From the NCBI GenBank assembly GCA_947626225.1, contig CANQRH010000003.1, positions 223,363-287,362 of the forward strand: a stretch of DNA of 64,000 nucleotides. The letters are read 5' to 3'. The translations under genes were made by a program, and so were the position numbers. The DNA comes from Candidatus Gastranaerophilales bacterium (lineage in GTDB: Bacteria; Cyanobacteriota; Vampirovibrionia; Gastranaerophilales; Gastranaerophilaceae). A model generated the notes under the pieces. The model saw only the letters and a list, made by a program, of their open reading frames with translations. It had not been told where the DNA came from and did not search any database. This document shows positions 1-64,000 of this stretch, one piece after another. Within the stretch, counting starts at the first letter, position 1. Each line of letters begins with the position of its first letter.

Positions 1-428
1 AGCCTATTGAAAAACGTTGGGAAACCGTAAAAATAAAAGGAATAAATATTATCAATGACAGTTATAATGCAAATCCCGAATCAATGAAGGCTTCGGTATC
101 AGCATTTTTGGATTTGTACAAAAAACCTGTTGTGGTACTCGGTAATATGGGAGAACTCGGTGAAAACGAAATTGATTTTCACAAAGAGGTAGGCAGGTAT
201 CTCGGTGAAAAATATTCGGACAAAGGGGCTGAATTTATTACTGTCGGAAATCTTGCCGATTATATCGGAGATGAGCTGTCTAAATATAATTTAAAAGTAG
301 TCCATTTTGATAATAATCTTGCAACATCTCGTTACATTCTTGATAATATTGATGCCGGTAGTACAATATTTTTAAAGGCTTCCCGTTCGATGAAATTTGA
401 GGAGATAATCGAACAGCTTAAAAGTTAA
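1..428 (+). CDS. murF: UDP-N-acetylmuramoyl-tripeptide--D-alanyl-D-alanine ligase, 3' part
   Basis: This is the C-terminal part of a Mur ligase that adds D-Ala-D-Ala to UDP-MurNAc-tripeptide in the cytoplasm. The open frame runs in from the window edge (codons in phase with base 3), so the ATG at 84 is internal. The motif INDSYNANPESM at bases 48-86 is the MurF signature at the start of the C-terminal ligase domain, and the rest matches that Rossmann-like domain. The stop at 426-428 is 11 bases before mraY, and the mraY ribosome binding site overlaps it, so the two are co-transcribed. The 5' part lies outside the window. Confidence 0.93.
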   Translation, partial: PIEKRWETVKIKGINIINDSYNANPESMKASVSAFLDLYKKPVVVLGNMGELGENEIDFHKEVGRYLGEKYSDKGAEFITVGNLADYIGDELSKYNLKVVHFDNNLATSRYILDNIDAGSTIFLKASRSMKFEEIIEQLKS

Positions 429-439
429 GGAGATTCACT

Positions 440-1411
440 ATGATAATGCTTGCGGCGGCATTTTTGCTCGGGATGATTTTATGTTTATTGTTCGGAGTGC
501 CGTATATAGACTTTTTAAGAAAAAAATTAATAGGTCAGTATGTTAAAGACTGTGCACCGCAGACTCATGCACAAAAACAGGGAACTCCGACAACCGGCGG
601 TGTTTTTATTATTGCAGCGGTTATTTTAGGTTCAATTATTACTCTTGCAATGGCACAAAGACTTACCACAGAAGCTTTTATTATTCTTTTAACCCTGCTG
701 TTTTATACATTTGCGGGATTTCAGGATGACTATATAAAGATAAAAGGTAAAGGCAATGACGGCTTGACTGCTCGCGGTAAATTGCTGAGGCAAATCGCTA
801 TTGCAATGCTTCCGATTTTATATCTGATGATGACAAAAACCGGTTTCTCGGATGTATCTGTCGGTAAATACGTTATTAATACCGGATGGTTTTACCCTGT
901 GTTTGCACTGTTTATAATAACCGGAGCATCAAACGCTTATAATCTTACTGACGGTCTGGACGGACTTGCGGCATCAACGGGAGTATTTGCATTTTTGGGA
1001 TGTGCGATTATTTCGTTGTTTTCGGGATATCCCGAGGCGGCAATAATTTCTTCTGCCGTAGCAGGTTCTCTTGCGGGATTTTTGAAATTTAATAAACCGA
1101 AAGCCGAAGTTTTTATGGGCGATACCGGTTCTTTAGCAATCGGAGGGCTTCTCGGAACTGTTGCGGTATTGGCAAAATTTGAAGTTCTGCTTGTTATTAT
1201 TGCGGGTGTTTTTGTTACGGAAACTTTATCCGTCATTATTCAGGTTGCAAGTTTTAAAACAACGGGCAAAAGAGTTTTTAAAATGTCGCCCATACATCAT
1301 CATTTTGAGCTTTGCGGATGGAGTGAGAAAAAAATTGTAACGGTTTTTGCGCTCGTATCGGCACTGTTGTCTTGTTTGGCGATATTCTTGTTTTATAGAG
1401 GTATTTTGTAA
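440..1411 (+). CDS. mraY: Phospho-N-acetylmuramoyl-pentapeptide transferase
   Basis: Integral membrane enzyme that transfers phospho-MurNAc-pentapeptide to undecaprenyl phosphate, making lipid I. The 323-residue length is usual for a bacterial MraY with about ten membrane segments. Diagnostic motifs are visible: FQDDYIK near residues 94-100 (metal-binding aspartates), NLTDGLDG at 168-175, GDTGS at 227-231, and the His-rich SPIHHHFELCGW loop near 284-295. The start ATG has an AAGGAG-type site overlapping the murF stop. The last base of the stop codon is the first base of murD, giving a coupled TAATG junction. Confidence 0.97.
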   Translation: MIMLAAAFLLGMILCLLFGVPYIDFLRKKLIGQYVKDCAPQTHAQKQGTPTTGGVFIIAAVILGSIITLAMAQRLTTEAFIILLTLLFYTFAGFQDDYIKIKGKGNDGLTARGKLLRQIAIAMLPILYLMMTKTGFSDVSVGKYVINTGWFYPVFALFIITGASNAYNLTDGLDGLAASTGVFAFLGCAIISLFSGYPEAAIISSAVAGSLAGFLKFNKPKAEVFMGDTGSLAIGGLLGTVAVLAKFEVLLVIIAGVFVTETLSVIIQVASFKTTGKRVFKMSPIHHHFELCGWSEKKIVTVFALVSALLSCLAIFLFYRGIL

Positions 1412-2757
1412 TGAAATGGTTTGATATAAAAGTTCTTATACTCGGATTTTCAAAAAGCGGCATATCTGCGGCAAAGTATTTAAACGGTGCGGGAGCGGAT
1501 GTTTATATTACCGAAAGCAGAGAAAAAAAAGACGAGGATGAAGAAACTCTTTCGTTGATGACTAAATTAGGAATAAATGTTGAATTCGGCAAGCATTCGG
1601 ATAAATTTATAAAAGATTCTTATATTGCTGTTACAAGTCCCGGAATTCCGCCGCACAGCGAGATTATGCAAAGACTTAAAGCCGAAAATATAAAAGTTAT
1701 TTCTGAAATTGAACTTGCATTTATGCAGACTTCAAAACCTTTTATTGCAATTACCGGTACTAACGGCAAAACAACAACCACGGCACTAACGGCGCATATT
1801 CTTTCTTCGGAATATAAAGCGGTGCCTTGCGGAAATTACGGGAAACCGCCTTGTGATTTGCTGAATGATAATATTGATTATTTCGTATGTGAATGCAGTT
1901 CTTTCCAGTTGGAATACAGCCCGTCTTTCCAACCGCAGATTGCCGTGTTTACAAATCTTACTCCGGATCATATTGACTGGCATAACGGGGTGGAAAATTA
2001 TTTTAATGCAAAAGCCAAAATATTCAGAGGGGTTCAATCGGCACCGTTTTGCATTTTGAATGCGAAAGACGAAAGACTTGTCAAACTCTCCGAAGAATGC
2101 AAAGGCGAAGTTTTTATGTTTGACGGAGAAATCGGTGAAAACTGTTCTTATATAAAAGACGATGCCATATACTTTAAACGCGGCGGTAAGGAAGAAAAAA
2201 TAATTACCCTGCAGGATTGTCCTTTAATCGGAAATCACAATTATCAAAATGTTATGTGTGCCGTTATTTGTGCAAAATTAGAGGGGATTTCAAACGAGAA
2301 TATCAGACAGTCTGTTATGTCATTTAAAGTTCCCGAACACAGGCTTGAAAAGTTCGCTCAAAAAGGAAAAACGATATTTTACAATGATTCAAAGGCAACA
2401 AATCCGGAAGCAAGCCTTGTTGCAATAAATTCGTTTAATAACTGCGATGTGTCGCTGATTGCGGGCGGAAGGGATAAAAATACGGATTTAAGTGAATTTT
2501 GCGATGCCGTTAAAAAACATATTAAAACGGTAATTCTTATAGGTGAAGCGGCAGACAGGTTTTCCGATAATTTGAAAAAGAACGGTTTTGATAATATTAT
2601 AAGAGAAAAGTCCATGCAGGATGCAATAGATAAATCACTGGAGCTTAATCCGGATGTAGTTTTACTGTCGCCTGCCTGTGCAAGTTTTGACATGTTCAGC
2701 GGTTATGAGGAGAGAGGAAAGGTTTTCAAAGAGTATGTCTTATCAAAGATTAAATAG
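1411..2757 (+). CDS. murD: UDP-N-acetylmuramoylalanine--D-glutamate ligase
   Basis: Cytoplasmic Mur ligase that adds D-glutamate to UDP-MurNAc-L-Ala. The 448-residue protein has an N-terminal Rossmann domain (LILGFSKSGISA, residues 9-20), the ATP-binding P-loop TGTNGKTT at 115-122, the central domain motif NLTPDHIDWH, and the C-terminal motifs FYNDSKATNPEA and AGGRDKNTD. These are the MurD versions of the family motifs. It overlaps mraY by one base and ftsW by 23 bases, consistent with a tightly coupled mur/fts operon. Confidence 0.97.
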   Translation: MKWFDIKVLILGFSKSGISAAKYLNGAGADVYITESREKKDEDEETLSLMTKLGINVEFGKHSDKFIKDSYIAVTSPGIPPHSEIMQRLKAENIKVISEIELAFMQTSKPFIAITGTNGKTTTTALTAHILSSEYKAVPCGNYGKPPCDLLNDNIDYFVCECSSFQLEYSPSFQPQIAVFTNLTPDHIDWHNGVENYFNAKAKIFRGVQSAPFCILNAKDERLVKLSEECKGEVFMFDGEIGENCSYIKDDAIYFKRGGKEEKIITLQDCPLIGNHNYQNVMCAVICAKLEGISNENIRQSVMSFKVPEHRLEKFAQKGKTIFYNDSKATNPEASLVAINSFNNCDVSLIAGGRDKNTDLSEFCDAVKKHIKTVILIGEAADRFSDNLKKNGFDNIIREKSMQDAIDKSLELNPDVVLLSPACASFDMFSGYEERGKVFKEYVLSKIK

Positions 2758-3895
2758 GCGGGAACCGTCATCTATACAAAGTGTTATAGTGTCATCCCCG
2801 GATAAGACACTTTTAATTGTTGTTGCTTTCCTCGTTATAATCGGTTTTTTGGCGATTTTTTCCGCTACGGCGCCTAAATGTCTTGATGAAGGCGGGAACC
2901 CAGCACAATTTCTTTTTAAACAGTTTATCTGTTTTATAGCGGGTTTCTTTGCTATGAAGTTTTTTATGAACTATGATTATAAGAAGCTTGCAAGCTGGAA
3001 CGGTATTGTAATAGCGGTTATTTTGCTTTCTCTTGTTCTGGTTGACTTTACTCCTCTCGGTGTTATGGTTAACGGTGCAAAAAGATGGATGAATATTGCG
3101 GGATTTCAGCTTCAGCCTTCCGAATTTGCAAAGCCTGCGGTTGTGCTTTTGCTTGCGGGTGCATTCAAAAATGATGCAAACCTCTTTGATCAGGACAAAT
3201 GGGTAAAGGCATTTTTCCCTATAATTGCGATGGTCGGTTTAATCTTTATTCAGCCGAATTTATCCATGGTAATTCTTTTGGGAATGACAACTATAGTTAT
3301 GTATATGGCGGCAGGCGGTTCGCTTAAATTATTTTTAAGCTGTGCCGGCGCTATGCTTGGGGGAATTGTTATAGGGCTTACAACTATTATAAAACCATAT
3401 CAGCTTCAGCGTCTCAGAACTTGGCGTCATCCGGAGCTTGATCCTTTAGGTGCTGGATATAATATTATTCAATCCTTAATCGCGTTTGCATCGGGCGGCT
3501 TCAGCGGTGTGGGCTACGGCGGCTCCATACAAAAACTTTCTTATCTGCCCGAATGTCATACCGACTTTATTTTTGCGGTAATTGCGGAAGAACTCGGTTT
3601 TGTAGGATGTGTGCTGGTTATCGGATTATTCTTCACATTCTTGCAAAGAGGGTTTGTTATTGCCGGAAGATGTCCGGATATGTACGGTAAACTGCTGGCG
3701 GCGGGAATTACATTTTCTATAGGCTTTCAGGCATTTATGAATATGAGTGTGGCAAGTTCTTTCCTGCCTACCACGGGTGTTCCGCTTCCTTTTATAAGCT
3801 ACGGCGGTTCATCATTAATAGTATCTTTGATAATGGTTGGTATCCTTTTAAATATTTCTAAAAAACGTATTAAAAAGATAAGGAAAAAGTATTAA
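2735..3895 (+). CDS. ftsW: Septal peptidoglycan glycosyltransferase FtsW (SEDS family)
   Basis: Polytopic SEDS-family enzyme that polymerises lipid II at the division septum with its class b PBP partner. The frame is open from 2678, but I place the start at the ATG at 2735 because AGAGGAAAGG lies upstream of it and the upstream extension would sit deep inside murD. That gives 386 residues with about ten membrane segments. Family motifs include NGAKRWMNIAGFQLQPSEFAK, GGSIQKLSYLPECHTDFIFA, EELGF, and PFISYGGSSL near the C-terminus. Its location between murD and murG supports FtsW rather than the elongation paralogue RodA. Confidence 0.93.
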   Translation: MSYQRLNRREPSSIQSVIVSSPDKTLLIVVAFLVIIGFLAIFSATAPKCLDEGGNPAQFLFKQFICFIAGFFAMKFFMNYDYKKLASWNGIVIAVILLSLVLVDFTPLGVMVNGAKRWMNIAGFQLQPSEFAKPAVVLLLAGAFKNDANLFDQDKWVKAFFPIIAMVGLIFIQPNLSMVILLGMTTIVMYMAAGGSLKLFLSCAGAMLGGIVIGLTTIIKPYQLQRLRTWRHPELDPLGAGYNIIQSLIAFASGGFSGVGYGGSIQKLSYLPECHTDFIFAVIAEELGFVGCVLVIGLFFTFLQRGFVIAGRCPDMYGKLLAAGITFSIGFQAFMNMSVASSFLPTTGVPLPFISYGGSSLIVSLIMVGILLNISKKRIKKIRKKY

Positions 3896-4986
3896 TGGCA
3901 AGATTTTTTATAACCGGAGGCGGAACGGGAGGACATATTTATCCGGCTGTTGCTGTGGCGGAAGCCCTTGAAGGTGATGATATTTTTTATATCGGAAATC
4001 CGAAAAATCTTGAATATGAGATAGCTGCAAAAAAAGGGTTTAAATTTTTGGGTATTAATATTCACGGCATGCCGCGAAAAATAGGATTTTCTCTTATCAA
4101 ATGGATGTTTGAACTGGCTTTTGCTACGGCAAAATGTTGCTTCTATATTCTTAAATACCGTCCTGATGCTGTCTTTGGTACGGGCGGATATGTTTCTGCT
4201 CCGGTTCTTATCGCGGCAAAGGTTTTAAATATTCCTTACATGATGCACGATTGTGATGCTTGTCCCGGGTTGGTTACAAGAGGAATGGCTAAAGGTGCCG
4301 AATGTATTTCCGTTGCTTTTGAAAATGCATGTAAAGTTTTGGATAATCCTAATTGTTCCGTGAACGGGAATCCTATCCGCCCCGGATTTAAAACACTTTC
4401 AAAAGAAGATGCACGCAAAGATTTGGGATTGAAGAATAAACTCACTCTTTGTGTAACAGGCGGTTCGCAGGGCGCGCAGTCAATTAATAATGCCGTTTCT
4501 GAGATTCTTATGAAATTATCTAAAAATTATGATTTACAAATAATTTTTCAGACGGGCAGGAAAAATTTCGAAAATGTTATCGGGCGGTTAAAAAATATTT
4601 ATCCCGAATACGAGTCCGATAAGAATTTGCTTATAAGACCGTATTTTGAGGATATGGTTACGGTTTTAAAGGCTTCTGATATTGCAGTATCAAGATCCGG
4701 TTCATTAAGTATTTCCGAGATTTGTGCATCTTCGATTGCACCGATATTTGTACCATATCCTTATGCGGCGGCGGATCATCAGCGAAAAAATGCACGATAT
4801 CTTGCAGATAAGGATGCGGGATTATATATTGAAGATGATTGTATTAATGCCGATGTTTTATATGAAATAATTTCATCATTAATAAATGATAAAGAAAAAC
4901 TTTCAAAGCTTCAGCAAAATTCATTTGCTCTTGCAAAGTTTGACGGGCTTGAAAAAATTGTTTCCCGATTAAGAGAAATTATTTAA
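3895..4986 (+). CDS. murG: Undecaprenyldiphospho-muramoylpentapeptide beta-N-acetylglucosaminyltransferase
   Basis: Peripheral inner-membrane GT-B enzyme that adds GlcNAc to lipid I to make lipid II. The 363-residue product opens with the diagnostic glycine-rich loop TGGGTGGHIYPA (residues 7-18). It contains GTGGYVSAP and the C-terminal donor-site segment VSRSGSLSISEI, where many MurG proteins have SRAGA. It starts within the ftsW stop (TAATG). Its 3' end overlaps the opposite-strand AsmA-like gene by 8 bases, so the operon ends here with no visible terminator. murC, murB and ftsZ do not follow. Confidence 0.96.
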   Translation: MARFFITGGGTGGHIYPAVAVAEALEGDDIFYIGNPKNLEYEIAAKKGFKFLGINIHGMPRKIGFSLIKWMFELAFATAKCCFYILKYRPDAVFGTGGYVSAPVLIAAKVLNIPYMMHDCDACPGLVTRGMAKGAECISVAFENACKVLDNPNCSVNGNPIRPGFKTLSKEDARKDLGLKNKLTLCVTGGSQGAQSINNAVSEILMKLSKNYDLQIIFQTGRKNFENVIGRLKNIYPEYESDKNLLIRPYFEDMVTVLKASDIAVSRSGSLSISEICASSIAPIFVPYPYAAADHQRKNARYLADKDAGLYIEDDCINADVLYEIISSLINDKEKLSKLQQNSFALAKFDGLEKIVSRLREII

Positions 4987-7900
4987 CCCAGCGGAAGCTT
5001 GTTACGTAATTTTCTCCGTTGATATCGCCGTTTACGTCTACGGTAAATACTCTGTAAATGTTTGTTACATCTTTGATATTAGGAATTTTTGCAATTTCTT
5101 CCTGCAAAAGAAGTTTTTCGTTATTGTTGTTTATTCCGGGGATTGTATTAAACAGTGTATTTAAAGATGCATTTCTGATTTTTCCGAATACTGTTGTTAT
5201 ATTTTTTGACAGACTTCCGTATATTTTCATATCAGCAACGGAGGTTACGATGTTGTATGTTCCTGACATGTACATGTTTAAATCTTTTCCGCCGGAATAA
5301 ATATTGATTTCCTTTGCAATGCCGTCAGCAAGGCTTATGTTTCCCGAAATACTGTCAAAACTTCCTGTTTTTAAAGGTGTTATCAAGTCAATTATTCCGT
5401 TTATTGAAAGACCCGTAAGTCCTCCTTTAAACAAATTGCCCGCTTTTAGAAGGTATTCAAGCGAACCTAATTTCGGTATTCTGCCGTCTGCTATTTTAAA
5501 TTCTCCTTTTCCCGAAAGGGTTTTGAAACAGTCTTCATTTATTGTTCCCGTACAGCTCAAGTCAAAATCCCCGTTTACGGAACCGTAAACCTGACCTTTC
5601 AAATCAAACAGTGCTTCCGACATAATTAAAGCATTTGCCCTGTCCAAATGAATTTTCAATCCCGCTTGATTATTATTGAGATTGTATTTAAGACTGCCGA
5701 GTACCGAGCCTTCCGCTATATCAAATTTAAAATCGTTTATATTAACAATTTTTTTGTTATCAATAGTCATCGAAGATATAAAATTATCAGCATTTATGTT
5801 TCGTACTTTAATTTTGTCCGCTTCAATCCGCGCTTTTTGAACAATAAACTGCTTTATATCAAATTGGTTATTATTTGTCCGGCTTAGTGACGAATAAGAC
5901 GGATTTCTCGAAGATTCTGCTTCTATATCTCTTAGTGTATCAGTGATTTTATTTACATCCAAATCGGCAAGTTTAAGTTTCAAATCTTCAACAATGTACG
6001 GAGGTGAGATTTTATTGCGCATAACCGCTGATAAATTGACATCATTGGTTAAAACCGTTCCTTTACTTTCGATATAAATTTTTCCGTTTTTAAAATTTAA
6101 ACTTACATCCTTAATTACCGAATCAAAAAACGGTATATCAATACTTGAGATTGAAAAGTTTCCGCTGATTTTGGGATTTTGTGAAGTCCCGTTTAAAACT
6201 AAATCGGACGTAAAAACACCCTGTTTCATAAACGGTTTTCTGAATATTATGTTAAATATTTTTGCATCCGTCGGGGTTTGAGTTTTTACTTTAAAATTAT
6301 TGAACCCGATATTGCCGTTTTTCATGAAATTTAGCATCCCTGAGGCATTGAGTTGAGTGTTTGCAACGGGTTTGTTGTTTTGGGATTTTATAATTTTATC
6401 GTATTTAAAACTGTTTATTTTTAATCTGTCAGGAGAATAAACACTTTTTGCGGTTATTTTTACGGGGTTTTCCGCCTCTCCTATTGATGCTCCCATATAG
6501 TAAATACTGGAATCTTCAAGAATATCAAATACCGTATTTAAGGAAAGATTTGTCATTGTGCCGTTTAATTTCGCGGTCAATATTGTGTCGCCTTTTAATT
6601 TTATCGGGTAAACCGTGTCTATATTAAAAAACTGATCAAAAAATTCTTGTGTGGGCTTTGTGTTTAAGTATAAATCCAAATAAGGATTTGTTTGAAAGTT
6701 TGCAATTTTTCCGTCAACAAATACCGGCATATCACCGATTGAGGCGTTGATTTTATTCAGTGAAAGCCTGTTATTTTTTGCGGAGATATTCCCGCTGTTT
6801 ACCGTAACTTTTGTTTTTCTGGGTTTATAAATAAAGCTTATGTTCGCTATATTTGAGCTTGCGTTTAAATTATTATTTACAATGCCTGCATTCAGGTTTA
6901 ACTTACCGTTCTGAAATTCAAAATCGTTAAGAGTCTTTAAAATATTGGCGGGCAAAATATAGCGAAGTGCTTTTTCATTTAGCATATTGAGGTTGAAAGA
7001 ATTGACTTTGCAAACTCCGTTAACAACTCTGTTATCTGAAAAGAAATTAGTAATATTCAAAGACAGATTGAACGGGCTGTTTTGTAAAGTCCCTTTCAGT
7101 GAGGGCAGTTTAAGATTTGAGTTATTAAGTTCAAAATTGCTGTCGTTTACAATTATCGAGCTTTTTGCACCTTTGTTTGAAAATATTTTCCCTTTTAAAT
7201 ATATTTTATTTAATTCTATGTCATCTGCTTTTCCGTTGTAAAATGCCGTAAATGCGGAATTTATTGTTGAAAAATCCCGTAAATAAGGACTTTTCGGCGA
7301 TATTGACCGAAGCGCATCTCCCGCATTAAGTCTGTCTGATACAAATTTCAGACTGCTTTTGTTGTCTTGGATTTTTCCGGTTACGCTAATTTTAGAGCCG
7401 TTGAGTTTTGAATTAAGATTTATTACGGAATTGAGATTGTCAATTTCTATTTCTCCCGCAGTCAAAATCGGAGGAAGCCCCTTTATTTGAACCATGTCGG
7501 AAAGAAGTTTTATATTTACGTTTGCAAAAATATTTTTATTAAATTCAATTTCGTTTATATCCGTTATTTCACCGGTTAATTTTAATTTCAGATTAAGTTT
7601 TCCCGAAATATGTTCAACAAATGAAACTGTTTTTTCAATATCGGAAAGCATCGGAGATGTTTTTAACGCTTTCAGTAAGCTATCCGCATTTTGATTATTT
7701 GCTTCAACATCAAAATCAAGTTTTCCTAAAAGATTACAATCTCCTTTTATTGTCACGGGAGCACCGTTCATATATGCCGTTTGTGTTTTAAACACGGTAT
7801 CCTGATTATTAAAATCCAGAGTCCCCGAACCGCCCGTAAAAATTATATGTTTGATGTCGTTAAAAGAAGCCGATGTCTCTTTAAATTTGAATTGCCCCCA

Positions 7901-9409
7901 TGCATAAGGATCTTTTCTTGTTCCGGTTACACGGAGATTTATTGAACCCTTGCCTTTTATGTCCATAATCGGAACCGGCCCGAGATTAAACCGTAAAATT
8001 TCATGAAGCGGATTCAGGACAATTTGTGCTGTTTTTAAATCTACATTCTCGGAGCTTAATATATATAAATCCGCGCTCCTCTCTTTATCAAGGTTAACAT
8101 ATCCGTTTACGGTTACATTTTCTTTTGCGCCTGCAGGTATATTACAGTCCAGATTAAATTTATCTCCTTTAAAATCCATTTTTATATCTGCTTTTTTAGC
8201 ATTTGCTATGGGTTTTACAAGGTAAGCGTTTGAAATATGCATTTTGCCGAATACTTCCGGCAAATCTGCTTTCCCGTTAATTTTTAAGTCTCCGTTTACA
8301 TCTGCCCAAAATCCCGCCTGTTTTAGTGTTTCTGTATCAATATCCGGAAATAAATCCTTTGATGCGGGAAGTAATGCGATTATACTTTCGGCTTTGGAAT
8401 TTTTGATGACGGTTCTTATATCAAGTTCCGGGGTTCCGAATGAAAGTTTTGTTATATCTCCCGATATTTCGGTATCAATTCCCGTGCCTGAAATTTTAAT
8501 TTTTTTTATGCGAATGCCGTCTTGAATCGTTGTGATATCGGATTTTATATTCAGATTGTTTTTTGAATATACTGAAGATTTGATATCTTCTTTGTAAATA
8601 CCGAAATTTTTTAAATCAGCGGAGCTTATTATTTGTTTGCGTCCGTCCGGGGTTTTAACGGTTTGTGCGGTCAGGTTTATTATTCCGCTCAATAGTTTAA
8701 TTTTATCTTTTGATAAAAATTCCGCATAAGCGGAAAAATCGGAAATATCCAGATTTTTAATGAAGCCGTTTATCGCAAGTCTGTCACTGTCAATATGATT
8801 TAACGGGAGTCCCGTATTAACCGACAGTTTTATATTTGATACTTTTTTACCCGTTTTCAAATACGCTTCCGTTGAAAAATTTAAGGATTTGTTATTAACA
8901 AAGTCTTTTATAATTAGCTGTCTGCCGTATAAGTTTATTTGTTTAGCCTTTAATTTATCATCAAGGTTAATCGTGTACGATTCCGTATCTGCCGTAAGTC
9001 GGTTTATTGATGTTTCAGGGATTGATTGAAGCTCATATTGACCTAATTTAAGTTTTGAATCCTTGTCAAATACAAGATTTGCTCTGATTGATGATGCAGA
9101 AAACCGCTTTATATTAATCTTTTTAAATAACAGCGGGATAAGGCGTATATTGATTGACGGATTTACAATCTCAACGGCTTTTGAACCGTCATCGTTAAGT
9201 AATGCCGTATTATCGGCATAAAACCATACGGAAGGGACAATTCCGGCTTTAATGTTTGCGTTTGTTGACGAAATTCTGTATCCCGTCTTTTGAAAAACAA
9301 GAGTTTCCAAATAATCGATTTTCCCGTTCAGAAAACAGGAAATACCGAAATAATAAATCCCGTACAAGACAGCCAATATAGATAATGTTAGCGCAAATTT
9401 CCTTCCCAC
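4979..9409 (-). CDS. Very large AsmA/TamB-like envelope protein
   Basis: A 1,476-residue protein with one N-terminal membrane anchor (about residues 5-27) followed by a long, beta-rich, repetitive region full of short alternating hydrophobic stretches such as LNLKLKLTGEITD and SGNISLADGIAKEI. This architecture fits the AsmA/YhdP/TamB group of bridge-like proteins, known to move phospholipids between inner and outer membranes. The family is recognised by fold and composition, not by a catalytic motif. The start is GTG at 9409; a TATAAT (9421-9416) sits six bases upstream with no Shine-Dalgarno, so the mRNA may be leaderless. The exact subfamily is uncertain. Confidence 0.72.
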   Translation of the reverse strand: MGRKFALTLSILAVLYGIYYFGISCFLNGKIDYLETLVFQKTGYRISSTNANIKAGIVPSVWFYADNTALLNDDGSKAVEIVNPSINIRLIPLLFKKINIKRFSASSIRANLVFDKDSKLKLGQYELQSIPETSINRLTADTESYTINLDDKLKAKQINLYGRQLIIKDFVNNKSLNFSTEAYLKTGKKVSNIKLSVNTGLPLNHIDSDRLAINGFIKNLDISDFSAYAEFLSKDKIKLLSGIINLTAQTVKTPDGRKQIISSADLKNFGIYKEDIKSSVYSKNNLNIKSDITTIQDGIRIKKIKISGTGIDTEISGDITKLSFGTPELDIRTVIKNSKAESIIALLPASKDLFPDIDTETLKQAGFWADVNGDLKINGKADLPEVFGKMHISNAYLVKPIANAKKADIKMDFKGDKFNLDCNIPAGAKENVTVNGYVNLDKERSADLYILSSENVDLKTAQIVLNPLHEILRFNLGPVPIMDIKGKGSINLRVTGTRKDPYAWGQFKFKETSASFNDIKHIIFTGGSGTLDFNNQDTVFKTQTAYMNGAPVTIKGDCNLLGKLDFDVEANNQNADSLLKALKTSPMLSDIEKTVSFVEHISGKLNLKLKLTGEITDINEIEFNKNIFANVNIKLLSDMVQIKGLPPILTAGEIEIDNLNSVINLNSKLNGSKISVTGKIQDNKSSLKFVSDRLNAGDALRSISPKSPYLRDFSTINSAFTAFYNGKADDIELNKIYLKGKIFSNKGAKSSIIVNDSNFELNNSNLKLPSLKGTLQNSPFNLSLNITNFFSDNRVVNGVCKVNSFNLNMLNEKALRYILPANILKTLNDFEFQNGKLNLNAGIVNNNLNASSNIANISFIYKPRKTKVTVNSGNISAKNNRLSLNKINASIGDMPVFVDGKIANFQTNPYLDLYLNTKPTQEFFDQFFNIDTVYPIKLKGDTILTAKLNGTMTNLSLNTVFDILEDSSIYYMGASIGEAENPVKITAKSVYSPDRLKINSFKYDKIIKSQNNKPVANTQLNASGMLNFMKNGNIGFNNFKVKTQTPTDAKIFNIIFRKPFMKQGVFTSDLVLNGTSQNPKISGNFSISSIDIPFFDSVIKDVSLNFKNGKIYIESKGTVLTNDVNLSAVMRNKISPPYIVEDLKLKLADLDVNKITDTLRDIEAESSRNPSYSSLSRTNNNQFDIKQFIVQKARIEADKIKVRNINADNFISSMTIDNKKIVNINDFKFDIAEGSVLGSLKYNLNNNQAGLKIHLDRANALIMSEALFDLKGQVYGSVNGDFDLSCTGTINEDCFKTLSGKGEFKIADGRIPKLGSLEYLLKAGNLFKGGLTGLSINGIIDLITPLKTGSFDSISGNISLADGIAKEINIYSGGKDLNMYMSGTYNIVTSVADMKIYGSLSKNITTVFGKIRNASLNTLFNTIPGINNNNEKLLLQEEIAKIPNIKDVTNIYRVFTVDVNGDINGENYVTSFRWVK

Positions 9410-9460
9410 ATTATAATTATATAATTAATTTAAAAAAAATAAATAGTCTAAATGATATAA

Positions 9461-9483
9461 AAAAACCGCCCTAGGCGGTTTTT
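9461..9483 (-). terminator. Intrinsic terminator of the ribbon-helix-helix gene
   Basis: A perfect 10-bp stem (AAAAACCGCC / GGCGGTTTTT) with a three-base loop starts one base past the stop codon of the gene at 9485-9673. Read on the minus strand it ends in a T run. It isolates that gene from the downstream AsmA-like gene. Confidence 0.85.
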
Positions 9484-9484
9484 A

Positions 9485-9673
9485 CTACTCTAAAAGTGAT
9501 TCCAAAAGTTCGGCATTTTTAGCCGAGGATGCGGACTCGCGTACTTTTTGCTTGTAGATATAAGTTCTTAAAGCTTCGCGAATTAGTTCACTGCGTGAAC
9601 GATTTTCTCCGTCTGCGACCTGATCAATTTTGTTCAAAAATTCTTCAGGCATTGAAATAAGTACTCGTGCCAT
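9485..9673 (-). CDS. Ribbon-helix-helix (CopG/Arc-type) DNA-binding protein
   Basis: A 62-residue protein with the classic RHH fold pattern: a short beta strand (ARVLISMPEEFLNKID, residues 2-17), then helices containing the family signature NRSRSELIREALRTYI (24-39). Such proteins are dimeric repressors, often of their own promoter, of metal uptake genes or as antitoxins. There is no NikR-type C-terminal metal domain and no adjacent toxin gene, so the target is unknown. An AAGGAG site lies just before the ATG and a strong terminator follows immediately, so it is a single-gene unit divergent from pyrH. Confidence 0.85.
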   Translation of the reverse strand: MARVLISMPEEFLNKIDQVADGENRSRSELIREALRTYIYKQKVRESASSAKNAELLESLLE

Positions 9674-9896
9674 ATATTCTCCTTTTCTTTATATCAAGTT
9701 ATATTTAAATAAAAACAGAATGATTTAAAAAAGTGCTAATTTTTATTTAAAAAATATATCATCAAATTATAAAACCCTTGCGGAATGGGCATTTCGGCGA
9801 GAAAATTCATGTTTACAATACTTTACAATTATTAGTAAGACATACCGTTTACAATATACTTGTTTTGAGTTACTATAAACACAAGAGGTATCCTAA

Positions 9897-10607
9897 ATGA
9901 GATATAAGAGAATTTTATTAAAAATCAGCGGAGAGGCGCTTTTAGGGGAACAGCAGTTTGGTATTGACCAAAATACCGTTAAAAAAATCGCATGTGAGAT
10001 ACAAAAGGCAAGAAATTTAGGAGCACAAATTGCTGTTGTAGTAGGCGGAGGCAATATATTCAGAGGGATGAAAAACAGTGCCAAACTCGGCATGGATCAA
10101 GCTTCCGGTGATTATGTCGGGATGCTTGCAACCGTCATGAATGCTATTGCTTTGCAAAGTACGCTTAATCAAATGGAAATACCCTGCAGAGTTCAAAGTG
10201 CTATTGCCATGAATCAAATTGCGGAGCCGTATATCAGACACCGTGCAATAAGACACCTTGAAAAAGGCAGAGTTGTTATCTTTGCCGCGGGAACCGGAAA
10301 TCCTTTCTTTACAACAGATACGGCTGCTGCGTTAAGAGCTTCGGAAATCAATGCGGAAGCTATGCTTATGGCTAAAAACGGCGTTGACGGAGTTTATTCG
10401 GATGATCCGAAAAATAATCCGAATGCACAAAGGTTTGATAAAATTACTTATGACGACATTATTGTCAACGGTTTGAAGGTTATGGATACGGCGGCTTGCG
10501 CTCTGTGCAAGCAGAATAAAATTCCGATTATTGTTTTCGATTTTGATGCGGAAAACGGAATTTCGGATATTTTGAACGGTAAAAATATAGGAACATATAT
10601 CAGTTAA
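9897..10607 (+). CDS. pyrH: Uridylate kinase
   Basis: Hexameric bacterial UMP kinase that makes UDP from UMP and ATP. The 236-residue product matches the family length. It has the N-terminal KRILLKISGEALLG (residues 4-17), the GGGNIFRG nucleotide-binding loop, DYVGMLATVMNA, and AAGTGNPFFTTDTAAALRA. An AAGAGG site precedes the ATG. It begins a five-gene run (pyrH-frr-cdsA-rnc-rpe), and pyrH-frr adjacency is widely conserved. The 223-base upstream gap contains GTTTACAATA twice (9811 and 9847), part of which could act as -35 elements, but I cannot assign a promoter firmly. Confidence 0.96.
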   Translation: MRYKRILLKISGEALLGEQQFGIDQNTVKKIACEIQKARNLGAQIAVVVGGGNIFRGMKNSAKLGMDQASGDYVGMLATVMNAIALQSTLNQMEIPCRVQSAIAMNQIAEPYIRHRAIRHLEKGRVVIFAAGTGNPFFTTDTAAALRASEINAEAMLMAKNGVDGVYSDDPKNNPNAQRFDKITYDDIIVNGLKVMDTAACALCKQNKIPIIVFDFDAENGISDILNGKNIGTYIS

Positions 10608-10625
10608 TAAAGAAAAGAGGTTAAA

Positions 10626-11192
10626 ATGTCTGAGGCATTAGAAGAATTGTTTTTATTCGGTGAAGAAAAAATGGAAAAAGCTGTTGCTCAGCTTCACAAA
10701 GAGTTTGGTTCAATACGTTCGGGCAGAGCAAATCCCATGATTCTTGATAAAGTTCTTGTCGATTATTACGGAGCACCTACTCCTTTAAGACAAATGTCGC
10801 AGGTAACGGTTCAAGACGGTACGACACTTGTTATTACTCCTTATGATAAAACGATTTTGAAAGAAATCGAAAAAGCAATTATTAAAGCTGAAATAGGAAT
10901 TACGCCTAACAGTGACGGTATTTGTATAAGACTTGCTTTTCCGCCTCTTACGGAAGAAAGACGGCGTGAAACAGCTAAAGAAGTTAAAAAGCTGGGTGAA
11001 GATTCTAAAGTTGCAATAAGAAATATCCGCCGTGATATGGCTGATGAGCTTAAAAAACTTGAAAAAAGCGAAAACCTTCCTGAAGATACGGTTAAAGATA
11101 ATCAGGATAAAATTCAAAAACTTACGGATAAATATACGGGAATTATTGATAAATCCGTGTCGGATAAAGAAAAAGAGGTTATGACCGTATAA
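10626..11192 (+). CDS. frr: Ribosome recycling factor
   Basis: Splits post-termination ribosomes together with EF-G. The 188-residue length is standard. It shows the hallmark GSIRSGRANPMILDKVLVDY in the first third, PLRQMSQVTVQD, PNSDGICIRLAFPPLTEERR, and the helical C-terminal segment. It follows pyrH by 18 bases with an AAAGAGG ribosome site. The TAATG junction couples it to cdsA. Confidence 0.97.
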   Translation: MSEALEELFLFGEEKMEKAVAQLHKEFGSIRSGRANPMILDKVLVDYYGAPTPLRQMSQVTVQDGTTLVITPYDKTILKEIEKAIIKAEIGITPNSDGICIRLAFPPLTEERRRETAKEVKKLGEDSKVAIRNIRRDMADELKKLEKSENLPEDTVKDNQDKIQKLTDKYTGIIDKSVSDKEKEVMTV

Positions 11193-12052
11193 TGAACAAA
11201 AACGCTACAAGAATGCTTACCGGTTTTATAATGGGTACAATTGCCATGGCATGCATAATGATTGGCGGTATTGCATTACTTTTGATGCTTGCGGTTATAA
11301 TATTTTTTGCATCAAAAGAGTATGTAAAAATTCTTGAGCATAAAGGTTTTTATCCGAGTCTTAAAATTATACTTGCTTCGGAAGCTATTCTTGCGCTTAT
11401 AACGTATTTTGACAGGACGGAATATGTTGCCGGAGCATTGACTTTATGTACTTTTGCATCGTTTATGTGGGTTCTGTTCAGAGGCAGACAGCCGTATATT
11501 GCAAATGTTTCCACCACGATTTTGGGTTTTGTGTATTGCGGGTATTTCCCGCTGCATCTCCAGCTTTTACGTGACATTTCATCCGCTCATTTTAATGACG
11601 GATTGGGATTTGTTGTTATGATGTTTACCGCTATACTTGCAACCGATGTGGGTTGTTATTATGCGGGTACAAAGTTTGGCAAACACAAGCTTGCGCCGGT
11701 TATCAGCCCGAACAAAACAATTGAAGGTTCAATCGGAGGTGCTGTATGTGCTGTTATCGGCGCAGTTATAATCGGCTTTTTTATTGATAAATTTTTCGGC
11801 GGAGGACTTCCATGGTACACATCGGCTGTAGCGGGAGTAATCTGTACGATATTTGCTCAAATCGGTGATTTGTGTGAGTCGCTTATAAAACGTGATGCGG
11901 GAGTAAAAGATTCCGGAGATTCTCTGCCCGGACATGGCGGATTTCTTGACAGAACGGATAGTTTTATTTTTACAATTCCGGTTATGTTTTATTTTTGTAA
12001 GTATTTTGTGTTTTCAACCGTTGCGGTTGATCTTGTAAAGGGATTGTTTTAG
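11192..12052 (+). CDS. cdsA: Phosphatidate cytidylyltransferase
   Basis: Polytopic inner-membrane enzyme that converts phosphatidic acid and CTP to CDP-diacylglycerol, the precursor of phospholipids. The 286-residue protein has about eight membrane segments. The C-terminal signature is clear: SPNKTIEGSIGG, then GDLCESLIKRDAGVKDSGD and PGHGGFLDRTDS. It overlaps frr by one base and ends one base before rnc. The usual uppS/dxr neighbours of this cluster are missing here. Confidence 0.95.
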   Translation: MNKNATRMLTGFIMGTIAMACIMIGGIALLLMLAVIIFFASKEYVKILEHKGFYPSLKIILASEAILALITYFDRTEYVAGALTLCTFASFMWVLFRGRQPYIANVSTTILGFVYCGYFPLHLQLLRDISSAHFNDGLGFVVMMFTAILATDVGCYYAGTKFGKHKLAPVISPNKTIEGSIGGAVCAVIGAVIIGFFIDKFFGGGLPWYTSAVAGVICTIFAQIGDLCESLIKRDAGVKDSGDSLPGHGGFLDRTDSFIFTIPVMFYFCKYFVFSTVAVDLVKGLF

Positions 12053-12724
12053 ATGAAGCGTATTGAGGAAATTTACGGCATAAAGGCGGATAATTCCGAT
12101 TTGTTCAAATGTGCCTTAACTCATCCTTCCTGTACAACTGATTCTTCCGAAAACTATGAACGGCTGGAATTTCTCGGGGATGCGGTTTTAAAACTTATTA
12201 TTTCCGATATTTTGTATAACAAATTTCCTGATTATTCGGAAGGTAATTTGTCAAAAATCCGCTCTGTAGCTGTATCGGACAGTACTCTGTCAAAGATTGC
12301 ACATGAAATCGGACTTTGTGAATTGATAATTGTTCCAAAGCATGGTGTAAAACAAGGTATCGCGGATTTGGAATCTGTCTGTGCCTGCGCTTTTGAAGCT
12401 GTTTTGGGAGCTTTTTATCTTGATAATAAAGCCGAGCCGTTGAAAGCATTTTTAAATAAAGTTATGCAGCCTTATATTGAAGATATTGACAAAAATATAG
12501 GTAAATACAATGCAAAAGCCATGCTTCAGGAATATACCCAATCTGTTGACAGAAAAATTCCGGAGTACAAAATTGTTGAAGAATCAGGACCGGCGCATAA
12601 AAAAACTTTTACAATAGAAGTTTTATATCGGGGCAAAGTTATTGCTCAAGGTACCGGTAAAACTAAAAAAGAAGCTGAACAGCACGCGGCTTATGAAGCG
12701 TGCAAAAAACTGGGGGTTCTGTAA
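12053..12724 (+). CDS. rnc: Ribonuclease III
   Basis: Double-strand-specific endoribonuclease that processes rRNA precursors and structured mRNAs. The 223-residue product has the catalytic signature ERLEFLGDAVL (residues 36-46) with its metal-binding acidic residues, a second acidic site in CACAFEAVLGAFYLD, and a C-terminal dsRNA-binding domain ending in GKTKKEAEQHAAYEACKKL. The start abuts the cdsA stop and the stop overlaps the rpe start (TAATG). Confidence 0.96.
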   Translation: MKRIEEIYGIKADNSDLFKCALTHPSCTTDSSENYERLEFLGDAVLKLIISDILYNKFPDYSEGNLSKIRSVAVSDSTLSKIAHEIGLCELIIVPKHGVKQGIADLESVCACAFEAVLGAFYLDNKAEPLKAFLNKVMQPYIEDIDKNIGKYNAKAMLQEYTQSVDRKIPEYKIVEESGPAHKKTFTIEVLYRGKVIAQGTGKTKKEAEQHAAYEACKKLGVL

Positions 12725-13356
12725 TGGTTATAATTTCACCTTCTATTTTGTCGGCAGATTTTGCAAACTTACAGCGCGATATTGAAAGCGTTGTAAAAGC
12801 AGGTGCTGACTGGCTGCATATTGATGTAATGGACGGTCATTTTGTCCCGAATATTACAATCGGAGTTCCAGTTACCGCATCGATAAAGAAGATTTCTCCG
12901 GTGCCTCTGGATGTTCATTTGATGATTGAAAACCCGCAAAAATATGTCAAACCTTTTGCGGATGCGGGAGCGGATATTATTACTTTTCATTATGAAGCGG
13001 TTTCTAATCCTAAAGAAGTAATCGATTTGATAAAATCTTTCGGTATAAAAGCCGGCATGTCAATAAAACCCGATACATCGGCCGATGTTGTTTTTCCTTT
13101 TATAAATGATTTGGATTTAGTTCTTGTAATGACTGTAGAACCGGGATTTGGCGGACAAAAATTTATTGAAAAATGTGCGGATAAAATTCCCGTTATAAAG
13201 GAAAAGGCTCCGGAAGATCTTATTATACAGGTTGACGGCGGAATAAATGCCCAAACAGCAAGAATTTGCACGTCTTACGGTGCAAATTCTTTAGTAGCGG
13301 GTAATTATATTTATAAGTCAGACAATATTAAATCTGCTATAGAGTCTTTACGCTAA
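12724..13356 (+). CDS. rpe: Ribulose-phosphate 3-epimerase
   Basis: TIM-barrel epimerase interconverting ribulose 5-phosphate and xylulose 5-phosphate in the pentose phosphate pathway. I start it at the ATG overlapping the rnc stop (12724) because the family begins at MVIISPSILSADF. That gives 210 residues. Signature stretches include DWLHIDVMDGHFVPNITIG, LDVHLMIENP, MTVEPGFGGQKFI and VDGGIN. It ends the operon, and its last 9 bases overlap the convergent gene at 13348. Confidence 0.95.
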   Translation: MVIISPSILSADFANLQRDIESVVKAGADWLHIDVMDGHFVPNITIGVPVTASIKKISPVPLDVHLMIENPQKYVKPFADAGADIITFHYEAVSNPKEVIDLIKSFGIKAGMSIKPDTSADVVFPFINDLDLVLVMTVEPGFGGQKFIEKCADKIPVIKEKAPEDLIIQVDGGINAQTARICTSYGANSLVAGNYIYKSDNIKSAIESLR

Positions 13357-13833
13357 ACCCTTTCTTTCTTTACGTTTTCTGATTTTTTCGGGATCCGTTG
13401 TCAAATCGGTGTCCGCAAGAGAAAGTTCATCTTCCGGCGCTTCTTCGGCAACTTCGGCTTCAGCGTTTTCCGGCTGAGGATGAATTTCGGGGTTTTCGTC
13501 AGCTATTTCGCTTTCTTCCGTTTCGGCCGGATCTTTTACGGCATCAGGTTCTTCGGTTTTCTCCGCATCTGCCGCTTGTCCCGGTTTCGGTGTATCTGTA
13601 TCTTCTATGCCGAGTTTTTCCAAAGCTTCAAGCCCGACATCGCCGTCAACCTGTTCATAAGTTACATTATCGGGAATTTTGGAAAAAGCTGCCATCTGCT
13701 GCGCCCAAGCCATTATTTCTGCCGGTATTTCTTCCCCTTTGCTTTCTTCCTTTATGATTTCCTGTGCGGTAAGTTTCCGCCATTTACTGATATCTATGTT
13801 ACCTGTATTGCCTATTCCGATTGGTTCTGCCAT
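13348..13833 (-). CDS. Acidic unknown protein with a basic C-terminal tail
   Basis: I do not recognise this 161-residue protein. The N-terminal half (residues 1-80) looks folded and contains IDISKWRKLTAQEIIKEES. The second half is a low-complexity acidic linker rich in Glu, Ala, Asp and Pro, and it ends in a basic patch (KIRKRKERKGLA). There is no signal peptide or membrane segment, so it is probably cytoplasmic. A good AAAGGAG site precedes the ATG. It overlaps rpe tail-to-tail by 9 bases. The composition resembles a disordered adaptor or scaffold, but no function can be assigned. Confidence 0.7.
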   Translation of the reverse strand: MAEPIGIGNTGNIDISKWRKLTAQEIIKEESKGEEIPAEIMAWAQQMAAFSKIPDNVTYEQVDGDVGLEALEKLGIEDTDTPKPGQAADAEKTEEPDAVKDPAETEESEIADENPEIHPQPENAEAEVAEEAPEDELSLADTDLTTDPEKIRKRKERKGLA

Positions 13834-13992
13834 TTTATTCTCCTTTCTTTATCTATAACGGTCATGCCGCATAATTTCTTTAATGATTGTAAACTTTTGT
13901 AACAAATTTTATATAAATTGAATATAAAAAGTCAATAATTTTTTATACAAAGTTTTTATATAAATAAGAGAGAGAAAAGAGAGGCTGAGAAA

Positions 13993-14169
13993 ATGGCAAA
14001 TACACTATTATTCACTAATACAATTACCGATACATACAGACAAACATCGGATGCATTAAATTCCGTAGATTTAAAAAATAAACATGTAATAAGAAAAACG
14101 CTTGTCGAAATTATGAAGCAATCATTCTTCCATGGCGCAAGCAGATTCGGAACAAACTTTATTGCGTAG
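13993..14169 (+). CDS. Small unknown protein (58 residues)
   Basis: A short open frame from ATG 13993 to TAG 14167-14169 with a purine-rich GAGAGGCTGAG site five bases before the start. The product begins MANTLLFTNTITDTYRQTSD and ends in a basic, hydrophobic tail (KQSFFHGASRFGTNFIA). There are no Cys and no obvious membrane segment. It lies alone between two minus-strand genes and is followed within 35 bases by a strong bidirectional terminator, which suggests a real transcription unit. No homology is recognised. Confidence 0.5.
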   Translation: MANTLLFTNTITDTYRQTSDALNSVDLKNKHVIRKTLVEIMKQSFFHGASRFGTNFIA

Positions 14170-14200
14170 TTGTCGGAAATCATAGGAAATAGGAAAAATA

Positions 14201-14228
14201 AAAAAAAAGACCGAAAGGTCTTTTTTTT
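14201..14228. terminator. Bidirectional intrinsic terminator
   Basis: A symmetrical hairpin with an A8/T8-flanked stem, core AAGACC-GAAA-GGTCTT, lying between the plus-strand small gene (ends 14169) and the minus-strand gene whose stop codon overlaps its edge (14227). The A and T runs let it work in both directions. Confidence 0.85.
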
Positions 14229-14409
14229 AGAATTCTTCCAAAACTCTTTGAGTTTCTTGTTTGTTCATTTCGTCCGCTTTAAAGAATTTCTTTAGACTTT
14301 TTTCATTTCTGATAGCAGAATCAGCTTGTCCGCCCAGATTTGTAAAGTCAACATTGTTATAAGCCCAGTAGCAACCTGCAATTAACAATAAAAGAATAAT
14401 CCATTTCAT
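14227..14409 (-). CDS. Small membrane-anchored protein or lipoprotein
   Basis: A 60-residue protein starting MKWIILLLLIAGCYW. The short hydrophobic stretch ends in IAGC, which fits a lipobox, so Cys13 could be lipidated; otherwise the stretch is a membrane anchor. The remaining 47 residues are polar and end in the charged NKQETQRVLEEF. An AGGAGGA site precedes the ATG. The stop codon sits at the edge of the bidirectional terminator. Function unknown. Confidence 0.7.
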   Translation of the reverse strand: MKWIILLLLIAGCYWAYNNVDFTNLGGQADSAIRNEKSLKKFFKADEMNKQETQRVLEEF

Positions 14410-14474
14410 AATTTTTCCTCCTATGTTTTAATATACATTTTTATTTTTTATAAGAAATCAAATTAAAGGTTGAT

Positions 14475-15110
14475 TTATCTTACAAAATTTGTAAATTTAA
14501 TATCTGTTTCCAATGCGGGCGGATTAATACCCGCATTTTTAGCGCTTTCTTTACATTTCAAGAAGTAAGCCATATTTCGTGCAAGTATATGCATATTTTG
14601 AATACCTTCCAAATCCTGCATAACTTCATCGGGGATTTGTCCGAAAACGTCGTTCCAATATCTTCCGGAAATGATAGGCATTTCGGATATGGTAAAGAAC
14701 TTGTTAAGCTGATCAAGAGTAGAGCTTGTACCTGCGCGTCTTGCTACGGCAACTGCAGCGGCAGGTTTCAGTCTGAACGTATCCGCTTTTGATCTGAATC
14801 CCGAATAGAAAGCTCGGCTTAAAAAGCTTGTTAAACTTCCGACCGGACCGGCATAATGAACGGGAGATGCAACGATAAGCCCGTCACTTTCTTTCATTTT
14901 TTCAACAAAATCATTTACTTTATCATTTATAACGCATCTTTCTATTTTTGAGCAGGCTCCGCAGCCCATGCAGGGAGATATTGCATTTTTGCCGACATTG
15001 AAAATTTCTGTTTCAATTCCTTCTTGTGCAAATGTTTTTGCAAGTTCCGATAAAGTTATAAATGTGTTACCTGTTTCATGCGGTGAACCGTTTACCAATA
15101 TTACTTTCAT
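14475..15110 (-). CDS. NADPH-dependent FMN reductase / iron-sulfur flavoprotein family
   Basis: A 211-residue flavodoxin-fold protein. The N-terminus MKVILVNGSPHETGNT has the FMN phosphate-binding loop typical of the NAD(P)H-dependent FMN reductase family. The Cys cluster CMGCGACSKIERC near residues 48-60 resembles the Fe-S or redox motif of iron-sulfur flavoproteins found in anaerobes. ASPVHYAGPVGSLTSFLSR lines the flavin site. The substrate is unknown. A strong AAAGGAGGAG site lies before the ATG. It is 12 bases downstream of the HlyC/CorC gene on the same strand. Confidence 0.85.
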   Translation of the reverse strand: MKVILVNGSPHETGNTFITLSELAKTFAQEGIETEIFNVGKNAISPCMGCGACSKIERCVINDKVNDFVEKMKESDGLIVASPVHYAGPVGSLTSFLSRAFYSGFRSKADTFRLKPAAAVAVARRAGTSSTLDQLNKFFTISEMPIISGRYWNDVFGQIPDEVMQDLEGIQNMHILARNMAYFLKCKESAKNAGINPPALETDIKFTNFVR

Positions 15111-15122
15111 AATTCTCCTCCT

Positions 15123-16454
15123 TTACGCAGTTTCTTTTTCTTGAAGTTTGTTGATTTCAAGTTTTGTTATTCTTGCGCCGTCAACCTCTTTCACAACAAA
15201 TCGAAGATTATTGAGTGTTACGGTATCATTCACCTGAGCAAGTCTGCCGAGAAGTTTTACAACAAGGCCGCCAATTGTGTCAATATCTTCATCATCAATT
15301 TCTTTTTCATCAATTGAGAAAAATTCGGCAAATTCATCAAGGCGCATCATTGAATTTGCTAAATATTTATCGGGAGCAATTTCTTTAATATCACTTTCTT
15401 CTTCTTCGTCAAATTCGTCCTGTACTTCGCCGAAGATTTCTTCAAGGACATCTTCAAGAGTCAAAAGCCCGGATGTTCCGCCAAATTCATCCACAACAAT
15501 AGCCATCTGGCTTTTACGTTTTTTAAATTCCAATACAAGATTATCCATTGTAATTGTTTCCGGTACAAGCAGGATATCTCTTTGGATTTTCGATATTGGG
15601 CAGGTTTCGTCTTTGACGGAAAGAGAATACAAATCCTTTACATGAACCAAACCCGTAATATGGTCTATATCTTCTTCATAAACGGGATATCTTGTGTACT
15701 GGTTTTCCGCGGCAACTTTGTAAAGTTCCTCTAACGGCATATCAATCGGAATGCAAACCATATCCGTTCTCGGAATCATTACTTGTTTGGCTGTTAAATC
15801 GGAAAACTTGAATACATTATGAAGCATATCTTTTTCGGTTTCATTTAATTCGCCGCCGTCATAGCTTTCGTTAACAAGCATATCAAGTTCTTCGGTTGAA
15901 TGTACAAGAGAACCTTTATGCGAGTGCGGAATATTCAAAATCTTTAAAACCAAATTTCCAAACCCGTTTAAAAGCCATATAAACGGATTGAAAAAGAATG
16001 TCAAAATCTGCATCGGCTTTGCAACCCAAAGTGCAGTTTTTTCGGTATATTCAAGTGCTATGGATTTCGGAATCAATTCGCCTAATACAACATGGAAAAA
16101 TGTAATTAACGCAAAAGCAATTGATGCCGAGATTGTATGAACTGCAACCGCCTGTCCGGCTCCGGGAATAAACGAAAATGCAGGTTCAATAATTCTTGCA
16201 AGCGTGCCTTCTCCAACCCATCCTAAGCCTATACTGGAGATGGTTACACCGAGCTGTACGGAAGCAATAAATTTATCCAAATCTTTAAGTGCTTCCATGG
16301 CTATTTTTGCATTGTAATTTCCTTCATTGACAAGCTGTTCAATTCTTGTCTTTCTAACCTTTACAATCGCAAATTCGGAAGCTACAAAAAAACCGTTTGA
16401 AAATAATAGAAATGCTATTAAAAAAAGATTGATATATATATTGGACTCGTCCAT
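15123..16454 (-). CDS. HlyC/CorC (CNNM) family membrane protein with CBS pair
   Basis: A 443-residue protein with the usual family order: an N-terminal CNNM/DUF21 membrane domain (about residues 1-195, with AIVKVRKTRIEQLVNEG and SIGLGWVGEGTL), a CBS domain pair (about 210-335, TAKQVMIPRTDMVCI and MAIVVDEFGGTSGLLTLEDV), and a C-terminal CorC/HlyC domain after a Glu/Asp-rich linker. Relatives take part in Mg2+ or Co2+ export; the hemolysin name is historical. It has a weak AAAGGGA ribosome site and precedes the flavoprotein gene. Confidence 0.92.
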   Translation of the reverse strand: MDESNIYINLFLIAFLLFSNGFFVASEFAIVKVRKTRIEQLVNEGNYNAKIAMEALKDLDKFIASVQLGVTISSIGLGWVGEGTLARIIEPAFSFIPGAGQAVAVHTISASIAFALITFFHVVLGELIPKSIALEYTEKTALWVAKPMQILTFFFNPFIWLLNGFGNLVLKILNIPHSHKGSLVHSTEELDMLVNESYDGGELNETEKDMLHNVFKFSDLTAKQVMIPRTDMVCIPIDMPLEELYKVAAENQYTRYPVYEEDIDHITGLVHVKDLYSLSVKDETCPISKIQRDILLVPETITMDNLVLEFKKRKSQMAIVVDEFGGTSGLLTLEDVLEEIFGEVQDEFDEEEESDIKEIAPDKYLANSMMRLDEFAEFFSIDEKEIDDEDIDTIGGLVVKLLGRLAQVNDTVTLNNLRFVVKEVDGARITKLEINKLQEKETA

Positions 16455-16523
16455 TTTTCCCTTTGTTAATAAAAATTATCAGTATGAGTGTAATTATAAT
16501 ATTATTTATAAAAAATTGCAATC

Positions 16524-17336
16524 CTACTTTTTCGGAATCTGAACTTCTTTAAGTTCGGTGTAAATCATCGGTGAAAACCCTCTTGTGGTTGTAATGCTGA
16601 TAACCTTGTAGTAATGGGGTTCCGCAAGCAAGGCAGGTGAAGTTATATGATAGACTCCGTTTCTCATTTTTTCACTGTTGGTGTGAAGATGCCCTGCCAC
16701 AACTGATATTACGTTACTGTGTTTATCCAGTAATTCAAGATACTGTTCTTTTTTATAAACTTCATGTGACTTAACTTCTTTATCTGTAACAACGGGAAAA
16801 TGCTGAAATATAATAACGGGGTTTCGTTTATATTTTTTCAACTGTTTATCCAGCCAATCCATTGTTGCCTGTTTGTAGTAACCGTTTGAACCGGGAATAA
16901 CTTCTTTAGCTCCGTCAACTGCAATAAATACAAAACCGTTGCTTTTGAATACGAAATTGGGTTTATTATATCTGTATAAAAGGTTGTTTGCTTTTATAAT
17001 GTCAAAATACTCATCTTTTGAAAGTCCGCCGTTTTTAAATACGTCATGGTTCCCTATAATTATGTAGTAAGGAACTTTAAGCTTTTTAACGGCTTTCACA
17101 AACCCCGGAAGATATTCGGGTTTGGGAGAATCTATGTTATCACCGGTAAATACCACGAAAGATATATCTTTTTCATCATTTATCAGTTTGACGGTTTCTT
17201 TCAAAACTTCTGCACTGTATTCATCGTTTGCTTTGTAATGGGTATCGGTAACCTGTACAAATTTTATGACGTTTGCAAAAACTGCGCTTTGAATAAATAA
17301 AAGTGATAAAAATGTAATTATTATGTTCTTTTTCAT
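16524..17336 (-). CDS. Exported calcineurin-like metallophosphoesterase
   Basis: A 270-residue protein with an N-terminal signal peptide (MKKNIIITFLSLLFIQSAVFA). The five-block metallophosphoesterase pattern is clear: QVTDTHYK (D-x-H), FTGDNID (GDN), IIGNHDVF (GNHD), FQHFPVV, and VAGHLHTN (GHLH). The likely location is periplasmic; the substrate cannot be deduced. AGAGGA precedes the ATG. It is divergent from rqcP, with a TATAAT on this strand in the 58-base shared spacer. Confidence 0.9.
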   Translation of the reverse strand: MKKNIIITFLSLLFIQSAVFANVIKFVQVTDTHYKANDEYSAEVLKETVKLINDEKDISFVVFTGDNIDSPKPEYLPGFVKAVKKLKVPYYIIIGNHDVFKNGGLSKDEYFDIIKANNLLYRYNKPNFVFKSNGFVFIAVDGAKEVIPGSNGYYKQATMDWLDKQLKKYKRNPVIIFQHFPVVTDKEVKSHEVYKKEQYLELLDKHSNVISVVAGHLHTNSEKMRNGVYHITSPALLAEPHYYKVISITTTRGFSPMIYTELKEVQIPKK

Positions 17337-17378
17337 TTAATCCTCTTTTTTTAAGAAAATTATATCATAAAATTTATA

Positions 17379-17387
17379 TGATAAAAT
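17379..17387 (+). promoter_or_regulatory. Extended -10 element of a probable leaderless rqcP transcript
   Basis: TGA-TAAAAT at 17379-17387 is followed by only seven bases (TAGTGTT) before the rqcP ATG at 17395. No Shine-Dalgarno is present. Transcription would start at or within a base or two of the A of the start codon. Confidence 0.5.
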
Positions 17388-17394
17388 TAGTGTT

Positions 17395-17643
17395 ATGAGA
17401 TTAGATAAATTTTTGAAAGTTTCCAGACTTATAAAGCGCAGAACCGTTGCAAACGAAGTATCTGATACGGGCAGAGTTTATGTAAACGGTATGCCTGCTA
17501 AACCCGCAAAACAAATAAAAGAAGGCGATATAATAAAAATTGAATATGCAAACAGAACGGTTTGTGTAAAAGTCTTGAAAGTTCCGCAAAATAATGTCAG
17601 TGTACAAGAGGCACCGACATTGTATGAAGCCGTACAGATGTAA
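17395..17643 (+). CDS. rqcP: S4-domain RNA-binding protein, RqcP/Hsp15 family
   Basis: An 82-residue protein that is essentially one S4 RNA-binding domain: MRLDKFLKVSRLIKRRTVAN, then GRVYVNG and KPAKQIKEGDIIKI. In Firmicutes RqcP acts with RqcH on obstructed 50S subunits in ribosome-associated quality control; E. coli Hsp15 binds similar complexes. Length and sequence fit RqcP better than the longer Hsp15. It appears monocistronic and convergent with tspO. The imperfect hairpin ATTACA-gtat-TGTAAT just after the stop may act as a weak terminator. Confidence 0.85.
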   Translation: MRLDKFLKVSRLIKRRTVANEVSDTGRVYVNGMPAKPAKQIKEGDIIKIEYANRTVCVKVLKVPQNNVSVQEAPTLYEAVQM

Positions 17644-17746
17644 ATATTACAGTATTGTAATAATTGTTTGTTTATTAAGATTTGTAAATATAATTTACAC
17701 CGACCGGAAAACCTTGCTATAAGAAAACGATAAAAATATCATTTTA

Positions 17747-18133
17747 TTAATTAAGTACTAAAAAACCGTAATTTAAATATATTGCAAAGCTTACCCAAAT
17801 CAGGTACGGAATCAAGAGCAACCCTGCGGGTTTTGATATTCTGTAGAAAGATATTATTGTTAAAATGATTGATATTAAAAGCAGACAGATGATTACAAAG
17901 CTCAGCTGTATGTTTTTCATATAGAAAAATACGGGACTCCACAGCAGGTTTAAAATTAGCTGTATAAAAAATATTATATTGGCTGATACTTTGCTTTCGG
18001 GAGTGTATGTTCTTAAAAACATGATGTAAGAAATTAATATTAAAACATACATTATAAACCACACGGGAGCGAATATATACGACGGCGGTGTAAAAGGCGG
18101 TTTGATAAGTGTTTGATACCAGTCTAAATTCAT
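17747..18133 (-). CDS. tspO: TspO/MBR family protein lacking the first membrane helix
   Basis: A 128-residue membrane protein recognisable as TspO by WYQTLIKPPFTPPSYIFAPV and the following PVWFIMYVL. TspO proteins bind tetrapyrroles and cholesterol-like ligands and usually have about 155-160 residues and five helices. Here the frame opens directly at the loop after helix 1. An in-frame TAA lies within 30 bases upstream of the ATG, so helix 1 is not encoded nearby. The other four helices look intact. Whether it folds like TspO is uncertain. Confidence 0.78.
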   Translation of the reverse strand: MNLDWYQTLIKPPFTPPSYIFAPVWFIMYVLILISYIMFLRTYTPESKVSANIIFFIQLILNLLWSPVFFYMKNIQLSFVIICLLLISIILTIISFYRISKPAGLLLIPYLIWVSFAIYLNYGFLVLN

Positions 18134-18189
18134 ATTTAAATTATTGAACGGATTCTTTTATTTTACATTACCCTTATGTGTAATATTTG

Positions 18190-18218
18190 TTGCGTTATTG
18201 ATAATTCTGTGTTATAAG
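18190..18218 (+). promoter_or_regulatory. Sigma-70-type promoter of ilvE
   Basis: TTGCGT (18190-18195), a 17-base spacer, and TATAAG (18213-18218) preceded by TGT, giving an extended -10. The predicted start lies a few bases before the GCGGAGG ribosome site of ilvE. Confidence 0.55.
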
Positions 18219-18237
18219 TGGTTGCGGAGGATTTTTC

Positions 18238-19263
18238 ATGATTAGTACTAAAAAAGATATAGACTGGAGCAGTTTAGGTTTTGGATATGTAAAAACGGAT
18301 TATCGTTATGTTTCAAACTATAAAGACGGAAAATGGGATGAAGGTGTTCTTTCAACGGATGAAACCGTTACATTAAACGAAAGTGCCGGAGTTTTGCAGT
18401 ATGCGCAGACATGTTTTGAGGGATTAAAGGCATACACAACGGCGGACGGGCATGTTGTCTGTTTCAGACCGGATTTAAATGCGGAAAGAATGGCGCAAAG
18501 CAGTGCAAGACTTGAAATGCCGATTTTTCCGAAAGAAAGATTTATCGATGCTGTTGTAAAAACGGTTAAGGCTAATTTGGATTATGTTCCTCCGTACGGA
18601 AGCGGAGCAACCTTGTATTTAAGACCGTATATGTTCGGTTCAAATCCGGTAATCGGAGTTAAGCCCGCAACGGAATTTCAGTTCAGAATTTTTGCAACAC
18701 CCGTAGGCCCGTATTTTAAAGGAGGTGTAAAACCTATATCTTTAAGGGTTCCCGATTTTGACAGGGCGGCACCGAGAGGAACTGGGCATGTGAAGGCGGG
18801 TTTGAACTACGCCATGAGTCTGCATCCGATTGTTGATGCTCATAACCAGGGTTATAACGAAAATATGTATCTCGATTCGGCAACAAGAACAAAAGTTGAA
18901 GAAACGGGCGGCGCAAATATAATTTTTGTAACCAAAGACAACAAAATTGTTACACCGAAATCATCGTCAATTCTGCCTTCTATTACAAGGCGTTCGCTCA
19001 TGTATGTTGCAAAAGAATACCTCGGACTTGAAACCGAAGAAAGAGAAATTCTCTTTGAAGAAATAAAAGATTTTAAAGAATGTGCTCTTTGCGGCACGGC
19101 CGCGGTTCTTTCTCCCGTCGGTAAAGTCGTAAACAAAGATAAAGAAATTGTTTACAGCATGGAGAAAATGGGAGAAATTTCCAAAAAACTTTATGACACT
19201 TTAACGGGCATTCAGATGGGCAGAATAGAAGCTCCCGCAGGATGGATTAAGGTTATTGATTAA
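18238..19263 (+). CDS. ilvE: Branched-chain amino acid aminotransferase
   Basis: Class IV PLP aminotransferase catalysing the last step of Leu, Ile and Val synthesis and the first step of their breakdown. The 341-residue product matches the IlvE II subgroup: QYAQTCFEGLKAY (residues 54-66), TLYLRPYMFGS, and RGTGHVKAGLNYA with the PLP-binding lysine at 186. EETGGANIIFV and SSSILPSITRRS also fit. A strong GCGGAGG site precedes the ATG. It stands alone, with no ilv or leu genes near it. Confidence 0.94.
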   Translation: MISTKKDIDWSSLGFGYVKTDYRYVSNYKDGKWDEGVLSTDETVTLNESAGVLQYAQTCFEGLKAYTTADGHVVCFRPDLNAERMAQSSARLEMPIFPKERFIDAVVKTVKANLDYVPPYGSGATLYLRPYMFGSNPVIGVKPATEFQFRIFATPVGPYFKGGVKPISLRVPDFDRAAPRGTGHVKAGLNYAMSLHPIVDAHNQGYNENMYLDSATRTKVEETGGANIIFVTKDNKIVTPKSSSILPSITRRSLMYVAKEYLGLETEEREILFEEIKDFKECALCGTAAVLSPVGKVVNKDKEIVYSMEKMGEISKKLYDTLTGIQMGRIEAPAGWIKVID

Positions 19264-19298
19264 TCGGTCTCGGGTATACTTGCCCGACAACAATCTGA

Positions 19299-19589
19299 TT
19301 AGCGGAACAATTTTTTCACTTTCGGAAAGCACAGAGCCAATACACAAGCTCCTAAAACCGCAAAGACGGATTTGGGTGTCTTGCGTTCATTTAGTTTTTT
19401 ACTTTTTTTAACCGAGTGGTAAATGTCATGTTCCAGCCTGTTAAAATTTCTTGAAGCCTGTTCATCCGAGTAAAGAACGGGTTTATAAAATCTATCCGGC
19501 GGAATTAGTATACCAACGTTCAAAGACGGGTTTTTCATATTGCTGTTCACTACACTTTCCATAATTCTGTTAAAACAAAACGCATTCAA
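19299..19589 (-). CDS. Unknown protein with a C-terminal membrane anchor
   Basis: A 96-residue frame with a C-terminal hydrophobic segment ([22 protein letters not shown], written here as residues 74-95) followed by a basic end, as in tail-anchored proteins. The middle has a charged, possibly helical stretch ([20 protein letters not shown]). Neither Met1 nor Met10 (19562) has a clear ribosome site, so the start is unsure. It is divergent from the rubredoxin operon. No family is recognised. Confidence 0.5.
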
Positions 19590-19626
19590 AAATTGCCTGT
19601 ATGTTTATTTATATTAAGCTGTGCTA

Positions 19627-19656
19627 TTGACAATGATTTGGCGGATGGCTTACAAT
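19627..19656 (+). promoter_or_regulatory. Near-consensus promoter of the rubredoxin operon
   Basis: Perfect -35 TTGACA at 19627-19632, 18-base spacer, and -10 TACAAT at 19651-19656, followed by an AAGGAG ribosome site at about 19665. This is the best consensus promoter in the window. It suggests strong constitutive expression of the oxygen-defence genes. Confidence 0.8.
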
Positions 19657-19676
19657 ATAAGGTGAAGGAGAGAATT

Positions 19677-19808
19677 ATGGAAAAATATGTATGCAGTGTT
19701 TGCGGTTACGTTTATGAACCCGTTGACGGAGTAAAATTCGAAGATTTGCCTGATGATTATGTATGTCCTTTGTGCGGAGTAGGCAAAGATATGTTTGAAA
19801 AAGAATAG
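19677..19808 (+). CDS. Rubredoxin
   Basis: A 43-residue one-iron electron carrier. I start it at the ATG at 19677, which follows AAGGAGAG; an in-frame upstream extension to 19593 runs through the promoter and is not coding. Both Cys knuckles are present: [10 protein letters not shown] at the N-terminus and [11 protein letters not shown] near the end. It is slightly shorter than the usual 52 residues. It is first in an operon with rubrerythrin and flavodiiron protein, and probably delivers electrons to both. Confidence 0.93.
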
Positions 19809-19816
19809 GAGATTTT

Positions 19817-20377
19817 ATGGCTGATAATATAAAAGGTTCTGAAACGGAACAAAACCTTTTAAAAGTCTTTGCAATTGAATCACAGCTTAGAAATAAGTTT
19901 GATTTTTATGCACGTATAGCTGAAATTGAAGGGTTTGATTATATAAAAAAGTTTTTTGATAAAACATCACTTTCTCAAAGAGAACATGCAAAATTGTGGC
20001 ATAAATGGCTAAATTTCGGCAAAGCCGAACACACTGCCGATGTTCTTGAAGATGTTGTAAAAGGCAAATATTCAGGCCTTGGCAAATATTACGATATGTG
20101 TGCTCAAAAAGCTCAGGAAGAAGGTTTTCAACATATCGCAGACCTTTTCAGACATATAAGTGAAGTTGAAAAATCTAATCAGGCTATGTTTAAAAAACTT
20201 CTTGCAAGTGTTAAAGATGACCATATTCAGCCTGATAAAGACGGAAACTACAGATGGGAATGCTCGGTATGCGGGGCTTATTTCGACCAGAAAGAAATAC
20301 CCGATCACTGCCCGTTGTGCCTGAATGAAGATATATTCTTCTTTAAAAGACCTTTTGATGAAACAGGAGAAAATTAA
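19817..20377 (+). CDS. Rubrerythrin
   Basis: A 186-residue peroxide reductase of anaerobes. The N-terminal four-helix ferritin-like domain supplies the di-iron site ligands (FAIESQLRNKFDFYARIAE, SQREHAKLWHKW, and HISEVEKSNQAMF). The C-terminal rubredoxin-like domain has WECSVCGAYF and DHCPLCLN for one iron. It reduces hydrogen peroxide using electrons from rubredoxin. It begins 8 bases after the rubredoxin stop with AGGAG between them, and its stop overlaps the next ATG (TAATG). Confidence 0.93.
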   Translation: MADNIKGSETEQNLLKVFAIESQLRNKFDFYARIAEIEGFDYIKKFFDKTSLSQREHAKLWHKWLNFGKAEHTADVLEDVVKGKYSGLGKYYDMCAQKAQEEGFQHIADLFRHISEVEKSNQAMFKKLLASVKDDHIQPDKDGNYRWECSVCGAYFDQKEIPDHCPLCLNEDIFFFKRPFDETGEN

Positions 20378-21555
20378 TGAAAGAAATTAAAAATAATATA
20401 TATTATTGCGGTTTGAACGATTGCGACAGAAAAATATTTGATGAATTAATACCGCTTGAACACGGTACAAGCTACAATTCATATCTGGTTAAGGGTTGTG
20501 CGAAAATCGCCGTTATTGATACAATGTATCCGCCTATGACATCTCAATATTTACAAAATTTAGATGCGGACGGCGTTACAAAAGTTGATTATATAATTGC
20601 AAACCACGGTGAACAGGATCACTCGGGTTCCATTTCCGCATTATTGGAAAAATATCCCGATGCCGTTGTGCTGACAAATTCCAAAGTCGCATCAAATATT
20701 AAATCAATGCTTCATGTTCCCGAAAACAAAATCAGAGAGGTCGTTGACGGTGAAGAAATTTCCCTGGGCGATAAAACCTTAAAATTTATTTTTGCTCCCG
20801 GTGTTCACTGGCCTGATACAATGTTTACATATATAAAAGAGGATAATGTAATATTTACTTGCGACTTTTTAGGTGCACATTATACTTTTGAAAATTTGTT
20901 TGCTGTTGAATCGGAAGAACTTGAAAAAAGTGCAAAGAGATATTATGCGGAAATTATGATGCCTTTTAGAATTATGTGCAAAAAATATACCGCTATGATA
21001 AAAGGTATGAATGTTGACATGATTATGCCAAGCCACGGCCCTATTCATAACAAACCCGAATATATTCTTAATTTGTATGAAAAATGGACTTCGGATAAGC
21101 CGGAAAACCTTGTTGTAATGCCTTATGTATCTATGTACAACAGTACAAAAGAAATGATTGATTATTTATCCGAAAAACTTGAACAAAAAGGCATAAAAAC
21201 TTTCAAATTTGATATTGTAAAAGATGATTTGGGCGATTTGGCAATGGCTCTTGTTGACAGCGCAACGATAGTTCTCGGAACATCAATGGTGCTTGCTAAC
21301 GCTCATCCTGCTGCCGTAAATATTGCTTATCTTGCTTCTGTTCTCAGACCTAAAGCAAAATTCGGTGCATTGATAGGTTCGTACGGCTGGGGCGGTAATC
21401 TTTTCGGGCTTATCGGCGAATTGTTAAAGCCTTTAAATCTGGATGTTATTGAACCTTTAACGGTCAAAGGCAAACCGAGTGCTGTTGAGTTTGACAGACT
21501 TGATGATATTGCCGTAAGTATCTTTGAAAAACATAAATCGTCAGGTCTTTTATAA
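20377..21555 (+). CDS. Class A flavodiiron protein (oxygen or nitric oxide reductase)
   Basis: A 392-residue protein with an N-terminal metallo-beta-lactamase-like di-iron domain, including NHGEQDHSG (ligands H77, E79, D81, H82), GVHWPDT and CDFLGAHY, and PSHGP. A C-terminal flavodoxin domain starts near residue 245 (VVMPYVSMYNSTKEM). Such enzymes reduce O2 to water or NO to N2O. No fused rubredoxin domain is present, consistent with rubredoxin being a separate gene upstream. The 3' end overlaps the convergent purine nucleoside phosphorylase gene by 6 bases. Confidence 0.94.
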   Translation: MKEIKNNIYYCGLNDCDRKIFDELIPLEHGTSYNSYLVKGCAKIAVIDTMYPPMTSQYLQNLDADGVTKVDYIIANHGEQDHSGSISALLEKYPDAVVLTNSKVASNIKSMLHVPENKIREVVDGEEISLGDKTLKFIFAPGVHWPDTMFTYIKEDNVIFTCDFLGAHYTFENLFAVESEELEKSAKRYYAEIMMPFRIMCKKYTAMIKGMNVDMIMPSHGPIHNKPEYILNLYEKWTSDKPENLVVMPYVSMYNSTKEMIDYLSEKLEQKGIKTFKFDIVKDDLGDLAMALVDSATIVLGTSMVLANAHPAAVNIAYLASVLRPKAKFGALIGSYGWGGNLFGLIGELLKPLNLDVIEPLTVKGKPSAVEFDRLDDIAVSIFEKHKSSGLL

Positions 21556-22350
21556 ATTTTTCAGGATTTCCAGAATAAGATTTTTGAATTTTGTTTTGGC
21601 AATGTTTGCATTTACAATAACTTCTTCGTGCGAAAGTTTTTCGCCCGAAGAAGAACTTGCGGAGTTTGTAATACAGCTGATGCCTAAAACATCCATTCCG
21701 CAGTAATTTGCAACTATTGCTTCGGGTACTGTTGACATCCCTACGGCATCTGCACCAAGCTTTCTAATCATTGAGATTTCCGCCGGAGTTTCATAAGACG
21801 GGCCGGAATTTGCCCAATAAACACCTTTTTGAATGTCTGCTCCTATTTTTTCGGAGCATTCCTGAGCCATATTTATAAGATGTTTTTTATAAACTTCGCT
21901 CATATCGGGAAATCTTTCGCCCATAGTGTCGTCATTTTCCCCGATAAGCGGGTTTGAGCCCATAAAATTAATATGGTCGGTAATTATCATTAAATCTGCG
22001 GGCCTGAAACTTTCATTTACGGCACCTGCGGCATTTGTAAGGATAAGGGTTTTAACTCCCAGTGCTTTAAGAACTTTTACGGGGAAAGTTATATCCTTCA
22101 TTGAATGCCCTTCGTAAAAGTGGTTTCTCCCCTGCATCATTACAACTTTTTTACCGTTAATTTGAGCAAAAACAAGTCTGCCCTTGTGTCCTTTTACGGT
22201 TGATTTTGAAAAATTCGGAATGTCACTGTAGGACAGAGCATAACTGCAATATTCATCCGCAAGTTCACCAAGTCCCGAACCCAGTATTATTCCGATTTCA
22301 GGTTCAAAACAGTTTGTATGCTCCTTTATGTATTCTGCGGTTTTTTCCAT
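21550..22350 (-). CDS. punA: Purine nucleoside phosphorylase (PunA/PNP-I type)
   Basis: Cleaves purine (deoxy)nucleosides with phosphate to give the base and (deoxy)ribose 1-phosphate. The 266-residue product matches the trimeric PNP family: IGIILGSGLGELAD, KGHKGRLVFAQINGK, VMMQGRNHFYEG, TNAAGAVNESFRP, and GMSTVPEAIVANYCGMDVLG. It follows the rpoZ-like gene by 10 bases on the same strand. No clear Shine-Dalgarno is seen before the ATG. Its 3' end overlaps the flavodiiron gene. Confidence 0.93.
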   Translation of the reverse strand: MEKTAEYIKEHTNCFEPEIGIILGSGLGELADEYCSYALSYSDIPNFSKSTVKGHKGRLVFAQINGKKVVMMQGRNHFYEGHSMKDITFPVKVLKALGVKTLILTNAAGAVNESFRPADLMIITDHINFMGSNPLIGENDDTMGERFPDMSEVYKKHLINMAQECSEKIGADIQKGVYWANSGPSYETPAEISMIRKLGADAVGMSTVPEAIVANYCGMDVLGISCITNSASSSSGEKLSHEEVIVNANIAKTKFKNLILEILKNL

Positions 22351-22360
22351 GAGGATACAA

Positions 22361-22600
22361 TTAACCTACTAATCTGTCATCGTCAGCTTCAGCGGCTTTA
22401 ACCATAATAGCGTGTTCCACGGGATTTTCTTTTTTGTATGAAGTATCAAAGTTTTCTTCAAAACTAAAATCATCCTGAGCTTTTTTAGCCTGATTTTCGT
22501 CAACAAGTTTTTTAGCCAGTTCCGCAATTTCGTAAACAAGCTGATATCTGTTATCAGTGTTATCGTTTAAATCCCATGCGACTCTTATAATCTGATCCAT
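22361..22600 (-). CDS. rpoZ: Probable RNA polymerase omega subunit
   Basis: A 79-residue acidic protein. Residues 17-34 (NRYQLVYEIAELAKKLVD) match the omega N-terminal helix pattern NRY-x-L-V-xx-(A/I)-A-xx-A. NPVEHAIM aligns with the conserved KPVxxAI segment, and the C-terminal ADDDRLVG resembles the end of cyanobacterial omega. Omega promotes assembly of the beta' subunit. The identification is by pattern, since the sequence is divergent. AAGGAAA precedes the ATG and a TATAAT lies upstream, in a spacer shared with the divergent MCE gene. Confidence 0.6.
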   Translation of the reverse strand: MDQIIRVAWDLNDNTDNRYQLVYEIAELAKKLVDENQAKKAQDDFSFEENFDTSYKKENPVEHAIMVKAAEADDDRLVG

Positions 22601-22675
22601 AAATTTTTCCTTTTTTTCTCGTTTGTATTTTTATATTATAATACACAAAAAAATTTAGCAAGCGGTAAAAATTTG

Positions 22676-22684
22676 TGTTATAAT
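22676..22684 (+). promoter_or_regulatory. Extended -10 element, leaderless MCE gene
   Basis: TGT-TATAAT at 22676-22684 is followed by six bases (CGGGTT) and the ATG at 22691. The same CGGGTTATG string follows TATAAT at the GT9 gene (39518). No Shine-Dalgarno is present. Confidence 0.6.
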
Positions 22685-22690
22685 CGGGTT

Positions 22691-23302
22691 ATGAAAAACA
22701 CCGCGGATTTAAAGAAATATATGTGGGCGGAGCTTGCCGTATGGCTTTTAATTTTGTTTGTTACCGCAGCGGGAATAAAGTTTTACAAATATCAAAAGCA
22801 TAAAGAACTTACGACTTATCAAATATTTATGCCTGATGTGGACGGAGTTATAAAAGGTTCTCCGGTTAGATATATGGGTGTTCAAATCGGTTATGTGGAA
22901 AAGGTAAAGATACTGACGGATACAGTGTATTTAAAACTTGTTATTACCGATAAAAATATTGTTTTGCCCAAAGGAGTAATCGCAACGGTTGAATTTAACG
23001 GAATGGGCGGTTCAAAATCTCTGGAAATGTATCCGCCGACACAGGAGAGTAAAGCTTCCCGTAATATTATTGCGGTTCAACAGCCAAAACGTCTTAGTGC
23101 CGCTTTGGGCTTGCTTAACGATATGTTTGACAAAATAGATTCAATAATGGTCAAAATATCGTATTTTTCAAAGGAAACCGGTGTTACAGATAAAGCTAAC
23201 AGTATTGAACTTACCGGAATACAAAAAAATGTAAATATGTTGGATGATTGTCTGAAAAATTTTGATAAAGGAGAAAAAAATGGACAACGTGAGAGTAATT
23301 AA
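22691..23302 (+). CDS. MCE (MlaD-like) domain protein
   Basis: A 203-residue protein with an N-terminal membrane anchor (AELAVWLLILFVTAAGIKF) and one MCE domain (about residues 36-125: MPDVDGVIKGSPVRYMGVQI, VEFNGMGGSKSLEMYPP). In diderms MlaD-type proteins form hexameric rings that carry lipids between membranes with an MlaE/MlaF ABC transporter. No mlaE or mlaF is adjacent. I start at 22691, since an upstream in-frame ATG at 22673 lies within the -10 region. The 3' end overlaps upp by 23 bases. Confidence 0.85.
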   Translation: MKNTADLKKYMWAELAVWLLILFVTAAGIKFYKYQKHKELTTYQIFMPDVDGVIKGSPVRYMGVQIGYVEKVKILTDTVYLKLVITDKNIVLPKGVIATVEFNGMGGSKSLEMYPPTQESKASRNIIAVQQPKRLSAALGLLNDMFDKIDSIMVKISYFSKETGVTDKANSIELTGIQKNVNMLDDCLKNFDKGEKNGQRESN

Positions 23303-23924
23303 AAATCCAGTGGTATACTTAAATTTGTGCGTTATGCGCGACAAAAATACCGACAGTCAGGGGGTAAGAATTGCGGCAAGAAAAATTACAAGATGTCTTT
23401 TATACGAAGCGGCTAAAAATCTTCCTCTTGTTGATACCGAAATTACAACACCTTTAACAACTTTTACCGCAAAAACCGTTGATCCGGATATCAATCTTAT
23501 TATTTCTCCAATCTTGCGTGCAGGGCTGATTTTTACGGACGAAGCAATAGATATTCTTCCTCAGGCTACTATACGCCATATCGGTATGTACAGAGATGAA
23601 AAAACTTTAAAACCCGTCTGGTATTACAATAAAGTGCCGATGGAAGCTCCTAACCCCGAGAAATTTTACATATATATTACCGATCCTATGCTTGCGACCG
23701 GTAATTCTCTTATAGAAGCAATTAAACTCTATGCGGATAAAGGGATTCCTATTGATAACATAAAGGTAATATGCATGATTGCCGCTCCGCAGGGGATTGA
23801 AAATATTCACAAACATTACCCCGATATAGAAATTATAACGGCAGCAATCGACAGTCATTTGAATGAAAAAGGCTACATAGTGCCGGGTATGGGTGATGCC
23901 GGCGACAGAATTTTCAATACCTGA
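23280..23924 (+). CDS. upp: Uracil phosphoribosyltransferase
   Basis: Salvage enzyme converting uracil and PRPP to UMP. The 214-residue product begins MDNVRVIKNPVVYLNLCVMR after an AAAGGAG site that lies inside the MCE gene. Family motifs include ISPILRAGLIFTDEA, MYRDEKTLKPVWYYNK, the PRPP loop YITDPMLATGNSLIEA, and the C-terminal IVPGMGDAGDRIF. It is translationally coupled to the MCE gene by a 23-base overlap, which is unusual for an unrelated pathway. Confidence 0.95.
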   Translation: MDNVRVIKNPVVYLNLCVMRDKNTDSQGVRIAARKITRCLLYEAAKNLPLVDTEITTPLTTFTAKTVDPDINLIISPILRAGLIFTDEAIDILPQATIRHIGMYRDEKTLKPVWYYNKVPMEAPNPEKFYIYITDPMLATGNSLIEAIKLYADKGIPIDNIKVICMIAAPQGIENIHKHYPDIEIITAAIDSHLNEKGYIVPGMGDAGDRIFNT

Positions 23925-23944
23925 TTTGAAAAATATTTTGTTCC

Positions 23945-23953
23945 TGATATAAT
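23945..23953 (+). promoter_or_regulatory. Extended -10 element, leaderless prfA
   Basis: TGA-TATAAT at 23945-23953 followed by CAGGGT and the prfA ATG at 23960. The gap is six bases, the same arrangement as the MCE and GT9 genes. Confidence 0.6.
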
Positions 23954-23959
23954 CAGGGT

Positions 23960-25042
23960 ATGAAAGATATGCTAGACAAAATTCTTCAGATTGAGAAGAA
24001 ATATAACGAACTCGGTGTAACGCTGTCAGATCCGGCTGTTATTCAGGATTATAATAAATTCAGAGATTTATCCAAACAAAGAAAGTCAATGGAAGAAACC
24101 GTTGAACTTTATTATGCTTGGAAAAAAGCCGTTGATGCAATCGAAGAAGCAAAAGAGCTTATCCACAGTGAATCCGATGAAGAAATGAAATCATTTTTGA
24201 AATCTGAAATGGCGGAAAATGAAGCAAAACTTCCCGAATATGAAGAAAGAATGAAAGTCCTTCTTCTTCCTCGTGATCCGATGGATGACAAAGACATTAT
24301 GCTTGAAATCAGAGGCGGAGCCGGCGGTGATGAAGCCAATATATTTGCGGGTGACCTTGCCCGTATGTATATGAGATATGCCGACAAACAAGGCTGGCAG
24401 ACTCAAGTTTTGAGTAAAACCGAATGCGAAGCCGGCGGTGTGTCAGAAATTATAATTTCAATGAAAGGCGACAGCATTTATTCAAAACTGAAATACGAAT
24501 CCGGAGTTCACAGGGTTCAAAGAGTTCCCGCAACCGAATCTCAAGGCAGAGTTCACACATCTACAGCCACGGTTGCAGTTATGCCCGAAGTTGATGATGT
24601 GGAAGTGGAACTGAATATGAACGATGTGGAAATTACAACAGCACGTTCAGGCGGTGCGGGCGGTCAAAATGTCAATAAAGTTGAAACCGCGGCAAGAGTG
24701 TTTCACAAACCTACCGGTATTATGATTTTCTGTACGGAAGAACGTTCTCAGCTTCAGAACAAAGAACGTGCACTTCAAATTTTGAAGGCAAAACTTTATG
24801 ATATGGAAGTTCAAAAACAAATGCAGGAGATTACCGATTTGCGCCGTTCGCAGGTCGGCACGGGTGACAGAAGCGAAAGAATAAGAACTTATAATTTCCC
24901 GCAGGGCAGGTTGACGGATCACAGAATAAACCGTAACCTGAATGTTAATACCGTAATTGAAGGTGATTTGGACGAACTTATTAATCTGCTGATTGAACAT
25001 GATCAGAAATTAAAACTGGAAAAACTTGCTGAGGTGAATTAG
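23960..25042 (+). CDS. prfA: Peptide chain release factor 1
   Basis: Class I release factor for UAA and UAG. The 360-residue protein has the universally conserved GGQ at 234-236 ([15 protein letters not shown]) for peptidyl-tRNA hydrolysis. The codon-recognition tripeptide is Pro-Ala-Thr at 190-192, the PxT form of RF1 rather than the SPF form of RF2. The usual neighbour hemK/prmC is absent. The stop overlaps the GTG start of ylxR (TAGTG). Confidence 0.97.
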
Positions 25043-25287
25043 TGGTTGACAGAAAATGTGCCGGATGCGGAAATATAAAAAACAGGGACGAATTAATAAA
25101 AATTACAAGGCAAAATCCGCATGGTAACATAGTTATCAACCCTAACAGTAAAATATTTGGCAGATCCGTATATCTTTGTTATAATCATGCTTGTATAGAG
25201 AACGCTTTCAAAAAAAATAAAATCTCAAAAATACTGAAAGCCTCTGTACCGGACGACTTGAAAGGAAAATTACTAAATGAGTTTTGA
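25042..25287 (+). CDS. ylxR: YlxR family RNA/DNA-binding protein
   Basis: An 81-residue protein with a GTG start overlapping the prfA stop. It has the YlxR pattern RKCAGCGNIKNRDELIKI, followed by GRSVYLCYNHACIENAFKKNKI. YlxR lies between nusA and infB in many bacteria, and some members bind RNase P or act as nucleoid-associated regulators. Here nusA is absent and prfA takes its place. It overlaps infB by 11 bases. Confidence 0.9.
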   Translation: MVDRKCAGCGNIKNRDELIKITRQNPHGNIVINPNSKIFGRSVYLCYNHACIENAFKKNKISKILKASVPDDLKGKLLNEF

Positions 25288-27745
25288 AACTATCAGAATA
25301 AATGAATTGGCAAAACAAATGGGACTTACCAGCAAAGAAGTCCTTGAAAAGTTTGCGAGTATTTCTGTTACGGGAAAAACTCATTCAAGTACCGTTACCA
25401 TGGAGCAGGTAAAAAAATTAAAAGATTTTATAGCGGCGGGAGAAGTTAAAGAACCCAAAAAACCTAAAGCTTTCGTTGTCAAAAAAGCAAAAAATTCCGA
25501 GCCTCCTGTTGTTGAAGAAATTAAAAAAGAAGTAAAAAAAGAAGAACCTAAAAAGGTCAGCACTCCGAAAGTCGAAGTTGTTAAACCAAAACAGCAGAGC
25601 CGGCTTGAAATTGTAAGACGCGCTCCTCAAAGGCCCGCTGAAGGCAGAAAACCGTTTGAAAGACCTCAGCGTCCCGAAAAACGCGGAGAAAGGCCGCCAA
25701 GACCTGAAAGACCGGATAAACCGGAAGGTAAAAAACCTTTTGAAAGACCGTCCGGAGAGAGAAAACCCATTCAAAGAACGATTATATCTCAGGATATTTA
25801 CGAAAATCGCGGGCATGGTAAGAAACGCTCCGATAACAAGAAAAAAGGCAAAGACTTTAATTCCAAAAAAGAAGAACAGGAAAGAATTTCTTTAGAAAAA
25901 GCAGCTGCACAAAAGCATAAAAAACGTACGCATAAGGAAGAAGAAACCGAAAAAGTTACGCAAATTGTTGTAAACAGAGCGATGACAATAAGCGAGCTTT
26001 CCGAAAAAATTCAAAAAACACCTGCGGAAATAGTTAAGTTTTTGATGCTTAACGGCGTAATGGCAACAGTAAATCAGCTTATTGACATTGACGTAATCAA
26101 AAAGATTTGTGCGGAATATGAGCTTGAAGTCCTTGATGAGGATTTGGAAGCTTATATGGAAGAAGAACTTGAAAAAGAAGAAAAAGTTAAAAAGCTTACC
26201 GAAGTTGATAAAAAATTACTCAAAAAACGTGCACCGGTTGTTAGTATTATGGGGCACGTAGACCACGGTAAGACAACGCTTTTGGACAGTATCAGGGCTT
26301 CAAAACATAAAATTGTAGCAACCGAGGTCGGCGGTATCACCCAGTCAATCGGTGCTTATACCGTATTTTTGGATAATGCGGAAGAAAAGAAAATTGTATT
26401 TGTTGATACTCCGGGGCACGAAGCTTTCACGGAGATGAGAGCGCGCGGTGCAAAGGCAACGGATATTGCAATTTTGGTTGTTGCCGCGGATGACGGTATA
26501 ATGCCTCAAACCATTGAAGCAATAAACCATGCCAAAGCTGCCGAAGTTCCTATTATAGTTGCGGTTAACAAGATAGATAAACCGGGAGCAAATCCTGATA
26601 AAATTTTACAGCAGTTAACCGAACACGGACTTGTACCGGAAGAATGGGGCGGTGATACAATTACCGTTAAAGTTTCCGCTTTGCAGGGAACGGGTATTGA
26701 CGAACTTTTGGAATACATTCTGCTTGTAGCTGATATTCAGGATTTGAAAGCCAATCCGAAAGCCGAAGCATCAGGTGTTGTAATTGAAGCAAATTTGGAT
26801 AAAGGTAAAGGCCCTGTTGCAACGCTTCTTGTTCAGAACGGAACACTCAGAGTAGGTAACTGCCTTGTTGTCGGAACTGCCTGCGGACGTGTAAGAGCTT
26901 TACTGTCCGATGCGGGTGAAAGAATTCAAAAAGCCGAACCGTCCACCCCTGTTGAAATTCTCGGTTTAACCGAAGTTCCTCAGGCAGGTGACTATTTTGA
27001 AGTTGTAAAAAACGAAAAAGAAATGAAAACGATTGTTCAGGAACGCAAGGAAAAAGAACGGAATAAACGTCTTGATGCAATGCTTCCCGCTCATGTCCGC
27101 CGTGAAGCCGCTGCGGGCGATGATGATATTCCGCAGTTAAATCTTATTATCAAGGCAAATACAAACGGTGCTGCGGAAGCTGTTTCACAGGCTATTGCGC
27201 AGCTTGAATCCACGGAAATCAAGACTAAAATCATCCATGTCGGTGTCGGTGATATTTCGGAAGCCGATGTTATGCTTGCTTCCGCATCTAATGCACTGAT
27301 TCTCGGATTTACGGTTAAAGAAGATTCTAACGCTCTTGCGGCTGCCGAAAGAGAAGGCGTTACAATTAAGAAATACGAAATTATTTATCAGATATTGGAA
27401 GACGTTGAAAAAACAATGCTTTCGCTGCTTGAACCCGAAGTTAAAGAGGTTGAACTGGGTAAGGCGGAAGTTCGTCAGGTATTTATAATCGGTAAGACAA
27501 CAAAAATTGCCGGCTGTTATGTCACGGAAGGTAAGATTGTCCGAAGCAAAGATGCAGTGCTTTACCGCAACGGTGAAGAAATCTTCCGCGGTGCAATTGA
27601 TCAGCTTAAACGATTTAAAGATGATGTCAAAGAGGTTGCGCAGGGATTTGAATGCGGTATTTCTTTTGCAAAATGGAATGACATTGAAGTCGGTGATATT
27701 ATTGAAGTATCAACAACGGAAGAAGTTGAGCGCAAAACTCTTTAA
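25277..27745 (+). CDS. infB: Translation initiation factor IF-2
   Basis: GTPase that brings fMet-tRNA to the ribosome. The 822-residue protein has an IF2N domain at the N-terminus ([20 protein letters not shown]), a long basic low-complexity linker (about residues 55-230, rich in Pro, Arg, Glu, Lys), and a second IF2N segment. The G domain follows with [21 protein letters not shown] and [10 protein letters not shown]. The C-terminal domains end with the [16 protein letters not shown] segment. The linker is shorter than in proteobacteria. It ends 10 bases from a convergent gene. Confidence 0.97.
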
Positions 27746-27755
27746 ATTTTAATAA

Positions 27756-28400
27756 TTAAATATTGAAACTTTTTCTTGCGCCTTCTTCATGATAGAAACC
27801 GCCTCCGCAGATTGTTTCTATAACTTTCAGAACAAATTCTCTGGGTGCATCAACCTGATTAAGATAAAATTCGCGATTAGGCAGGTGTCTGATTTTCATA
27901 ATGGAATTTTGGGTGGTTTCGGGCGGAACGAAAAGTGATGCAACTTCGTTATCAAGCAGTTTGCCCATTTCTTCATCGTGGCTGGAAACCCCTTTCATAA
28001 TTTCGTAATAATTACCTCTGACCGCCATAATTCTGCTTGAGAAAAGATGCTGTCCGTCTTCTCTGTATAAAGCTTGCGGCTGGTAGTTACATCTGGTTGT
28101 TAAACTCATTTTGTGCCATAAAATGTTTACAATAACGACTGATTTTTGTGTATCGGTGTCAACGTAAATATTCTGGGTTGTAATATTTCTTGATGAAAAA
28201 GCTTCTTTAAGCGTATCGACAACGATAAGCAGATTATCAATCATACGGGAAAAGATTTCGTTTGTGTTTACGTTAGCATGCTGATAATCATAGAACTGCT
28301 TATACATATGCGTGGAAACGAGTCCGACTCTTTCTTGAATAAGTGCGGATTTTCTTGCCGATGTTTCCGAGTTGTCAAAGCTTTCGTAATTGTTTAACAT
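27756..28400 (-). CDS. Unknown conserved-looking cytoplasmic protein
   Basis: A 214-residue soluble protein with no recognised motif, signal peptide or membrane helix. The N-terminal half is helical (RMIDNLLIVVDTLKEAFSSR). The second half mixes beta strands and charged loops and contains ETICGGGFYHEEGARKS near the end. A TATAAT is visible about 55 bases upstream on this strand, and the leader contains CATG-n10-CATG. No convincing Shine-Dalgarno is seen. Length and clean codon use support a real gene; the function is unknown. Confidence 0.75.
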   Translation of the reverse strand: MLNNYESFDNSETSARKSALIQERVGLVSTHMYKQFYDYQHANVNTNEIFSRMIDNLLIVVDTLKEAFSSRNITTQNIYVDTDTQKSVVIVNILWHKMSLTTRCNYQPQALYREDGQHLFSSRIMAVRGNYYEIMKGVSSHDEEMGKLLDNEVASLFVPPETTQNSIMKIRHLPNREFYLNQVDAPREFVLKVIETICGGGFYHEEGARKSFNI

Positions 28401-28528
28401 AATTTTCTACTCACATGTAATAATAAACATGAAATTATGTAAATATTATATCGGTATTTTTTACAAACCGCATACATAAAAGTATGTATTTATATCAGTT
28501 AAAATATTAAATGTTATTTTGTTAATTG

Positions 28529-29413
28529 TTATTGTTCGTAACCGAAATTTTTAAGTGAGCTTTGTTTTTTGCGCCAATCTTTTTCCACCTTTACTTCAAG
28601 TCCGAGAAATACTTTTTTATCTGCCGTCTTTTCGATATCCAGCCGTGCTTCAGTGCCGATTTTTTTGAGCAATGAACCGCCTTTTCCTATTAAAATTCCT
28701 TTCTGGCTTTTTGTTTCGCAGTAAATTGTTGCATAAATTCTGTCTATGTCGTCATTTTCAAGATAACTTTCAACCTTGACCGCTACGGAATGCGGGATTT
28801 CATCTGAAGTATTAAGCAGAATTTTTTCTCTTATTATTTCTTCGGTTACATCACGCATACTTTCTTCCGTTACGACATCTTCGGGGTACAAAAGAGTGCC
28901 TTCGGGAAGGTTTTTAAATATATTTTTCATCAAAGTATCAATATTTCTGCCTGTTTTTGCGGATATTTTTACGATGGGGTAATTTTTTTCAAACAGAGTT
29001 TTGTATGTGAGCAGGTTTTCATCAACTTTTCCCTGTTTTTTCACTTTATCAACCTTGTTCATCACAATAATTACCGGAATATCGGTTTGCAAAATATTTT
29101 TGGCAATCCACATATCTCCTTTGCCCGCAGGTTCGGAACCGTCGACGAGAAAAAGTATCAAATCCGCATCCGGAACGGCTACTTTCGCTTCATCAAGCAG
29201 AAATTCACCCAATTTATTCAGCGGTTTATGCACTCCGGGGGTGTCTATAAATACAACCTGACCTTCAGAAGTTGTATAAATTCCTTTAATGCGTTTTCTG
29301 GTTGTCTGCGCCTTATCCGTTGCTATTACTATTTTTTGACCGAGGATTTGATTCAACAATGTTGATTTTCCCACATTCGGTCTGCCTATTATTGCCGTAA
29401 ATCCGCTTTTCAT
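28529..29413 (-). CDS. era: GTPase Era
   Basis: Essential GTPase that binds 16S rRNA during 30S maturation. The 294-residue product has G1 GRPNVGKST (residues 10-18), DTPGVHKP (G3), NKVDK (G4), and a C-terminal KH domain with the signature IGKGGSLLKKIGTEARLDIE. Length is standard. No clear ribosome site precedes the ATG. It is divergent from the AMIN-like gene and not linked to ybeY or recO here. Confidence 0.96.
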   Translation of the reverse strand: MKSGFTAIIGRPNVGKSTLLNQILGQKIVIATDKAQTTRKRIKGIYTTSEGQVVFIDTPGVHKPLNKLGEFLLDEAKVAVPDADLILFLVDGSEPAGKGDMWIAKNILQTDIPVIIVMNKVDKVKKQGKVDENLLTYKTLFEKNYPIVKISAKTGRNIDTLMKNIFKNLPEGTLLYPEDVVTEESMRDVTEEIIREKILLNTSDEIPHSVAVKVESYLENDDIDRIYATIYCETKSQKGILIGKGGSLLKKIGTEARLDIEKTADKKVFLGLEVKVEKDWRKKQSSLKNFGYEQ

Positions 29414-29559
29414 TTAAGTTAACTAATCCGTTTTGATGATTAAATTTTTACGTGTTTGTTTATAAATTGTAACATAAAAAGCATTTTTTTTAACAAATTG
29501 GCAAAAAAAATTTTGCTCGGGTATTATATAATATATAAGGTTAAAATTAACGGTAGAAA

Positions 29560-31227
29560 ATGGCAGTGAATAAAAATATTTTGATTATTACGGCGATATT
29601 GTCGGTGCTGGCTGTTCCCGCAGTTGCTTCAAACGATTTGGTCAGAGTGGATTTGAAAAAATCGGCAAGCGAAGCGGTTGATATTACTTTCTTTACTTCG
29701 GAATCTTATGCGGATAACGTTATTGTAAGGAAAAAATCCGATAACAAATACGTTATATTAATCCCCGGTGTGCAATCCGCAGGTTATAAAAGCTCCGGAC
29801 TCACGGGTGTAAAAGATCTTGTATCCGATATTAATGTTAAAACCGTTGATGATACGACCGGCGGTTATACTAAAATTACATTGATTACTACAAAGCCGCT
29901 TGATATCAGAACCCGCAGTTCAAAATCATTGCCCTTAACCGCCGAACAACAGGAATATAATACTTTAATCGCTCAGGCTAATACCATTAAAAATAATGCA
30001 TTGAACGATAAACCTCTGCCTAAGCAGAAAACTGAAGTTACGGTTAATAAAGTTCCGCCGTCAGTTCAGAAAATTCCGGCAAAATCCGCTGTTGTACAAC
30101 AGTCTCCAAAAACTGTAAAGCCTTCCGCAAAAGAGCAGTTGAAACAGTTTATGAAGCCCGAGAAGGCTCAAACTTCCCAACCTAAGGTTGAATTAACCGA
30201 ACTCAGCGAAGAAGAAGTTTCACAACTTGCCGAAAACAAACCTGAAGATAATATTCCGGATGTTTTACCCGCCGTGAATGAAGAAGTTAAACCCGTTGAA
30301 GCACAGCCTGCAAAACGTTCGATACGTTCACTTGTTAAAAAAGCCGTTAAAAAATCCGCACCTTATGCAGCGGGCTTGCTTGTTCTTGCGGGGTTAATTA
30401 AACTTCTTAACAGCGCAAGAAAACCCGAAAATACCGCTGAACCCGTTTATCCGAAAGTACCGGAAACTGCCGAAAACGGACAGGAATTGTCTTCGGGGGA
30501 AAAATTCAATATGTATCTTGAAAAATCCAAACCCGTTGAAAGAGTCGGAAATAAAGGCAAATATTCATTTATCAAGTCTATTGCCGATGAAATCGAAGCA
30601 AAACGCAGAGAACTTGAAAAATTTGTTACGGGTATTCAGCCGGTTGAAAAAATTGAAAGCGAAGATGAAGTTATTCGCAGAACAATTAAGTTTAAAGCGT
30701 TCGATACTCCGGTTGTGTCATTGAAAATGTCAAACAGAAACGGAAGATTTAAAAAATACGAACAGGAAAGACCGCTTCATGAACAAAAAACAATTAATCT
30801 TGAAGATTCATCGTTGTATTCGAACCCCAGAAGCCTTGCCGATGCTAACCTGAAAGTTTCCGATGTTGATAAAAACCGTATTCAGCCGAAACAAAATTAC
30901 GAAATGTCTACCGTTGAAGAATATCTTGCTATTGAGGACAGGGAAAAAGAAGAAATTAAGGAAAAATATAAAAACGAATTGAAAATTAAATCGGTATTTA
31001 AAATCGATAAAGATAAAGGATTTTACCTGATTAGCAAAGACGGAAAAAATACTCTTGTCGGCAAAGTTAAAGATGATATTTCCGTTATCAAAAGATTTGC
31101 CCGCGATGAAGAAACTCCAATTCAGATAAGACAGGACAAAGACAATGTTTATATGGTAAAAGCCGGAGATTTTAAATCACTTGTTGAAGTCAATGACGAT
31201 AAAATGGGCGTTCTGATTGAATTGTAA
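29560..31227 (+). CDS. Exported or membrane-anchored protein with AMIN-like N-terminal domain
   Basis: A 555-residue protein with a signal peptide (ILIITAILSVLAVPAVAS) followed by a beta-rich domain (about residues 25-125) that resembles AMIN peptidoglycan-targeting domains (LVRVDLKKSASEAVDITFFT and YVILIPGV). Then come a Pro/Lys/Glu-rich linker, a second hydrophobic segment (PYAAGLLVLAGLIKLLNSA, about 264-282), and a long charged C-terminal region. It is probably periplasmic or tethered to the inner membrane. The AMIN call is by pattern only. Its stop overlaps the next start (TAATG), so the two are co-translated. Confidence 0.65.
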   Translation: MAVNKNILIITAILSVLAVPAVASNDLVRVDLKKSASEAVDITFFTSESYADNVIVRKKSDNKYVILIPGVQSAGYKSSGLTGVKDLVSDINVKTVDDTTGGYTKITLITTKPLDIRTRSSKSLPLTAEQQEYNTLIAQANTIKNNALNDKPLPKQKTEVTVNKVPPSVQKIPAKSAVVQQSPKTVKPSAKEQLKQFMKPEKAQTSQPKVELTELSEEEVSQLAENKPEDNIPDVLPAVNEEVKPVEAQPAKRSIRSLVKKAVKKSAPYAAGLLVLAGLIKLLNSARKPENTAEPVYPKVPETAENGQELSSGEKFNMYLEKSKPVERVGNKGKYSFIKSIADEIEAKRRELEKFVTGIQPVEKIESEDEVIRRTIKFKAFDTPVVSLKMSNRNGRFKKYEQERPLHEQKTINLEDSSLYSNPRSLADANLKVSDVDKNRIQPKQNYEMSTVEEYLAIEDREKEEIKEKYKNELKIKSVFKIDKDKGFYLISKDGKNTLVGKVKDDISVIKRFARDEETPIQIRQDKDNVYMVKAGDFKSLVEVNDDKMGVLIEL

Positions 31228-32336
31228 TGCGTAAAATACTGAGCTTTATATTATGTATGATACTTTTGACAGGCTGTTCATTGAAAGATGAACGCACCGT
31301 TGTGCGGTTTGCAAGCTGGGGTTCCAAAAGCGAAGTTGATATTATCAAACCGATTTTGGCTGATTTTGAAAAAGAAAATCCCGATATAAAAGTTGATTTT
31401 ATGCATATTCCGCAAAATTATTTTCAAAAAATTCATCTGCTTTTTGCATCAAATACCGCACCCGATGTGATTTTTATAAACAATTTGTATCTGCCTGTGT
31501 ATGCAAATGTTCTTGAACCCTTACAAAACGATGATGCGTATTATCCGCAAGCCGTTGAGGCACTTAGTTTTAACGGGAAACTTTATGCAATTCCGCGTGA
31601 TATATCAAATTTGGTTATATTCTATAACAAAGACATGTTCGCACGGAAAAACATTCCTTATCCCAAATCCGATTGGACATTTGACGAATTTTTGAATACG
31701 GCTCTTAAACTTACTGACAAGAACAGGCACGAAATTTTCGGAATAAGTTTTGAAGAAGATCCGCTCTTTTATTTACCCTATCTTTTGAGTGAAGGCGGAG
31801 GGATTCTTCCTGATGAGATTAACAAACCCGAAAGTCAAAAAGGACTGAAATTTTATGCGGATTTGAGGAAGAAATATCATGTTGCGCCTTTAAAATCCGA
31901 AAGTGCCAGTGCAACGTCGGCGCAAATGTTTTTGCAGGGAAGACTCGGTATGCTGCTTTCCGGGCGATGGATTGTTCCAAAGTTGCGTGAAGCCGCTCAG
32001 TTTGATTGGGATATTGTACGTTTTCCGAAAGGTGATAAAGGCAGTATTGTGCAGACTGATGCATCAGGCTGGGCGGTTAGCAAGTCTTGCAAACATAAAA
32101 AAGAAGCTCTTATGCTGGTAGACTATCTTTCATCAAAGAAAAGCTCAGAAAAGTTTGCCGTAAGCGGTCTTATAGTTCCTGCCAGAAAAGATGTAAGTAT
32201 CTCAGATACTCAAAAACCTTTAAATGCAAGAGTTTTTACCGATATAATACAAAGTTCAAAACCTACGCCCGTAACGGTTGATTACAGAGAGGTAATCGAC
32301 AAACTTAAACAAGATAATGAAAAAATGTTTAATTAA
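31227..32336 (+). CDS. Extracellular solute-binding lipoprotein (sugar ABC transporter type)
   Basis: A 369-residue lipoprotein with the lipobox LLTGC (Cys17). The mature part matches family 1 solute-binding proteins: VRFASWGSKSEVDIIKPILADF, NTAPDVIFINNLYLPVYA, FYNKDMFARKNIPYP, and MLLSGRWIVPKLRE. Relatives bind sugars or glycerol phosphates for ABC importers. No permease or ATPase gene is nearby, so it is an orphan binding protein coupled to the AMIN-like gene. It ends directly against the convergent response regulator gene with no spacer. Confidence 0.88.
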   Translation: MRKILSFILCMILLTGCSLKDERTVVRFASWGSKSEVDIIKPILADFEKENPDIKVDFMHIPQNYFQKIHLLFASNTAPDVIFINNLYLPVYANVLEPLQNDDAYYPQAVEALSFNGKLYAIPRDISNLVIFYNKDMFARKNIPYPKSDWTFDEFLNTALKLTDKNRHEIFGISFEEDPLFYLPYLLSEGGGILPDEINKPESQKGLKFYADLRKKYHVAPLKSESASATSAQMFLQGRLGMLLSGRWIVPKLREAAQFDWDIVRFPKGDKGSIVQTDASGWAVSKSCKHKKEALMLVDYLSSKKSSEKFAVSGLIVPARKDVSISDTQKPLNARVFTDIIQSSKPTPVTVDYREVIDKLKQDNEKMFN

Positions 32337-33032
32337 CTAAATGTTGAGTTTGTATCCGCCGCCGTAAATGGTTTCTATATACTTTTTACCTTCTGCGATT
32401 TTGTCGATTTTGGTTCGTAAATGTCTTATGTGTACTCTTATGGTTTCAACGTCATCATCGGGCGAATATCCCCATATTTCTTTCAAAAGTTTTGAAGAAG
32501 AAACCATTGTACCGTGATTTTGGAACAACAAATTAAAGATATCAAATTCTATCGGTGTAAGTTTTGCCTGTTTGTCATTTATTTTTACGCTGTACTGTTC
32601 GGGCAGGAGTGTTATTTCATTAAGTGTAAGGATTTCTCTGGTAAACGCGCTTTCGGGAATATTGTGTGAACGCTTTAAAAGCGAGCGTACACGCACTTGC
32701 AATTCTTCCATTTCAAACGGTTTAACAAGATAATCATCAACGCCGATATTAAATCCCTTAACCTTGTCATTAATCTGCGACAGGGCAGTAAGCATAAGGA
32801 TAGGGATATCTTTGGTTGACTCATTTTTTCTTATCCGCTGTGCAACGGTAAATCCGTCAACTTCCGGCATCATTACGTCAAGCACCACAACGGACGGCAT
32901 CTCCTGTTTGCAGAGCGCAAAGCCTTTCGTACCGTCAAATGCCTGTATAACTTTATATCCGCAAAGTTCAAGATTTACTTTTATAAGTTCGTTTATTGCC
33001 GAATCATCGTCTATGACAAGTATTTTATTCAT
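32337..33032 (-). CDS. OmpR/PhoB family response regulator
   Basis: A 231-residue two-component regulator. The receiver domain (residues 1-118) has the acidic pocket DDD (8-10), phospho-acceptor Asp52 (VVVLDVMMPEVDG), the conserved Thr in MLTA, and Lys in YLVKPF. The C-terminal winged helix has the OmpR-type pattern LTPIEFDIFNLLFQNHG and VHIRHLRTKID. No histidine kinase gene is adjacent, so it is an orphan regulator and its signal is unknown. Its 3' end abuts the solute-binding gene. Confidence 0.93.
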   Translation of the reverse strand: MNKILVIDDDSAINELIKVNLELCGYKVIQAFDGTKGFALCKQEMPSVVVLDVMMPEVDGFTVAQRIRKNESTKDIPILMLTALSQINDKVKGFNIGVDDYLVKPFEMEELQVRVRSLLKRSHNIPESAFTREILTLNEITLLPEQYSVKINDKQAKLTPIEFDIFNLLFQNHGTMVSSSKLLKEIWGYSPDDDVETIRVHIRHLRTKIDKIAEGKKYIETIYGGGYKLNI

Positions 33033-33262
33033 AAAAAAATTCTATATTTAACAGAGATAAATTTCAATGTTATTTGTTAAAAAATATTAATAAAAATAGC
33101 CCGTTTGAATGATACATTATTTTTGGATTTAAGGCATATTATTTTGATAAGATTTGTAAAAAAAGGTTTTTAAAAAGTAAAATATGTAAAATTTTTGTTT
33201 TTTATAGTATTATGTTAATTGCGTAATAAAAAAATGAAAAACATTGTAAGGAGGCACATGAA

Positions 33263-33718
33263 TTGGCAATAACTTCACCATTTACAACATTTCAGGAAAG
33301 CGGAAAAAAAGAAATCCACTTGGGACAACACGTTTTAGCAGAATTTTTTGAATGTGACCCAAACACATTGAACAGTATAGACAAAGTAGAAAAATATATG
33401 GTGGATGCCGCCCTTGAGTGTGGTGCAACTATTGTCCAAAAATGTTTCCATAAATTTAATCCTTACGGGGTTTCGGGGGTTGTAATCATTTCGGAAAGCC
33501 ATCTTGCAATTCATACATGGCCGGAATTGGGTTATGCCGCTGTTGATTTGTTTACATGCGGAGATAAATGCGATCCGAAAATTTCTTACGAATTTTTGAA
33601 ACAGAAGTTTAATTCCAAAAAAGCGACTTTTTCGGAATTGAAACGCGGAATTATTGATGCGGAAACTCTAAAAGTTGCCGAAAAACCGTTTGAGCTTATG
33701 CAGCAGTTCACGGATTAG
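33263..33718 (+). CDS. speD: S-adenosylmethionine decarboxylase proenzyme
   Basis: Self-cleaving pyruvoyl enzyme that makes decarboxylated AdoMet for spermidine synthesis. The start is TTG at 33263, eight bases after AAGGAGG; no in-frame ATG is available. The processing site is in SESHLAIHTWPE (E78/S79), where Ser79 becomes the pyruvoyl group, with His84 and the FTCG Cys99 as catalytic residues. At 151 residues it is longer than the usual 120-135, with about 15 extra N-terminal residues. A 12-codon frame (33234-33272) overlaps the start. speE is not nearby. Confidence 0.92.
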   Translation: MAITSPFTTFQESGKKEIHLGQHVLAEFFECDPNTLNSIDKVEKYMVDAALECGATIVQKCFHKFNPYGVSGVVIISESHLAIHTWPELGYAAVDLFTCGDKCDPKISYEFLKQKFNSKKATFSELKRGIIDAETLKVAEKPFELMQQFTD

Positions 33719-33809
33719 TTTTGGAAATTTTTGTTAAATCATGTAAAAATCTTGACTCCATGTCATGACATTTGGTTTTGGTTTTCCTATTATAATATCG
33801 GGGGTTGAA

Positions 33810-34289
33810 ATGCCGGAAGATATTATAGAAAAAAAATCAAATTTTGACTTAACTTCAAGGAGTGCGTTTTCAAGAGAGGATGAAGTATTTACTTCACGTT
33901 CTTATGCGGCGCTTTTGGCAAAAAATATTATACCCTATTCGCACAGAAGGCTTGCCGACAATTATGTTATCGTTAAACGTGTGTTTAAATTTCAGGCGGT
34001 TATGCCGAGAATTACCAATGCTGAAAAGGCGCTTCTGGCAAAATATGATTTTAATACATTGGAATATACGACCGTAAAACAAATGTACGAGGAACTTACA
34101 CTGTTACAGCAGTGGGCTGTGTCATCAGACGAAACCTTGAAAAAAGATTCCGATACTATTTTGGACATAAGAACAAAAGAGTTGAAATTTATTGTTGCAA
34201 CAAGCTATGCAAGTATTTCAAACGAGATTTATAAAGGCTGGCTTGCATTGGAAAATTATTTTATCGAAATCAGTAAATATAGCGAGTAA
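33810..34289 (+). CDS. Unknown soluble protein
   Basis: A 159-residue protein beginning MPEDIIEKKSNFDLTSRSAF. I start it at 33810 rather than the in-frame ATG at 33765, because TATAAT (33791-33796) lies between the two and would exclude the longer form. It is mostly helical and charged, with SRSYAALLAKNIIPYSHRRL and a tail GWLALENYFIEISKY. There is no signal peptide or motif I recognise. A GGGGG run lies six bases before the ATG. Function unknown. Confidence 0.65.
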   Translation: MPEDIIEKKSNFDLTSRSAFSREDEVFTSRSYAALLAKNIIPYSHRRLADNYVIVKRVFKFQAVMPRITNAEKALLAKYDFNTLEYTTVKQMYEELTLLQQWAVSSDETLKKDSDTILDIRTKELKFIVATSYASISNEIYKGWLALENYFIEISKYSE

Positions 34290-34337
34290 AAAATTTATTA
34301 CTCAATGGGGTAACTCAAATATTGCTGTATTATAAAT

Positions 34338-34365
34338 TAAAAAAAAAACGGGCTTTTGGGCCCGT
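34338..34365 (-). terminator. Intrinsic terminator of rpsP
   Basis: On the minus strand ACGGGC-loop-GCCCGT is followed by an uninterrupted run of T residues (A run at 34338-34347 on the plus strand). It lies 26 bases past the rpsP stop codon. Confidence 0.85.
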
Positions 34366-34390
34366 CAAATATTGCTTCTTTCCTGTAAAT

Positions 34391-34849
34391 TTATTTAGTT
34401 TCCGCTTCGGCAGGAGTTTCCTCAGCTGCTGTTTCTTCAGCAGAAACTTCTTCAGCTTTTGCTTCAGTTTCGGCTTGTGCTTCAGCTTCTGCTTTTGCTT
34501 CCGCCTGTGCTTTAGCCTCAGCTTCTGCTTGAGCTTTAGCTTCCGCTTCAGCCTTAGCTTTTGCCTGTGCTTTTTTTGAAAGTTTTACTGTTTCTTTCTT
34601 TTTATAGTTCAAAGAACCGTCTTCATTGCAGTTTTTAATTAAATATGCAACGGTTTCGGTAGGCTGTGCACCTTTTTTTACCCATTCCAAAGCTGATGCT
34701 TTGTCCAATTTCAATACTTTTGTTTTTGGGTTGTAGTGGCCTAATTCCTGAACCGGTCTGCCTTCACGTTTTGTTGTGGAATTTATTACGATAATTCTGA
34801 ATGAAGGTTTCTTTTTTGAACCGAGTCTTTTTAATCTGATTTTTAACAT
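34391..34849 (-). CDS. rpsP: Ribosomal protein S16 with long Ala/Glu/Lys tail
   Basis: The first about 85 residues are a complete S16 of the 30S subunit: MLKIRLKRLGSKKKPSFRII, REGRPVQELGHYNPK, and DKASALEWVKKGAQPTETV. A C-terminal extension of about 65 residues follows, built from repeated Ala-Glu-Ala-Lys-Ala-Gln units that become acidic and Pro-containing at the end. This extension is predicted to be a charged single helix or disordered. S16 is normally 80-90 residues. No ffh, rimM or trmD follow, unlike the classical operon. It has its own promoter region and terminator. Confidence 0.95.
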   Translation of the reverse strand: MLKIRLKRLGSKKKPSFRIIVINSTTKREGRPVQELGHYNPKTKVLKLDKASALEWVKKGAQPTETVAYLIKNCNEDGSLNYKKKETVKLSKKAQAKAKAEAEAKAQAEAEAKAQAEAKAEAEAQAETEAKAEEVSAEETAAEETPAEAETK

Positions 34850-34869
34850 TTTTGATTTTCCTTCTTAAT

Positions 34870-34975
34870 TTTGTTTCACTTATCGAGTCAGGCACGGCAG
34901 CCGTACTGCACCAAACCCTTGAATGAGGCTAAGAGGAATTACCTCGTTCCAATCTAATAAAATCATAAAAAACTT
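34870..34975 (-). promoter_or_regulatory. Structured leader of rpsP mRNA
   Basis: The 228-base gap between rpsP and atpD holds structure in the rpsP leader. One hairpin spans 34889-34908 (ACGG-CAG-CCGT core with flanking CAG/CTG pairs). The second region, 34921-34949, can form two exclusive stems: GAGG (34933-34936) or GAATGAGG (34921-34928) pairing with CCTCGTTC (34942-34949). A TATACT/TAATAT-like -10 lies near 34988-34993 on the minus strand. It may be an autoregulatory ribosomal-protein leader, but it matches no leader class I know. Confidence 0.4.
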
Positions 34976-35041
34976 TTCTAATCAAGTATATTATGCCAAA
35001 ATTTAAATATTTCTTATTATTTTGTATAATTGCCTTTTTAA

Positions 35042-36475
<1,434 letters not shown>

Positions 36476-36482
36476 GAAACTT

Positions 36483-36875
36483 ATGCACTTAAAAATAATT
36501 ACACACGAAAAAGTTGTATTTGACGAAGATGTAGATGAAATTTATACCAAAACCGTTGACGGTGAAATCGGTATTCTGAAAAATCACGTCCCGATTATGG
36601 CTGCACTTGATATCGGAGTTACAAAGATTGTGAAGGATAATGAAGTTAAGTTCTTTACGACAATGGGCGGAGTTTTTCAGTTTAAGGATAATGAGGGATT
36701 AATACTTACTACAACGGCGGAAAGCGGTGATGAAATTGATACCGCGCGTGCCAAAGAAGCTTTAAAACGTGCACAGGCAAGATTGGCCGACAGAGAAGCC
36801 GATATTGATGCTAAAAGGGCGGAAGCAGCCGCTGCAAGAGCTATGGCAAGACTTAAAGCTAAATTAAATTCTTAG
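36483..36875 (+). CDS. atpC: ATP synthase F1 subunit epsilon
   Basis: Regulatory rotor subunit of F1. The start is placed at 36483 (MHLKIITHEKVVFDEDVDEI), 7 bases after the atpD stop; the longer in-frame ATG lies within atpD. The 130-residue length is usual. The N-terminal beta sandwich has GEIGILKNHVPIMAALDIG. The C-terminal helical hairpin is the Ala/Arg-rich region ALKRAQARLADREADIDAKR. It follows atpD in the cyanobacterial order. Confidence 0.95.
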   Translation: MHLKIITHEKVVFDEDVDEIYTKTVDGEIGILKNHVPIMAALDIGVTKIVKDNEVKFFTTMGGVFQFKDNEGLILTTTAESGDEIDTARAKEALKRAQARLADREADIDAKRAEAAAARAMARLKAKLNS

Positions 36876-36876
36876 T

Positions 36877-37428
36877 ATGGAAATAACGTTATACAATATT
36901 TTTAAAACATTTTTTAAAGTCGGAACTATGCTTCTTGGCGGAGGATATGTGATTTTACCGCTTTTGCAGTCCGAGCTTGTTGACAAAAAAAATTGGATGA
37001 GTGATGAAGAACTTTGTGAATACTACGCTCTGGGACAAAGTATTCCGGGAATTATAGCGGCTAATGTTTCAATTTTTGCGGGGTATAAACTGAAAAAAAT
37101 ATCGGGTGCTTTGGCTGCAATTTTAGGAATAGTTTCCCCCGCATTTATTGCTATTATTGTTCTTGCAAGGATTTTGGAAGAATTGGTAAATTTGAAATTT
37201 GTACAGAGCATATTCTGGGGAGTGGGAATAGGTATTTTGGTTTTGATATTTTTTGCCGTAAAAGAAGTTTGGAGCAAAAGTATTACGGATAAGTTCACCT
37301 GTTTTATGTTCTTTTTAACTTTTATTTTGTCGGGATGTTTCAAGATTCCGCCTGCGGTGCTTATTATATTTGCAATATTTATCGGGTTATGGCTGCAGGC
37401 TGTTAAAAAAATTGAGGGCGAAGAATGA
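36877..37428 (+). CDS. chrA: Chromate transporter domain protein, first half
   Basis: A 183-residue membrane protein of the CHR (chromate ion transporter) family. The family motif GGGYVILPLLQSELV lies in the first third, with ALGQSIPGIIAANVSIFAGYKL. Short-chain members are encoded as adjacent pairs that together equal one long ChrA. The gene starts one base after atpC and overlaps the second half by an ATGA junction. The physiological substrate may be an anion other than chromate. Confidence 0.88.
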   Translation: MEITLYNIFKTFFKVGTMLLGGGYVILPLLQSELVDKKNWMSDEELCEYYALGQSIPGIIAANVSIFAGYKLKKISGALAAILGIVSPAFIAIIVLARILEELVNLKFVQSIFWGVGIGILVLIFFAVKEVWSKSITDKFTCFMFFLTFILSGCFKIPPAVLIIFAIFIGLWLQAVKKIEGEE

Positions 37429-37958
37429 GTATATATTTAAAACTTTTTCTTGAATTTTTTCATATAGGCTTGTTTTCGTTTGGCGGCGGATATGCAACTT
37501 TGCCGTTTTTATATCACATAGCAGATGTTCATAAATGGTATACAACTAAGCAGCTGTCTGATATGATAGCGGTTTCTTCAATTACTCCGGGACCTGTCGG
37601 GGTTAACGTAGCAACATTTGCGGGATTTACCACATCGGGAGTTTTAGGTGCTTTGATTGCTACCGTGTCTGTAATTTTACCTTCTTTTATAATTGTTATA
37701 GCTGTTTCAAAGTTATTAAACAGGTTTAGGGAAAACAAATTTGTTCAGTCGGTTCTTTATACGTTAAAGCCTGCAGGATGCGGTCTGCTTGCCGCAGTTG
37801 GCGTGGATATGTTTATAAACAACATAAATATTTTGGGTATGGTTCTTCTGATAGGGCTTTTTATTGCAGGTGCGTTTGAAAAGCGTGATCCGCTTTTTTA
37901 TCTCGGAGTCTCTGCCGCTGCAGGTTTGATTGCCGGATATTTTAATTTAACCTTCTAA
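37425..37958 (+). CDS. chrA: Chromate transporter domain protein, second half
   Basis: A 177-residue partner of the preceding gene. It has the matching CHR motifs FSFGGGYATLPFLYHI and VSSITPGPVGVNVATFAG. It follows in the ATGA-coupled arrangement, so the two are made together as an antiparallel heterodimer. Five or six membrane segments are visible. Its 3' end overlaps the opposite-strand comM-like gene by 4 bases. Confidence 0.88.
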   Translation: MSIYLKLFLEFFHIGLFSFGGGYATLPFLYHIADVHKWYTTKQLSDMIAVSSITPGPVGVNVATFAGFTTSGVLGALIATVSVILPSFIIVIAVSKLLNRFRENKFVQSVLYTLKPAGCGLLAAVGVDMFINNINILGMVLLIGLFIAGAFEKRDPLFYLGVSAAAGLIAGYFNLTF

Positions 37959-39475
37959 TTCATTCTGTACTGCAGAGCTTGCATAAGGTGTGTTTGATTA
38001 ATATCCCGGGAGCCTTCCAAATCGGCTATGGTGCGTGCAAGCTTCAAGATACGGTCGTATCGTCTGCCGGAAAGATTATATTTTAACGAAGCTGTTTTTA
38101 AGATTTCGGTGTCTTGCTTACTTATTTGGCAATATTTTTTTATAAGTTTCGGGGTAAGTTCGGAATTAGTCAAAATTCCTTCGTTTTCGTAACGTTCAGC
38201 CTGAATTTTTCTTGCTTTTATAACACGTTCTCTTATTTGTGCGGAAGATTCCGATGAAGGCTGCGTATTCAAAAGTTCCTCTGAGGTAAGCCTCGGAACT
38301 TCCACCTGCAAATCTATTCTGTCAAGAAGCGGGCCTGAAAGCCTTGCTTTGTATCTGTTTATTTGAAATTCCGAACAAGTGCATTGCTTTTCTTTGTCGC
38401 CTAAATATCCGCAAGGACAAGGATTCATAGCACCCAACAGCATAAATTTTGCGGGATATTTGACGGAATGTTTTGCGCGCGAGATGACAATTTCACCATC
38501 TTCTAAAGGCTGGCGCAGAACTTCCAAAACATTACGCGGAAATTCAACCATCTCATCCAAAAATAATACTCCTCTGTGTGCAAGGGTTATTTCGCCCGGT
38601 TTCGGAGTTGTTCCGCCGCCGATTATTCCGTTTGCGGAAGCCGTATGATGTACGGCACGAAACGGACGCTTTGTCATAAGCGGATTGTCAGACGATAAAA
38701 GTCCGCAGATACTGTATATTTTAGTTAATTCAAGCGCTTCCTTAAATTCAAGAGGCGGAAGAATTGATGCAAAACATTTCGCCATAAGGGTTTTACCGGA
38801 ACCGGGAGAACCGCACATTAATATGTTATGCGAACCCGCAGCGGCAATTTCAAGTGCACGCTTGGCTTTTTGCTGACCTTTTACGTCTTTAAAATCATAT
38901 ACATATTCTTCTTTAGCATTTTCAATGAGGTATCTTTTTATATCAACGTAAGACGGCTTTATCGGACTGTATGAAAAGTGGTTTACAACATCGGCAAGGC
39001 ATTTTGCGCCGAAAATGTTCATATCTCCCGCAAGACAGGCTTCGTTAGTATTTACATAAGGAACGAAAACATTTTTAATCCCGACTTCTTTTAGGCCTAA
39101 AATCAACGGCAAAACTCCGGTTACTCCTCTCAGGCTTCCGTCAAGTGATAATTCGCCTATAAATGCGTAATCTTTAGTATTTTCTTCGTTCAAAACTTCT
39201 TCTTCGATTAAAAGTCCGACAGCAATCGGTAAGTCGAAATTGGAGCCTTCCTTTTTTAAATCTGCGGGAGCAAGGTTTATGACAACTTTTTTTGCAGGGA
39301 ATGTAAATCCGGAATTTTTTATGGCAGAACGCACCCTGTCACGAGCTTCATTAATTGAAGTATCAGGGAGTCCTACAATTGAAAAAGACGGAAGCCCGTT
39401 TAGAACATCGGTTTCAACTGAAACTCCGTAAGCATTTAAACCTATTACCGTTGCGGTTGTTACCTTGTTTACCAT
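37955..39475 (-). CDS. comM: YifB/ComM family Mg-chelatase-like AAA+ ATPase
   Basis: A 506-residue protein with the YifB order: an N-terminal Lon-S5-like domain (GVSVETDVLNGLPSFSIVGL), a central AAA+ module with Walker A GSPGSGKTLMAK and HRGVLFLDEMVEF, and a C-terminal Mg-chelatase segment (SGRRYDRILKLARTIADLEG). In naturally competent bacteria ComM is a branch-migration helicase for transformation. No other competence gene is adjacent, although the nearby prepilin is suggestive. A TATTAT (39487-39482) lies six bases before the ATG with no ribosome site. Confidence 0.92.
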   Translation of the reverse strand: MVNKVTTATVIGLNAYGVSVETDVLNGLPSFSIVGLPDTSINEARDRVRSAIKNSGFTFPAKKVVINLAPADLKKEGSNFDLPIAVGLLIEEEVLNEENTKDYAFIGELSLDGSLRGVTGVLPLILGLKEVGIKNVFVPYVNTNEACLAGDMNIFGAKCLADVVNHFSYSPIKPSYVDIKRYLIENAKEEYVYDFKDVKGQQKAKRALEIAAAGSHNILMCGSPGSGKTLMAKCFASILPPLEFKEALELTKIYSICGLLSSDNPLMTKRPFRAVHHTASANGIIGGGTTPKPGEITLAHRGVLFLDEMVEFPRNVLEVLRQPLEDGEIVISRAKHSVKYPAKFMLLGAMNPCPCGYLGDKEKQCTCSEFQINRYKARLSGPLLDRIDLQVEVPRLTSEELLNTQPSSESSAQIRERVIKARKIQAERYENEGILTNSELTPKLIKKYCQISKQDTEILKTASLKYNLSGRRYDRILKLARTIADLEGSRDINQTHLMQALQYRMN

Positions 39476-39481
39476 AATTGT

Positions 39482-39487
39482 ATAATA
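39482..39487 (-). promoter_or_regulatory. -10 element of a probable leaderless comM transcript
   Basis: On the minus strand TATTAT occupies 39487-39482, and six bases (ACAATT) separate it from the comM ATG at 39475. No Shine-Dalgarno is present. The divergent GT9 gene has its own element 19 bases away. Confidence 0.5.
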
Positions 39488-39505
39488 CTACAAATATTTT
39501 TATTG

Positions 39506-39511
39506 TATAAT
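39506..39511 (+). promoter_or_regulatory. -10 element of a probable leaderless GT9 transcript
   Basis: TATAAT at 39506-39511 is followed by CGGGTT and ATG at 39518, the same string as upstream of the MCE gene at 22691. Confidence 0.6.
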
Positions 39512-39517
39512 CGGGTT

Positions 39518-40501
39518 ATGGATATCTTAGCAGTAAACTTTGGCGGTATAGGCGATGAAATACTTTTTCTGCCCGCATTAATATCTTTGAAAAAAGAGTT
39601 TCCGGATTCAAATATTACTCTTGCGCTTGAACCGAGGAGCAAGGGCATTCAAAGTTTAACGGATATTATTGATAATACTTTTCTAATTGATATAAAAGGC
39701 GGGAACAAATATTTTGAACTTTTGAAACTCGTTTTTCTTGCACGAAAAAATAAGTTTGATATGGTGTTTTCATCAGGGGGGAATAAATTTATAAGTGTTT
39801 TACTGTTTTTGACGGGTATAAAACAGCGATACGGTTATGATACGGGAAAATTAAGCCGTCTGCTTTTGACAAAAGCCGTTCCCTTAAACAAAAATCAATA
39901 TGCTTGTGCTATGTATCATGATCTTGTAAAACCTGTTACAAATTATAAAACGGAACTTCCCGAGATAAACGTCGGTTCTGATGAAAAGATTCCTAATTCG
40001 GTTCTCATCCACCCGGGAGTCAGCAAAATGAGCATTAAAAAAGGTATGATAAAAACGGTTAGTGCGGATGTTTGGACCGAATTAATCAATATTCTTATCC
40101 GAAACGGGAAACATGTTATGCTTGCAGGCGGCCCTGATGATGAGGAAGTTATAGAATACATTCGTAAAAATGTTAAGAACAAAAACTTTGACGATTACTA
40201 CGGCAAAACGGCAAGTCTGAAAGATCTTGCCCGACTTATTGCAAAGTCGGAGAAATTTATATGTTCGGACTCTGCACCTTTACATATAGCCGCGGCACTG
40301 AGATGTGAAACTTATGCTATATTCGGCCCGACTGATGATAAAAAACTTATTCCCGACTTTGTAAAAGCCGTAAAAGCAAAAGATAATTGTCCGTTAAAAC
40401 CGTGTCTTTGGGATAAGTGCCAAACAACTTGCGAAACTTTGGATTGCTTAAAAATCACCGCTGATGATATTGCAAGTATTGCGGGTTGTTACCATGGGTA
40501 A
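39518..40501 (+). CDS. Glycosyltransferase family 9 (heptosyltransferase-like)
   Basis: A 327-residue GT9 enzyme of the WaaC/WaaF type: MDILAVNFGGIGDEILFLPA at the N-terminus, VLIHPGVSKMS, MLAGGPDDEEVIEYI in the nucleotide-binding half, and CSDSAPLHIAAALRCETYAIFGPTD at the sugar-nucleotide site. The family adds heptose or related sugars to LPS cores and other glycans, which fits an outer membrane. The Cys-rich C-terminus (CLWDKCQTTCETLDCLK) is shared with several GT9 relatives. It is monocistronic and ends in a terminator. Confidence 0.88.
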   Translation: MDILAVNFGGIGDEILFLPALISLKKEFPDSNITLALEPRSKGIQSLTDIIDNTFLIDIKGGNKYFELLKLVFLARKNKFDMVFSSGGNKFISVLLFLTGIKQRYGYDTGKLSRLLLTKAVPLNKNQYACAMYHDLVKPVTNYKTELPEINVGSDEKIPNSVLIHPGVSKMSIKKGMIKTVSADVWTELINILIRNGKHVMLAGGPDDEEVIEYIRKNVKNKNFDDYYGKTASLKDLARLIAKSEKFICSDSAPLHIAAALRCETYAIFGPTDDKKLIPDFVKAVKAKDNCPLKPCLWDKCQTTCETLDCLKITADDIASIAGCYHG

Positions 40502-40509
40502 TCATCAGG

Positions 40510-40535
40510 CGGGCAAAGCCCGTTTCCTTTTTTTT
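40510..40535 (+). terminator. Intrinsic terminator of the GT9 gene
   Basis: CGGGC-AAA-GCCCG (40510-40522) followed by TTTCC and eight T residues. The T tract exists only on the plus strand, so it does not serve the convergent prepilin gene. Confidence 0.75.
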
Positions 40536-40547
40536 GCAGATTTTTTG

Positions 40548-41279
40548 TCAGAACTTATGCGGATAATCTTTCGGTATCTTCCAACCGTTACGCTGGATTA
40601 TTGCCGTGCAGTAATTATTAGGATGTTTCACGCTGTTTTTACAACCTCTTGTGGAATCATTCATAAGACTTTCAACCTTTCCGTTCCATTGATATAAACT
40701 TGGTTGCATTCCTTTTGCTATGTTATATTTATAGTGGACAGAATATAGCTCATCAGAAACTGGCATAAAAACAAATACAAAACGACATATACCATCTGCA
40801 TCTGATTTTTTTAAACATTTTTTAGGATTTTCCGAATAAAAATAAATTTCACGATTTTCATGTAAAGAAAAAGAAAATGCACTTCCGTCAGATAAATAAT
40901 AAACTTTTTGCGGAGGACCAATTACTACATTTTCTATTTCTTCCGAATCCATTATTTTCAGATACGGGGCAAAGTATTTTTTGACAACAACATCATATTT
41001 ATCACCTTTATCATATTTACCAATCCCATCTTCATCCACTTCCCCTTCTTCATAATAATCCATCCAAGTGTTTTGGGGACCGTATTCGACTTCCGCCATT
41101 CTTATTGCATTGTTCATTACACTGTAAAACTTCGCAAGCTTTGTTTCTACAACGGATTTTTTATAACTTTGTACCAATGTCGGGATTGTCAATGCGGCAA
41201 CAACGCCGATAATTGTTAGAGTTATCAAAACTTCCGCCAAAGTGAAAGCGACTTTAAATGATGCTTTTATCTTTTTCAT
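40548..41279 (-). CDS. Type IV prepilin-like / pseudopilin protein
   Basis: A 243-residue protein with a class III prepilin leader: a short basic leader (MKKIKASFKVA), cleavage before Phe12, the required Glu at +5 (FTLAEVLITL), and a hydrophobic helix IIGVVAALTIPTLVQSY. The C-terminal globular part has paired cysteines (CLKKSDADGIC and CKNSVKHPNNYC) and is not a known pilin type. A prepilin peptidase would process it. AGGAG precedes the ATG. It is divergent from the XRE regulator and sits across a repeat-rich spacer. Confidence 0.88.
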   Translation of the reverse strand: MKKIKASFKVAFTLAEVLITLTIIGVVAALTIPTLVQSYKKSVVETKLAKFYSVMNNAIRMAEVEYGPQNTWMDYYEEGEVDEDGIGKYDKGDKYDVVVKKYFAPYLKIMDSEEIENVVIGPPQKVYYLSDGSAFSFSLHENREIYFYSENPKKCLKKSDADGICRFVFVFMPVSDELYSVHYKYNIAKGMQPSLYQWNGKVESLMNDSTRGCKNSVKHPNNYCTAIIQRNGWKIPKDYPHKF

Positions 41280-41300
41280 TTGTTTCTCCTATTCACTTAA

Positions 41301-41390
41301 AAGTTAACAATATTAATACCAATATAGTGAATTATATTAACACTTGTTGATATTAATGTCAAGGTATTAGCATAGGGGTATTAATATATG
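41301..41390. promoter_or_regulatory. Repeated ATATTAAT sites between prepilin and XRE genes
   Basis: The 108-base divergent spacer contains at least five close copies of (T/G)ATATTAAT: AATATTAATACC, TATATTAAC, GATATTAATG, GTATTAATATA and GAATATTAATG; the last overlaps the XRE start. The clustering suggests an operator array for the XRE regulator controlling both genes. The region is very AT-rich, so chance is possible. Confidence 0.4.
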
Positions 41391-41603
41391 AATATTAATG
41401 AAAAGGTTGCCCAAAGAATAAAAGAACTCAGAAAAACCAAGAAACTTACGGCGGAAAAACTGGCATGGTATTCCAATTTGTCCAAAAGTTGCGTTACATA
41501 TGCGGAAAAAGCCCAAAGAGATATAAAAATTACAACTATTGAAAGTATCTGCAAGGGGTTTGATATTACAATAGCGGAATTTTTTTCGGTATTTAACGAT
41601 TAA
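41388..41603 (+). CDS. XRE family helix-turn-helix regulator
   Basis: A 71-residue protein that is one Cro/C1-type helix-turn-helix: VAQRIKELRKTKKLTAEKLA, then NLSKSCVTYAEKAQRDIKIT and a final short helix. Such single-domain proteins are dimeric DNA-binding repressors. AGGGG lies nine bases before the ATG. It is divergent from the prepilin gene and overlaps the convergent SDR gene by 4 bases, so prepilin control is the most likely role. The target is inferred from position only. Confidence 0.88.
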   Translation: MNINEKVAQRIKELRKTKKLTAEKLAWYSNLSKSCVTYAEKAQRDIKITTIESICKGFDITIAEFFSVFND

Positions 41604-42304
41604 ATTCCTACGCTTAATCCCGCGCAAAGATTTATTGACTGCCCCGTTATACCTCTTGCATCATCGGAAATTAAATATTTGCAGAGTTTGGCTACTTCTT
41701 CGGGTTCGACAAACCTTTTTTGCGGTATGCTTTCTATAATTTCTTCAGGCAAAAAGTAACTTTCTTCCATTGATTTTTTACCTAATTCGGTTTCAACCCA
41801 TCCCGGATTTATTGTATTAACGGTTATGTTATATTCGGCAAGTTCGAGTGCAAGAGCCTTTGTCAAACCTGTTAACCCTGATTTTGATGATGAATATAAA
41901 CTAGCATAAGCCTCTCCCATTACTCCGGATATTGAACCGATGTTGATGATTCTTCCCCATCTTTTCTTTTTCATATTGGGAATAGCTTTTGATATGAGAT
42001 ATGCGGGTGCAATTAAATTGGTTTGGTAAATCCGTTGAATATCTTCGGGCTTCATTGTTTCAAGTTCGCCGTATATATACTCGCCGGCATTGTTTATTAG
42101 TATATCAATCTTGTTCTTTTCAATAAATTGTGCAAGTGTATTTATATCTTTTGAAAGGTCGCAAACACAAAAAGCCTTTGCATTGCAGGCAACAAGAGCT
42201 TTCTCATTACGCCCCGTCACATAAACTTCTCCGATACTTTGAAGTTCCTTTGCTATGGCGTTTCCTATACCTTTTGATGCACCTGTTACAAGAATTTTTG
42301 CCAT
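41600..42304 (-). CDS. Short-chain dehydrogenase/reductase (FabG-like)
   Basis: A 234-residue classical SDR. It has the Rossmann cofactor loop TGASKGIGNAIA (residues 7-18), NNAGEY, the catalytic Ser-Tyr-Lys in the order IGSISGVMGEAYASLYSSSKSG, and NTINPGWVETELG. It resembles 3-oxoacyl-ACP reductases, but no fatty acid genes are nearby, so the substrate is unknown. It lies 2 bases after secG on the same strand. Confidence 0.9.
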   Translation of the reverse strand: MAKILVTGASKGIGNAIAKELQSIGEVYVTGRNEKALVACNAKAFCVCDLSKDINTLAQFIEKNKIDILINNAGEYIYGELETMKPEDIQRIYQTNLIAPAYLISKAIPNMKKKRWGRIINIGSISGVMGEAYASLYSSSKSGLTGLTKALALELAEYNITVNTINPGWVETELGKKSMEESYFLPEEIIESIPQKRFVEPEEVAKLCKYLISDDARGITGQSINLCAGLSVGI

Positions 42305-42305
42305 A

Positions 42306-42533
42306 TTATTTAATAATACCGAAGCCTAAAAGGAATGTACAAACCAAAAATATACCCGCAACTATTGCGGTAAGCTTATTAAGCCCTTTTTCCGCACTTT
42401 TTTGTGATGCAAATACGTGTGATGCACCGCCAATCCCCGCAATTCCGTCACCTTTCGGTGAATGCAGAAGTATTAATACAATAAGCAATAGTGCTGATAT
42501 AATTTGTACTGTCCATACAAAACTTATTAACAT
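42306..42533 (-). CDS. secG: Preprotein translocase subunit SecG
   Basis: A 75-residue membrane protein with the SecG plan: a first helix (QIISALLLIVLILLHSPKGDG), a Gly-rich loop GIAGIGGASHVFASQKSAEKG, and a second helix. It assists SecYEG-mediated export. It sits between the NrtR-like gene and the SDR in a compact operon with almost no spacing. Its ribosome site (GGAGAAAAA) lies inside the end of the upstream gene. Confidence 0.9.
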   Translation of the reverse strand: MLISFVWTVQIISALLLIVLILLHSPKGDGIAGIGGASHVFASQKSAEKGLNKLTAIVAGIFLVCTFLLGFGIIK

Positions 42534-42534
42534 T

Positions 42535-43215
42535 TTATTTTTTCTCCTTTTTGATGAAATGTGCTCTTTTAGAGTTTAATTTGATATTGGCAAATGTATA
42601 TAATCTTGCGGGCCTTTTGGAAGAAGATTTTGTAAATTCTTCAAGCTCAATAAGCCCTTCCGTTGCAAGAGCTTTTTTCCTGAAATTACGTTTATCAAGC
42701 TTTTTGCCCATAATGAGTTCATAGGCTCTTTGCATTTCGGTCAGGGTAAATTTCTCGTGTAAAAGCTGGTATGCGACCGGACATAGTTCAAGTCTTTCAC
42801 GGGTTCTTTTCATTGAGTATTCAATAATTTCCTTATGATCAAAAGCCAGAGGCGGAAGCTCACTGAGTTTATGCCAGCCCAATTCCGTTGTTGTGTTGAT
42901 ATTAATATCCTCGGCTCTTACAAGTGCAAAGTATGCGCAGGTAATAACTCTCGCATTAGGATAACGAAGCGGATCTCCGAAAGTATAAAGCTGTTCAAGA
43001 TAAATGTTATCAACATTTGTTCTTTCTTTAAGTATTCTTAAAGCCGCTTCATCAAGATTTTCGGATAATCTTACATAACCGCCGGGTATCGCCCATTTAT
43101 CTTTAAACGGTTCATTGGTACGTTTCACAAGCAACACCTGCAAAGCATCGTTTTTTAATGTTACTATCACCACGTCGACGGTGATTTCGTGAGTTTTTGT
43201 TTCATTAAATATCAT
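42535..43215 (-). CDS. NrtR-like Nudix-domain transcriptional regulator
   Basis: A 226-residue protein with an N-terminal Nudix domain (KWAIPGGYVRLSENLDEAAL) and a C-terminal winged helix (LTEMQRAYELIMGKKLDKRN). In the Nudix box the catalytic part reads RILKERTNV instead of REUxEExGU, so two of the glutamates needed for hydrolysis are lost. This combination is typical of NrtR regulators of NAD metabolism, which sense ADP-ribose-like ligands. The -10 region (TATTAT) is about nine bases from the ATG, so the leader is very short. Confidence 0.8.
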   Translation of the reverse strand: MIFNETKTHEITVDVVIVTLKNDALQVLLVKRTNEPFKDKWAIPGGYVRLSENLDEAALRILKERTNVDNIYLEQLYTFGDPLRYPNARVITCAYFALVRAEDININTTTELGWHKLSELPPLAFDHKEIIEYSMKRTRERLELCPVAYQLLHEKFTLTEMQRAYELIMGKKLDKRNFRKKALATEGLIELEEFTKSSSKRPARLYTFANIKLNSKRAHFIKKEKK

Positions 43216-43365
43216 AAATACCCTATAATATATATTATAATAAACAAAAATTTTAATAAAAGTCCGTAACTTTTGTTAACAAATTTTAACATGTTTTTGC
43301 TTTTTAAGCAATAAGAGTTCGGGCAGATACTTTATATATATAAGGGGATAAATTCACGGGGAAAA

Positions 43366-44298
43366 ATGACGAGCGTAAGAATTATCAATAACAATTATAT
43401 GAATTATTGGTGTCCAAGGCCGTTTATGATGCCTTTCAGGCCGATATATCCGTTTATGCGCATGTTTCCGCGTATGTTTATGACGCCGGTCATGCCTTGT
43501 ATGTATTATGCACCGCGTTATCAAATGCCAATATTTAAGATGCCCGAAACGCGTTCTTATGAACCGATATATGAAGTTCCGGAGGAAAACAATTCGTCGG
43601 TTGATTTATTCAGAAAAACTTATGAGTCAATTATAAATAAGCCTTCCCGTGAATCTGTATGGGAAGATGAAGATGTTACGCCGTCTGCGGATATTGAACA
43701 TGAAGATGATAATGACGAACAGGCGGAACAGACGGTTGATATTTCATCAATTCCTGATGAGAAAAAGCTTGGTGCCGAATTTTTGGAACGTGTAAAGCTC
43801 GTGGCACAGAATTTGAAATGTGATTATAAAGATTTGCTTGCCGTTTTGAACAGCGAATCCTCTCTTAATCCTCAGGCGGGACTTGACCGTAAAACCGGAA
43901 AAATTAAAGGTGCTGTCGGGCTTCTTCAATTTACGAATATAGCTATTGAAGAACTGAACAGAAGATATAATTTGGATTTAACAAAAGAAAAAATCTTAAA
44001 AATGACGGCTGTAGAACAGCTTGATTTGGTTGAAAAATATTTGAAAATTGCAAAGTCACGAGTATTTGGTGAAAACGAAAGACTTTCCGCAGCAAACTTA
44101 TATGCAATAACATTTTTACCTGCCAGAGCTAACAGGTTAACACTTTGCACAAAAGGAGAAAAAGATTCGGAAGGCAGACTCCTCAGATATTATGAAAAAA
44201 ATCAGGGATTTGATTTAAACAATGACGGCAAAATTACCAAGAATGAACTTGCTCAGCGTATAAATAATAAACGTGTTAATGAATCAATTTTTGCATGA
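43366..44298 (+). CDS. Lytic transglycosylase-like protein with EF-hand and Met/Pro-rich N-terminus
   Basis: A 310-residue protein with three parts. Residues 1-60 are unusually rich in Met, Pro, Phe and Tyr (RPFMMPFRPIYPFMRMFPRM). Residues 80-130 are an acidic linker. Residues 137-260 resemble a goose-lysozyme-like SLT domain, with LNSESSLNPQAG (Glu164 as the candidate acid) and GAVGLLQFTN. A canonical EF-hand loop lies at 283-294 (DLNNDGKITKNE). No signal peptide or lipobox is present, which is odd for a peptidoglycan enzyme. The SLT call is by motif only. Confidence 0.65.
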   Translation: MTSVRIINNNYMNYWCPRPFMMPFRPIYPFMRMFPRMFMTPVMPCMYYAPRYQMPIFKMPETRSYEPIYEVPEENNSSVDLFRKTYESIINKPSRESVWEDEDVTPSADIEHEDDNDEQAEQTVDISSIPDEKKLGAEFLERVKLVAQNLKCDYKDLLAVLNSESSLNPQAGLDRKTGKIKGAVGLLQFTNIAIEELNRRYNLDLTKEKILKMTAVEQLDLVEKYLKIAKSRVFGENERLSAANLYAITFLPARANRLTLCTKGEKDSEGRLLRYYEKNQGFDLNNDGKITKNELAQRINNKRVNESIFA

Positions 44299-44391
44299 TT
44301 TCAAAATATTACAATTTTTAAATAATTCATTGATGTTCAAAATTTTTTCATGTATGTTCATGGAATAATAGGATTTGCGGAAGGAACAGAA

Positions 44392-45345
44392 ATGGATAAG
44401 GGATATATTGAAAACGGCTTTATTGTTGATGTCAGCAATGCGCATAAGACATCGGAGATTATTTATGAGCTTAGCAGAATACTTGACCTTCCCGATGCGC
44501 AGAGCAAAAAAGTCTGCTTAAAGCTGGGTTCGGTTGACTTGTCCCCCGTGGAGCTTACAAGCATAAAGGCTCTTGTTGAGTCAATGAATTCCGAAATCGA
44601 ATTTGTCAGCACAAGTTCAAAAGTTACCGAAAAATCCGCAGAAGAAATGAATATTGAAGTTTCGGTTCTTGAAAACAAAGTTCCCCTGCCTGAATTCAGT
44701 GCTGACCAAGACAGCGTAAATAAAGAGCTTGAAAAAGCACTTGATAAAATTTTCGGTGATGAAAACAGCGAAATAAAAACATTTGCGCAAGACAGCCAGA
44801 TTAAGGAATTAAAAAAAGAGATTCCCGCGGAATATTCTTTTACCGAAACTGCGGAAGCACCTCAGGAAAATAGGATTGAAGATGAAATAAAAGAAGATGA
44901 AACGGAATCCGAAGAAGAAAATGTACAAGAAAACGATGAAGAACCGGCAGATGAACCTGATTATGACGAAATTAAAAAGCTTCTTCGCGAAACCGAAAAA
45001 CTTCCTACACTGTATATTCAAAGAACGCTTCGTTCCGGACAGAGCATTTCATCTGACGGAAATATTGTAATTATCGGTGATGTAAATCCCGGTTCCGAAA
45101 TCATTGCGCGCGGAGATATTACCGTCTGGGGTATTTTAGGCGGTATTGCCCATGCCGGATGTGACGGAAACAGCTACGCCAGAATAAGAGCTTTGAAAAT
45201 GAATGCCATACAATTGAGAATTGCAGATGTATTTGCACGCAGACCGGACAGTATAAATATACCTTATATTCAGAAGATGGATACTTATACACCCGAAGTG
45301 GCTAGTATAAGAAAAAAACAAATAATAATACAAAAATTACACTAA
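44392..45345 (+). CDS. minC: Septum site-determining protein MinC
   Basis: Inhibitor of FtsZ assembly that acts with MinD. The C-terminal 100 residues are the MinC beta-helix domain: RTLRSGQSISSDGNIVIIGD, GSEIIARGDITVWGILGGI, and RIRALKMNAIQLRIADVFAR. The N-terminal domain is divergent and a long acidic linker (about residues 105-205) separates them. At 317 residues it exceeds the usual 230. I start at 44392, which has GGAAGGAAC upstream; an in-frame ATG at 44350 has no ribosome site. It is followed by minD after 13 bases. Confidence 0.92.
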   Translation: MDKGYIENGFIVDVSNAHKTSEIIYELSRILDLPDAQSKKVCLKLGSVDLSPVELTSIKALVESMNSEIEFVSTSSKVTEKSAEEMNIEVSVLENKVPLPEFSADQDSVNKELEKALDKIFGDENSEIKTFAQDSQIKELKKEIPAEYSFTETAEAPQENRIEDEIKEDETESEEENVQENDEEPADEPDYDEIKKLLRETEKLPTLYIQRTLRSGQSISSDGNIVIIGDVNPGSEIIARGDITVWGILGGIAHAGCDGNSYARIRALKMNAIQLRIADVFARRPDSINIPYIQKMDTYTPEVASIRKKQIIIQKLH

Positions 45346-45358
45346 AAAAGGAGAAATA

Positions 45359-46174
45359 ATGAGCGGAAGAGTTATAGTAATAACATCCGGAAAAGGCGGT
45401 GTCGGAAAAACGACAACCAATGCTAACATAGGTACGGCGCTCGCTTCTATGGGCAAAAAGGTTGTCATGATTGATACCGATTTGGGATTAAGGAACTTAG
45501 ATTTATTGCTGGGATTGGAAAACAGAATTGTTTATACAATCGTTGACGTTGTTGAGGAGAGATGCAAGCTTAAACAGGCACTTGTAAAAGACAAGAAAAA
45601 TCCTAACCTGTGTCTTTTGGCTGCTGCTCAAACACGTGATAAAACAGCGGTTACGGAAGAACAGCTTAAAGATATATGCGAAAAATTGAAAAAAGATTTT
45701 GATTTTATTCTTGTTGACTGTCCCGCAGGTATTGAACAGGGATTTCAAAATGCGGTGGCGGGTGCATCGGAGGCTATTGTTGTTACAACTCCCGAAATGT
45801 CTGCGGTTCGTGATGCCGACCGAATTATCGGGCTTTTGGAAGCAAAAGAAGAAATTAAATCTTATAAACTGCTTTTAAACAGAGTCCGCCCAAATCTTAT
45901 TGAATCAAAAGATATGATGAGCGTTGAAGATGTAGTGGAAATTCTTTCCGCCGAATTAATCGGAATAATTCCCGAGGATACCGGTATTATTACTTCAACC
46001 AATAAGGGTGAACCTATCGTAAACGATTCAAAATCGCTTGCGGGTAAAGCTTATATGAATGTAGCCAAAAGGATTATGGGAGAAGAAGTTCCGTTCCTTA
46101 ATATAGAAGAACCGAAAGGCGTTTTGGCAAGGGTTAAAAAGTTTTTTTCGGGCTTAGCGGGAAAGGAGAAGTAA
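45359..46174 (+). CDS. minD: Septum site-determining ATPase MinD
   Basis: Membrane-cycling ATPase that recruits MinC. The 271-residue product has the deviant Walker A GKGGVGKTTT (residues 11-20), IDTDLGLRNLDLLLGLENR, and VDCPAGIEQGF. The C-terminal amphipathic targeting helix (GVLARVKKFFSGLAGKEK) binds the membrane. A strong AAAGGAG site precedes the ATG. It lies between minC and minE in the standard order. Confidence 0.97.
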   Translation: MSGRVIVITSGKGGVGKTTTNANIGTALASMGKKVVMIDTDLGLRNLDLLLGLENRIVYTIVDVVEERCKLKQALVKDKKNPNLCLLAAAQTRDKTAVTEEQLKDICEKLKKDFDFILVDCPAGIEQGFQNAVAGASEAIVVTTPEMSAVRDADRIIGLLEAKEEIKSYKLLLNRVRPNLIESKDMMSVEDVVEILSAELIGIIPEDTGIITSTNKGEPIVNDSKSLAGKAYMNVAKRIMGEEVPFLNIEEPKGVLARVKKFFSGLAGKEK

Positions 46175-46175
46175 G

Positions 46176-46649
46176 ATGATATTTGCAAATTTATATAACA
46201 AAGTATTGGGCTTTTTCCGCAGAACGGAGCAGGAGCAGACAGAATCCGCAAAAGATACGGCTTGTAATCGTTTAAGAGTCGTATTGATGCAGGACAGAAC
46301 AAATCTGACTCCCGAACTGATGGAGAGAATGCGTAAAGAATTGGTTGAACTTCTTTCAAAATATGTAGAAATGGATAAAGAAGCGCTTGAACTTAATCTT
46401 GAACAGGACGGGGAACAGGTTGCCCTGATGCTGTCAATCCCTGTAATAAGAGCGCGGGATGAGGAGGAGATAAAAGCGGCATTGGAAAAAGAAGATGCCG
46501 GCGAAACCGAAGAAACTTCCGATGAAGAACAGGAAGAAGCAGAGTCCGAAGAAAAATCAGAAGATGAATCCGAAGATGAGCCGGATGAAGAAGAAACTCC
46601 TGACATCGCTGAAGAAGTAAAACCGAAAAAGACTAAAAAATCAGACTAA
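46176..46649 (+). CDS. minE: Cell division topological specificity factor MinE with acidic tail
   Basis: Activator of the MinD ATPase that drives pole-to-pole oscillation. The first about 100 residues are a MinE core: an N-terminal amphipathic helix (FANLYNKVLGFF), NRLRVVLMQDRTNLTPELME, and LEQDGEQVALMLSIPV. An extra about 55 residues follow, almost wholly Glu, Asp and Ser, ending in a basic KKTKKSD. MinE is usually about 90 residues. It starts 1 base after the minD stop and is closed by a terminator. Confidence 0.93.
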   Translation: MIFANLYNKVLGFFRRTEQEQTESAKDTACNRLRVVLMQDRTNLTPELMERMRKELVELLSKYVEMDKEALELNLEQDGEQVALMLSIPVIRARDEEEIKAALEKEDAGETEETSDEEQEEAESEEKSEDESEDEPDEEETPDIAEEVKPKKTKKSD

Positions 46650-46650
46650 A

Positions 46651-46677
46651 AAATTGACCGCAAGGTCAATTTTTTTG
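46651..46677 (+). terminator. Intrinsic terminator of the minCDE operon
   Basis: AAATTGACC-GCAA-GGTCAATTT (46651-46672) followed by more T residues, two bases past the minE stop. Confidence 0.88.
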
Positions 46678-46695
46678 TTTTAATCCTACTAAATT

Positions 46696-46810
46696 AATTT
46701 TCATCAATGTAAAGAAATGTAAATATGAATTTACACATGCTTAAAACCCTTGCTATACTTGCTCATAGCATAGCATAGCATAGCATTTTTGCGCTCTTAG
46801 CAATTATTTT
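46696..46810 (+). repeat. 115-bp promoter-bearing repeat, copy A
   Basis: This segment is repeated at 48060-48174 with two differences, both near the 5' end. It contains -35 TTTACA (46730-46735), an 18-base spacer, and an extended -10 TGC-TATACT (46751-46759). Four tandem AGCAT units (46767-46786) begin at or just after the expected transcription start. The outer TTGCTA and TAGCAA are inverted. The copy ends 40 bases before the gene at 46851, whose promoter it supplies. Confidence 0.85.
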
Positions 46811-46850
46811 ATACAAAAATACTTTATTTATACAGAAAGGATAAAGAATT

Positions 46851-47180
46851 ATGGCAATTACAGTTGGTGATATTTTTACACGATTTCCGAATTTTAAACC
46901 GTCTGATATGATAAAGTTGGTTGGCAGTGAGGATTACAACGGCAGAACTACAATACAATTATCAAGAATCGCGGCTTTGGGAAATAAAGATTTGAGTATT
47001 TTTGTTGCGGAAAGAGAAGGTAAAGATTATACAAAAATTCTCAGTGAAAACAGCCGCAAGGAAGTGAATGAAGCAGCAGGCATTAAAGATGAAACCGGAA
47101 CAGCTGAAGAAACACAATCCAAACAAGGTAAAATACCTATGGATTTAAGCATTTTTAATATGAAACAAGAATTAGCTTAA
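46851..47180 (+). CDS. Small unknown protein driven by repeat A
   Basis: A 109-residue protein with an AGAAAGGA ribosome site. It starts MAITVGDIFTRFPNFKPSDM and has a central helical part (LSRIAALGNKDLSIFVAERE). A polar, Glu/Thr/Lys-rich linker follows, and the C-terminus is short (DLSIFNMKQELA). There is no signal peptide, membrane helix or Cys. No family is recognised. It is the first gene after the min operon terminator and is transcribed from copy A of the repeat. It is unrelated in sequence to the second repeat-driven gene. Confidence 0.7.
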   Translation: MAITVGDIFTRFPNFKPSDMIKLVGSEDYNGRTTIQLSRIAALGNKDLSIFVAEREGKDYTKILSENSRKEVNEAAGIKDETGTAEETQSKQGKIPMDLSIFNMKQELA

Positions 47181-47239
47181 TTGATTTACTATTCTATATC
47201 AATTAGCCCGTGCAAAAACTTTTTCTTAAGCAATTTTTT

Positions 47240-47524
47240 TTAATGTAATTCAACTAAATCATTTTTTATTAAATTATAAAAATCATTATTAATTGAGTTG
47301 AAATTGACAAAATTAACAACGTATGGCAGATAGCTTTCATCAAATCTGTGTTTCAGCTCCGGAATGATATTTTCATCATCCAACCCTTTAATAAGTACAT
47401 CTAAATCGGAAAGCTCCGAAAAATCTCCTCTTGTTCGTGAACCGTAAGCAAAAAATTGATACGGATAATCCTTTAATATATTTTTAATTATATTGTACTC
47501 TTTTTCAGAAATCCCTTTTATCAT
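47240..47524 (-). CDS. mntA: MntA-like minimal nucleotidyltransferase (antitoxin)
   Basis: A 94-residue minimal nucleotidyltransferase. The catalytic pattern is exact: GS at residues 28-29, ten residues, then D40-x-D42 (YGSRTRGDFSELSDLDV). In characterised HepT/MntA modules this enzyme adds AMP to a tyrosine of HepT and so silences its RNase activity. It overlaps the upstream hepT-like gene by 4 bases. The family is often called HI0073. Activity here is inferred. Confidence 0.85.
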   Translation of the reverse strand: MIKGISEKEYNIIKNILKDYPYQFFAYGSRTRGDFSELSDLDVLIKGLDDENIIPELKHRFDESYLPYVVNFVNFNSINNDFYNLIKNDLVELH

Positions 47525-47925
47525 TTAATATTTTCGTCCAATTTTTTTATGAGAAACTCTGTATCCGAGATAAAGTTCGGCACCAGCTTCAAAAGTTCGC
47601 GTGATTTTGCAATATCATATTCGTGTGCGGTGTTATTTCGTTTTTCGTAATATTTACGCCAGTTTTCCCAATTCTCAATAAATTTGTAGCCCTGCATAAA
47701 CCTGAAAGTATTGTTAACGGTTAATTCTTCCTCTGACTTCCCGTAAATCTTTTTTAAAACTTTTTTCATAAGCTTTCTTGCAATCTCAAGAGTGTACTCA
47801 AATCTTTTTATGCAGGAATCTTCAAGCATATCCGCAAAATCACAAGTTTTGTTTCTTTCAAGTACATCCATACTTGATTTCAGTGTCTGTAATGCCGATT
47901 TTAAGTTTGAAATATCTATTTGCAT
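47521..47925 (-). CDS. hepT: HepT-like / HI0074 family protein (toxin candidate)
   Basis: A 134-residue all-helical HEPN-family protein. It carries the R-x4-H-x-Y motif RNNTAHEY (R96, H101, Y103), which in HepT forms the RNase site and holds the tyrosine modified by MntA. It also matches HI0074 substrate-binding partners (FEYTLEIARKLMKKVL). The operon order is hepT then mntA with a 4-base overlap. The start has TGT-TAATAT (47940-47932) followed by TGGGTT and ATG at 47925, so it is probably leaderless. Confidence 0.82.
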   Translation of the reverse strand: MQIDISNLKSALQTLKSSMDVLERNKTCDFADMLEDSCIKRFEYTLEIARKLMKKVLKKIYGKSEEELTVNNTFRFMQGYKFIENWENWRKYYEKRNNTAHEYDIAKSRELLKLVPNFISDTEFLIKKLDENIK

Positions 47926-48059
47926 AACCCAATATTAACATACTAAAAGTTTGTGTACAAGAAGCGAGAATTTGACTGTGACACCGGTTTAAAATTTTAT
48001 ACTGTTTACGAATTATTCTTTTGACAGCAGATATGTAAAATATTTGATTTAATCAAACC

Positions 48060-48174
48060 AATTTTCATTAATATAAAGAAATGTAAATATGAATTTACAC
48101 ATGCTTAAAACCCTTGCTATACTTGCTCATAGCATAGCATAGCATAGCATTTTTGCGCTCTTAGCAATTATTTT
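48060..48174 (+). repeat. 115-bp promoter-bearing repeat, copy B
   Basis: Second copy of the repeat at 46696-46810, in the same orientation 1,364 bases away. It keeps TTTACA (48094-48099), TGC-TATACT (48115-48123), and exactly four AGCAT units (48131-48150). It ends 76 bases before the gene at 48251 and should be its promoter. The rest of the 325-base gap, 47926-48059 and 48175-48250, holds the hepT -10 element and an otherwise featureless AT-rich stretch. Confidence 0.85.
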
Positions 48175-48250
48175 GGCGATTTTGTTTTTACATAAGAGTA
48201 AGGGAAATAGATTTTTAAAATCAATTTAGTTAAAAAGAAAGGAAAGTATT

Positions 48251-48699
48251 ATGTCAGGAAAAGTTGCGATGATAGAATCAGGTGTTCGCGGATTTGCAAA
48301 TGCGGTAAAAAGACTTGCGGTAAAGGACAAAGAATTTGCCGAAGAATTGGTTTATATGCACGGAATCAGATCCGAAATTACTCCTAATGCATTAAAAGGT
48401 ATCACAAAGGATATGTTCAGCAGAAGTGGTAAATTAACGCAAGAAGGCAAAAAAGAAGTTGTAAGGTTGATAAAAGAGCTTAATTTGCCTAAAATGCCAC
48501 TTGGGATGATGCTCTAGCAGCAGCTAAAGCTTCTAAAGAAAAAGTCAAACAACTTATTCCTTTAACTAAATTACCGGAGCTTAAATTTAAGAATTTTAAT
48601 AAAAAAATTAATGAAATTGATAAAACATTGCTTGATAAGTTTCTTAAAGAGCAAAAAATCTCTAAAATGAATTTAGATGAATATTTAAAGAAATTTTAA
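48251..48699 (+). pseudogene. Frame-broken small gene driven by repeat B
   Basis: The frame from ATG 48251 (AAAGGAAAG site) codes MSGKVAMIESGVRGFANAVK and stops at TAG 48515-48517. A second frame, minus one relative to it, is open from 48493 and continues WDDALAAAKASKEKVKQL to a stop at 48697-48699, with equally good codon use. Joined near 48494-48515 they give one basic, helical protein of about 149 residues. A lost base is the simplest explanation; a sequence error or programmed shift is possible. No slippery heptamer is evident. Function unknown. Confidence 0.65.
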
Positions 48700-48738
48700 G
48701 AAAATAAAAAACAGTTTACAAATCTATACAAATTTACA

Positions 48739-48770
48739 ATTCCCCTGTTGACAGGGGAATTTATTTGTTT
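48739..48770 (+). terminator. Intrinsic terminator before the S10 operon
   Basis: ATTCCCCTG-TTGA-CAGGGGAAT (48739-48760) with a T-rich tail. It ends the repeat-B transcript and separates the accessory island from rpsJ. A smaller hairpin ATGCC-GAAA-GGCAT follows in the rpsJ leader near 48814-48827. Confidence 0.75.
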
Positions 48771-48862
48771 TACGATTGCTGTGCTTGGAAATATTTACGC
48801 TAACCGAAATATATGCCGAAAGGCATTTCAAGCGTGTATTACAAAACAAAAAAGGAATTCAA

Positions 48863-49180
48863 ATGGCAACTACACAAAGACAAAGAATCCGCGTTTGTTT
48901 GAAAGCATACGATCACAAACTTATTGACGTATCTTCGGATAAAATCGTGGAAACAGCAAAAAGAACAGATGCTAAAGTAGCAGGCCCTATTCCTTTACCT
49001 ACAAAAAGACGTATATATTGCGTTTTGCGTTCACCCCACAAAGATAAAAAATCCCGTGAACATTTTGAAATGAGAACTCATAAACGTATTATTGATATAT
49101 ACGAACCCACTCAACAAACCGTTGAAGAGTTGGGAAGATTGGATTTACCGGCAGGTGTCGATATAGAAGTTAAACTGTAA
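48863..49180 (+). CDS. rpsJ: Ribosomal protein S10
   Basis: 30S subunit protein and NusE antitermination factor. I start it at 48863 ([20 protein letters not shown]) after AAAAAAGGA; the frame is open further upstream but the extension is not S10-like. The 105-residue length is standard. The motifs [20 protein letters not shown] and [13 protein letters not shown] are diagnostic. It is the first gene of the S10/spc cluster, and no rpsL-rpsG-fusA-tuf genes precede it. Confidence 0.96.
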
Positions 49181-49341
49181 CGGTTTTGAAAACTTAATAA
49201 GCATTATGCATGTAATGTGATCTACTGACGCTTCAAAGCGGTAAAAAAGGTAAAGTAATAGTAGCGCTCGCAAGAGTAAATGCAGGATTGTGCAATTTAA
49301 AGCACAGGCTTTAATGCGCATACTGCTAGAAAGGTAAAAAT
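49181..49341 (+). other. Structured spacer between rpsJ and rplC
   Basis: A 161-base gap with no gene, unusually long for this operon. It has several short inverted repeats, for example TGTGC-n8-GCACA near 49297-49314 and AGCGCTC next to GAGT. No promoter or terminator is clear. It may be an mRNA control region, for example an L4-type leader shifted to this site. It is short of evidence. Confidence 0.3.
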
Positions 49342-49977
49342 ATGACACTAGGTGTAATAGGTAAAAAACTGGGCATGACTCAAATCTTTGACGAACAAGG
49401 TTTGGCAATTCCCGTTACTGTTATCAAAGTTGATCCGATTGTTGTTACTCAGGTAAAAACAATCGAAACTGACGGCTACAATGCAATTCAGGTCGGAACT
49501 GTTTCGGCTAAAGAAAAACATTTATCAAAAGCTGAAATCGGACACTTTAAGAAAAACGGTCTGGAAAATTTCAGACATGTTCAAGAGTTCAGAGTTGACA
49601 ATCCACAGGATTACAAAGTAGGCGACAAAATCGAATTATCCGTCTTGGATAACGTAGAAAAAGTTGATGTTACCGGAAAATCAATAGGTAAAGGATTTCA
49701 AGGTACGGTAAAAAGATGGAACTTCTCAAGAGGACCTATGGGACACGGTTCCAAAAACCACAGAGAACCCGGTTCTATCGGCGCAGGTACTACTCCTTCC
49801 CGTGTTATTAAAGGTAAAAGAATGGCAGGTAACATGGGCAACGAAAGAGTTACAATTACCAAATTAAAACTTGTTAAAGTTGATGCCGATAACAGTTTGG
49901 TTTTGATTAAAGGTTCGGTTCCCGGATGCGAAGGCAGATTGGTTACAATCGTTCCGACAAGAACCAAATGGAATTAG
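49342..49977 (+). CDS. rplC: Ribosomal protein L3
   Basis: Early-assembling 50S protein near the peptidyl transferase centre. The 211-residue product begins MTLGVIGKKLGMTQIFDEQG and has VTGKSIGKGFQGTVKRW, GPMGHGSKNHREPGSIGAG and MAGNMGNERVTI, including the conserved loop that reaches the catalytic centre. AGAAAGG precedes the ATG. An 82-base spacer follows before rplD. Confidence 0.97.
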   Translation: MTLGVIGKKLGMTQIFDEQGLAIPVTVIKVDPIVVTQVKTIETDGYNAIQVGTVSAKEKHLSKAEIGHFKKNGLENFRHVQEFRVDNPQDYKVGDKIELSVLDNVEKVDVTGKSIGKGFQGTVKRWNFSRGPMGHGSKNHREPGSIGAGTTPSRVIKGKRMAGNMGNERVTITKLKLVKVDADNSLVLIKGSVPGCEGRLVTIVPTRTKWN

Positions 49978-50059
49978 CTTGAGATAAGAAGGCTGGTCTT
50001 GCCAAATAAAGCAAAATAGCAAGAGGTAAGCAGTTTAAACTAGATAAAGGAAAATAAAA

Positions 50060-50686
50060 ATGTCAAAAGAAATATTAAGTACAAACGGAGAAAAATTAGG
50101 CGAAATTACATTGAACGAACAAGTGTTCGGTGTTGAACCCAATTTACACTTGATGCACCTCGCATTGAGAAGACAATTAAATAATGCACGTCAAGGTTCG
50201 GCTTGTGCAAAAACAAGAGCCGAAGTTTCAGGCGGCGGCAGAAAACCTTGGAAACAAAAAGGTACCGGCAGAGCAAGAGCAGGTTCTTTGCGTTCACCTT
50301 TGTTTGCGGGCGGCGGTGTAATCTTTGGACCGAAACCCAGAAGCTATGCGTTTAATATGCCTCAAAAAGCAAGACAGCTTGCATTGAGATCCGCATTATC
50401 CGCAAAAAGCGAACAATTGGTAGTGGTAAAAGACTTTTCCGCTATTGCCGAACCCAAAACAAAATTGATGGTCGGTGCTTTAAAATCTTTGAATGTATCA
50501 GGTAAGATCTTAATTGTTGCGGATTTCAAAGCCGATGAAAACAAAAATCTTGAACTCTCGGCAAGAAATATCCCCAGCGTAAAAGTTATTTTACCGTCCA
50601 ACTTAAATGTTAAAGATTTACTGGAAGCTGATTCTGTTGTTATTACCGAATCTGCTGTAAATGATATAACAGAAAGGCTGCAATAA
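50060..50686 (+). CDS. rplD: Ribosomal protein L4
   Basis: 50S protein whose extended loop lines the exit tunnel; in many bacteria it represses its own S10 operon. The 208-residue protein has the loop CAKTRAEVSGGGRKPWKQKG followed by TGRARAGSLRSP and FGPKPRSYAFNMPQKARQLA. An AAAGGAAAA site precedes the ATG. Its stop overlaps rplW (TAATG). Confidence 0.97.
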   Translation: MSKEILSTNGEKLGEITLNEQVFGVEPNLHLMHLALRRQLNNARQGSACAKTRAEVSGGGRKPWKQKGTGRARAGSLRSPLFAGGGVIFGPKPRSYAFNMPQKARQLALRSALSAKSEQLVVVKDFSAIAEPKTKLMVGALKSLNVSGKILIVADFKADENKNLELSARNIPSVKVILPSNLNVKDLLEADSVVITESAVNDITERLQ

Positions 50687-50994
50687 TGAGTAAAGCAAGA
50701 ACAAATACGGAAAAATTATATGATGTAATTAAAAAACCTATCATTACGGAAAAATCGGTAGGTGCAACATCTCTCGGGCAGTATACTTTTGAAGTTGTAA
50801 AAGATGCTACAAAAGTTGAAATTGCTCAAGCTGTTGAATTAGCTTTTCCCGGAAGAAAAGTTAAAAAAGTAAGAACGGTTTACATGCCTTCTCATACAAA
50901 AAGAATGGGATATAAATTCGGCAGAACCGATTCTTCCAAAAAAGCCATCGTAACAATCGAAGGCGATCCGATTGAGGAACTCATCGGAGCATAG
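50686..50994 (+). CDS. rplW: Ribosomal protein L23
   Basis: 50S protein at the tunnel exit, docking site for trigger factor and SRP. The 102-residue product has VIKKPIITEKSV and the typical VKKVRTVYMPSHTKRMGYKF segment. It is translationally coupled to rplD by a one-base overlap. Confidence 0.96.
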   Translation: MSKARTNTEKLYDVIKKPIITEKSVGATSLGQYTFEVVKDATKVEIAQAVELAFPGRKVKKVRTVYMPSHTKRMGYKFGRTDSSKKAIVTIEGDPIEELIGA

Positions 50995-51051
50995 GGGCGT
51001 AAGGCATAAGTCCCTCAGGTATTACAAAGTCAAAAAAGGAGAAAAAATAAA

Positions 51052-51879
51052 ATGGCAACAAGAAAAATAAATCCGACTTCTCCGGGACAAAGAGGAATGA
51101 CAAAAAGTGATTATCAGGAAATCACTTGCACAACACCCGAAAAGTCCTTGTTGAAATCTTTGAAAAAAACAGCAGGAAGAAATAATACCGGAAGAATTAC
51201 CTGCCGTCATAAAGGCGGCGGTGTGAAACAAGCTTACCGTGTAATCGATTTCAAACGCGAAAAATTCGGCGTTCCCGCTACAGTCAAAACTATTGAATAC
51301 GATCCGAACAGAAACGTAAGAATTTCATTGGTATTCTATGCAGACGGTGAAAAAAGATATATTTTGACACCGGAAGGTTTGAATGTAGGCGATGTAATCG
51401 TAAGCGGTCCCGAAGCACCGGTACAAACAGGTAATGCACTTCCTCTGGAATTGATTCCTCTCGGTACAATTGTTCATAATATTGAATTGTCCCCCGGACG
51501 CGGAGGTATAATGGTTAGAGCAGCCGGAAACGCAGCTCAGGTAATGGCTAAAGAAGGCAATTACGTTACCGTAAAACTTCCTTCCTCCGAAATGAGAATG
51601 GTAAGAAAAGAATGTATGGCAACTATCGGAACGCTGGGCAATGCCGAATTCAAAAACTTATCAATCGGTAAAGCCGGAAGAAAACGTTATATGGGTATAA
51701 GACCTACGGTTCGCGGTGTTACAATGAACCCCTGTGATCACCCTCACGGCGGCGGTGAAGGTAAAACCGGTCCCGGCGGACATCCGAAAACCCCTTGGGG
51801 TAAACCCGCTCTCGGTCACAAGACCAGAAAAATCGGAAAAGCTTCTGACAAATTAATCGTAAGAAGCAGAAAGAAATAA
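51052..51879 (+). CDS. rplB: Ribosomal protein L2
   Basis: Core 50S protein needed for subunit association and peptidyl transferase activity. The 275-residue protein has [40 protein letters not shown], and the C-terminal [17 protein letters not shown] with the conserved histidine next to the catalytic centre. A GGAG site precedes the ATG, 57 bases after rplW. Confidence 0.97.
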
Positions 51880-51919
51880 TTTTCATTAAAATCACAAAAC
51901 ACAAAAGGAGAATAAATTA

Positions 51920-52201
51920 ATGGCACGTTCATTAAAAAAAGGTCCATACGTAGAAGAAGCTCTTTCAAATAAAATAGCTAAGATGAATGCAAATTCGGAA
52001 AAGAAAGTTATTAAAACATGGTCAAGAGCATCTATGATTGTACCTGACATGCTTGGTCATACAATAGCCGTTCATAACGGAAAAACTCACGTACCCGTAT
52101 ATGTAACGGAACAAATGATCGGACACAAATTAGGTGAATTTGCACCTACAAGATTGTACAAAGGTCACGCAGGTTCTGATAAGACTGCTAAACGTAAGTA
52201 A
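51920..52201 (+). CDS. rpsS: Ribosomal protein S19
   Basis: 30S head protein. The 93-residue product has [35 protein letters not shown] and [16 protein letters not shown], all typical. AAAGGAG precedes the ATG. Confidence 0.97.
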
Positions 52202-52213
52202 AAGGAAAAAACA

Positions 52214-52549
52214 ATGGAAGCTAAATCAAGACAAACCGATATCAAAATGACAGCAAGAAAACTTCGCCGTGTAATAAACGAAGTCAGAGGTAAATCTGTT
52301 GTCGAAGCTCAAGATATGTTACGTTTTATGCCTTATTTTGCAGCAAGAGTGGTTGAAAAGAACTTGAAAGCCGCTGTTGCAAATGCACAGGAAAAATACG
52401 GCGTAAGCGCAGAATCTTTAAAGGTTTCCGAAATCTTTGCAGATGAAAGCGTAACTTACAAAAGAGCAAGAACAAGAGCGCAAGGTCGTATGTATAAAAG
52501 ACTGAAACGCACTTCACACCTTACTTTAAAGGTTAGCGATATCAAGTAG
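52214..52549 (+). CDS. rplV: Ribosomal protein L22
   Basis: 50S protein whose hairpin lines the exit tunnel. The 111-residue product has KMTARKLRRVINEVRGKSVV, and the C-terminal hairpin YKRARTRAQGRMYKRLKRTS, which forms part of the macrolide-accessible tunnel wall. It follows rpsS by 12 bases. Confidence 0.96.
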   Translation: MEAKSRQTDIKMTARKLRRVINEVRGKSVVEAQDMLRFMPYFAARVVEKNLKAAVANAQEKYGVSAESLKVSEIFADESVTYKRARTRAQGRMYKRLKRTSHLTLKVSDIK

Positions 52550-52573
52550 TAGTAATAATAAAAGGTAAATAAA

Positions 52574-53296
52574 ATGGGACAAAAAACACATCCAAAAGGA
52601 TTCAGAATAGGCATAATTCAGCCTTGGGTAAGCACATGGTTTGCAAAGGTTAAGGATTACGGCGTATTCGTTGCAGAAGATGCAAAAATCAGAAAATTCA
52701 TTAAGAAAAAACTTTATGCTGCGGGCGTATCAAAAATATTAATTTCCAGAAAAGCCCAGAATACAACCGTAACGGTTGTAACAGCAAAACCCGGTATTGT
52801 TGTGGGACGCGGCGGTCAGGGAATCGAAGATTTGAAAAAAGAAGTTTCAAAATATATCGGTAAACCCGTGATTATCAATGTTGTTGAAGTAGCAAGAATT
52901 GATGCTGATGCACAGCTTGTAGCCGAATCAATTGCACAACAACTGGAAAAACGTATCGCTTTCAGACGCGCAATGAAACAAGCAATGCAGCGTTCAATGA
53001 GAGCGGGTGCTCAGGGTATCAAAGTAATGGTGTCAGGCCGTTTGGGCGGTGCGGAAATTGCACGTTCCGAATGGGCAAAAGAAGGCAGAATTCCTTTGCA
53101 GACACTCAGAGCTGACGTAGATTACGGTTTTACTGAAGCCGATACCATAATGGGTAAAATCGGTGTTAAGGTTTGGATTTTTAAAGGCAACTTAATGCCC
53201 GGTGAAAAAGCAGACCAGAACATCAAAGCAAAAGGTAAAGAAGTCTCTGATAAAGGCGGCAGACGCCCCAGACGCAGAGCGGTAGAAGAAGCATAA
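52574..53296 (+). CDS. rpsC: Ribosomal protein S3
   Basis: 30S head protein at the mRNA entry channel with helicase activity. The 240-residue product starts [18 protein letters not shown]. It has a KH domain ([19 protein letters not shown]) and the C-terminal [20 protein letters not shown] segment. A basic tail ends in [13 protein letters not shown]. Confidence 0.97.
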
Positions 53297-53312
53297 CAGG
53301 AGTAAAAATAAA

Positions 53313-53729
53313 ATGTTACAGCCTAAGAAAACTAAATACCGCAAAATGATGAAAGGCAGAATGAAGGGTACCGAAACAAGAGGTACAAAACTTGAATTCG
53401 GCGGATATGCACTTCAAGCTGTCGAACCCGGCTGGATTACCAGCAGACAAATCGAGGCTGCACGTCGTGCAATGACTCGTGAAATCAAACGTGGCGGTAA
53501 CGTTTGGATTAAAATATTCCCCGATAAACCGATTACTGCAAAACCGGCTGAAACTCGTATGGGTTCCGGTAAAGGTAATTTGGAATACTGGGTTGCAGTT
53601 GTTAAGCCTAACAGAATTCTTTTTGAACTCGATTACTTTGACAGAAGTGTTGCGGTTCATGCATTGGAATTGGCTGCTCAGAAACTGCCTATTAAAGTAA
53701 AAGTAGTGGAAAAAGAAAAACAGGCGTAA
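53313..53729 (+). CDS. rplP: Ribosomal protein L16
   Basis: 50S protein near the A-site tRNA. The 138-residue product starts [19 protein letters not shown] and has [20 protein letters not shown], then [20 protein letters not shown]. It follows rpsC by 16 bases with an AGGAG site in between. Confidence 0.97.
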
Positions 53730-53751
53730 ATTATATAAGGAAACTTAAAAA

Positions 53752-53940
53752 ATGAAATTACAAGAAATGCGTGAAAAATCAGCAGAAGAATTGCAAAACG
53801 CTATAACGGATTGGAAAAAGGATTTGTTTAATTACAAATTACAGCTTTCAACAAACAAGCTTGAAAATACTGCACTTATTTCCAAAACTAAAAAACTGAT
53901 AGCTCAAGCAAAAACTATTCTGAAACAGAAGGAAGTTTAA
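53752..53940 (+). CDS. rpmC: Ribosomal protein L29
   Basis: Small two-helix 50S protein near the tunnel exit. The 62-residue product has MKLQEMREKSAEELQNAI and the second helix ALISKTKKLIAQAKTILKQK. Its position between rplP and rpsQ is the canonical one. Confidence 0.93.
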   Translation: MKLQEMREKSAEELQNAITDWKKDLFNYKLQLSTNKLENTALISKTKKLIAQAKTILKQKEV

Positions 53941-53971
53941 CTCATAAGTTAAATTCAAAGGAGAAACATAA

Positions 53972-54217
53972 ATGCCAAAAAAAGAAAAACAAGGTGTGGT
54001 AATCAGCAATAAAATGGATAAAACAATCGTTGTAAAAGTTGCGGATTATGAACCCCACCCGAAATACAAAAAGATTATGGAATCAAACAAAAACTACAAA
54101 GCACACGATGAAGGCAATGTTTGCAATGAAGGTGATGTGGTCAGAATTGTGGAATCAAAACCCATCTCCGGCGGTAAACGTTGGAAACTCGCTGAAGTAG
54201 TTGAAAAAGCTCGTTAA
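53972..54217 (+). CDS. rpsQ: Ribosomal protein S17
   Basis: 30S OB-fold protein. The 81-residue product has KQGVVISNKMDKTIVVKVAD, HPKYKKIMESNKNYKAHDE, and GDVVRIVESKPISGGKRW. AAGGAG precedes the ATG. Confidence 0.96.
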   Translation: MPKKEKQGVVISNKMDKTIVVKVADYEPHPKYKKIMESNKNYKAHDEGNVCNEGDVVRIVESKPISGGKRWKLAEVVEKAR

Positions 54218-54276
54218 TGAGTATACATCATTATTTAAAATAATGCGCTGTAAAAACAATGTAAAGGAATAAAAAA

Positions 54277-54645
54277 ATGATACAACAAGAAACAAGATTA
54301 GAAGTGGCAGACAACACAGGTGCAAAAGAACTTTTGTGCATCCGTGTAATGGGCAGTTCTAACAAAAAATTTGCGGGAGTCGGTGATGAAATCGTGGCTG
54401 CCGTTAAAGATGCTAACCCGAATATGCCCGTAAAAAAATCAGAAGTCGTAAGAGCTGTTGTTGTTAGAACCAAAGCTGATATCAAACGTAATGACGGATC
54501 GGTAATCAGATTTGATGAAAACGCTGCAGTAATTATCAATAAAGACGGCAACCCCCGCGGAACTCGTGTTTTCGGACCGGTTGCCCGTGAGCTCAGAGAT
54601 AAAGGTTATATGAAAATCGTATCTTTAGCTCCGGAAGTAATCTAA
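54277..54645 (+). CDS. rplN: Ribosomal protein L14
   Basis: 50S protein at the subunit interface. The 122-residue product starts [20 protein letters not shown] and has [34 protein letters not shown] and [10 protein letters not shown]. It lies 59 bases after rpsQ. Confidence 0.97.
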
Positions 54646-54707
54646 GTAAAACAATTACGCCCGATATAATTGTATTATCGGTTCCGTAAAAGAAAATGGA
54701 GAAAACT

Positions 54708-55049
54708 ATGGCAGACAAAAAGAAAAGCTTGCATGTAAAAAATACCGACAGGGTAATGATAATTGCAGGCAAAGATAAAGGAAAAGACGGCAATGTCAAG
54801 AAAGTAAATCCGGCAGACGGTACTGTTGTGGTTGAAGGCTTGAACATGGTCACTAAGGCTCAAAAACCTCAGCCCATGGCCGGCATTCAAGGCGGTTTAA
54901 TTAAAGTTGAAGCTCCGGTTGATGCTTCAAACGTTATGGTTATCTGCCCTGCTTGCGAAAAACCGACAAGGATCAAACACGCTGTTGTTGACGGCAAAAA
55001 AGTTCGTGTTTGTAAAAAATGTGGTGAACAATTAGATGCTAAGTTATAA
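54708..55049 (+). CDS. rplX: Ribosomal protein L24
   Basis: 50S assembly initiator. I prefer the ATG at 54708 (MADKKKSLHVKNTDRVMIIA) because GGAG lies six bases before it, while the in-frame ATG at 54696 has no ribosome site. The KOW motif is at VMIIAGKDKGKDGNVKKVN. Two Cys pairs at the C-terminus (CPACEKPTRIK and CKKCGE) suggest a zinc ribbon, as in many bacterial L24 proteins. Confidence 0.95.
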   Translation: MADKKKSLHVKNTDRVMIIAGKDKGKDGNVKKVNPADGTVVVEGLNMVTKAQKPQPMAGIQGGLIKVEAPVDASNVMVICPACEKPTRIKHAVVDGKKVRVCKKCGEQLDAKL

Positions 55050-55082
55050 TATTTAGTATCGCAGAATTAAGGAAATACGAAA

Positions 55083-55640
55083 ATGGCAACAAAAACTAAA
55101 AGCTTAAAAACAAGATATCAGGAAGAAGTTATTCCTGCATTGAAAGAAAAATTCGGTTACAAAAACATCAATCAGGTTCCGAAACTTCATAAAATAGTTT
55201 TGAACATGGGTGTCGGCGAAGCTTCTCATAACTCAAAGATTGCCGAAGTAATCGAAGGACAGTTGACTAAAATTGCAGGTCAAAAATGTGTAATTACCAA
55301 AGCAAAAAAATCAATCGCATCATACAAATTAAGAGAAGGGATGCCGGTTGGTGCAATGGTTACATTGCGCGGTGAAAGAATGTACGACTTTTTGCAGAAA
55401 TTGGTTTGTGTAGTTCTTCCCCGTATCCGCGATTTCAGAGGTGTATCGCCGAAAAGTTTTGACGGCCGCGGAAACTATACTCTCGGATTGAAAGAACAGG
55501 CTTTGTTCCCTGAAATTACTTATGAAGAAGTTGATTTGGTAAAAGGTATGAACGTATCGGTTATCACAACGGCTGAAACTGATGATGAGGCAAGAGAATT
55601 GTTAAGATTACTCGGAATGCCTTTCAAAGGACTTAAATAG
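55083..55640 (+). CDS. rplE: Ribosomal protein L5
   Basis: 50S protein that contacts 5S rRNA and forms an intersubunit bridge. The 185-residue product has [40 protein letters not shown], and [20 protein letters not shown]. It lies 33 bases after rplX and is followed by rpsN. Confidence 0.97.
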
Positions 55641-55666
55641 AAACAACAAGATAAAAGGAGAAATTC

Positions 55667-55873
55667 ATGGCTAAAAAAGCGATGATAAACAAAGAAGAAA
55701 AAAGAAGACAACTTGCGGCAGCAGGTAAATATCCATCGGTAAGACTTCATAACAGATGCAGTATCTGCGGTCGTCCTCACGGATTTCACAGAGATTTCGG
55801 TCTTTGCAGAATTTGTTTGAGAAAGATGGCTCATGAAGGATTACTTCCTGGTGTTACAAAAGCAAGCTGGTAG
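55667..55873 (+). CDS. rpsN: Ribosomal protein S14, zinc-binding type
   Basis: 30S head protein of the zinc-containing class. The 68-residue product has paired cysteines CSICGRPHG and [16 protein letters not shown] that bind zinc. It is 7 residues longer than the usual 61. AAAGGAG precedes the ATG. It is the last gene before the terminator that splits the ribosomal operon. Confidence 0.95.
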
Positions 55874-55913
55874 CATTTTTTGTATGCCTCAGGGCAAATA
55901 CCATAAAATGTTA

Positions 55914-55950
55914 ACAAAGTTTACAATGCATGTTGTAAACTTTGTTTTTT
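55914..55950 (+). terminator. Strong intrinsic terminator after rpsN
   Basis: A perfect 12-bp stem (ACAAAGTTTACA, 55914-55925, with TGTAAACTTTGT, 55934-55945) around an 8-base loop, followed by five T residues. It lies in the middle of what is usually one continuous ribosomal protein operon, between rpsN and rpsH. Confidence 0.88.
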
Positions 55951-55961
55951 TGTGTTAAATT
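55933..55961 (+). promoter_or_regulatory. Promoter candidate for the rpsH unit
   Basis: TTGTAA (55933-55938), a 17-base spacer, and an extended -10 TGT-TAAATT (55953-55961). The -35 lies in the terminator stem, so the terminator and the next promoter share sequence. It would start the rpsH leader near 55968. Confidence 0.5.
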
Positions 55962-55973
55962 ACTCTTACAGTT

Positions 55974-56031
55974 CCGAACTGCCGGAGCAAGCCAAGGGCA
56001 GCAATTTTCCCGATTGGCAGCGTTAATTCGG
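55974..56031 (+). promoter_or_regulatory. Structured leader of the rpsH-rplF-rplR unit
   Basis: Within the 224-base rpsN-rpsH gap the transcript can form a closed element. CCGAA (55974-55978) pairs with TTCGG (56027-56031). Inside it GCCAAGGG (55991-55998) pairs with CCC-ga-TTGGC (56009-56018). CTGCC (55979-55983) can pair with either of two GGCAG sequences (55997-56001 or 56016-56020), so alternative folds exist. This looks like an autoregulatory leader, perhaps bound by S8 or L6, but no known leader class is recognised. Confidence 0.45.
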
Positions 56032-56097
56032 TAAGCGGTGTAATAGTTAAGATACTGCCTTCTAACTGTGAAGGTAAGTCTATGAAAGGGAAAAAAT

Positions 56098-56496
56098 ATG
56101 TCAATGACAGATCCTATAGCAGATATGCTAACAAGAATCAGAAACGCTCAGATGGTTGCTCATCCTTCAGTTGAGATGCCTTCATCAAAATTAAAAGTTC
56201 AACTCGCTAAATTGTTGAAAGAAGAAGGTTTCATTACTGATTACAGTGTTAAAGATTCCGGAAATTTCAAAGTTTTGGAAATTACTCTTAAATACGATGA
56301 GAAGAACAAACCTATCATCACAAAATTGGAAAGAGTTTCAAAACCCGGTTTGAGGAGCTACAGCAAAGCCAAAAACCTTCCTAAAGTCTTAGGCGGTATG
56401 GGTATTGCTATTGTTTCCACAAGCAAAGGACTTTTGACTGACAGAAAAGCTCGTAAAGAAAATGTCGGCGGCGAAGTTCTTTGTTATATCTACTAA
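56098..56496 (+). CDS. rpsH: Ribosomal protein S8
   Basis: 30S protein that binds helix 21 of 16S rRNA; in E. coli it represses the spc operon. The 132-residue product starts [19 protein letters not shown] and has the C-terminal [20 protein letters not shown] and [16 protein letters not shown] precedes the ATG. It begins a new transcription unit after a terminator and structured leader. Confidence 0.97.
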
Positions 56497-56545
56497 CGAT
56501 TTTTGCTCTTTGCGTCATAGCATAAAATGCAAATATCAGACGGCC

Positions 56546-56554
56546 TGATATAAT
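56546..56554 (+). promoter_or_regulatory. Internal extended -10 before rplF
   Basis: TGA-TATAAT (56546-56554) lies in the 110-base rpsH-rplF gap. It sits within an inverted repeat CCTGAT (56544-56549) and ATCAGG (56566-56571), so it could be an internal promoter with an operator, or a hairpin. The -35 region is weak. Confidence 0.4.
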
Positions 56555-56606
56555 TGGTAGAAAAATCAGGTTTATGTACACAGTATACCAAAAGGAGAAA
56601 ATTAAA

Positions 56607-57146
56607 ATGTCACGTATTGGTAAAAAACCTATAGAAATTCCGCAGGGTGTGGAAGTTACGATTAACGGACAGACAGTTACGGCTAAAGGACCTTTGGGTA
56701 CAGAAACCGTTGAAGTTCGTCCTGAAATTTCGGTAAAAACGGAAGACAACCATGTTGTTATGTCGAAAATCGGTGAATCAAGAGAAACCGATGCACTTTA
56801 CGGTTTGTTCAGAACACTTGTCGCAAACGCTATTCACGGTGTTAAAGAAGGCTTTGTAAAACAGTTGGAAATTCAAGGTGTCGGCTACCGTGCAAATATG
56901 GAAGGTAAAAACTTAAACCTTGCACTCGGTTATTCTCACCCCGTAATTGTTGAACCGCCCGCAGGAATTACAATTACCGTTGAAGCTAACACAAAAATTA
57001 CCGTCAAAGGTTCAAACAAACAAACTGTCGGTGATATCGCAGCTTTCATAAGAGCTAAACGCCCGCCTGAAGTATACAAAGGAAAAGGTATCAGATATGA
57101 AGGCGAACATATCAGACGTAAAGCCGGTAAGGCAGGTAAAAAATAA
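56607..57146 (+). CDS. rplF: Ribosomal protein L6
   Basis: 50S protein near the factor-binding site. The start at 56607 (MSRIGKKPIEIPQGVEV) is chosen because AAAGGAG lies upstream; an in-frame ATG at 56574 lacks one. The 179-residue product has TRTLVANAIHGVKEGF-like FRTLVANAIHGVKEGFVKQL and the C-terminal RPPEVYKGKGIRYEGE signature. Confidence 0.97.
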   Translation: MSRIGKKPIEIPQGVEVTINGQTVTAKGPLGTETVEVRPEISVKTEDNHVVMSKIGESRETDALYGLFRTLVANAIHGVKEGFVKQLEIQGVGYRANMEGKNLNLALGYSHPVIVEPPAGITITVEANTKITVKGSNKQTVGDIAAFIRAKRPPEVYKGKGIRYEGEHIRRKAGKAGKK

Positions 57147-57208
57147 AATTTAAAATTTACATGTGAAGGGTATAAAGCCCGCTAAAGCAAGTAAGAAAGG
57201 AAAATAAA

Positions 57209-57577
57209 ATGATTAAACAAGAATCAAGAAAACCAAGAGTTCAAAAAAGACACAGAACTATCAGAACTAAATTGTCAGGAACGGCTGAATTCCCGAGATT
57301 GGCAGTTTTCAGAAGTACAAAACATATTTATGCACAGCTTATTGATGATGAAAATCATGTAACTTTAGCTTCCGCTTCATCAAATGATAAAGAGTTAAAA
57401 GAAAAATTAACTCATGGCGGAAACATTGAGGCTGCAAAAGCTGTAGGCGAAGCAATCGCTCAAAAAGCTAAAAAAGCCGGTGTTGAATGTGTTGTATTTG
57501 ACCGCGGAGGTTTCTTATATCACGGTCGTGTTGCTGCTCTTGCTGATGCCGCAAGAGAAGCAGGCTTGATGTTCTGA
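57209..57577 (+). CDS. rplR: Ribosomal protein L18
   Basis: 5S rRNA-binding 50S protein. The 122-residue product has [40 protein letters not shown], and the C-terminal [20 protein letters not shown]. It is followed by a terminator, so rpsE, rpmD, rplO and secY are not part of this operon. Confidence 0.96.
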
Positions 57578-57599
57578 TATTAAAACTCAAATAATTCTA

Positions 57600-57627
57600 A
57601 AAAAGGTACGCTTGCGTACCTTTTTTT
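57600..57627 (+). terminator. Intrinsic terminator after rplR
   Basis: GGTACG-CTTG-CGTACC (57605-57620) between an A run and seven T residues, 23 bases past the rplR stop. It ends the ribosomal protein cluster. Confidence 0.88.
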
Positions 57628-57699
57628 AATTCATTAAGAAATAATTAATAATTCCGATATAATACCGATTTTATATTATTATAAGATTAGGAGATACAG

Positions 57700-58713
57700 A
57701 TGGAATACAAAGACTATTATGAAATATTGGGTGTAAAACGCGGTGCATCGGATGCGGAAATAAAATCCGCATACAGAAAACTTGCACGAAAATATCATCC
57801 CGATGTTAATAAGACTAAAGAGGCTGAGAGTAAATTTAAAGATATAAATGAAGCTTATGAAGTTTTGGGTGACAAGCAAAAACGCCAAAGATACGACAGT
57901 TTGGGCTCAAACTGGCAGGGCGGACAAAGCTATACACCTCCTCCGGGGTTTGAAAACTTTGGATTTGACGGCGGACAAGGTTTTCAGAGTTTCAGTTTTA
58001 ACGGAGAAAATCTCGGCGGATTTTCTGACTTTTTCAGTTCTCTTTTCGGCGATATGATGGGTGCTCAAGGTATGAATTTCGGCGGATATGACTTTGCCGA
58101 TGCCGGACGTTCTTCAAGAACCCGTCGTCAGCAGCCGCCTTCCGAGGATTTGGATGTCACAAAAACTTTAAATATAACCGCAAAAGATATATTTGACAGA
58201 AAACCCGTTACCGTTAAATATAACAATATGGAGCGCTGCACAAAATGTCCACCTAACGGCGGCTACTGCTCAAATTGCGGCGGAACGGGAATTAAGACCG
58301 AACCGAAAACGATAAAAGTAAAACTTCCTCCCGATGTTACCGAAGGGAAAAAAGTCCGTGTAAAAGGCGAAGGACAGGCAGATGCTTACGGAAGAAAAGG
58401 AGATTTGTATCTGGTGGTGCATTTTAAAGATTCCGAATATGAAATTGACGGTGCGGATTTAACTAAAGAAGTTGAAATTACGCCTCCCGAAGCTGTTTTA
58501 GGCACTAAAAAAGATATTGAAACTTTGCACGGTAAAATCGGGATTAAAATTCCGCCAAAAACTTCATCGGGGCAAGCTTTAAGGCTTAAGGGACTCGGAC
58601 TTCCCCAAAAAGGCGGCGGATACGGAAACCTTAACGCCAAAATAAAAATTGTTATACCGAAAAATCTTACCGACAAACAAATAGAACTTTATAAAAAGCT
58701 TGCCGAACAGTAA
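57700..58713 (+). CDS. dnaJ: DnaJ-family co-chaperone with half-size zinc finger
   Basis: A 337-residue Hsp40. The J-domain (residues 1-70) has HPD at 33-35, which stimulates DnaK. A Gly/Phe-rich region follows (about 75-140). The zinc-finger region has only two CxxC pairs (C180/C183 and C190/C193), whereas DnaJ has four pairs and CbpA none. The C-terminal substrate-binding domains (about 205-330) are intact, with [23 protein letters not shown] precedes the ATG. dnaK and grpE are not adjacent, so it may be a paralogue and not the main DnaJ. Confidence 0.88.
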
Positions 58714-58786
58714 AGTTTATATGCCCCCGAAGCGAATTACAAATTTTGTATCGATATTGATAAGATTATGATGTAAATTTTTTTTG

Positions 58787-58795
58787 TGTTACAAT
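58787..58795 (+). promoter_or_regulatory. Extended -10 upstream of rbfA
   Basis: TGT-TACAAT at 58787-58795, about 20 bases before the rbfA ATG, with a CAGGAG ribosome site in between. The -35 region is poor, as expected for an extended -10 promoter. Confidence 0.5.
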
Positions 58796-58815
58796 GAATT
58801 AACAGGAGAAAAATT

Positions 58816-59160
58816 ATGACACTCAGAAACGAACGCGTTAGAAAAGAACTGATGAGAGATATATCGGACATTTTAAGAAAAGAAGTCCGCGGGCTTGCGG
58901 GGGTTGTATCCGTTCTTGATGTTGAAGTTTCGCATGATAATTCTTTTGCAAAAGTTATATACAGTGTCTTGGGCTCTGAAGAACAAATCGAGAAAACTAA
59001 AGATATTATAGAAAAAAGCACCCCAAAAATTCGATATGAAGTCGGAAAACGTATTCGTTTAAGACTTACTCCGGAATTGAAATTTGTTTATACCGACTCT
59101 TTGGAAAAAGGTTCAAGGGTAAATGAAATTATTGATAAAATTTCACGCGGAGAACTGTAG
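58816..59160 (+). CDS. rbfA: Ribosome-binding factor A
   Basis: KH-fold 30S maturation factor for the 16S rRNA 5' end and cold growth. The 114-residue product has RNERVRKELMRDISDILRKE, GVVSVLDVEVSHDNSFAKVI, and the C-terminal LRLTPELKFVYTDSLEKGSR signature. CAGGAG precedes the ATG. The TAG stop overlaps the GTG start of truB. It is separated from infB, its usual neighbour, by about 31 kb. Confidence 0.95.
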   Translation: MTLRNERVRKELMRDISDILRKEVRGLAGVVSVLDVEVSHDNSFAKVIYSVLGSEEQIEKTKDIIEKSTPKIRYEVGKRIRLRLTPELKFVYTDSLEKGSRVNEIIDKISRGEL

Positions 59161-59999
59161 TGTTCGGCTTTCTAAATGTCTATAAACCAAGGGGAATGAC
59201 ATCGCATGATGTTGTTGCGGTTTTGAGACGTTTGACAAATATTAAGCAAATCGGACATACGGGGACTTTAGATCCCTTTGCCGAAGGTGTTTTACCTGTT
59301 TGTATAGGTAAAGCAACCAGACTTATTGAATTTTTGGCTGATGATAAAGAATATCTTGCGACAATTCAGTTTGGAGCTTCCACAACTACTTGCGATATTG
59401 AAGGCGAAATAAATTTCACTTCCGATAAAAAAATTCGGGAAGATGAAGTTGTAAATGCTTTGAAATTTTTTGAGGGGGAAATTGAACAGTTCCCGCCGAT
59501 TTATTCTGCCGTTAAAGTTAACGGAAAAAAGCTCTACGAATATGCAAGAAAAGGGGTAGATGTCGAAATTAAGCCGAGAAAAGTTATTATTAAAAAAATA
59601 GAATTAAAATCTTTTGATAATAATTTGCAGCAGGCACAAATTTTAATTGAATGCTCAAAAGGTACTTATATTCGCTCTGTTGCGGATGATTTAGGCAAAA
59701 AACTCGGCTGCGGTGCTTATCTGATTAAACTTATACGCACCCGTGCAGGAAAATTTAATATAACTGACAGCCTGAGTCTTGACGGAATTGATGTTGAGAA
59801 AAATCTCATTAATCCTGTCACGGTATTGGATTTATGTAAAGCGGAGGTTAAAGAGGAAGATATAAAAAGGATTAAAAACGGTCTGCCGATTAAAAATAAC
59901 GGGCATGCCGGTTATGTTATTTTGATTTATAATAATGATGTCTGTGCGGTCGGAATGGCACAGGGTGATAATATTAAGCTAAAGAAGGTATTTTTATGA
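59160..59999 (+). CDS. truB: tRNA pseudouridine(55) synthase
   Basis: Makes pseudouridine 55 in the T loop of tRNAs. The 279-residue protein starts with GTG overlapping the rbfA stop. It has FLNVYKPRGMTSHDVV, the catalytic Asp38 in GHTGTLDPFAEGVLPV, then PPIYSAVKVNGKKLYEYAR and CSKGTYIRSVADDLGKKLGC. It overlaps the next gene by 4 bases. Confidence 0.96.
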   Translation: MFGFLNVYKPRGMTSHDVVAVLRRLTNIKQIGHTGTLDPFAEGVLPVCIGKATRLIEFLADDKEYLATIQFGASTTTCDIEGEINFTSDKKIREDEVVNALKFFEGEIEQFPPIYSAVKVNGKKLYEYARKGVDVEIKPRKVIIKKIELKSFDNNLQQAQILIECSKGTYIRSVADDLGKKLGCGAYLIKLIRTRAGKFNITDSLSLDGIDVEKNLINPVTVLDLCKAEVKEEDIKRIKNGLPIKNNGHAGYVILIYNNDVCAVGMAQGDNIKLKKVFL

Positions 60000-60838
60000 T
60001 GAAAAAGATTATAATAACTATTTTTTGTATGTTATACGGAATTTCGGGTTTTTGTGCGTGTGATGTAAATTGCCCCGCACCGTACGATTTAACTTCAAAA
60101 ACATCAAGATTTTTCAGCAACATAACGGGACAGAATTTTCTTGCCGAACAAATTGCCCGAAAACTTATCAAAAAAGCCGTTAAGAAAAATTTGAATAAAG
60201 GCGATATAAAGGCTGTATTAAAATCATACAGTGTCAGAGATTTAAAAGCCGGAAGATTTAAATCAATTAAAGTTACAGGTAAAAATGTTATTTCGCAAGG
60301 TGTTTATATATCATCATTTAAAGCGGAAACGCTCTGTGATTTTAACTACATTGTCGATAAGAAAGACGGTGACGTAATTATAAAAGAAGATATGCCTATG
60401 TCGTTGAATGTTGTTATATCGGAAGATGACTTAAATAATACAATGAATTCTTCGGATTATAAAAGATTTATCAACGATATAAATAACAGTCTGCCCGATT
60501 TTTTCCGTATTGATTCATCCTCGGTAAAACTTAAAAACGATAAGCTGTATTATATACTTAAATATACAATTCCGTTTGTAAAAAAATCCAGAGATGTAGT
60601 TTTATATTCGACGGTTAAAGTAGAAAACGGAAAAATTTCACTGAAAGATACCCAAATGCTTGAAGGAAATGCAGGATTAAATAAACTTGCATCTTTATTA
60701 AATTATGTCAACCCGCTTGATTTTTCGGCAAAAATATTAGAGAATAAAAATGCAAAGATCAGTATTCAAAGTATAAAAATTGCTGATAAAAAAGTGAGTA
60801 TTGACGGTGTAATAACTCTGCTTAAAGATAAGGAATAA
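59996..60838 (+). CDS. Exported DUF2993/LmeA-like protein
   Basis: A 280-residue protein with a signal peptide (MMKKIIITIFCMLYGISGFC). The mature part looks like DUF2993 (LmeA) proteins: a helix FLAEQIARKLIKKAVKKNLN, then VRDLKAGRFKSIKVTGKNV, and a long beta-rich body. LmeA in mycobacteria is a periplasmic phospholipid-binding protein linked to lipid-anchored glycan assembly, and the family also occurs in Cyanobacteria. The call rests on pattern only. It overlaps truB by an ATGA junction. Confidence 0.6.
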   Translation: MMKKIIITIFCMLYGISGFCACDVNCPAPYDLTSKTSRFFSNITGQNFLAEQIARKLIKKAVKKNLNKGDIKAVLKSYSVRDLKAGRFKSIKVTGKNVISQGVYISSFKAETLCDFNYIVDKKDGDVIIKEDMPMSLNVVISEDDLNNTMNSSDYKRFINDINNSLPDFFRIDSSSVKLKNDKLYYILKYTIPFVKKSRDVVLYSTVKVENGKISLKDTQMLEGNAGLNKLASLLNYVNPLDFSAKILENKNAKISIQSIKIADKKVSIDGVITLLKDKE

Positions 60839-60843
60839 TATAT

Positions 60844-61443
60844 ATGCGTAGAGATGAAAAATTATTTTTGTTTGTAACTGCAGTAATAATGGTTGCGGTA
60901 TGCTGTTTTCTCGGTATGAGAATGTTTTACCATAATGATGAAAATTTGTCCGGTGATATCGTAGCATCCGAGCAGACAATCCCCGAAGATGAAACGGAAG
61001 AACCCGAACAGGTTGAAAAAGTCTATGTAAATATATTTTTTATCGGACAAAATGAAAATAAAGAAGAAGTTTATAAAGCCGTTAACCGTGAATACGATGA
61101 AACGGTTGACGGTTCAAAAATAAAATTTGCCATTCAATCTCTCATTGCCGGACCTAAACAGACCGAGAAAGCAAAAGGTGTTTATTCCGAAATCCCCGCA
61201 GGAACCAGAATTATATCGTTGAATGAAACACCCGGAAAAGTTGTTATCAATTTAAACGGGGTTTTTGAAACCGGCGGAGGTACAGATAGTGTTTATAAAA
61301 GACTTAATCAGATAATTAAAACCGCAAAAAGAAATACTTCAAAGCCGGTTTATCTTGAAATTGAAGGCAGACAGGCGGAAGTTATCGGCGGTGAAGGTAT
61401 CATGATTACACAGCCTTTGAATGAACATTCACTGGACGGTTAG
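60844..61443 (+). CDS. Membrane-anchored GerMN-domain protein
   Basis: A 199-residue protein with an N-terminal membrane anchor (LFLFVTAVIMVAVCCFLGMR), an acidic linker, and a GerMN domain (about residues 58-190). It shows VYVNIFFIGQNENKEEVYKA, AIQSLIAGPKQTEKAKGVYS, and VVINLNGVFE. GerM in spore formers is a lipoprotein of envelope assembly; the domain occurs in many non-spore formers with unknown roles in the cell wall. It starts 5 bases after the LmeA-like gene. Confidence 0.85.
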   Translation: MRRDEKLFLFVTAVIMVAVCCFLGMRMFYHNDENLSGDIVASEQTIPEDETEEPEQVEKVYVNIFFIGQNENKEEVYKAVNREYDETVDGSKIKFAIQSLIAGPKQTEKAKGVYSEIPAGTRIISLNETPGKVVINLNGVFETGGGTDSVYKRLNQIIKTAKRNTSKPVYLEIEGRQAEVIGGEGIMITQPLNEHSLDG

Positions 61444-61710
61444 ATGGAAAAAGATTTAGAATACTACCTCAATTTAAACTGGACACTTATTGAAGGTCAG
61501 GACTTGGATTTTGACCATAACATTTATCATTTTATTGAAATTAAAGAAATTCCGAGTTTTCTTTTCTGTGCGCCGACTGCAAAAAAGGCACGCGAAAATT
61601 ACAAACAGCAGCTAAAATGGACTTTAAAAGTTATGATGGAGAGCGGTGAACATATCAAGGAGCCGGGTGAGGAAGGTGAAGAACCCGACTGGGAAAGCCT
61701 CTGCCCTTAG
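61444..61710 (+). CDS. HicB-like domain protein
   Basis: An 88-residue protein that begins immediately after the GerMN stop. Its pattern resembles HicB-like antitoxin domains: an N-terminal strand YYLNLNWTLIEG, then EIPSFLFCAPTAKKARENYK and WTLKVMMESGEHIKEPGEEG, which parallels the HicB segment that ends in a Gly-x-x-I-P-x-P loop. No HicA toxin or DNA-binding domain is present. It ends 4 bases from the convergent GntR-type gene. The identification is tentative. Confidence 0.5.
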   Translation: MEKDLEYYLNLNWTLIEGQDLDFDHNIYHFIEIKEIPSFLFCAPTAKKARENYKQQLKWTLKVMMESGEHIKEPGEEGEEPDWESLCP

Positions 61711-61714
61711 CTTG

Positions 61715-62842
61715 TCAGATAAGACTGTCCTTGCTAACGTTTTGTTCTACATATCCTTCATTAACCGCAAGCCATTTGAAAGCCTGATTGTCCGGTATAT
61801 CGGCAACAAAGGTTCCGCCGTATCTTCCGCGGGAAAATGTCAGATAGCCTTCTTTTGCAAGATTGTGGAATGCTTTTCTGATTGTATTAGGACTTAAATC
61901 AAGCTGTTTTGAAAGTTCATTTATTGAAGGTAGTTTTGCACCTATTTCATAATTTTCGGCAATCATTTTTTTAATGTGATTTTGAGTCTTTTCGTAATAA
62001 TAGAATGCGGCTTCCGGGGCGGGAGCAAATATGGAAGTTTCTTTTTTTAATTCTATATTTTTATCATTGGGCATTTTTAAAACGGTTGTACCGTATCTTC
62101 CGCGCCTTGCAAGTAAAATGCCTTCGTTAATTAATGATTTCAGCGCATCATGAATGGTTTTGATACTTGCCGAAAGCTTCTTTGAAAGGTGTTCATGTGC
62201 CGGTATTCTGTCACCGGTTTTGAGGTTATTTGTGATGTATTTTTTTAAGTCGTCTTCTACTTTTTTTACGAGAGTGACATTTTCTTTTATCATTTCATCT
62301 TTGGAAAAATCTGTTGTTTTAATCAATTTTTTATTTTCTCCGTTAGTTAAAATACCCGCAGATACAAGATATTCTATTGCAAGTCTTGTTGTATTTGTTG
62401 AACAGCCTGTCACCGATGATAAAATTCTGGATGAAGGTAATGCTTGACCTTCTCTTAAATTATTATCCGTAATATATTTTTTTATGGCACTGATGGCCGT
62501 TTCGCGTTTTGAAGTCAATTTTCTGAGTTGATTGGGTTTTTCACGGTTTCGGACTATTGTTCCGATGCACTGTTTTGACTCTACATATCCCATATCTTCA
62601 ATGTATCTCAATGCGTTTTGAACCGTTCCTATGCTTACACCGAGCAAATAAGCCAAATCAGGCTTTGAAGGCAGAAGCGAATCAGGGGTGATTCTGTCAT
62701 TTGAATCAATGATATTCATAAGCCACTTTGCAATTGCCGATGATTTCGGCTCCGTGCAGCTTTTCAAATCAGGCAGAGTTGTTGATATATCTGATATTTT
62801 AATCTTTTTTAAATCGGATTTTTGCTGGAGAACATAATTCAT
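61715..62842 (-). CDS. Regulator with four tandem GntR-type winged helix domains
   Basis: A 375-residue protein built from four GntR-like helix-turn-helix units (numbered with two extra upstream residues): about 35-100 (LPSKPDLAYLLGVSIGTVQN), 117-180 (LPSSRILSSVTGCSTNTTRL), 196-258 (IPAHEHLSKKLSASIKTIHD), and 287-350 (LPSINELSKQLDLSPNTIRK). The wings of units 3 and 4 share the RGRYG motif. There is no ligand-binding or aminotransferase domain. I start it at the ATG at 62842 because GAGG lies seven bases upstream, not the GTG at 62848. Function unknown. Confidence 0.8.
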   Translation of the reverse strand: MNYVLQQKSDLKKIKISDISTTLPDLKSCTEPKSSAIAKWLMNIIDSNDRITPDSLLPSKPDLAYLLGVSIGTVQNALRYIEDMGYVESKQCIGTIVRNREKPNQLRKLTSKRETAISAIKKYITDNNLREGQALPSSRILSSVTGCSTNTTRLAIEYLVSAGILTNGENKKLIKTTDFSKDEMIKENVTLVKKVEDDLKKYITNNLKTGDRIPAHEHLSKKLSASIKTIHDALKSLINEGILLARRGRYGTTVLKMPNDKNIELKKETSIFAPAPEAAFYYYEKTQNHIKKMIAENYEIGAKLPSINELSKQLDLSPNTIRKAFHNLAKEGYLTFSRGRYGGTFVADIPDNQAFKWLAVNEGYVEQNVSKDSLI

Positions 62843-63044
62843 ATACACACCTCACTAATGATACATTATTTATAAAAAAACAGCAAATATTTTTTTGCCG
62901 TTTTGTAAAGAAAATTTTACAAAAATACTGAAAATAGTGCTTTTTAGGATTTATTACGAAATGTAACAAAATATGTTAAACTTGAAATTCACTAATTTAA
63001 ATTTTTTTTATATAAGTACTGATAGAAACAAGAGGACGAGAGAG

Positions 63045-63434
63045 ATGGCAATTTCAAACATTCACGAAACTTTGTTACTTTACACAAAACAAAAAGCTTT
63101 ACTTAATGACAAACTTTCTTCTAATATGATGAATTTGTTGAACAATACAAAACAGATTGCATCGTGTCAGCAAATGTATAACGATCAGATTAATGATATT
63201 TATTTCAACTACTACGAAAGTGATCCCGAAAATTATGATATATTAATCGAAAGAGCGGAACAGGATCATGAACTGGAACTTGCAAATCTTAATTCTTGGG
63301 AAGAAGAATTAGAGCTTGAAAAAAATAACCTTGAAACTCAATTAAACGAAATCAACACATTTGAAAGCAGCTGGACAAAACTCCTTCAAACAAATATAAA
63401 GAGCGACTTCTCATACGGCGGAGCTCAACAATAA
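63045..63434 (+). CDS. Small coiled-coil protein of unknown function
   Basis: A 129-residue protein that begins MAISNIHETLLLYTKQKALL after a purine-rich GAGGACGAGAGAG site; an in-frame ATG at 62973 has none. It is nearly all helical with heptad-like stretches (LELANLNSWEEELELEKNNL). It has no signal peptide or membrane helix. It is closed by an almost perfectly palindromic terminator and lies divergent from the four-domain regulator, so that regulator could control it. No family is recognised. Confidence 0.7.
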   Translation: MAISNIHETLLLYTKQKALLNDKLSSNMMNLLNNTKQIASCQQMYNDQINDIYFNYYESDPENYDILIERAEQDHELELANLNSWEEELELEKNNLETQLNEINTFESSWTKLLQTNIKSDFSYGGAQQ

Positions 63435-63462
63435 AAAAAGCGGTTTTAAAACCGCTTTTTTT
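63433..63462. terminator. Perfectly palindromic intrinsic terminator
   Basis: A 30-base palindrome, with A7-GCGGTTTT followed by its exact complement AAAACCGC-T7, overlapping the stop codon of the coiled-coil gene. It can act on either strand. Confidence 0.88.
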
Positions 63463-63477
63463 ATGTATTATATTATT

Positions 63478-64000
63478 ATGTTAGAAAACGGAGAGAAACT
63501 GGCAGCTTTTATTGTACCAACCGGTGTAGGAGCTTCTATAGGCGGATATGCCGGAGATGCATCTGTTTATGCACGCAGACTTGCCCGAAAATCCCGATTG
63601 ATTGTCAACCCGAATGTCGTTAATGCGGGCGGATTTTCAGGGATTACGGATAATATGCTTTATGTTGAAGGATATTCATTGGATGAATTTTTTAAGGGAA
63701 ATTTAAAACTAAAACCTTCTAAACATAACAAAATAGGTATTCTTTTCGATAAAAGCATTCCGCAGGATGTCATGAATGTTCATATAAATACGGTTAATGC
63801 GGTCAAATGCATTTACGGAGTAAATATCGGCGCAACTGCAGTTACCGAAGAAGATGTGGGAGTGGAATTTAAAATATACGAAAGCGGAATATCATCAGGC
63901 TGTGTTAAAAATCAAAAAACACTGCTTGAAGGTGCAAAAAAATTAATTGCACAAGGCTGCGATGCAATTGCAATTGTATGTATGTTTGAAAATTCCGATG
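63478..64000 (+). CDS. DUF3326 family protein, 5' part
   Basis: An open frame from ATG 63478 to the window edge (174 codons seen), starting MLENGEKLAAFIVPTGVGAS. It matches the DUF3326 proteins common in Cyanobacteria and plants: PTGVGASIGGYAGDASVYAR, NPNVVNAGGFSG, LYVEGYSLDEFF, and KIGILFDKSIPQDV. The function is not known. TATTAT (63466-63471) lies six bases before the ATG and no ribosome site is visible, so the mRNA may be leaderless. The 3' end lies outside the window. Confidence 0.8.
   Translation, partial: MLENGEKLAAFIVPTGVGASIGGYAGDASVYARRLARKSRLIVNPNVVNAGGFSGITDNMLYVEGYSLDEFFKGNLKLKPSKHNKIGILFDKSIPQDVMNVHINTVNAVKCIYGVNIGATAVTEEDVGVEFKIYESGISSGCVKNQKTLLEGAKKLIAQGCDAIAIVCMFENSD

Follow-up and report, generated by a model that had tools for sequence, protein, structure and literature searches.

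The question raised by one gene in the 64,000-nucleotide stretch of Gastranaerophilales DNA considered here (the window) is whether a single polypeptide can carry four GntR-type DNA-binding domains and nothing else and, if so, what such a protein would read. GntR proteins normally have one winged helix and a C-terminal effector or oligomerisation domain, as in the FadR, HutC, MocR, YtrA, AraR and PlmA types. The gene lies at 61715..62842 on the minus strand and encodes 375 amino acids, from an ATG at 62842 to a stop codon ending at 61715; an in-frame GTG at 62848 is a possible start. An earlier note on this DNA had proposed four GntR-type domains in tandem, with the reservation that only one of them might be a true helix-turn-helix. 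The GntR family profile (PF00392) matches the protein at four distinct places, with an overall E of 4.4e-37, and each unit was also cut out and scanned singly against the gathering cut-off of 27 bits.

All four units pass individually, which removes that reservation. Unit 1 (residues 33-100; 62543..62746, minus strand, as are the others) scores 30.2 bits and has the recognition helix SIGTVQNAL and the wing SKQCIGT; unit 2 (residues 112-176; 62315..62509) scores 28.2 bits, with the recognition helix STNTTRLAI and a wing that is lost in the window's genus. Unit 3 (residues 190-256; 62075..62275) reaches 37.4 bits, with SIKTIHDAL and the wing RRGRYG, and unit 4 (residues 281-348; 61799..62002) reaches 47.0 bits, with SPNTIRKAF and the wing RGRYGG, its nearest solved relatives being of the YtrA/HutC type. 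Profile comparison among the units finds all of them related, units 3 and 4 being the closest (E 1.3e-27) and unit 1 the most distant. It was also correctly supposed that the protein has no effector domain: no companion or effector domain is detected in the 375 residues by Pfam or NCBIfam, and 29 residues remain past unit 4. None of the NCBIfam subfamily models (PdxR, LldR, HutC and others) reaches its curated whole-protein cut-off; the best of them, PdxR, scores 133 bits against a cut-off of 320, and the score comes from the winged-helix part only.

Structure prediction, which had been put forward as a check, agrees with the profile searches. AlphaFold2, run with 33 orthologues, yields four three-helix winged modules at approximately residues 33-98, 112-175, 191-254 and 275-346, with a mean pLDDT of 76 and a pTM of 0.44; the linkers are loose and of low confidence, and the strands of unit 3 are weak. 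Foldseek with this model returns the four-winged-helix end of SelB as the top match and then, among bacterial regulators, the GntR proteins YvoA, BusR and PdxR, and a sequence search of solved structures matches single GntR heads only. The protein is composed of four bona fide GntR winged helices that have diverged from one another, all on a single polypeptide, with no effector domain.

The arrangement is found almost everywhere in the order. The window's genome has one copy of the gene, and a four-unit orthologue, nearly always single-copy, is present in 273 of 286 Gastranaerophilales-order genomes (253 of the 261 of good quality). Elsewhere in the class, orthologues occur in a further three families (f9, f14 and f15; E 1e-65 to 1e-97); families f8 and f10-f13, when searched, gave weak single-GntR matches only. 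The earlier note had suggested a search for orthologues with other numbers of units, and among the complete orthologues examined none has fewer or more than four. In 77 distinct orthologues the positions critical to the helix-turn-helix are kept in all four units, S70, T73, Q75, G85 and G94 of unit 1 being invariant and N150, T151 and R153 of unit 2 conserved. The recognition helices are nearly invariant across families and differ from one another, reading S(I/V)GTVQNA, (S/A)xNTTRLAL, SIKTVHDA and SxNTIRKA in units 1 to 4. The RGRYG wings of units 3 and 4, remarked on from the outset, are almost invariant in the orthologues, and that of unit 1 (SKQ-C/R-IGT) is nearly so; the wing of unit 2 is a basic RGNKANW in most families of the class and is lost or degraded in the window's genus. 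Synteny was dropped as a guide to function, because the one conserved flank (truB, an LmeA-like gene, GerMN and an 88-aa ORF; pyrH/frr in others) is common to close relatives only, and no target operon follows from it. In two genomes a response regulator adjoins the four-GntR gene (G012:C21:98187 and G016:C24:95418); it is 98.8% identical between the two genera, whereas their four-GntR proteins are only 76% identical.

A search for a multipart operator upstream of the gene had likewise been proposed, and such an element is present. A candidate promoter/operator of 69 bp lies at 62855..62923 on the minus strand (E 1.2e-16 with R1, the sequence model of the own-gene element of the window's family, and by alignment). 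In that family it is nearly invariant over about 66 bp, in variable surroundings, and has the form TGTAAA..TCTTCAyAAA..GCAAAAAA..TTGATGTTTTTTTATAAATAGTGTATTATTA. Within it, the alignment defines a core, TTTGCTGTTTTTTTATAAATA, at 62867..62887 (minus strand), and a GCAA box, GGCAAAAAAATATTTGCTG, at 62881..62899 (minus strand), its distance from the core being 3 bp shorter here than at the target genes described below. The same stretch contains, on the minus strand, a -35-like TTGCTG (62881-62886) and a -10-like TATCAT (62858-62863), corresponding at the family level to a promoter with a -35 box TTGATG, a 17-bp spacer and a -10 box TATTAT. In the window's family conservation of the spacer exceeds that of the -10 box, which is more than a promoter alone would require. 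At the upstream end of the element there is an inverted repeat, TGTAAAATTTTCTTTACA (62904..62921, minus strand), found in most family members; it reads TGTAAA-N6-TTTACA, with TCTTcAyAAA variants, is absent from the target motif, and is perhaps the site of a second regulator. The equivalent operator that had been envisaged upstream of 63045 was not borne out: the match there is weak (9.9 bits at 62978, where the 95th percentile of the random 64-kb maximum is 13), and the gene concerned was rejected as a partner, having no significant site and not being a conserved neighbour.

Beyond the window's family, an element of the form AGCA(A)-N14/15-TGTTTTAATATAAACA precedes the four-GntR gene in families f2, f3, f4, f7, f9, f14 and f15, the copies in f6 being weaker. 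AGCAA and TGTTTT are spaced by 19-21 bp in these other families, compared with 17 bp in the window's family. In several genomes of f9 the core is TGTTTTAATGCAAACA, a long palindrome whose GT and AC stand well away from the midpoint, although the whole site is asymmetric. Searches with R1 over 12 genomes gave one strong match per genome, always at the four-GntR gene, and with no second strong site this first suggested an autoregulator of its own gene only, a reading that was abandoned when two further models revealed a regulon. The second model, R2, describes the class-level elements preceding the four-GntR gene, and the third, R3, was built from R2 target sites; all three derive from genomes bearing the gene.

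With R2, many full-length matches are found in genomes of f2, f3, f4 and f7, and the sites fetched are nearly all intergenic, placed before genes on the same strand and common to orthologues in two species. The 91 nonredundant sites define a composite motif, RGCAATTTTT-N10-TTGTTTTTATATAAATA-nRRR, in which conservation ends sharply on both sides and the flanks are flat; in some families the palindrome-like part is TGTTTTAATGCAAACA in place of TTGTTTTTATATAAATA. Spacing at the target sites is rigid, with 20 bp from AGCAA to TGTTTT. At E <= 1e-3, R3 gives 1-48 matches per genome, the motif being present in 20 of 20 tested gene-bearing genomes and in none of 18 genomes from families without the gene. 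Other families have tens of intergenic copies per genome, against approximately 7-14 in the window's genome (R3 at E <= 0.05 gives 9-14 sites per genome in the window's genus), and most target promoters have one site each; the earlier note had also allowed that the protein might bridge several sites. When pieces of the genome G006 were picked by position and not by motif, seven of the seven sites in them were intergenic, in sequence that is 83% coding. Within the family, motif number tends to be lower (0-6) in g17, where the protein is most diverged, a trend that is weak. It should be noted that the co-occurrence of gene and motif follows phylogeny and therefore represents few independent events. 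In two f7 genomes (G007 and G013; L159, L167-L170 and L172) a near-identical motif and flank (TTTTTTAGCACTTTTTTATG...GTTTTTATATATACATAGAGAGGAA) recurs at several places, as if a repeated element or gene family had carried it along.

There are also genomes in which the motif is present and the four-GntR gene was not found (G006, G022, G024 and G030). Three of these are incomplete, whereas G006, with about 20 motif sites, is rated 99% complete. The 94% of the G006 genome that was fetched contains no close match to the response-regulator gene found next to the four-GntR gene in two related genera, the copies there being approximately 99% identical to each other. The joint absence of this neighbour suggests that one missing contig or an assembly gap may account for G006.

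In the window itself, sites were judged against random sequence of the same composition (64 kb, 60 trials), in which the maximum score averages 6.4 bits, has a 95th percentile of 13 and never exceeds 16.4. Three regulon-type composite sites stand above every random sequence: 9698..9742 (minus strand, 34.5 bits), 19558..19602 (minus strand, 24.4 bits) and 13926..13970 (plus strand, 23.0 bits). A weak fourth, at 48158..48202 (plus strand, 13.7 bits; R3 E 7.6e-4), lies upstream of an 88-aa ORF at 48251. Downstream of the 9698 site is a gene for a 62-residue ribbon-helix-helix (CopG-type) protein (9485..9673, minus strand; RHH_1 9.5e-10). The protein (MARVLISMPEEFLNKIDQ...) is approximately 85-94% identical across the family, and most family relatives have its gene directly beside the four-GntR gene, although the two are 52 kb apart in the window. 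The 19558 site precedes an 87-aa gene (19299..19562, minus strand), the start codon of which falls in the 3' end of the motif; its orthologues in other genomes show the same layout. The clear composite site in 13926-14170 (plus strand) is followed by a 58-aa ORF (MANTLLFTNTITDTYR...) that appears to be shortened, possibly by a frameshift or an assembly error.

Across the genomes surveyed, 107 ORFs lie downstream of motif sites and fall into 63 clusters, of which the two largest are the ribbon-helix-helix gene (11 sites, the largest) and the four-GntR gene itself. Other targets include an M16 peptidase, FliD and a LysM protein, and many of the target proteins tested have no Pfam match. For the M16 and 87-aa families, in several species, the last bases of the motif include the start codon. 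Such an overlap is seen in several gene families (in the window at 19299-19562, minus strand, and at loci L203, L206, L233, L235 and L241), an arrangement that possibly reflects leaderless mRNAs or an operator that extends across the start codon. Many of the targets without known domains (L233, L235, L241, L218, L239 and others) have N-termini resembling RINSINSVNNY..FKGN or INKISFKGN; these shared stretches are perhaps an unrecognised export or sorting signal.

On balance, we lean towards the view that the gene encodes a single-chain, four-headed GntR regulator that reads a composite site of about 40 bp, beyond the reach of ordinary GntR proteins, regulates its own gene and has a lineage-wide regulon. 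This view draws on the four bona fide units, their conserved recognition helices, the presence of the motif at the gene itself and at many others, and the co-occurrence of gene and motif. Of the long composite operator originally proposed, the multipart, rigidly spaced element upstream of 62842 has been found, shared across families and recurring before many genes; that the four-GntR protein binds it is something we infer. The four heads, each with its own fixed recognition helix, would jointly read an RGCAA(TTTTT) part and, ten bases on, the palindrome-like part (TTGTTTTTATATAAATA, or TGTTTTAATGCAAACA in some families), in a manner resembling a pair of ordinary GntR dimers but without dimerising. 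Units 3 and 4 would suit the palindrome-like part, since they are the most alike and both have RGRYG wings, and the other two units may then occupy the GCAA part. Before its own gene the protein would probably act as a repressor, because the site there, in the window's family, occupies the interval between the -35 and -10 boxes. Repression by occlusion appears the likeliest action in general, given that the own-gene site overlaps the promoter spacer in that family and that at the targets the sites are found near the gene start or across it; activation would be the alternative. The regulon would then comprise mostly exported-looking proteins of unknown function together with one small ribbon-helix-helix regulator. 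As there is no ligand domain, control is probably exerted through the level of the regulator itself or through a putative partner protein. The widest form of the proposal, to which we would give slightly less than even weight, is that an asymmetric operator of about 40 bp is read by four different winged helices in one polypeptide, with neither dimerisation nor a ligand domain, and governs a regulon across most of the Melainabacteria/Vampirovibrionia, its targets being mostly of unknown function and exported-looking.

The strongest rival, which we nevertheless consider unlikely, is that the motif is the promoter class of an alternative sigma factor and the four-GntR gene merely one member of its regulon. 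The motif has a promoter-like span and rigid spacing and a TATAAAT-like end followed by purines, and it usually lies upstream of the start codon at a distance of a few tens of nucleotides; the FliD gene is among the targets, and there are eight genes for sigma-70 region 2 proteins in the window's genome (G000, small at 1.59 Mb), a number similar across the class. Every genome counted has several sigma-70 genes (3-12), so that a sigma factor could read the motif, but as they are several in gene-bearing and gene-lacking genomes alike, such counts proved uninformative as a test. What argues against a sigma factor is the behaviour of the motif itself: the f9 core TGTTTTAATGCAAACA in several genomes lacks a good -10-like sequence and has the better symmetry, the own-gene element in the window's family is still conserved despite lying within a separate, ordinary -35/-10 promoter, and the start codon over the motif's 3' end in several targets leaves little room for a -10 box.

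Ribbon-helix-helix dimers usually read short symmetric repeats, whereas the motif is about 40 bp long, asymmetric and made of different parts; for the 62-residue protein encoded at 9485-9673 to be its reader, which would rank after a sigma factor, seems to us improbable. A search of the short flanking sequences fetched around the four-GntR gene in f9, f14, f15 and f3 also did not find its gene. This gene is, however, preceded by the motif, very conserved and the source of the largest target cluster; most family relatives have it as a neighbour of the four-GntR gene, and both it and its upstream motif are present in G006. Finally, the protein might structure the chromosome, its four heads having low specificity for AT-rich DNA, which they would bridge or coat, with the own-promoter element only the best of its sites. 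We regard this as very improbable: a protein that is normally single-copy, lacks an effector domain, is near-universal in the order and has an AT-rich core at its site could have such a role, but the recognition helices are invariant within each head and differ between heads, and the length, precision and intergenic position of the motif are unlike what is expected of coating proteins.

If the four-headed regulator does read the composite site, it would achieve high specificity within one chain, akin to eukaryotic zinc-finger arrays; bacterial regulators normally gain it through dimers that recognise a short palindrome. Within the open literature searched, this would also be the first proposal of a regulator with its operator and regulon for the gut Melainabacteria, of which there are few isolates, and the motif groups dozens of unknown genes. 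The search of that literature found nothing on Gastranaerophilales with GntR, on tandem GntR proteins or on four-winged-helix regulators.

Three known systems come closest to the protein. SelB, an elongation factor with GTPase activity, binds mRNA and has EF-Tu-like GTPase domains before its winged helices. Its C-terminal part (1lva), the top structural match, resembles the four-GntR protein in having four consecutive winged helices on a single chain; the four-GntR protein differs in that no GTPase domain is matched, all four modules being winged helices, and in that these are of the GntR type. The likeness to GntR proteins of the YtrA/HutC type (PF00392; YvoA, 4wwc/4u0y; YtrA, 6sbs) is that each unit is a GntR winged helix, and the differences are the four units in place of one, the four different recognition helices, the lack of an effector or oligomerisation domain and the asymmetry of the candidate site. 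Sites of YtrA-type GntR proteins in which GT and AC stand well away from the centre have been described, as has an additional box at 7-12 nt from GntR sites (PMC4494728). The palindrome-like core of the candidate site and its further box about 10 bp off resemble these. Set against the palindromic NyGT-Nx-ACNy operator of the family, the f9 core fits a long palindrome, whereas the candidate site as a whole is asymmetric. In BusR of Streptococcus, which combines a GntR-type winged helix with an RCK_C domain, four heads act on one bipartite site with a fixed spacing of 22 bp; four identical chains, joined by a coiled coil, make up the BusR tetramer, which c-di-AMP controls through RCK_C (PMC8517857). 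BusR is also a structural match to the model, and the candidate motif here has a rigid spacing at its targets (20 bp from AGCAA to TGTTTT), but in the four-GntR protein the four heads are in one chain and no RCK_C domain is matched by Pfam or NCBIfam. Judged by its sequence, the four-GntR regulator is a new variant within the GntR family, in which four different heads are carried on one chain.
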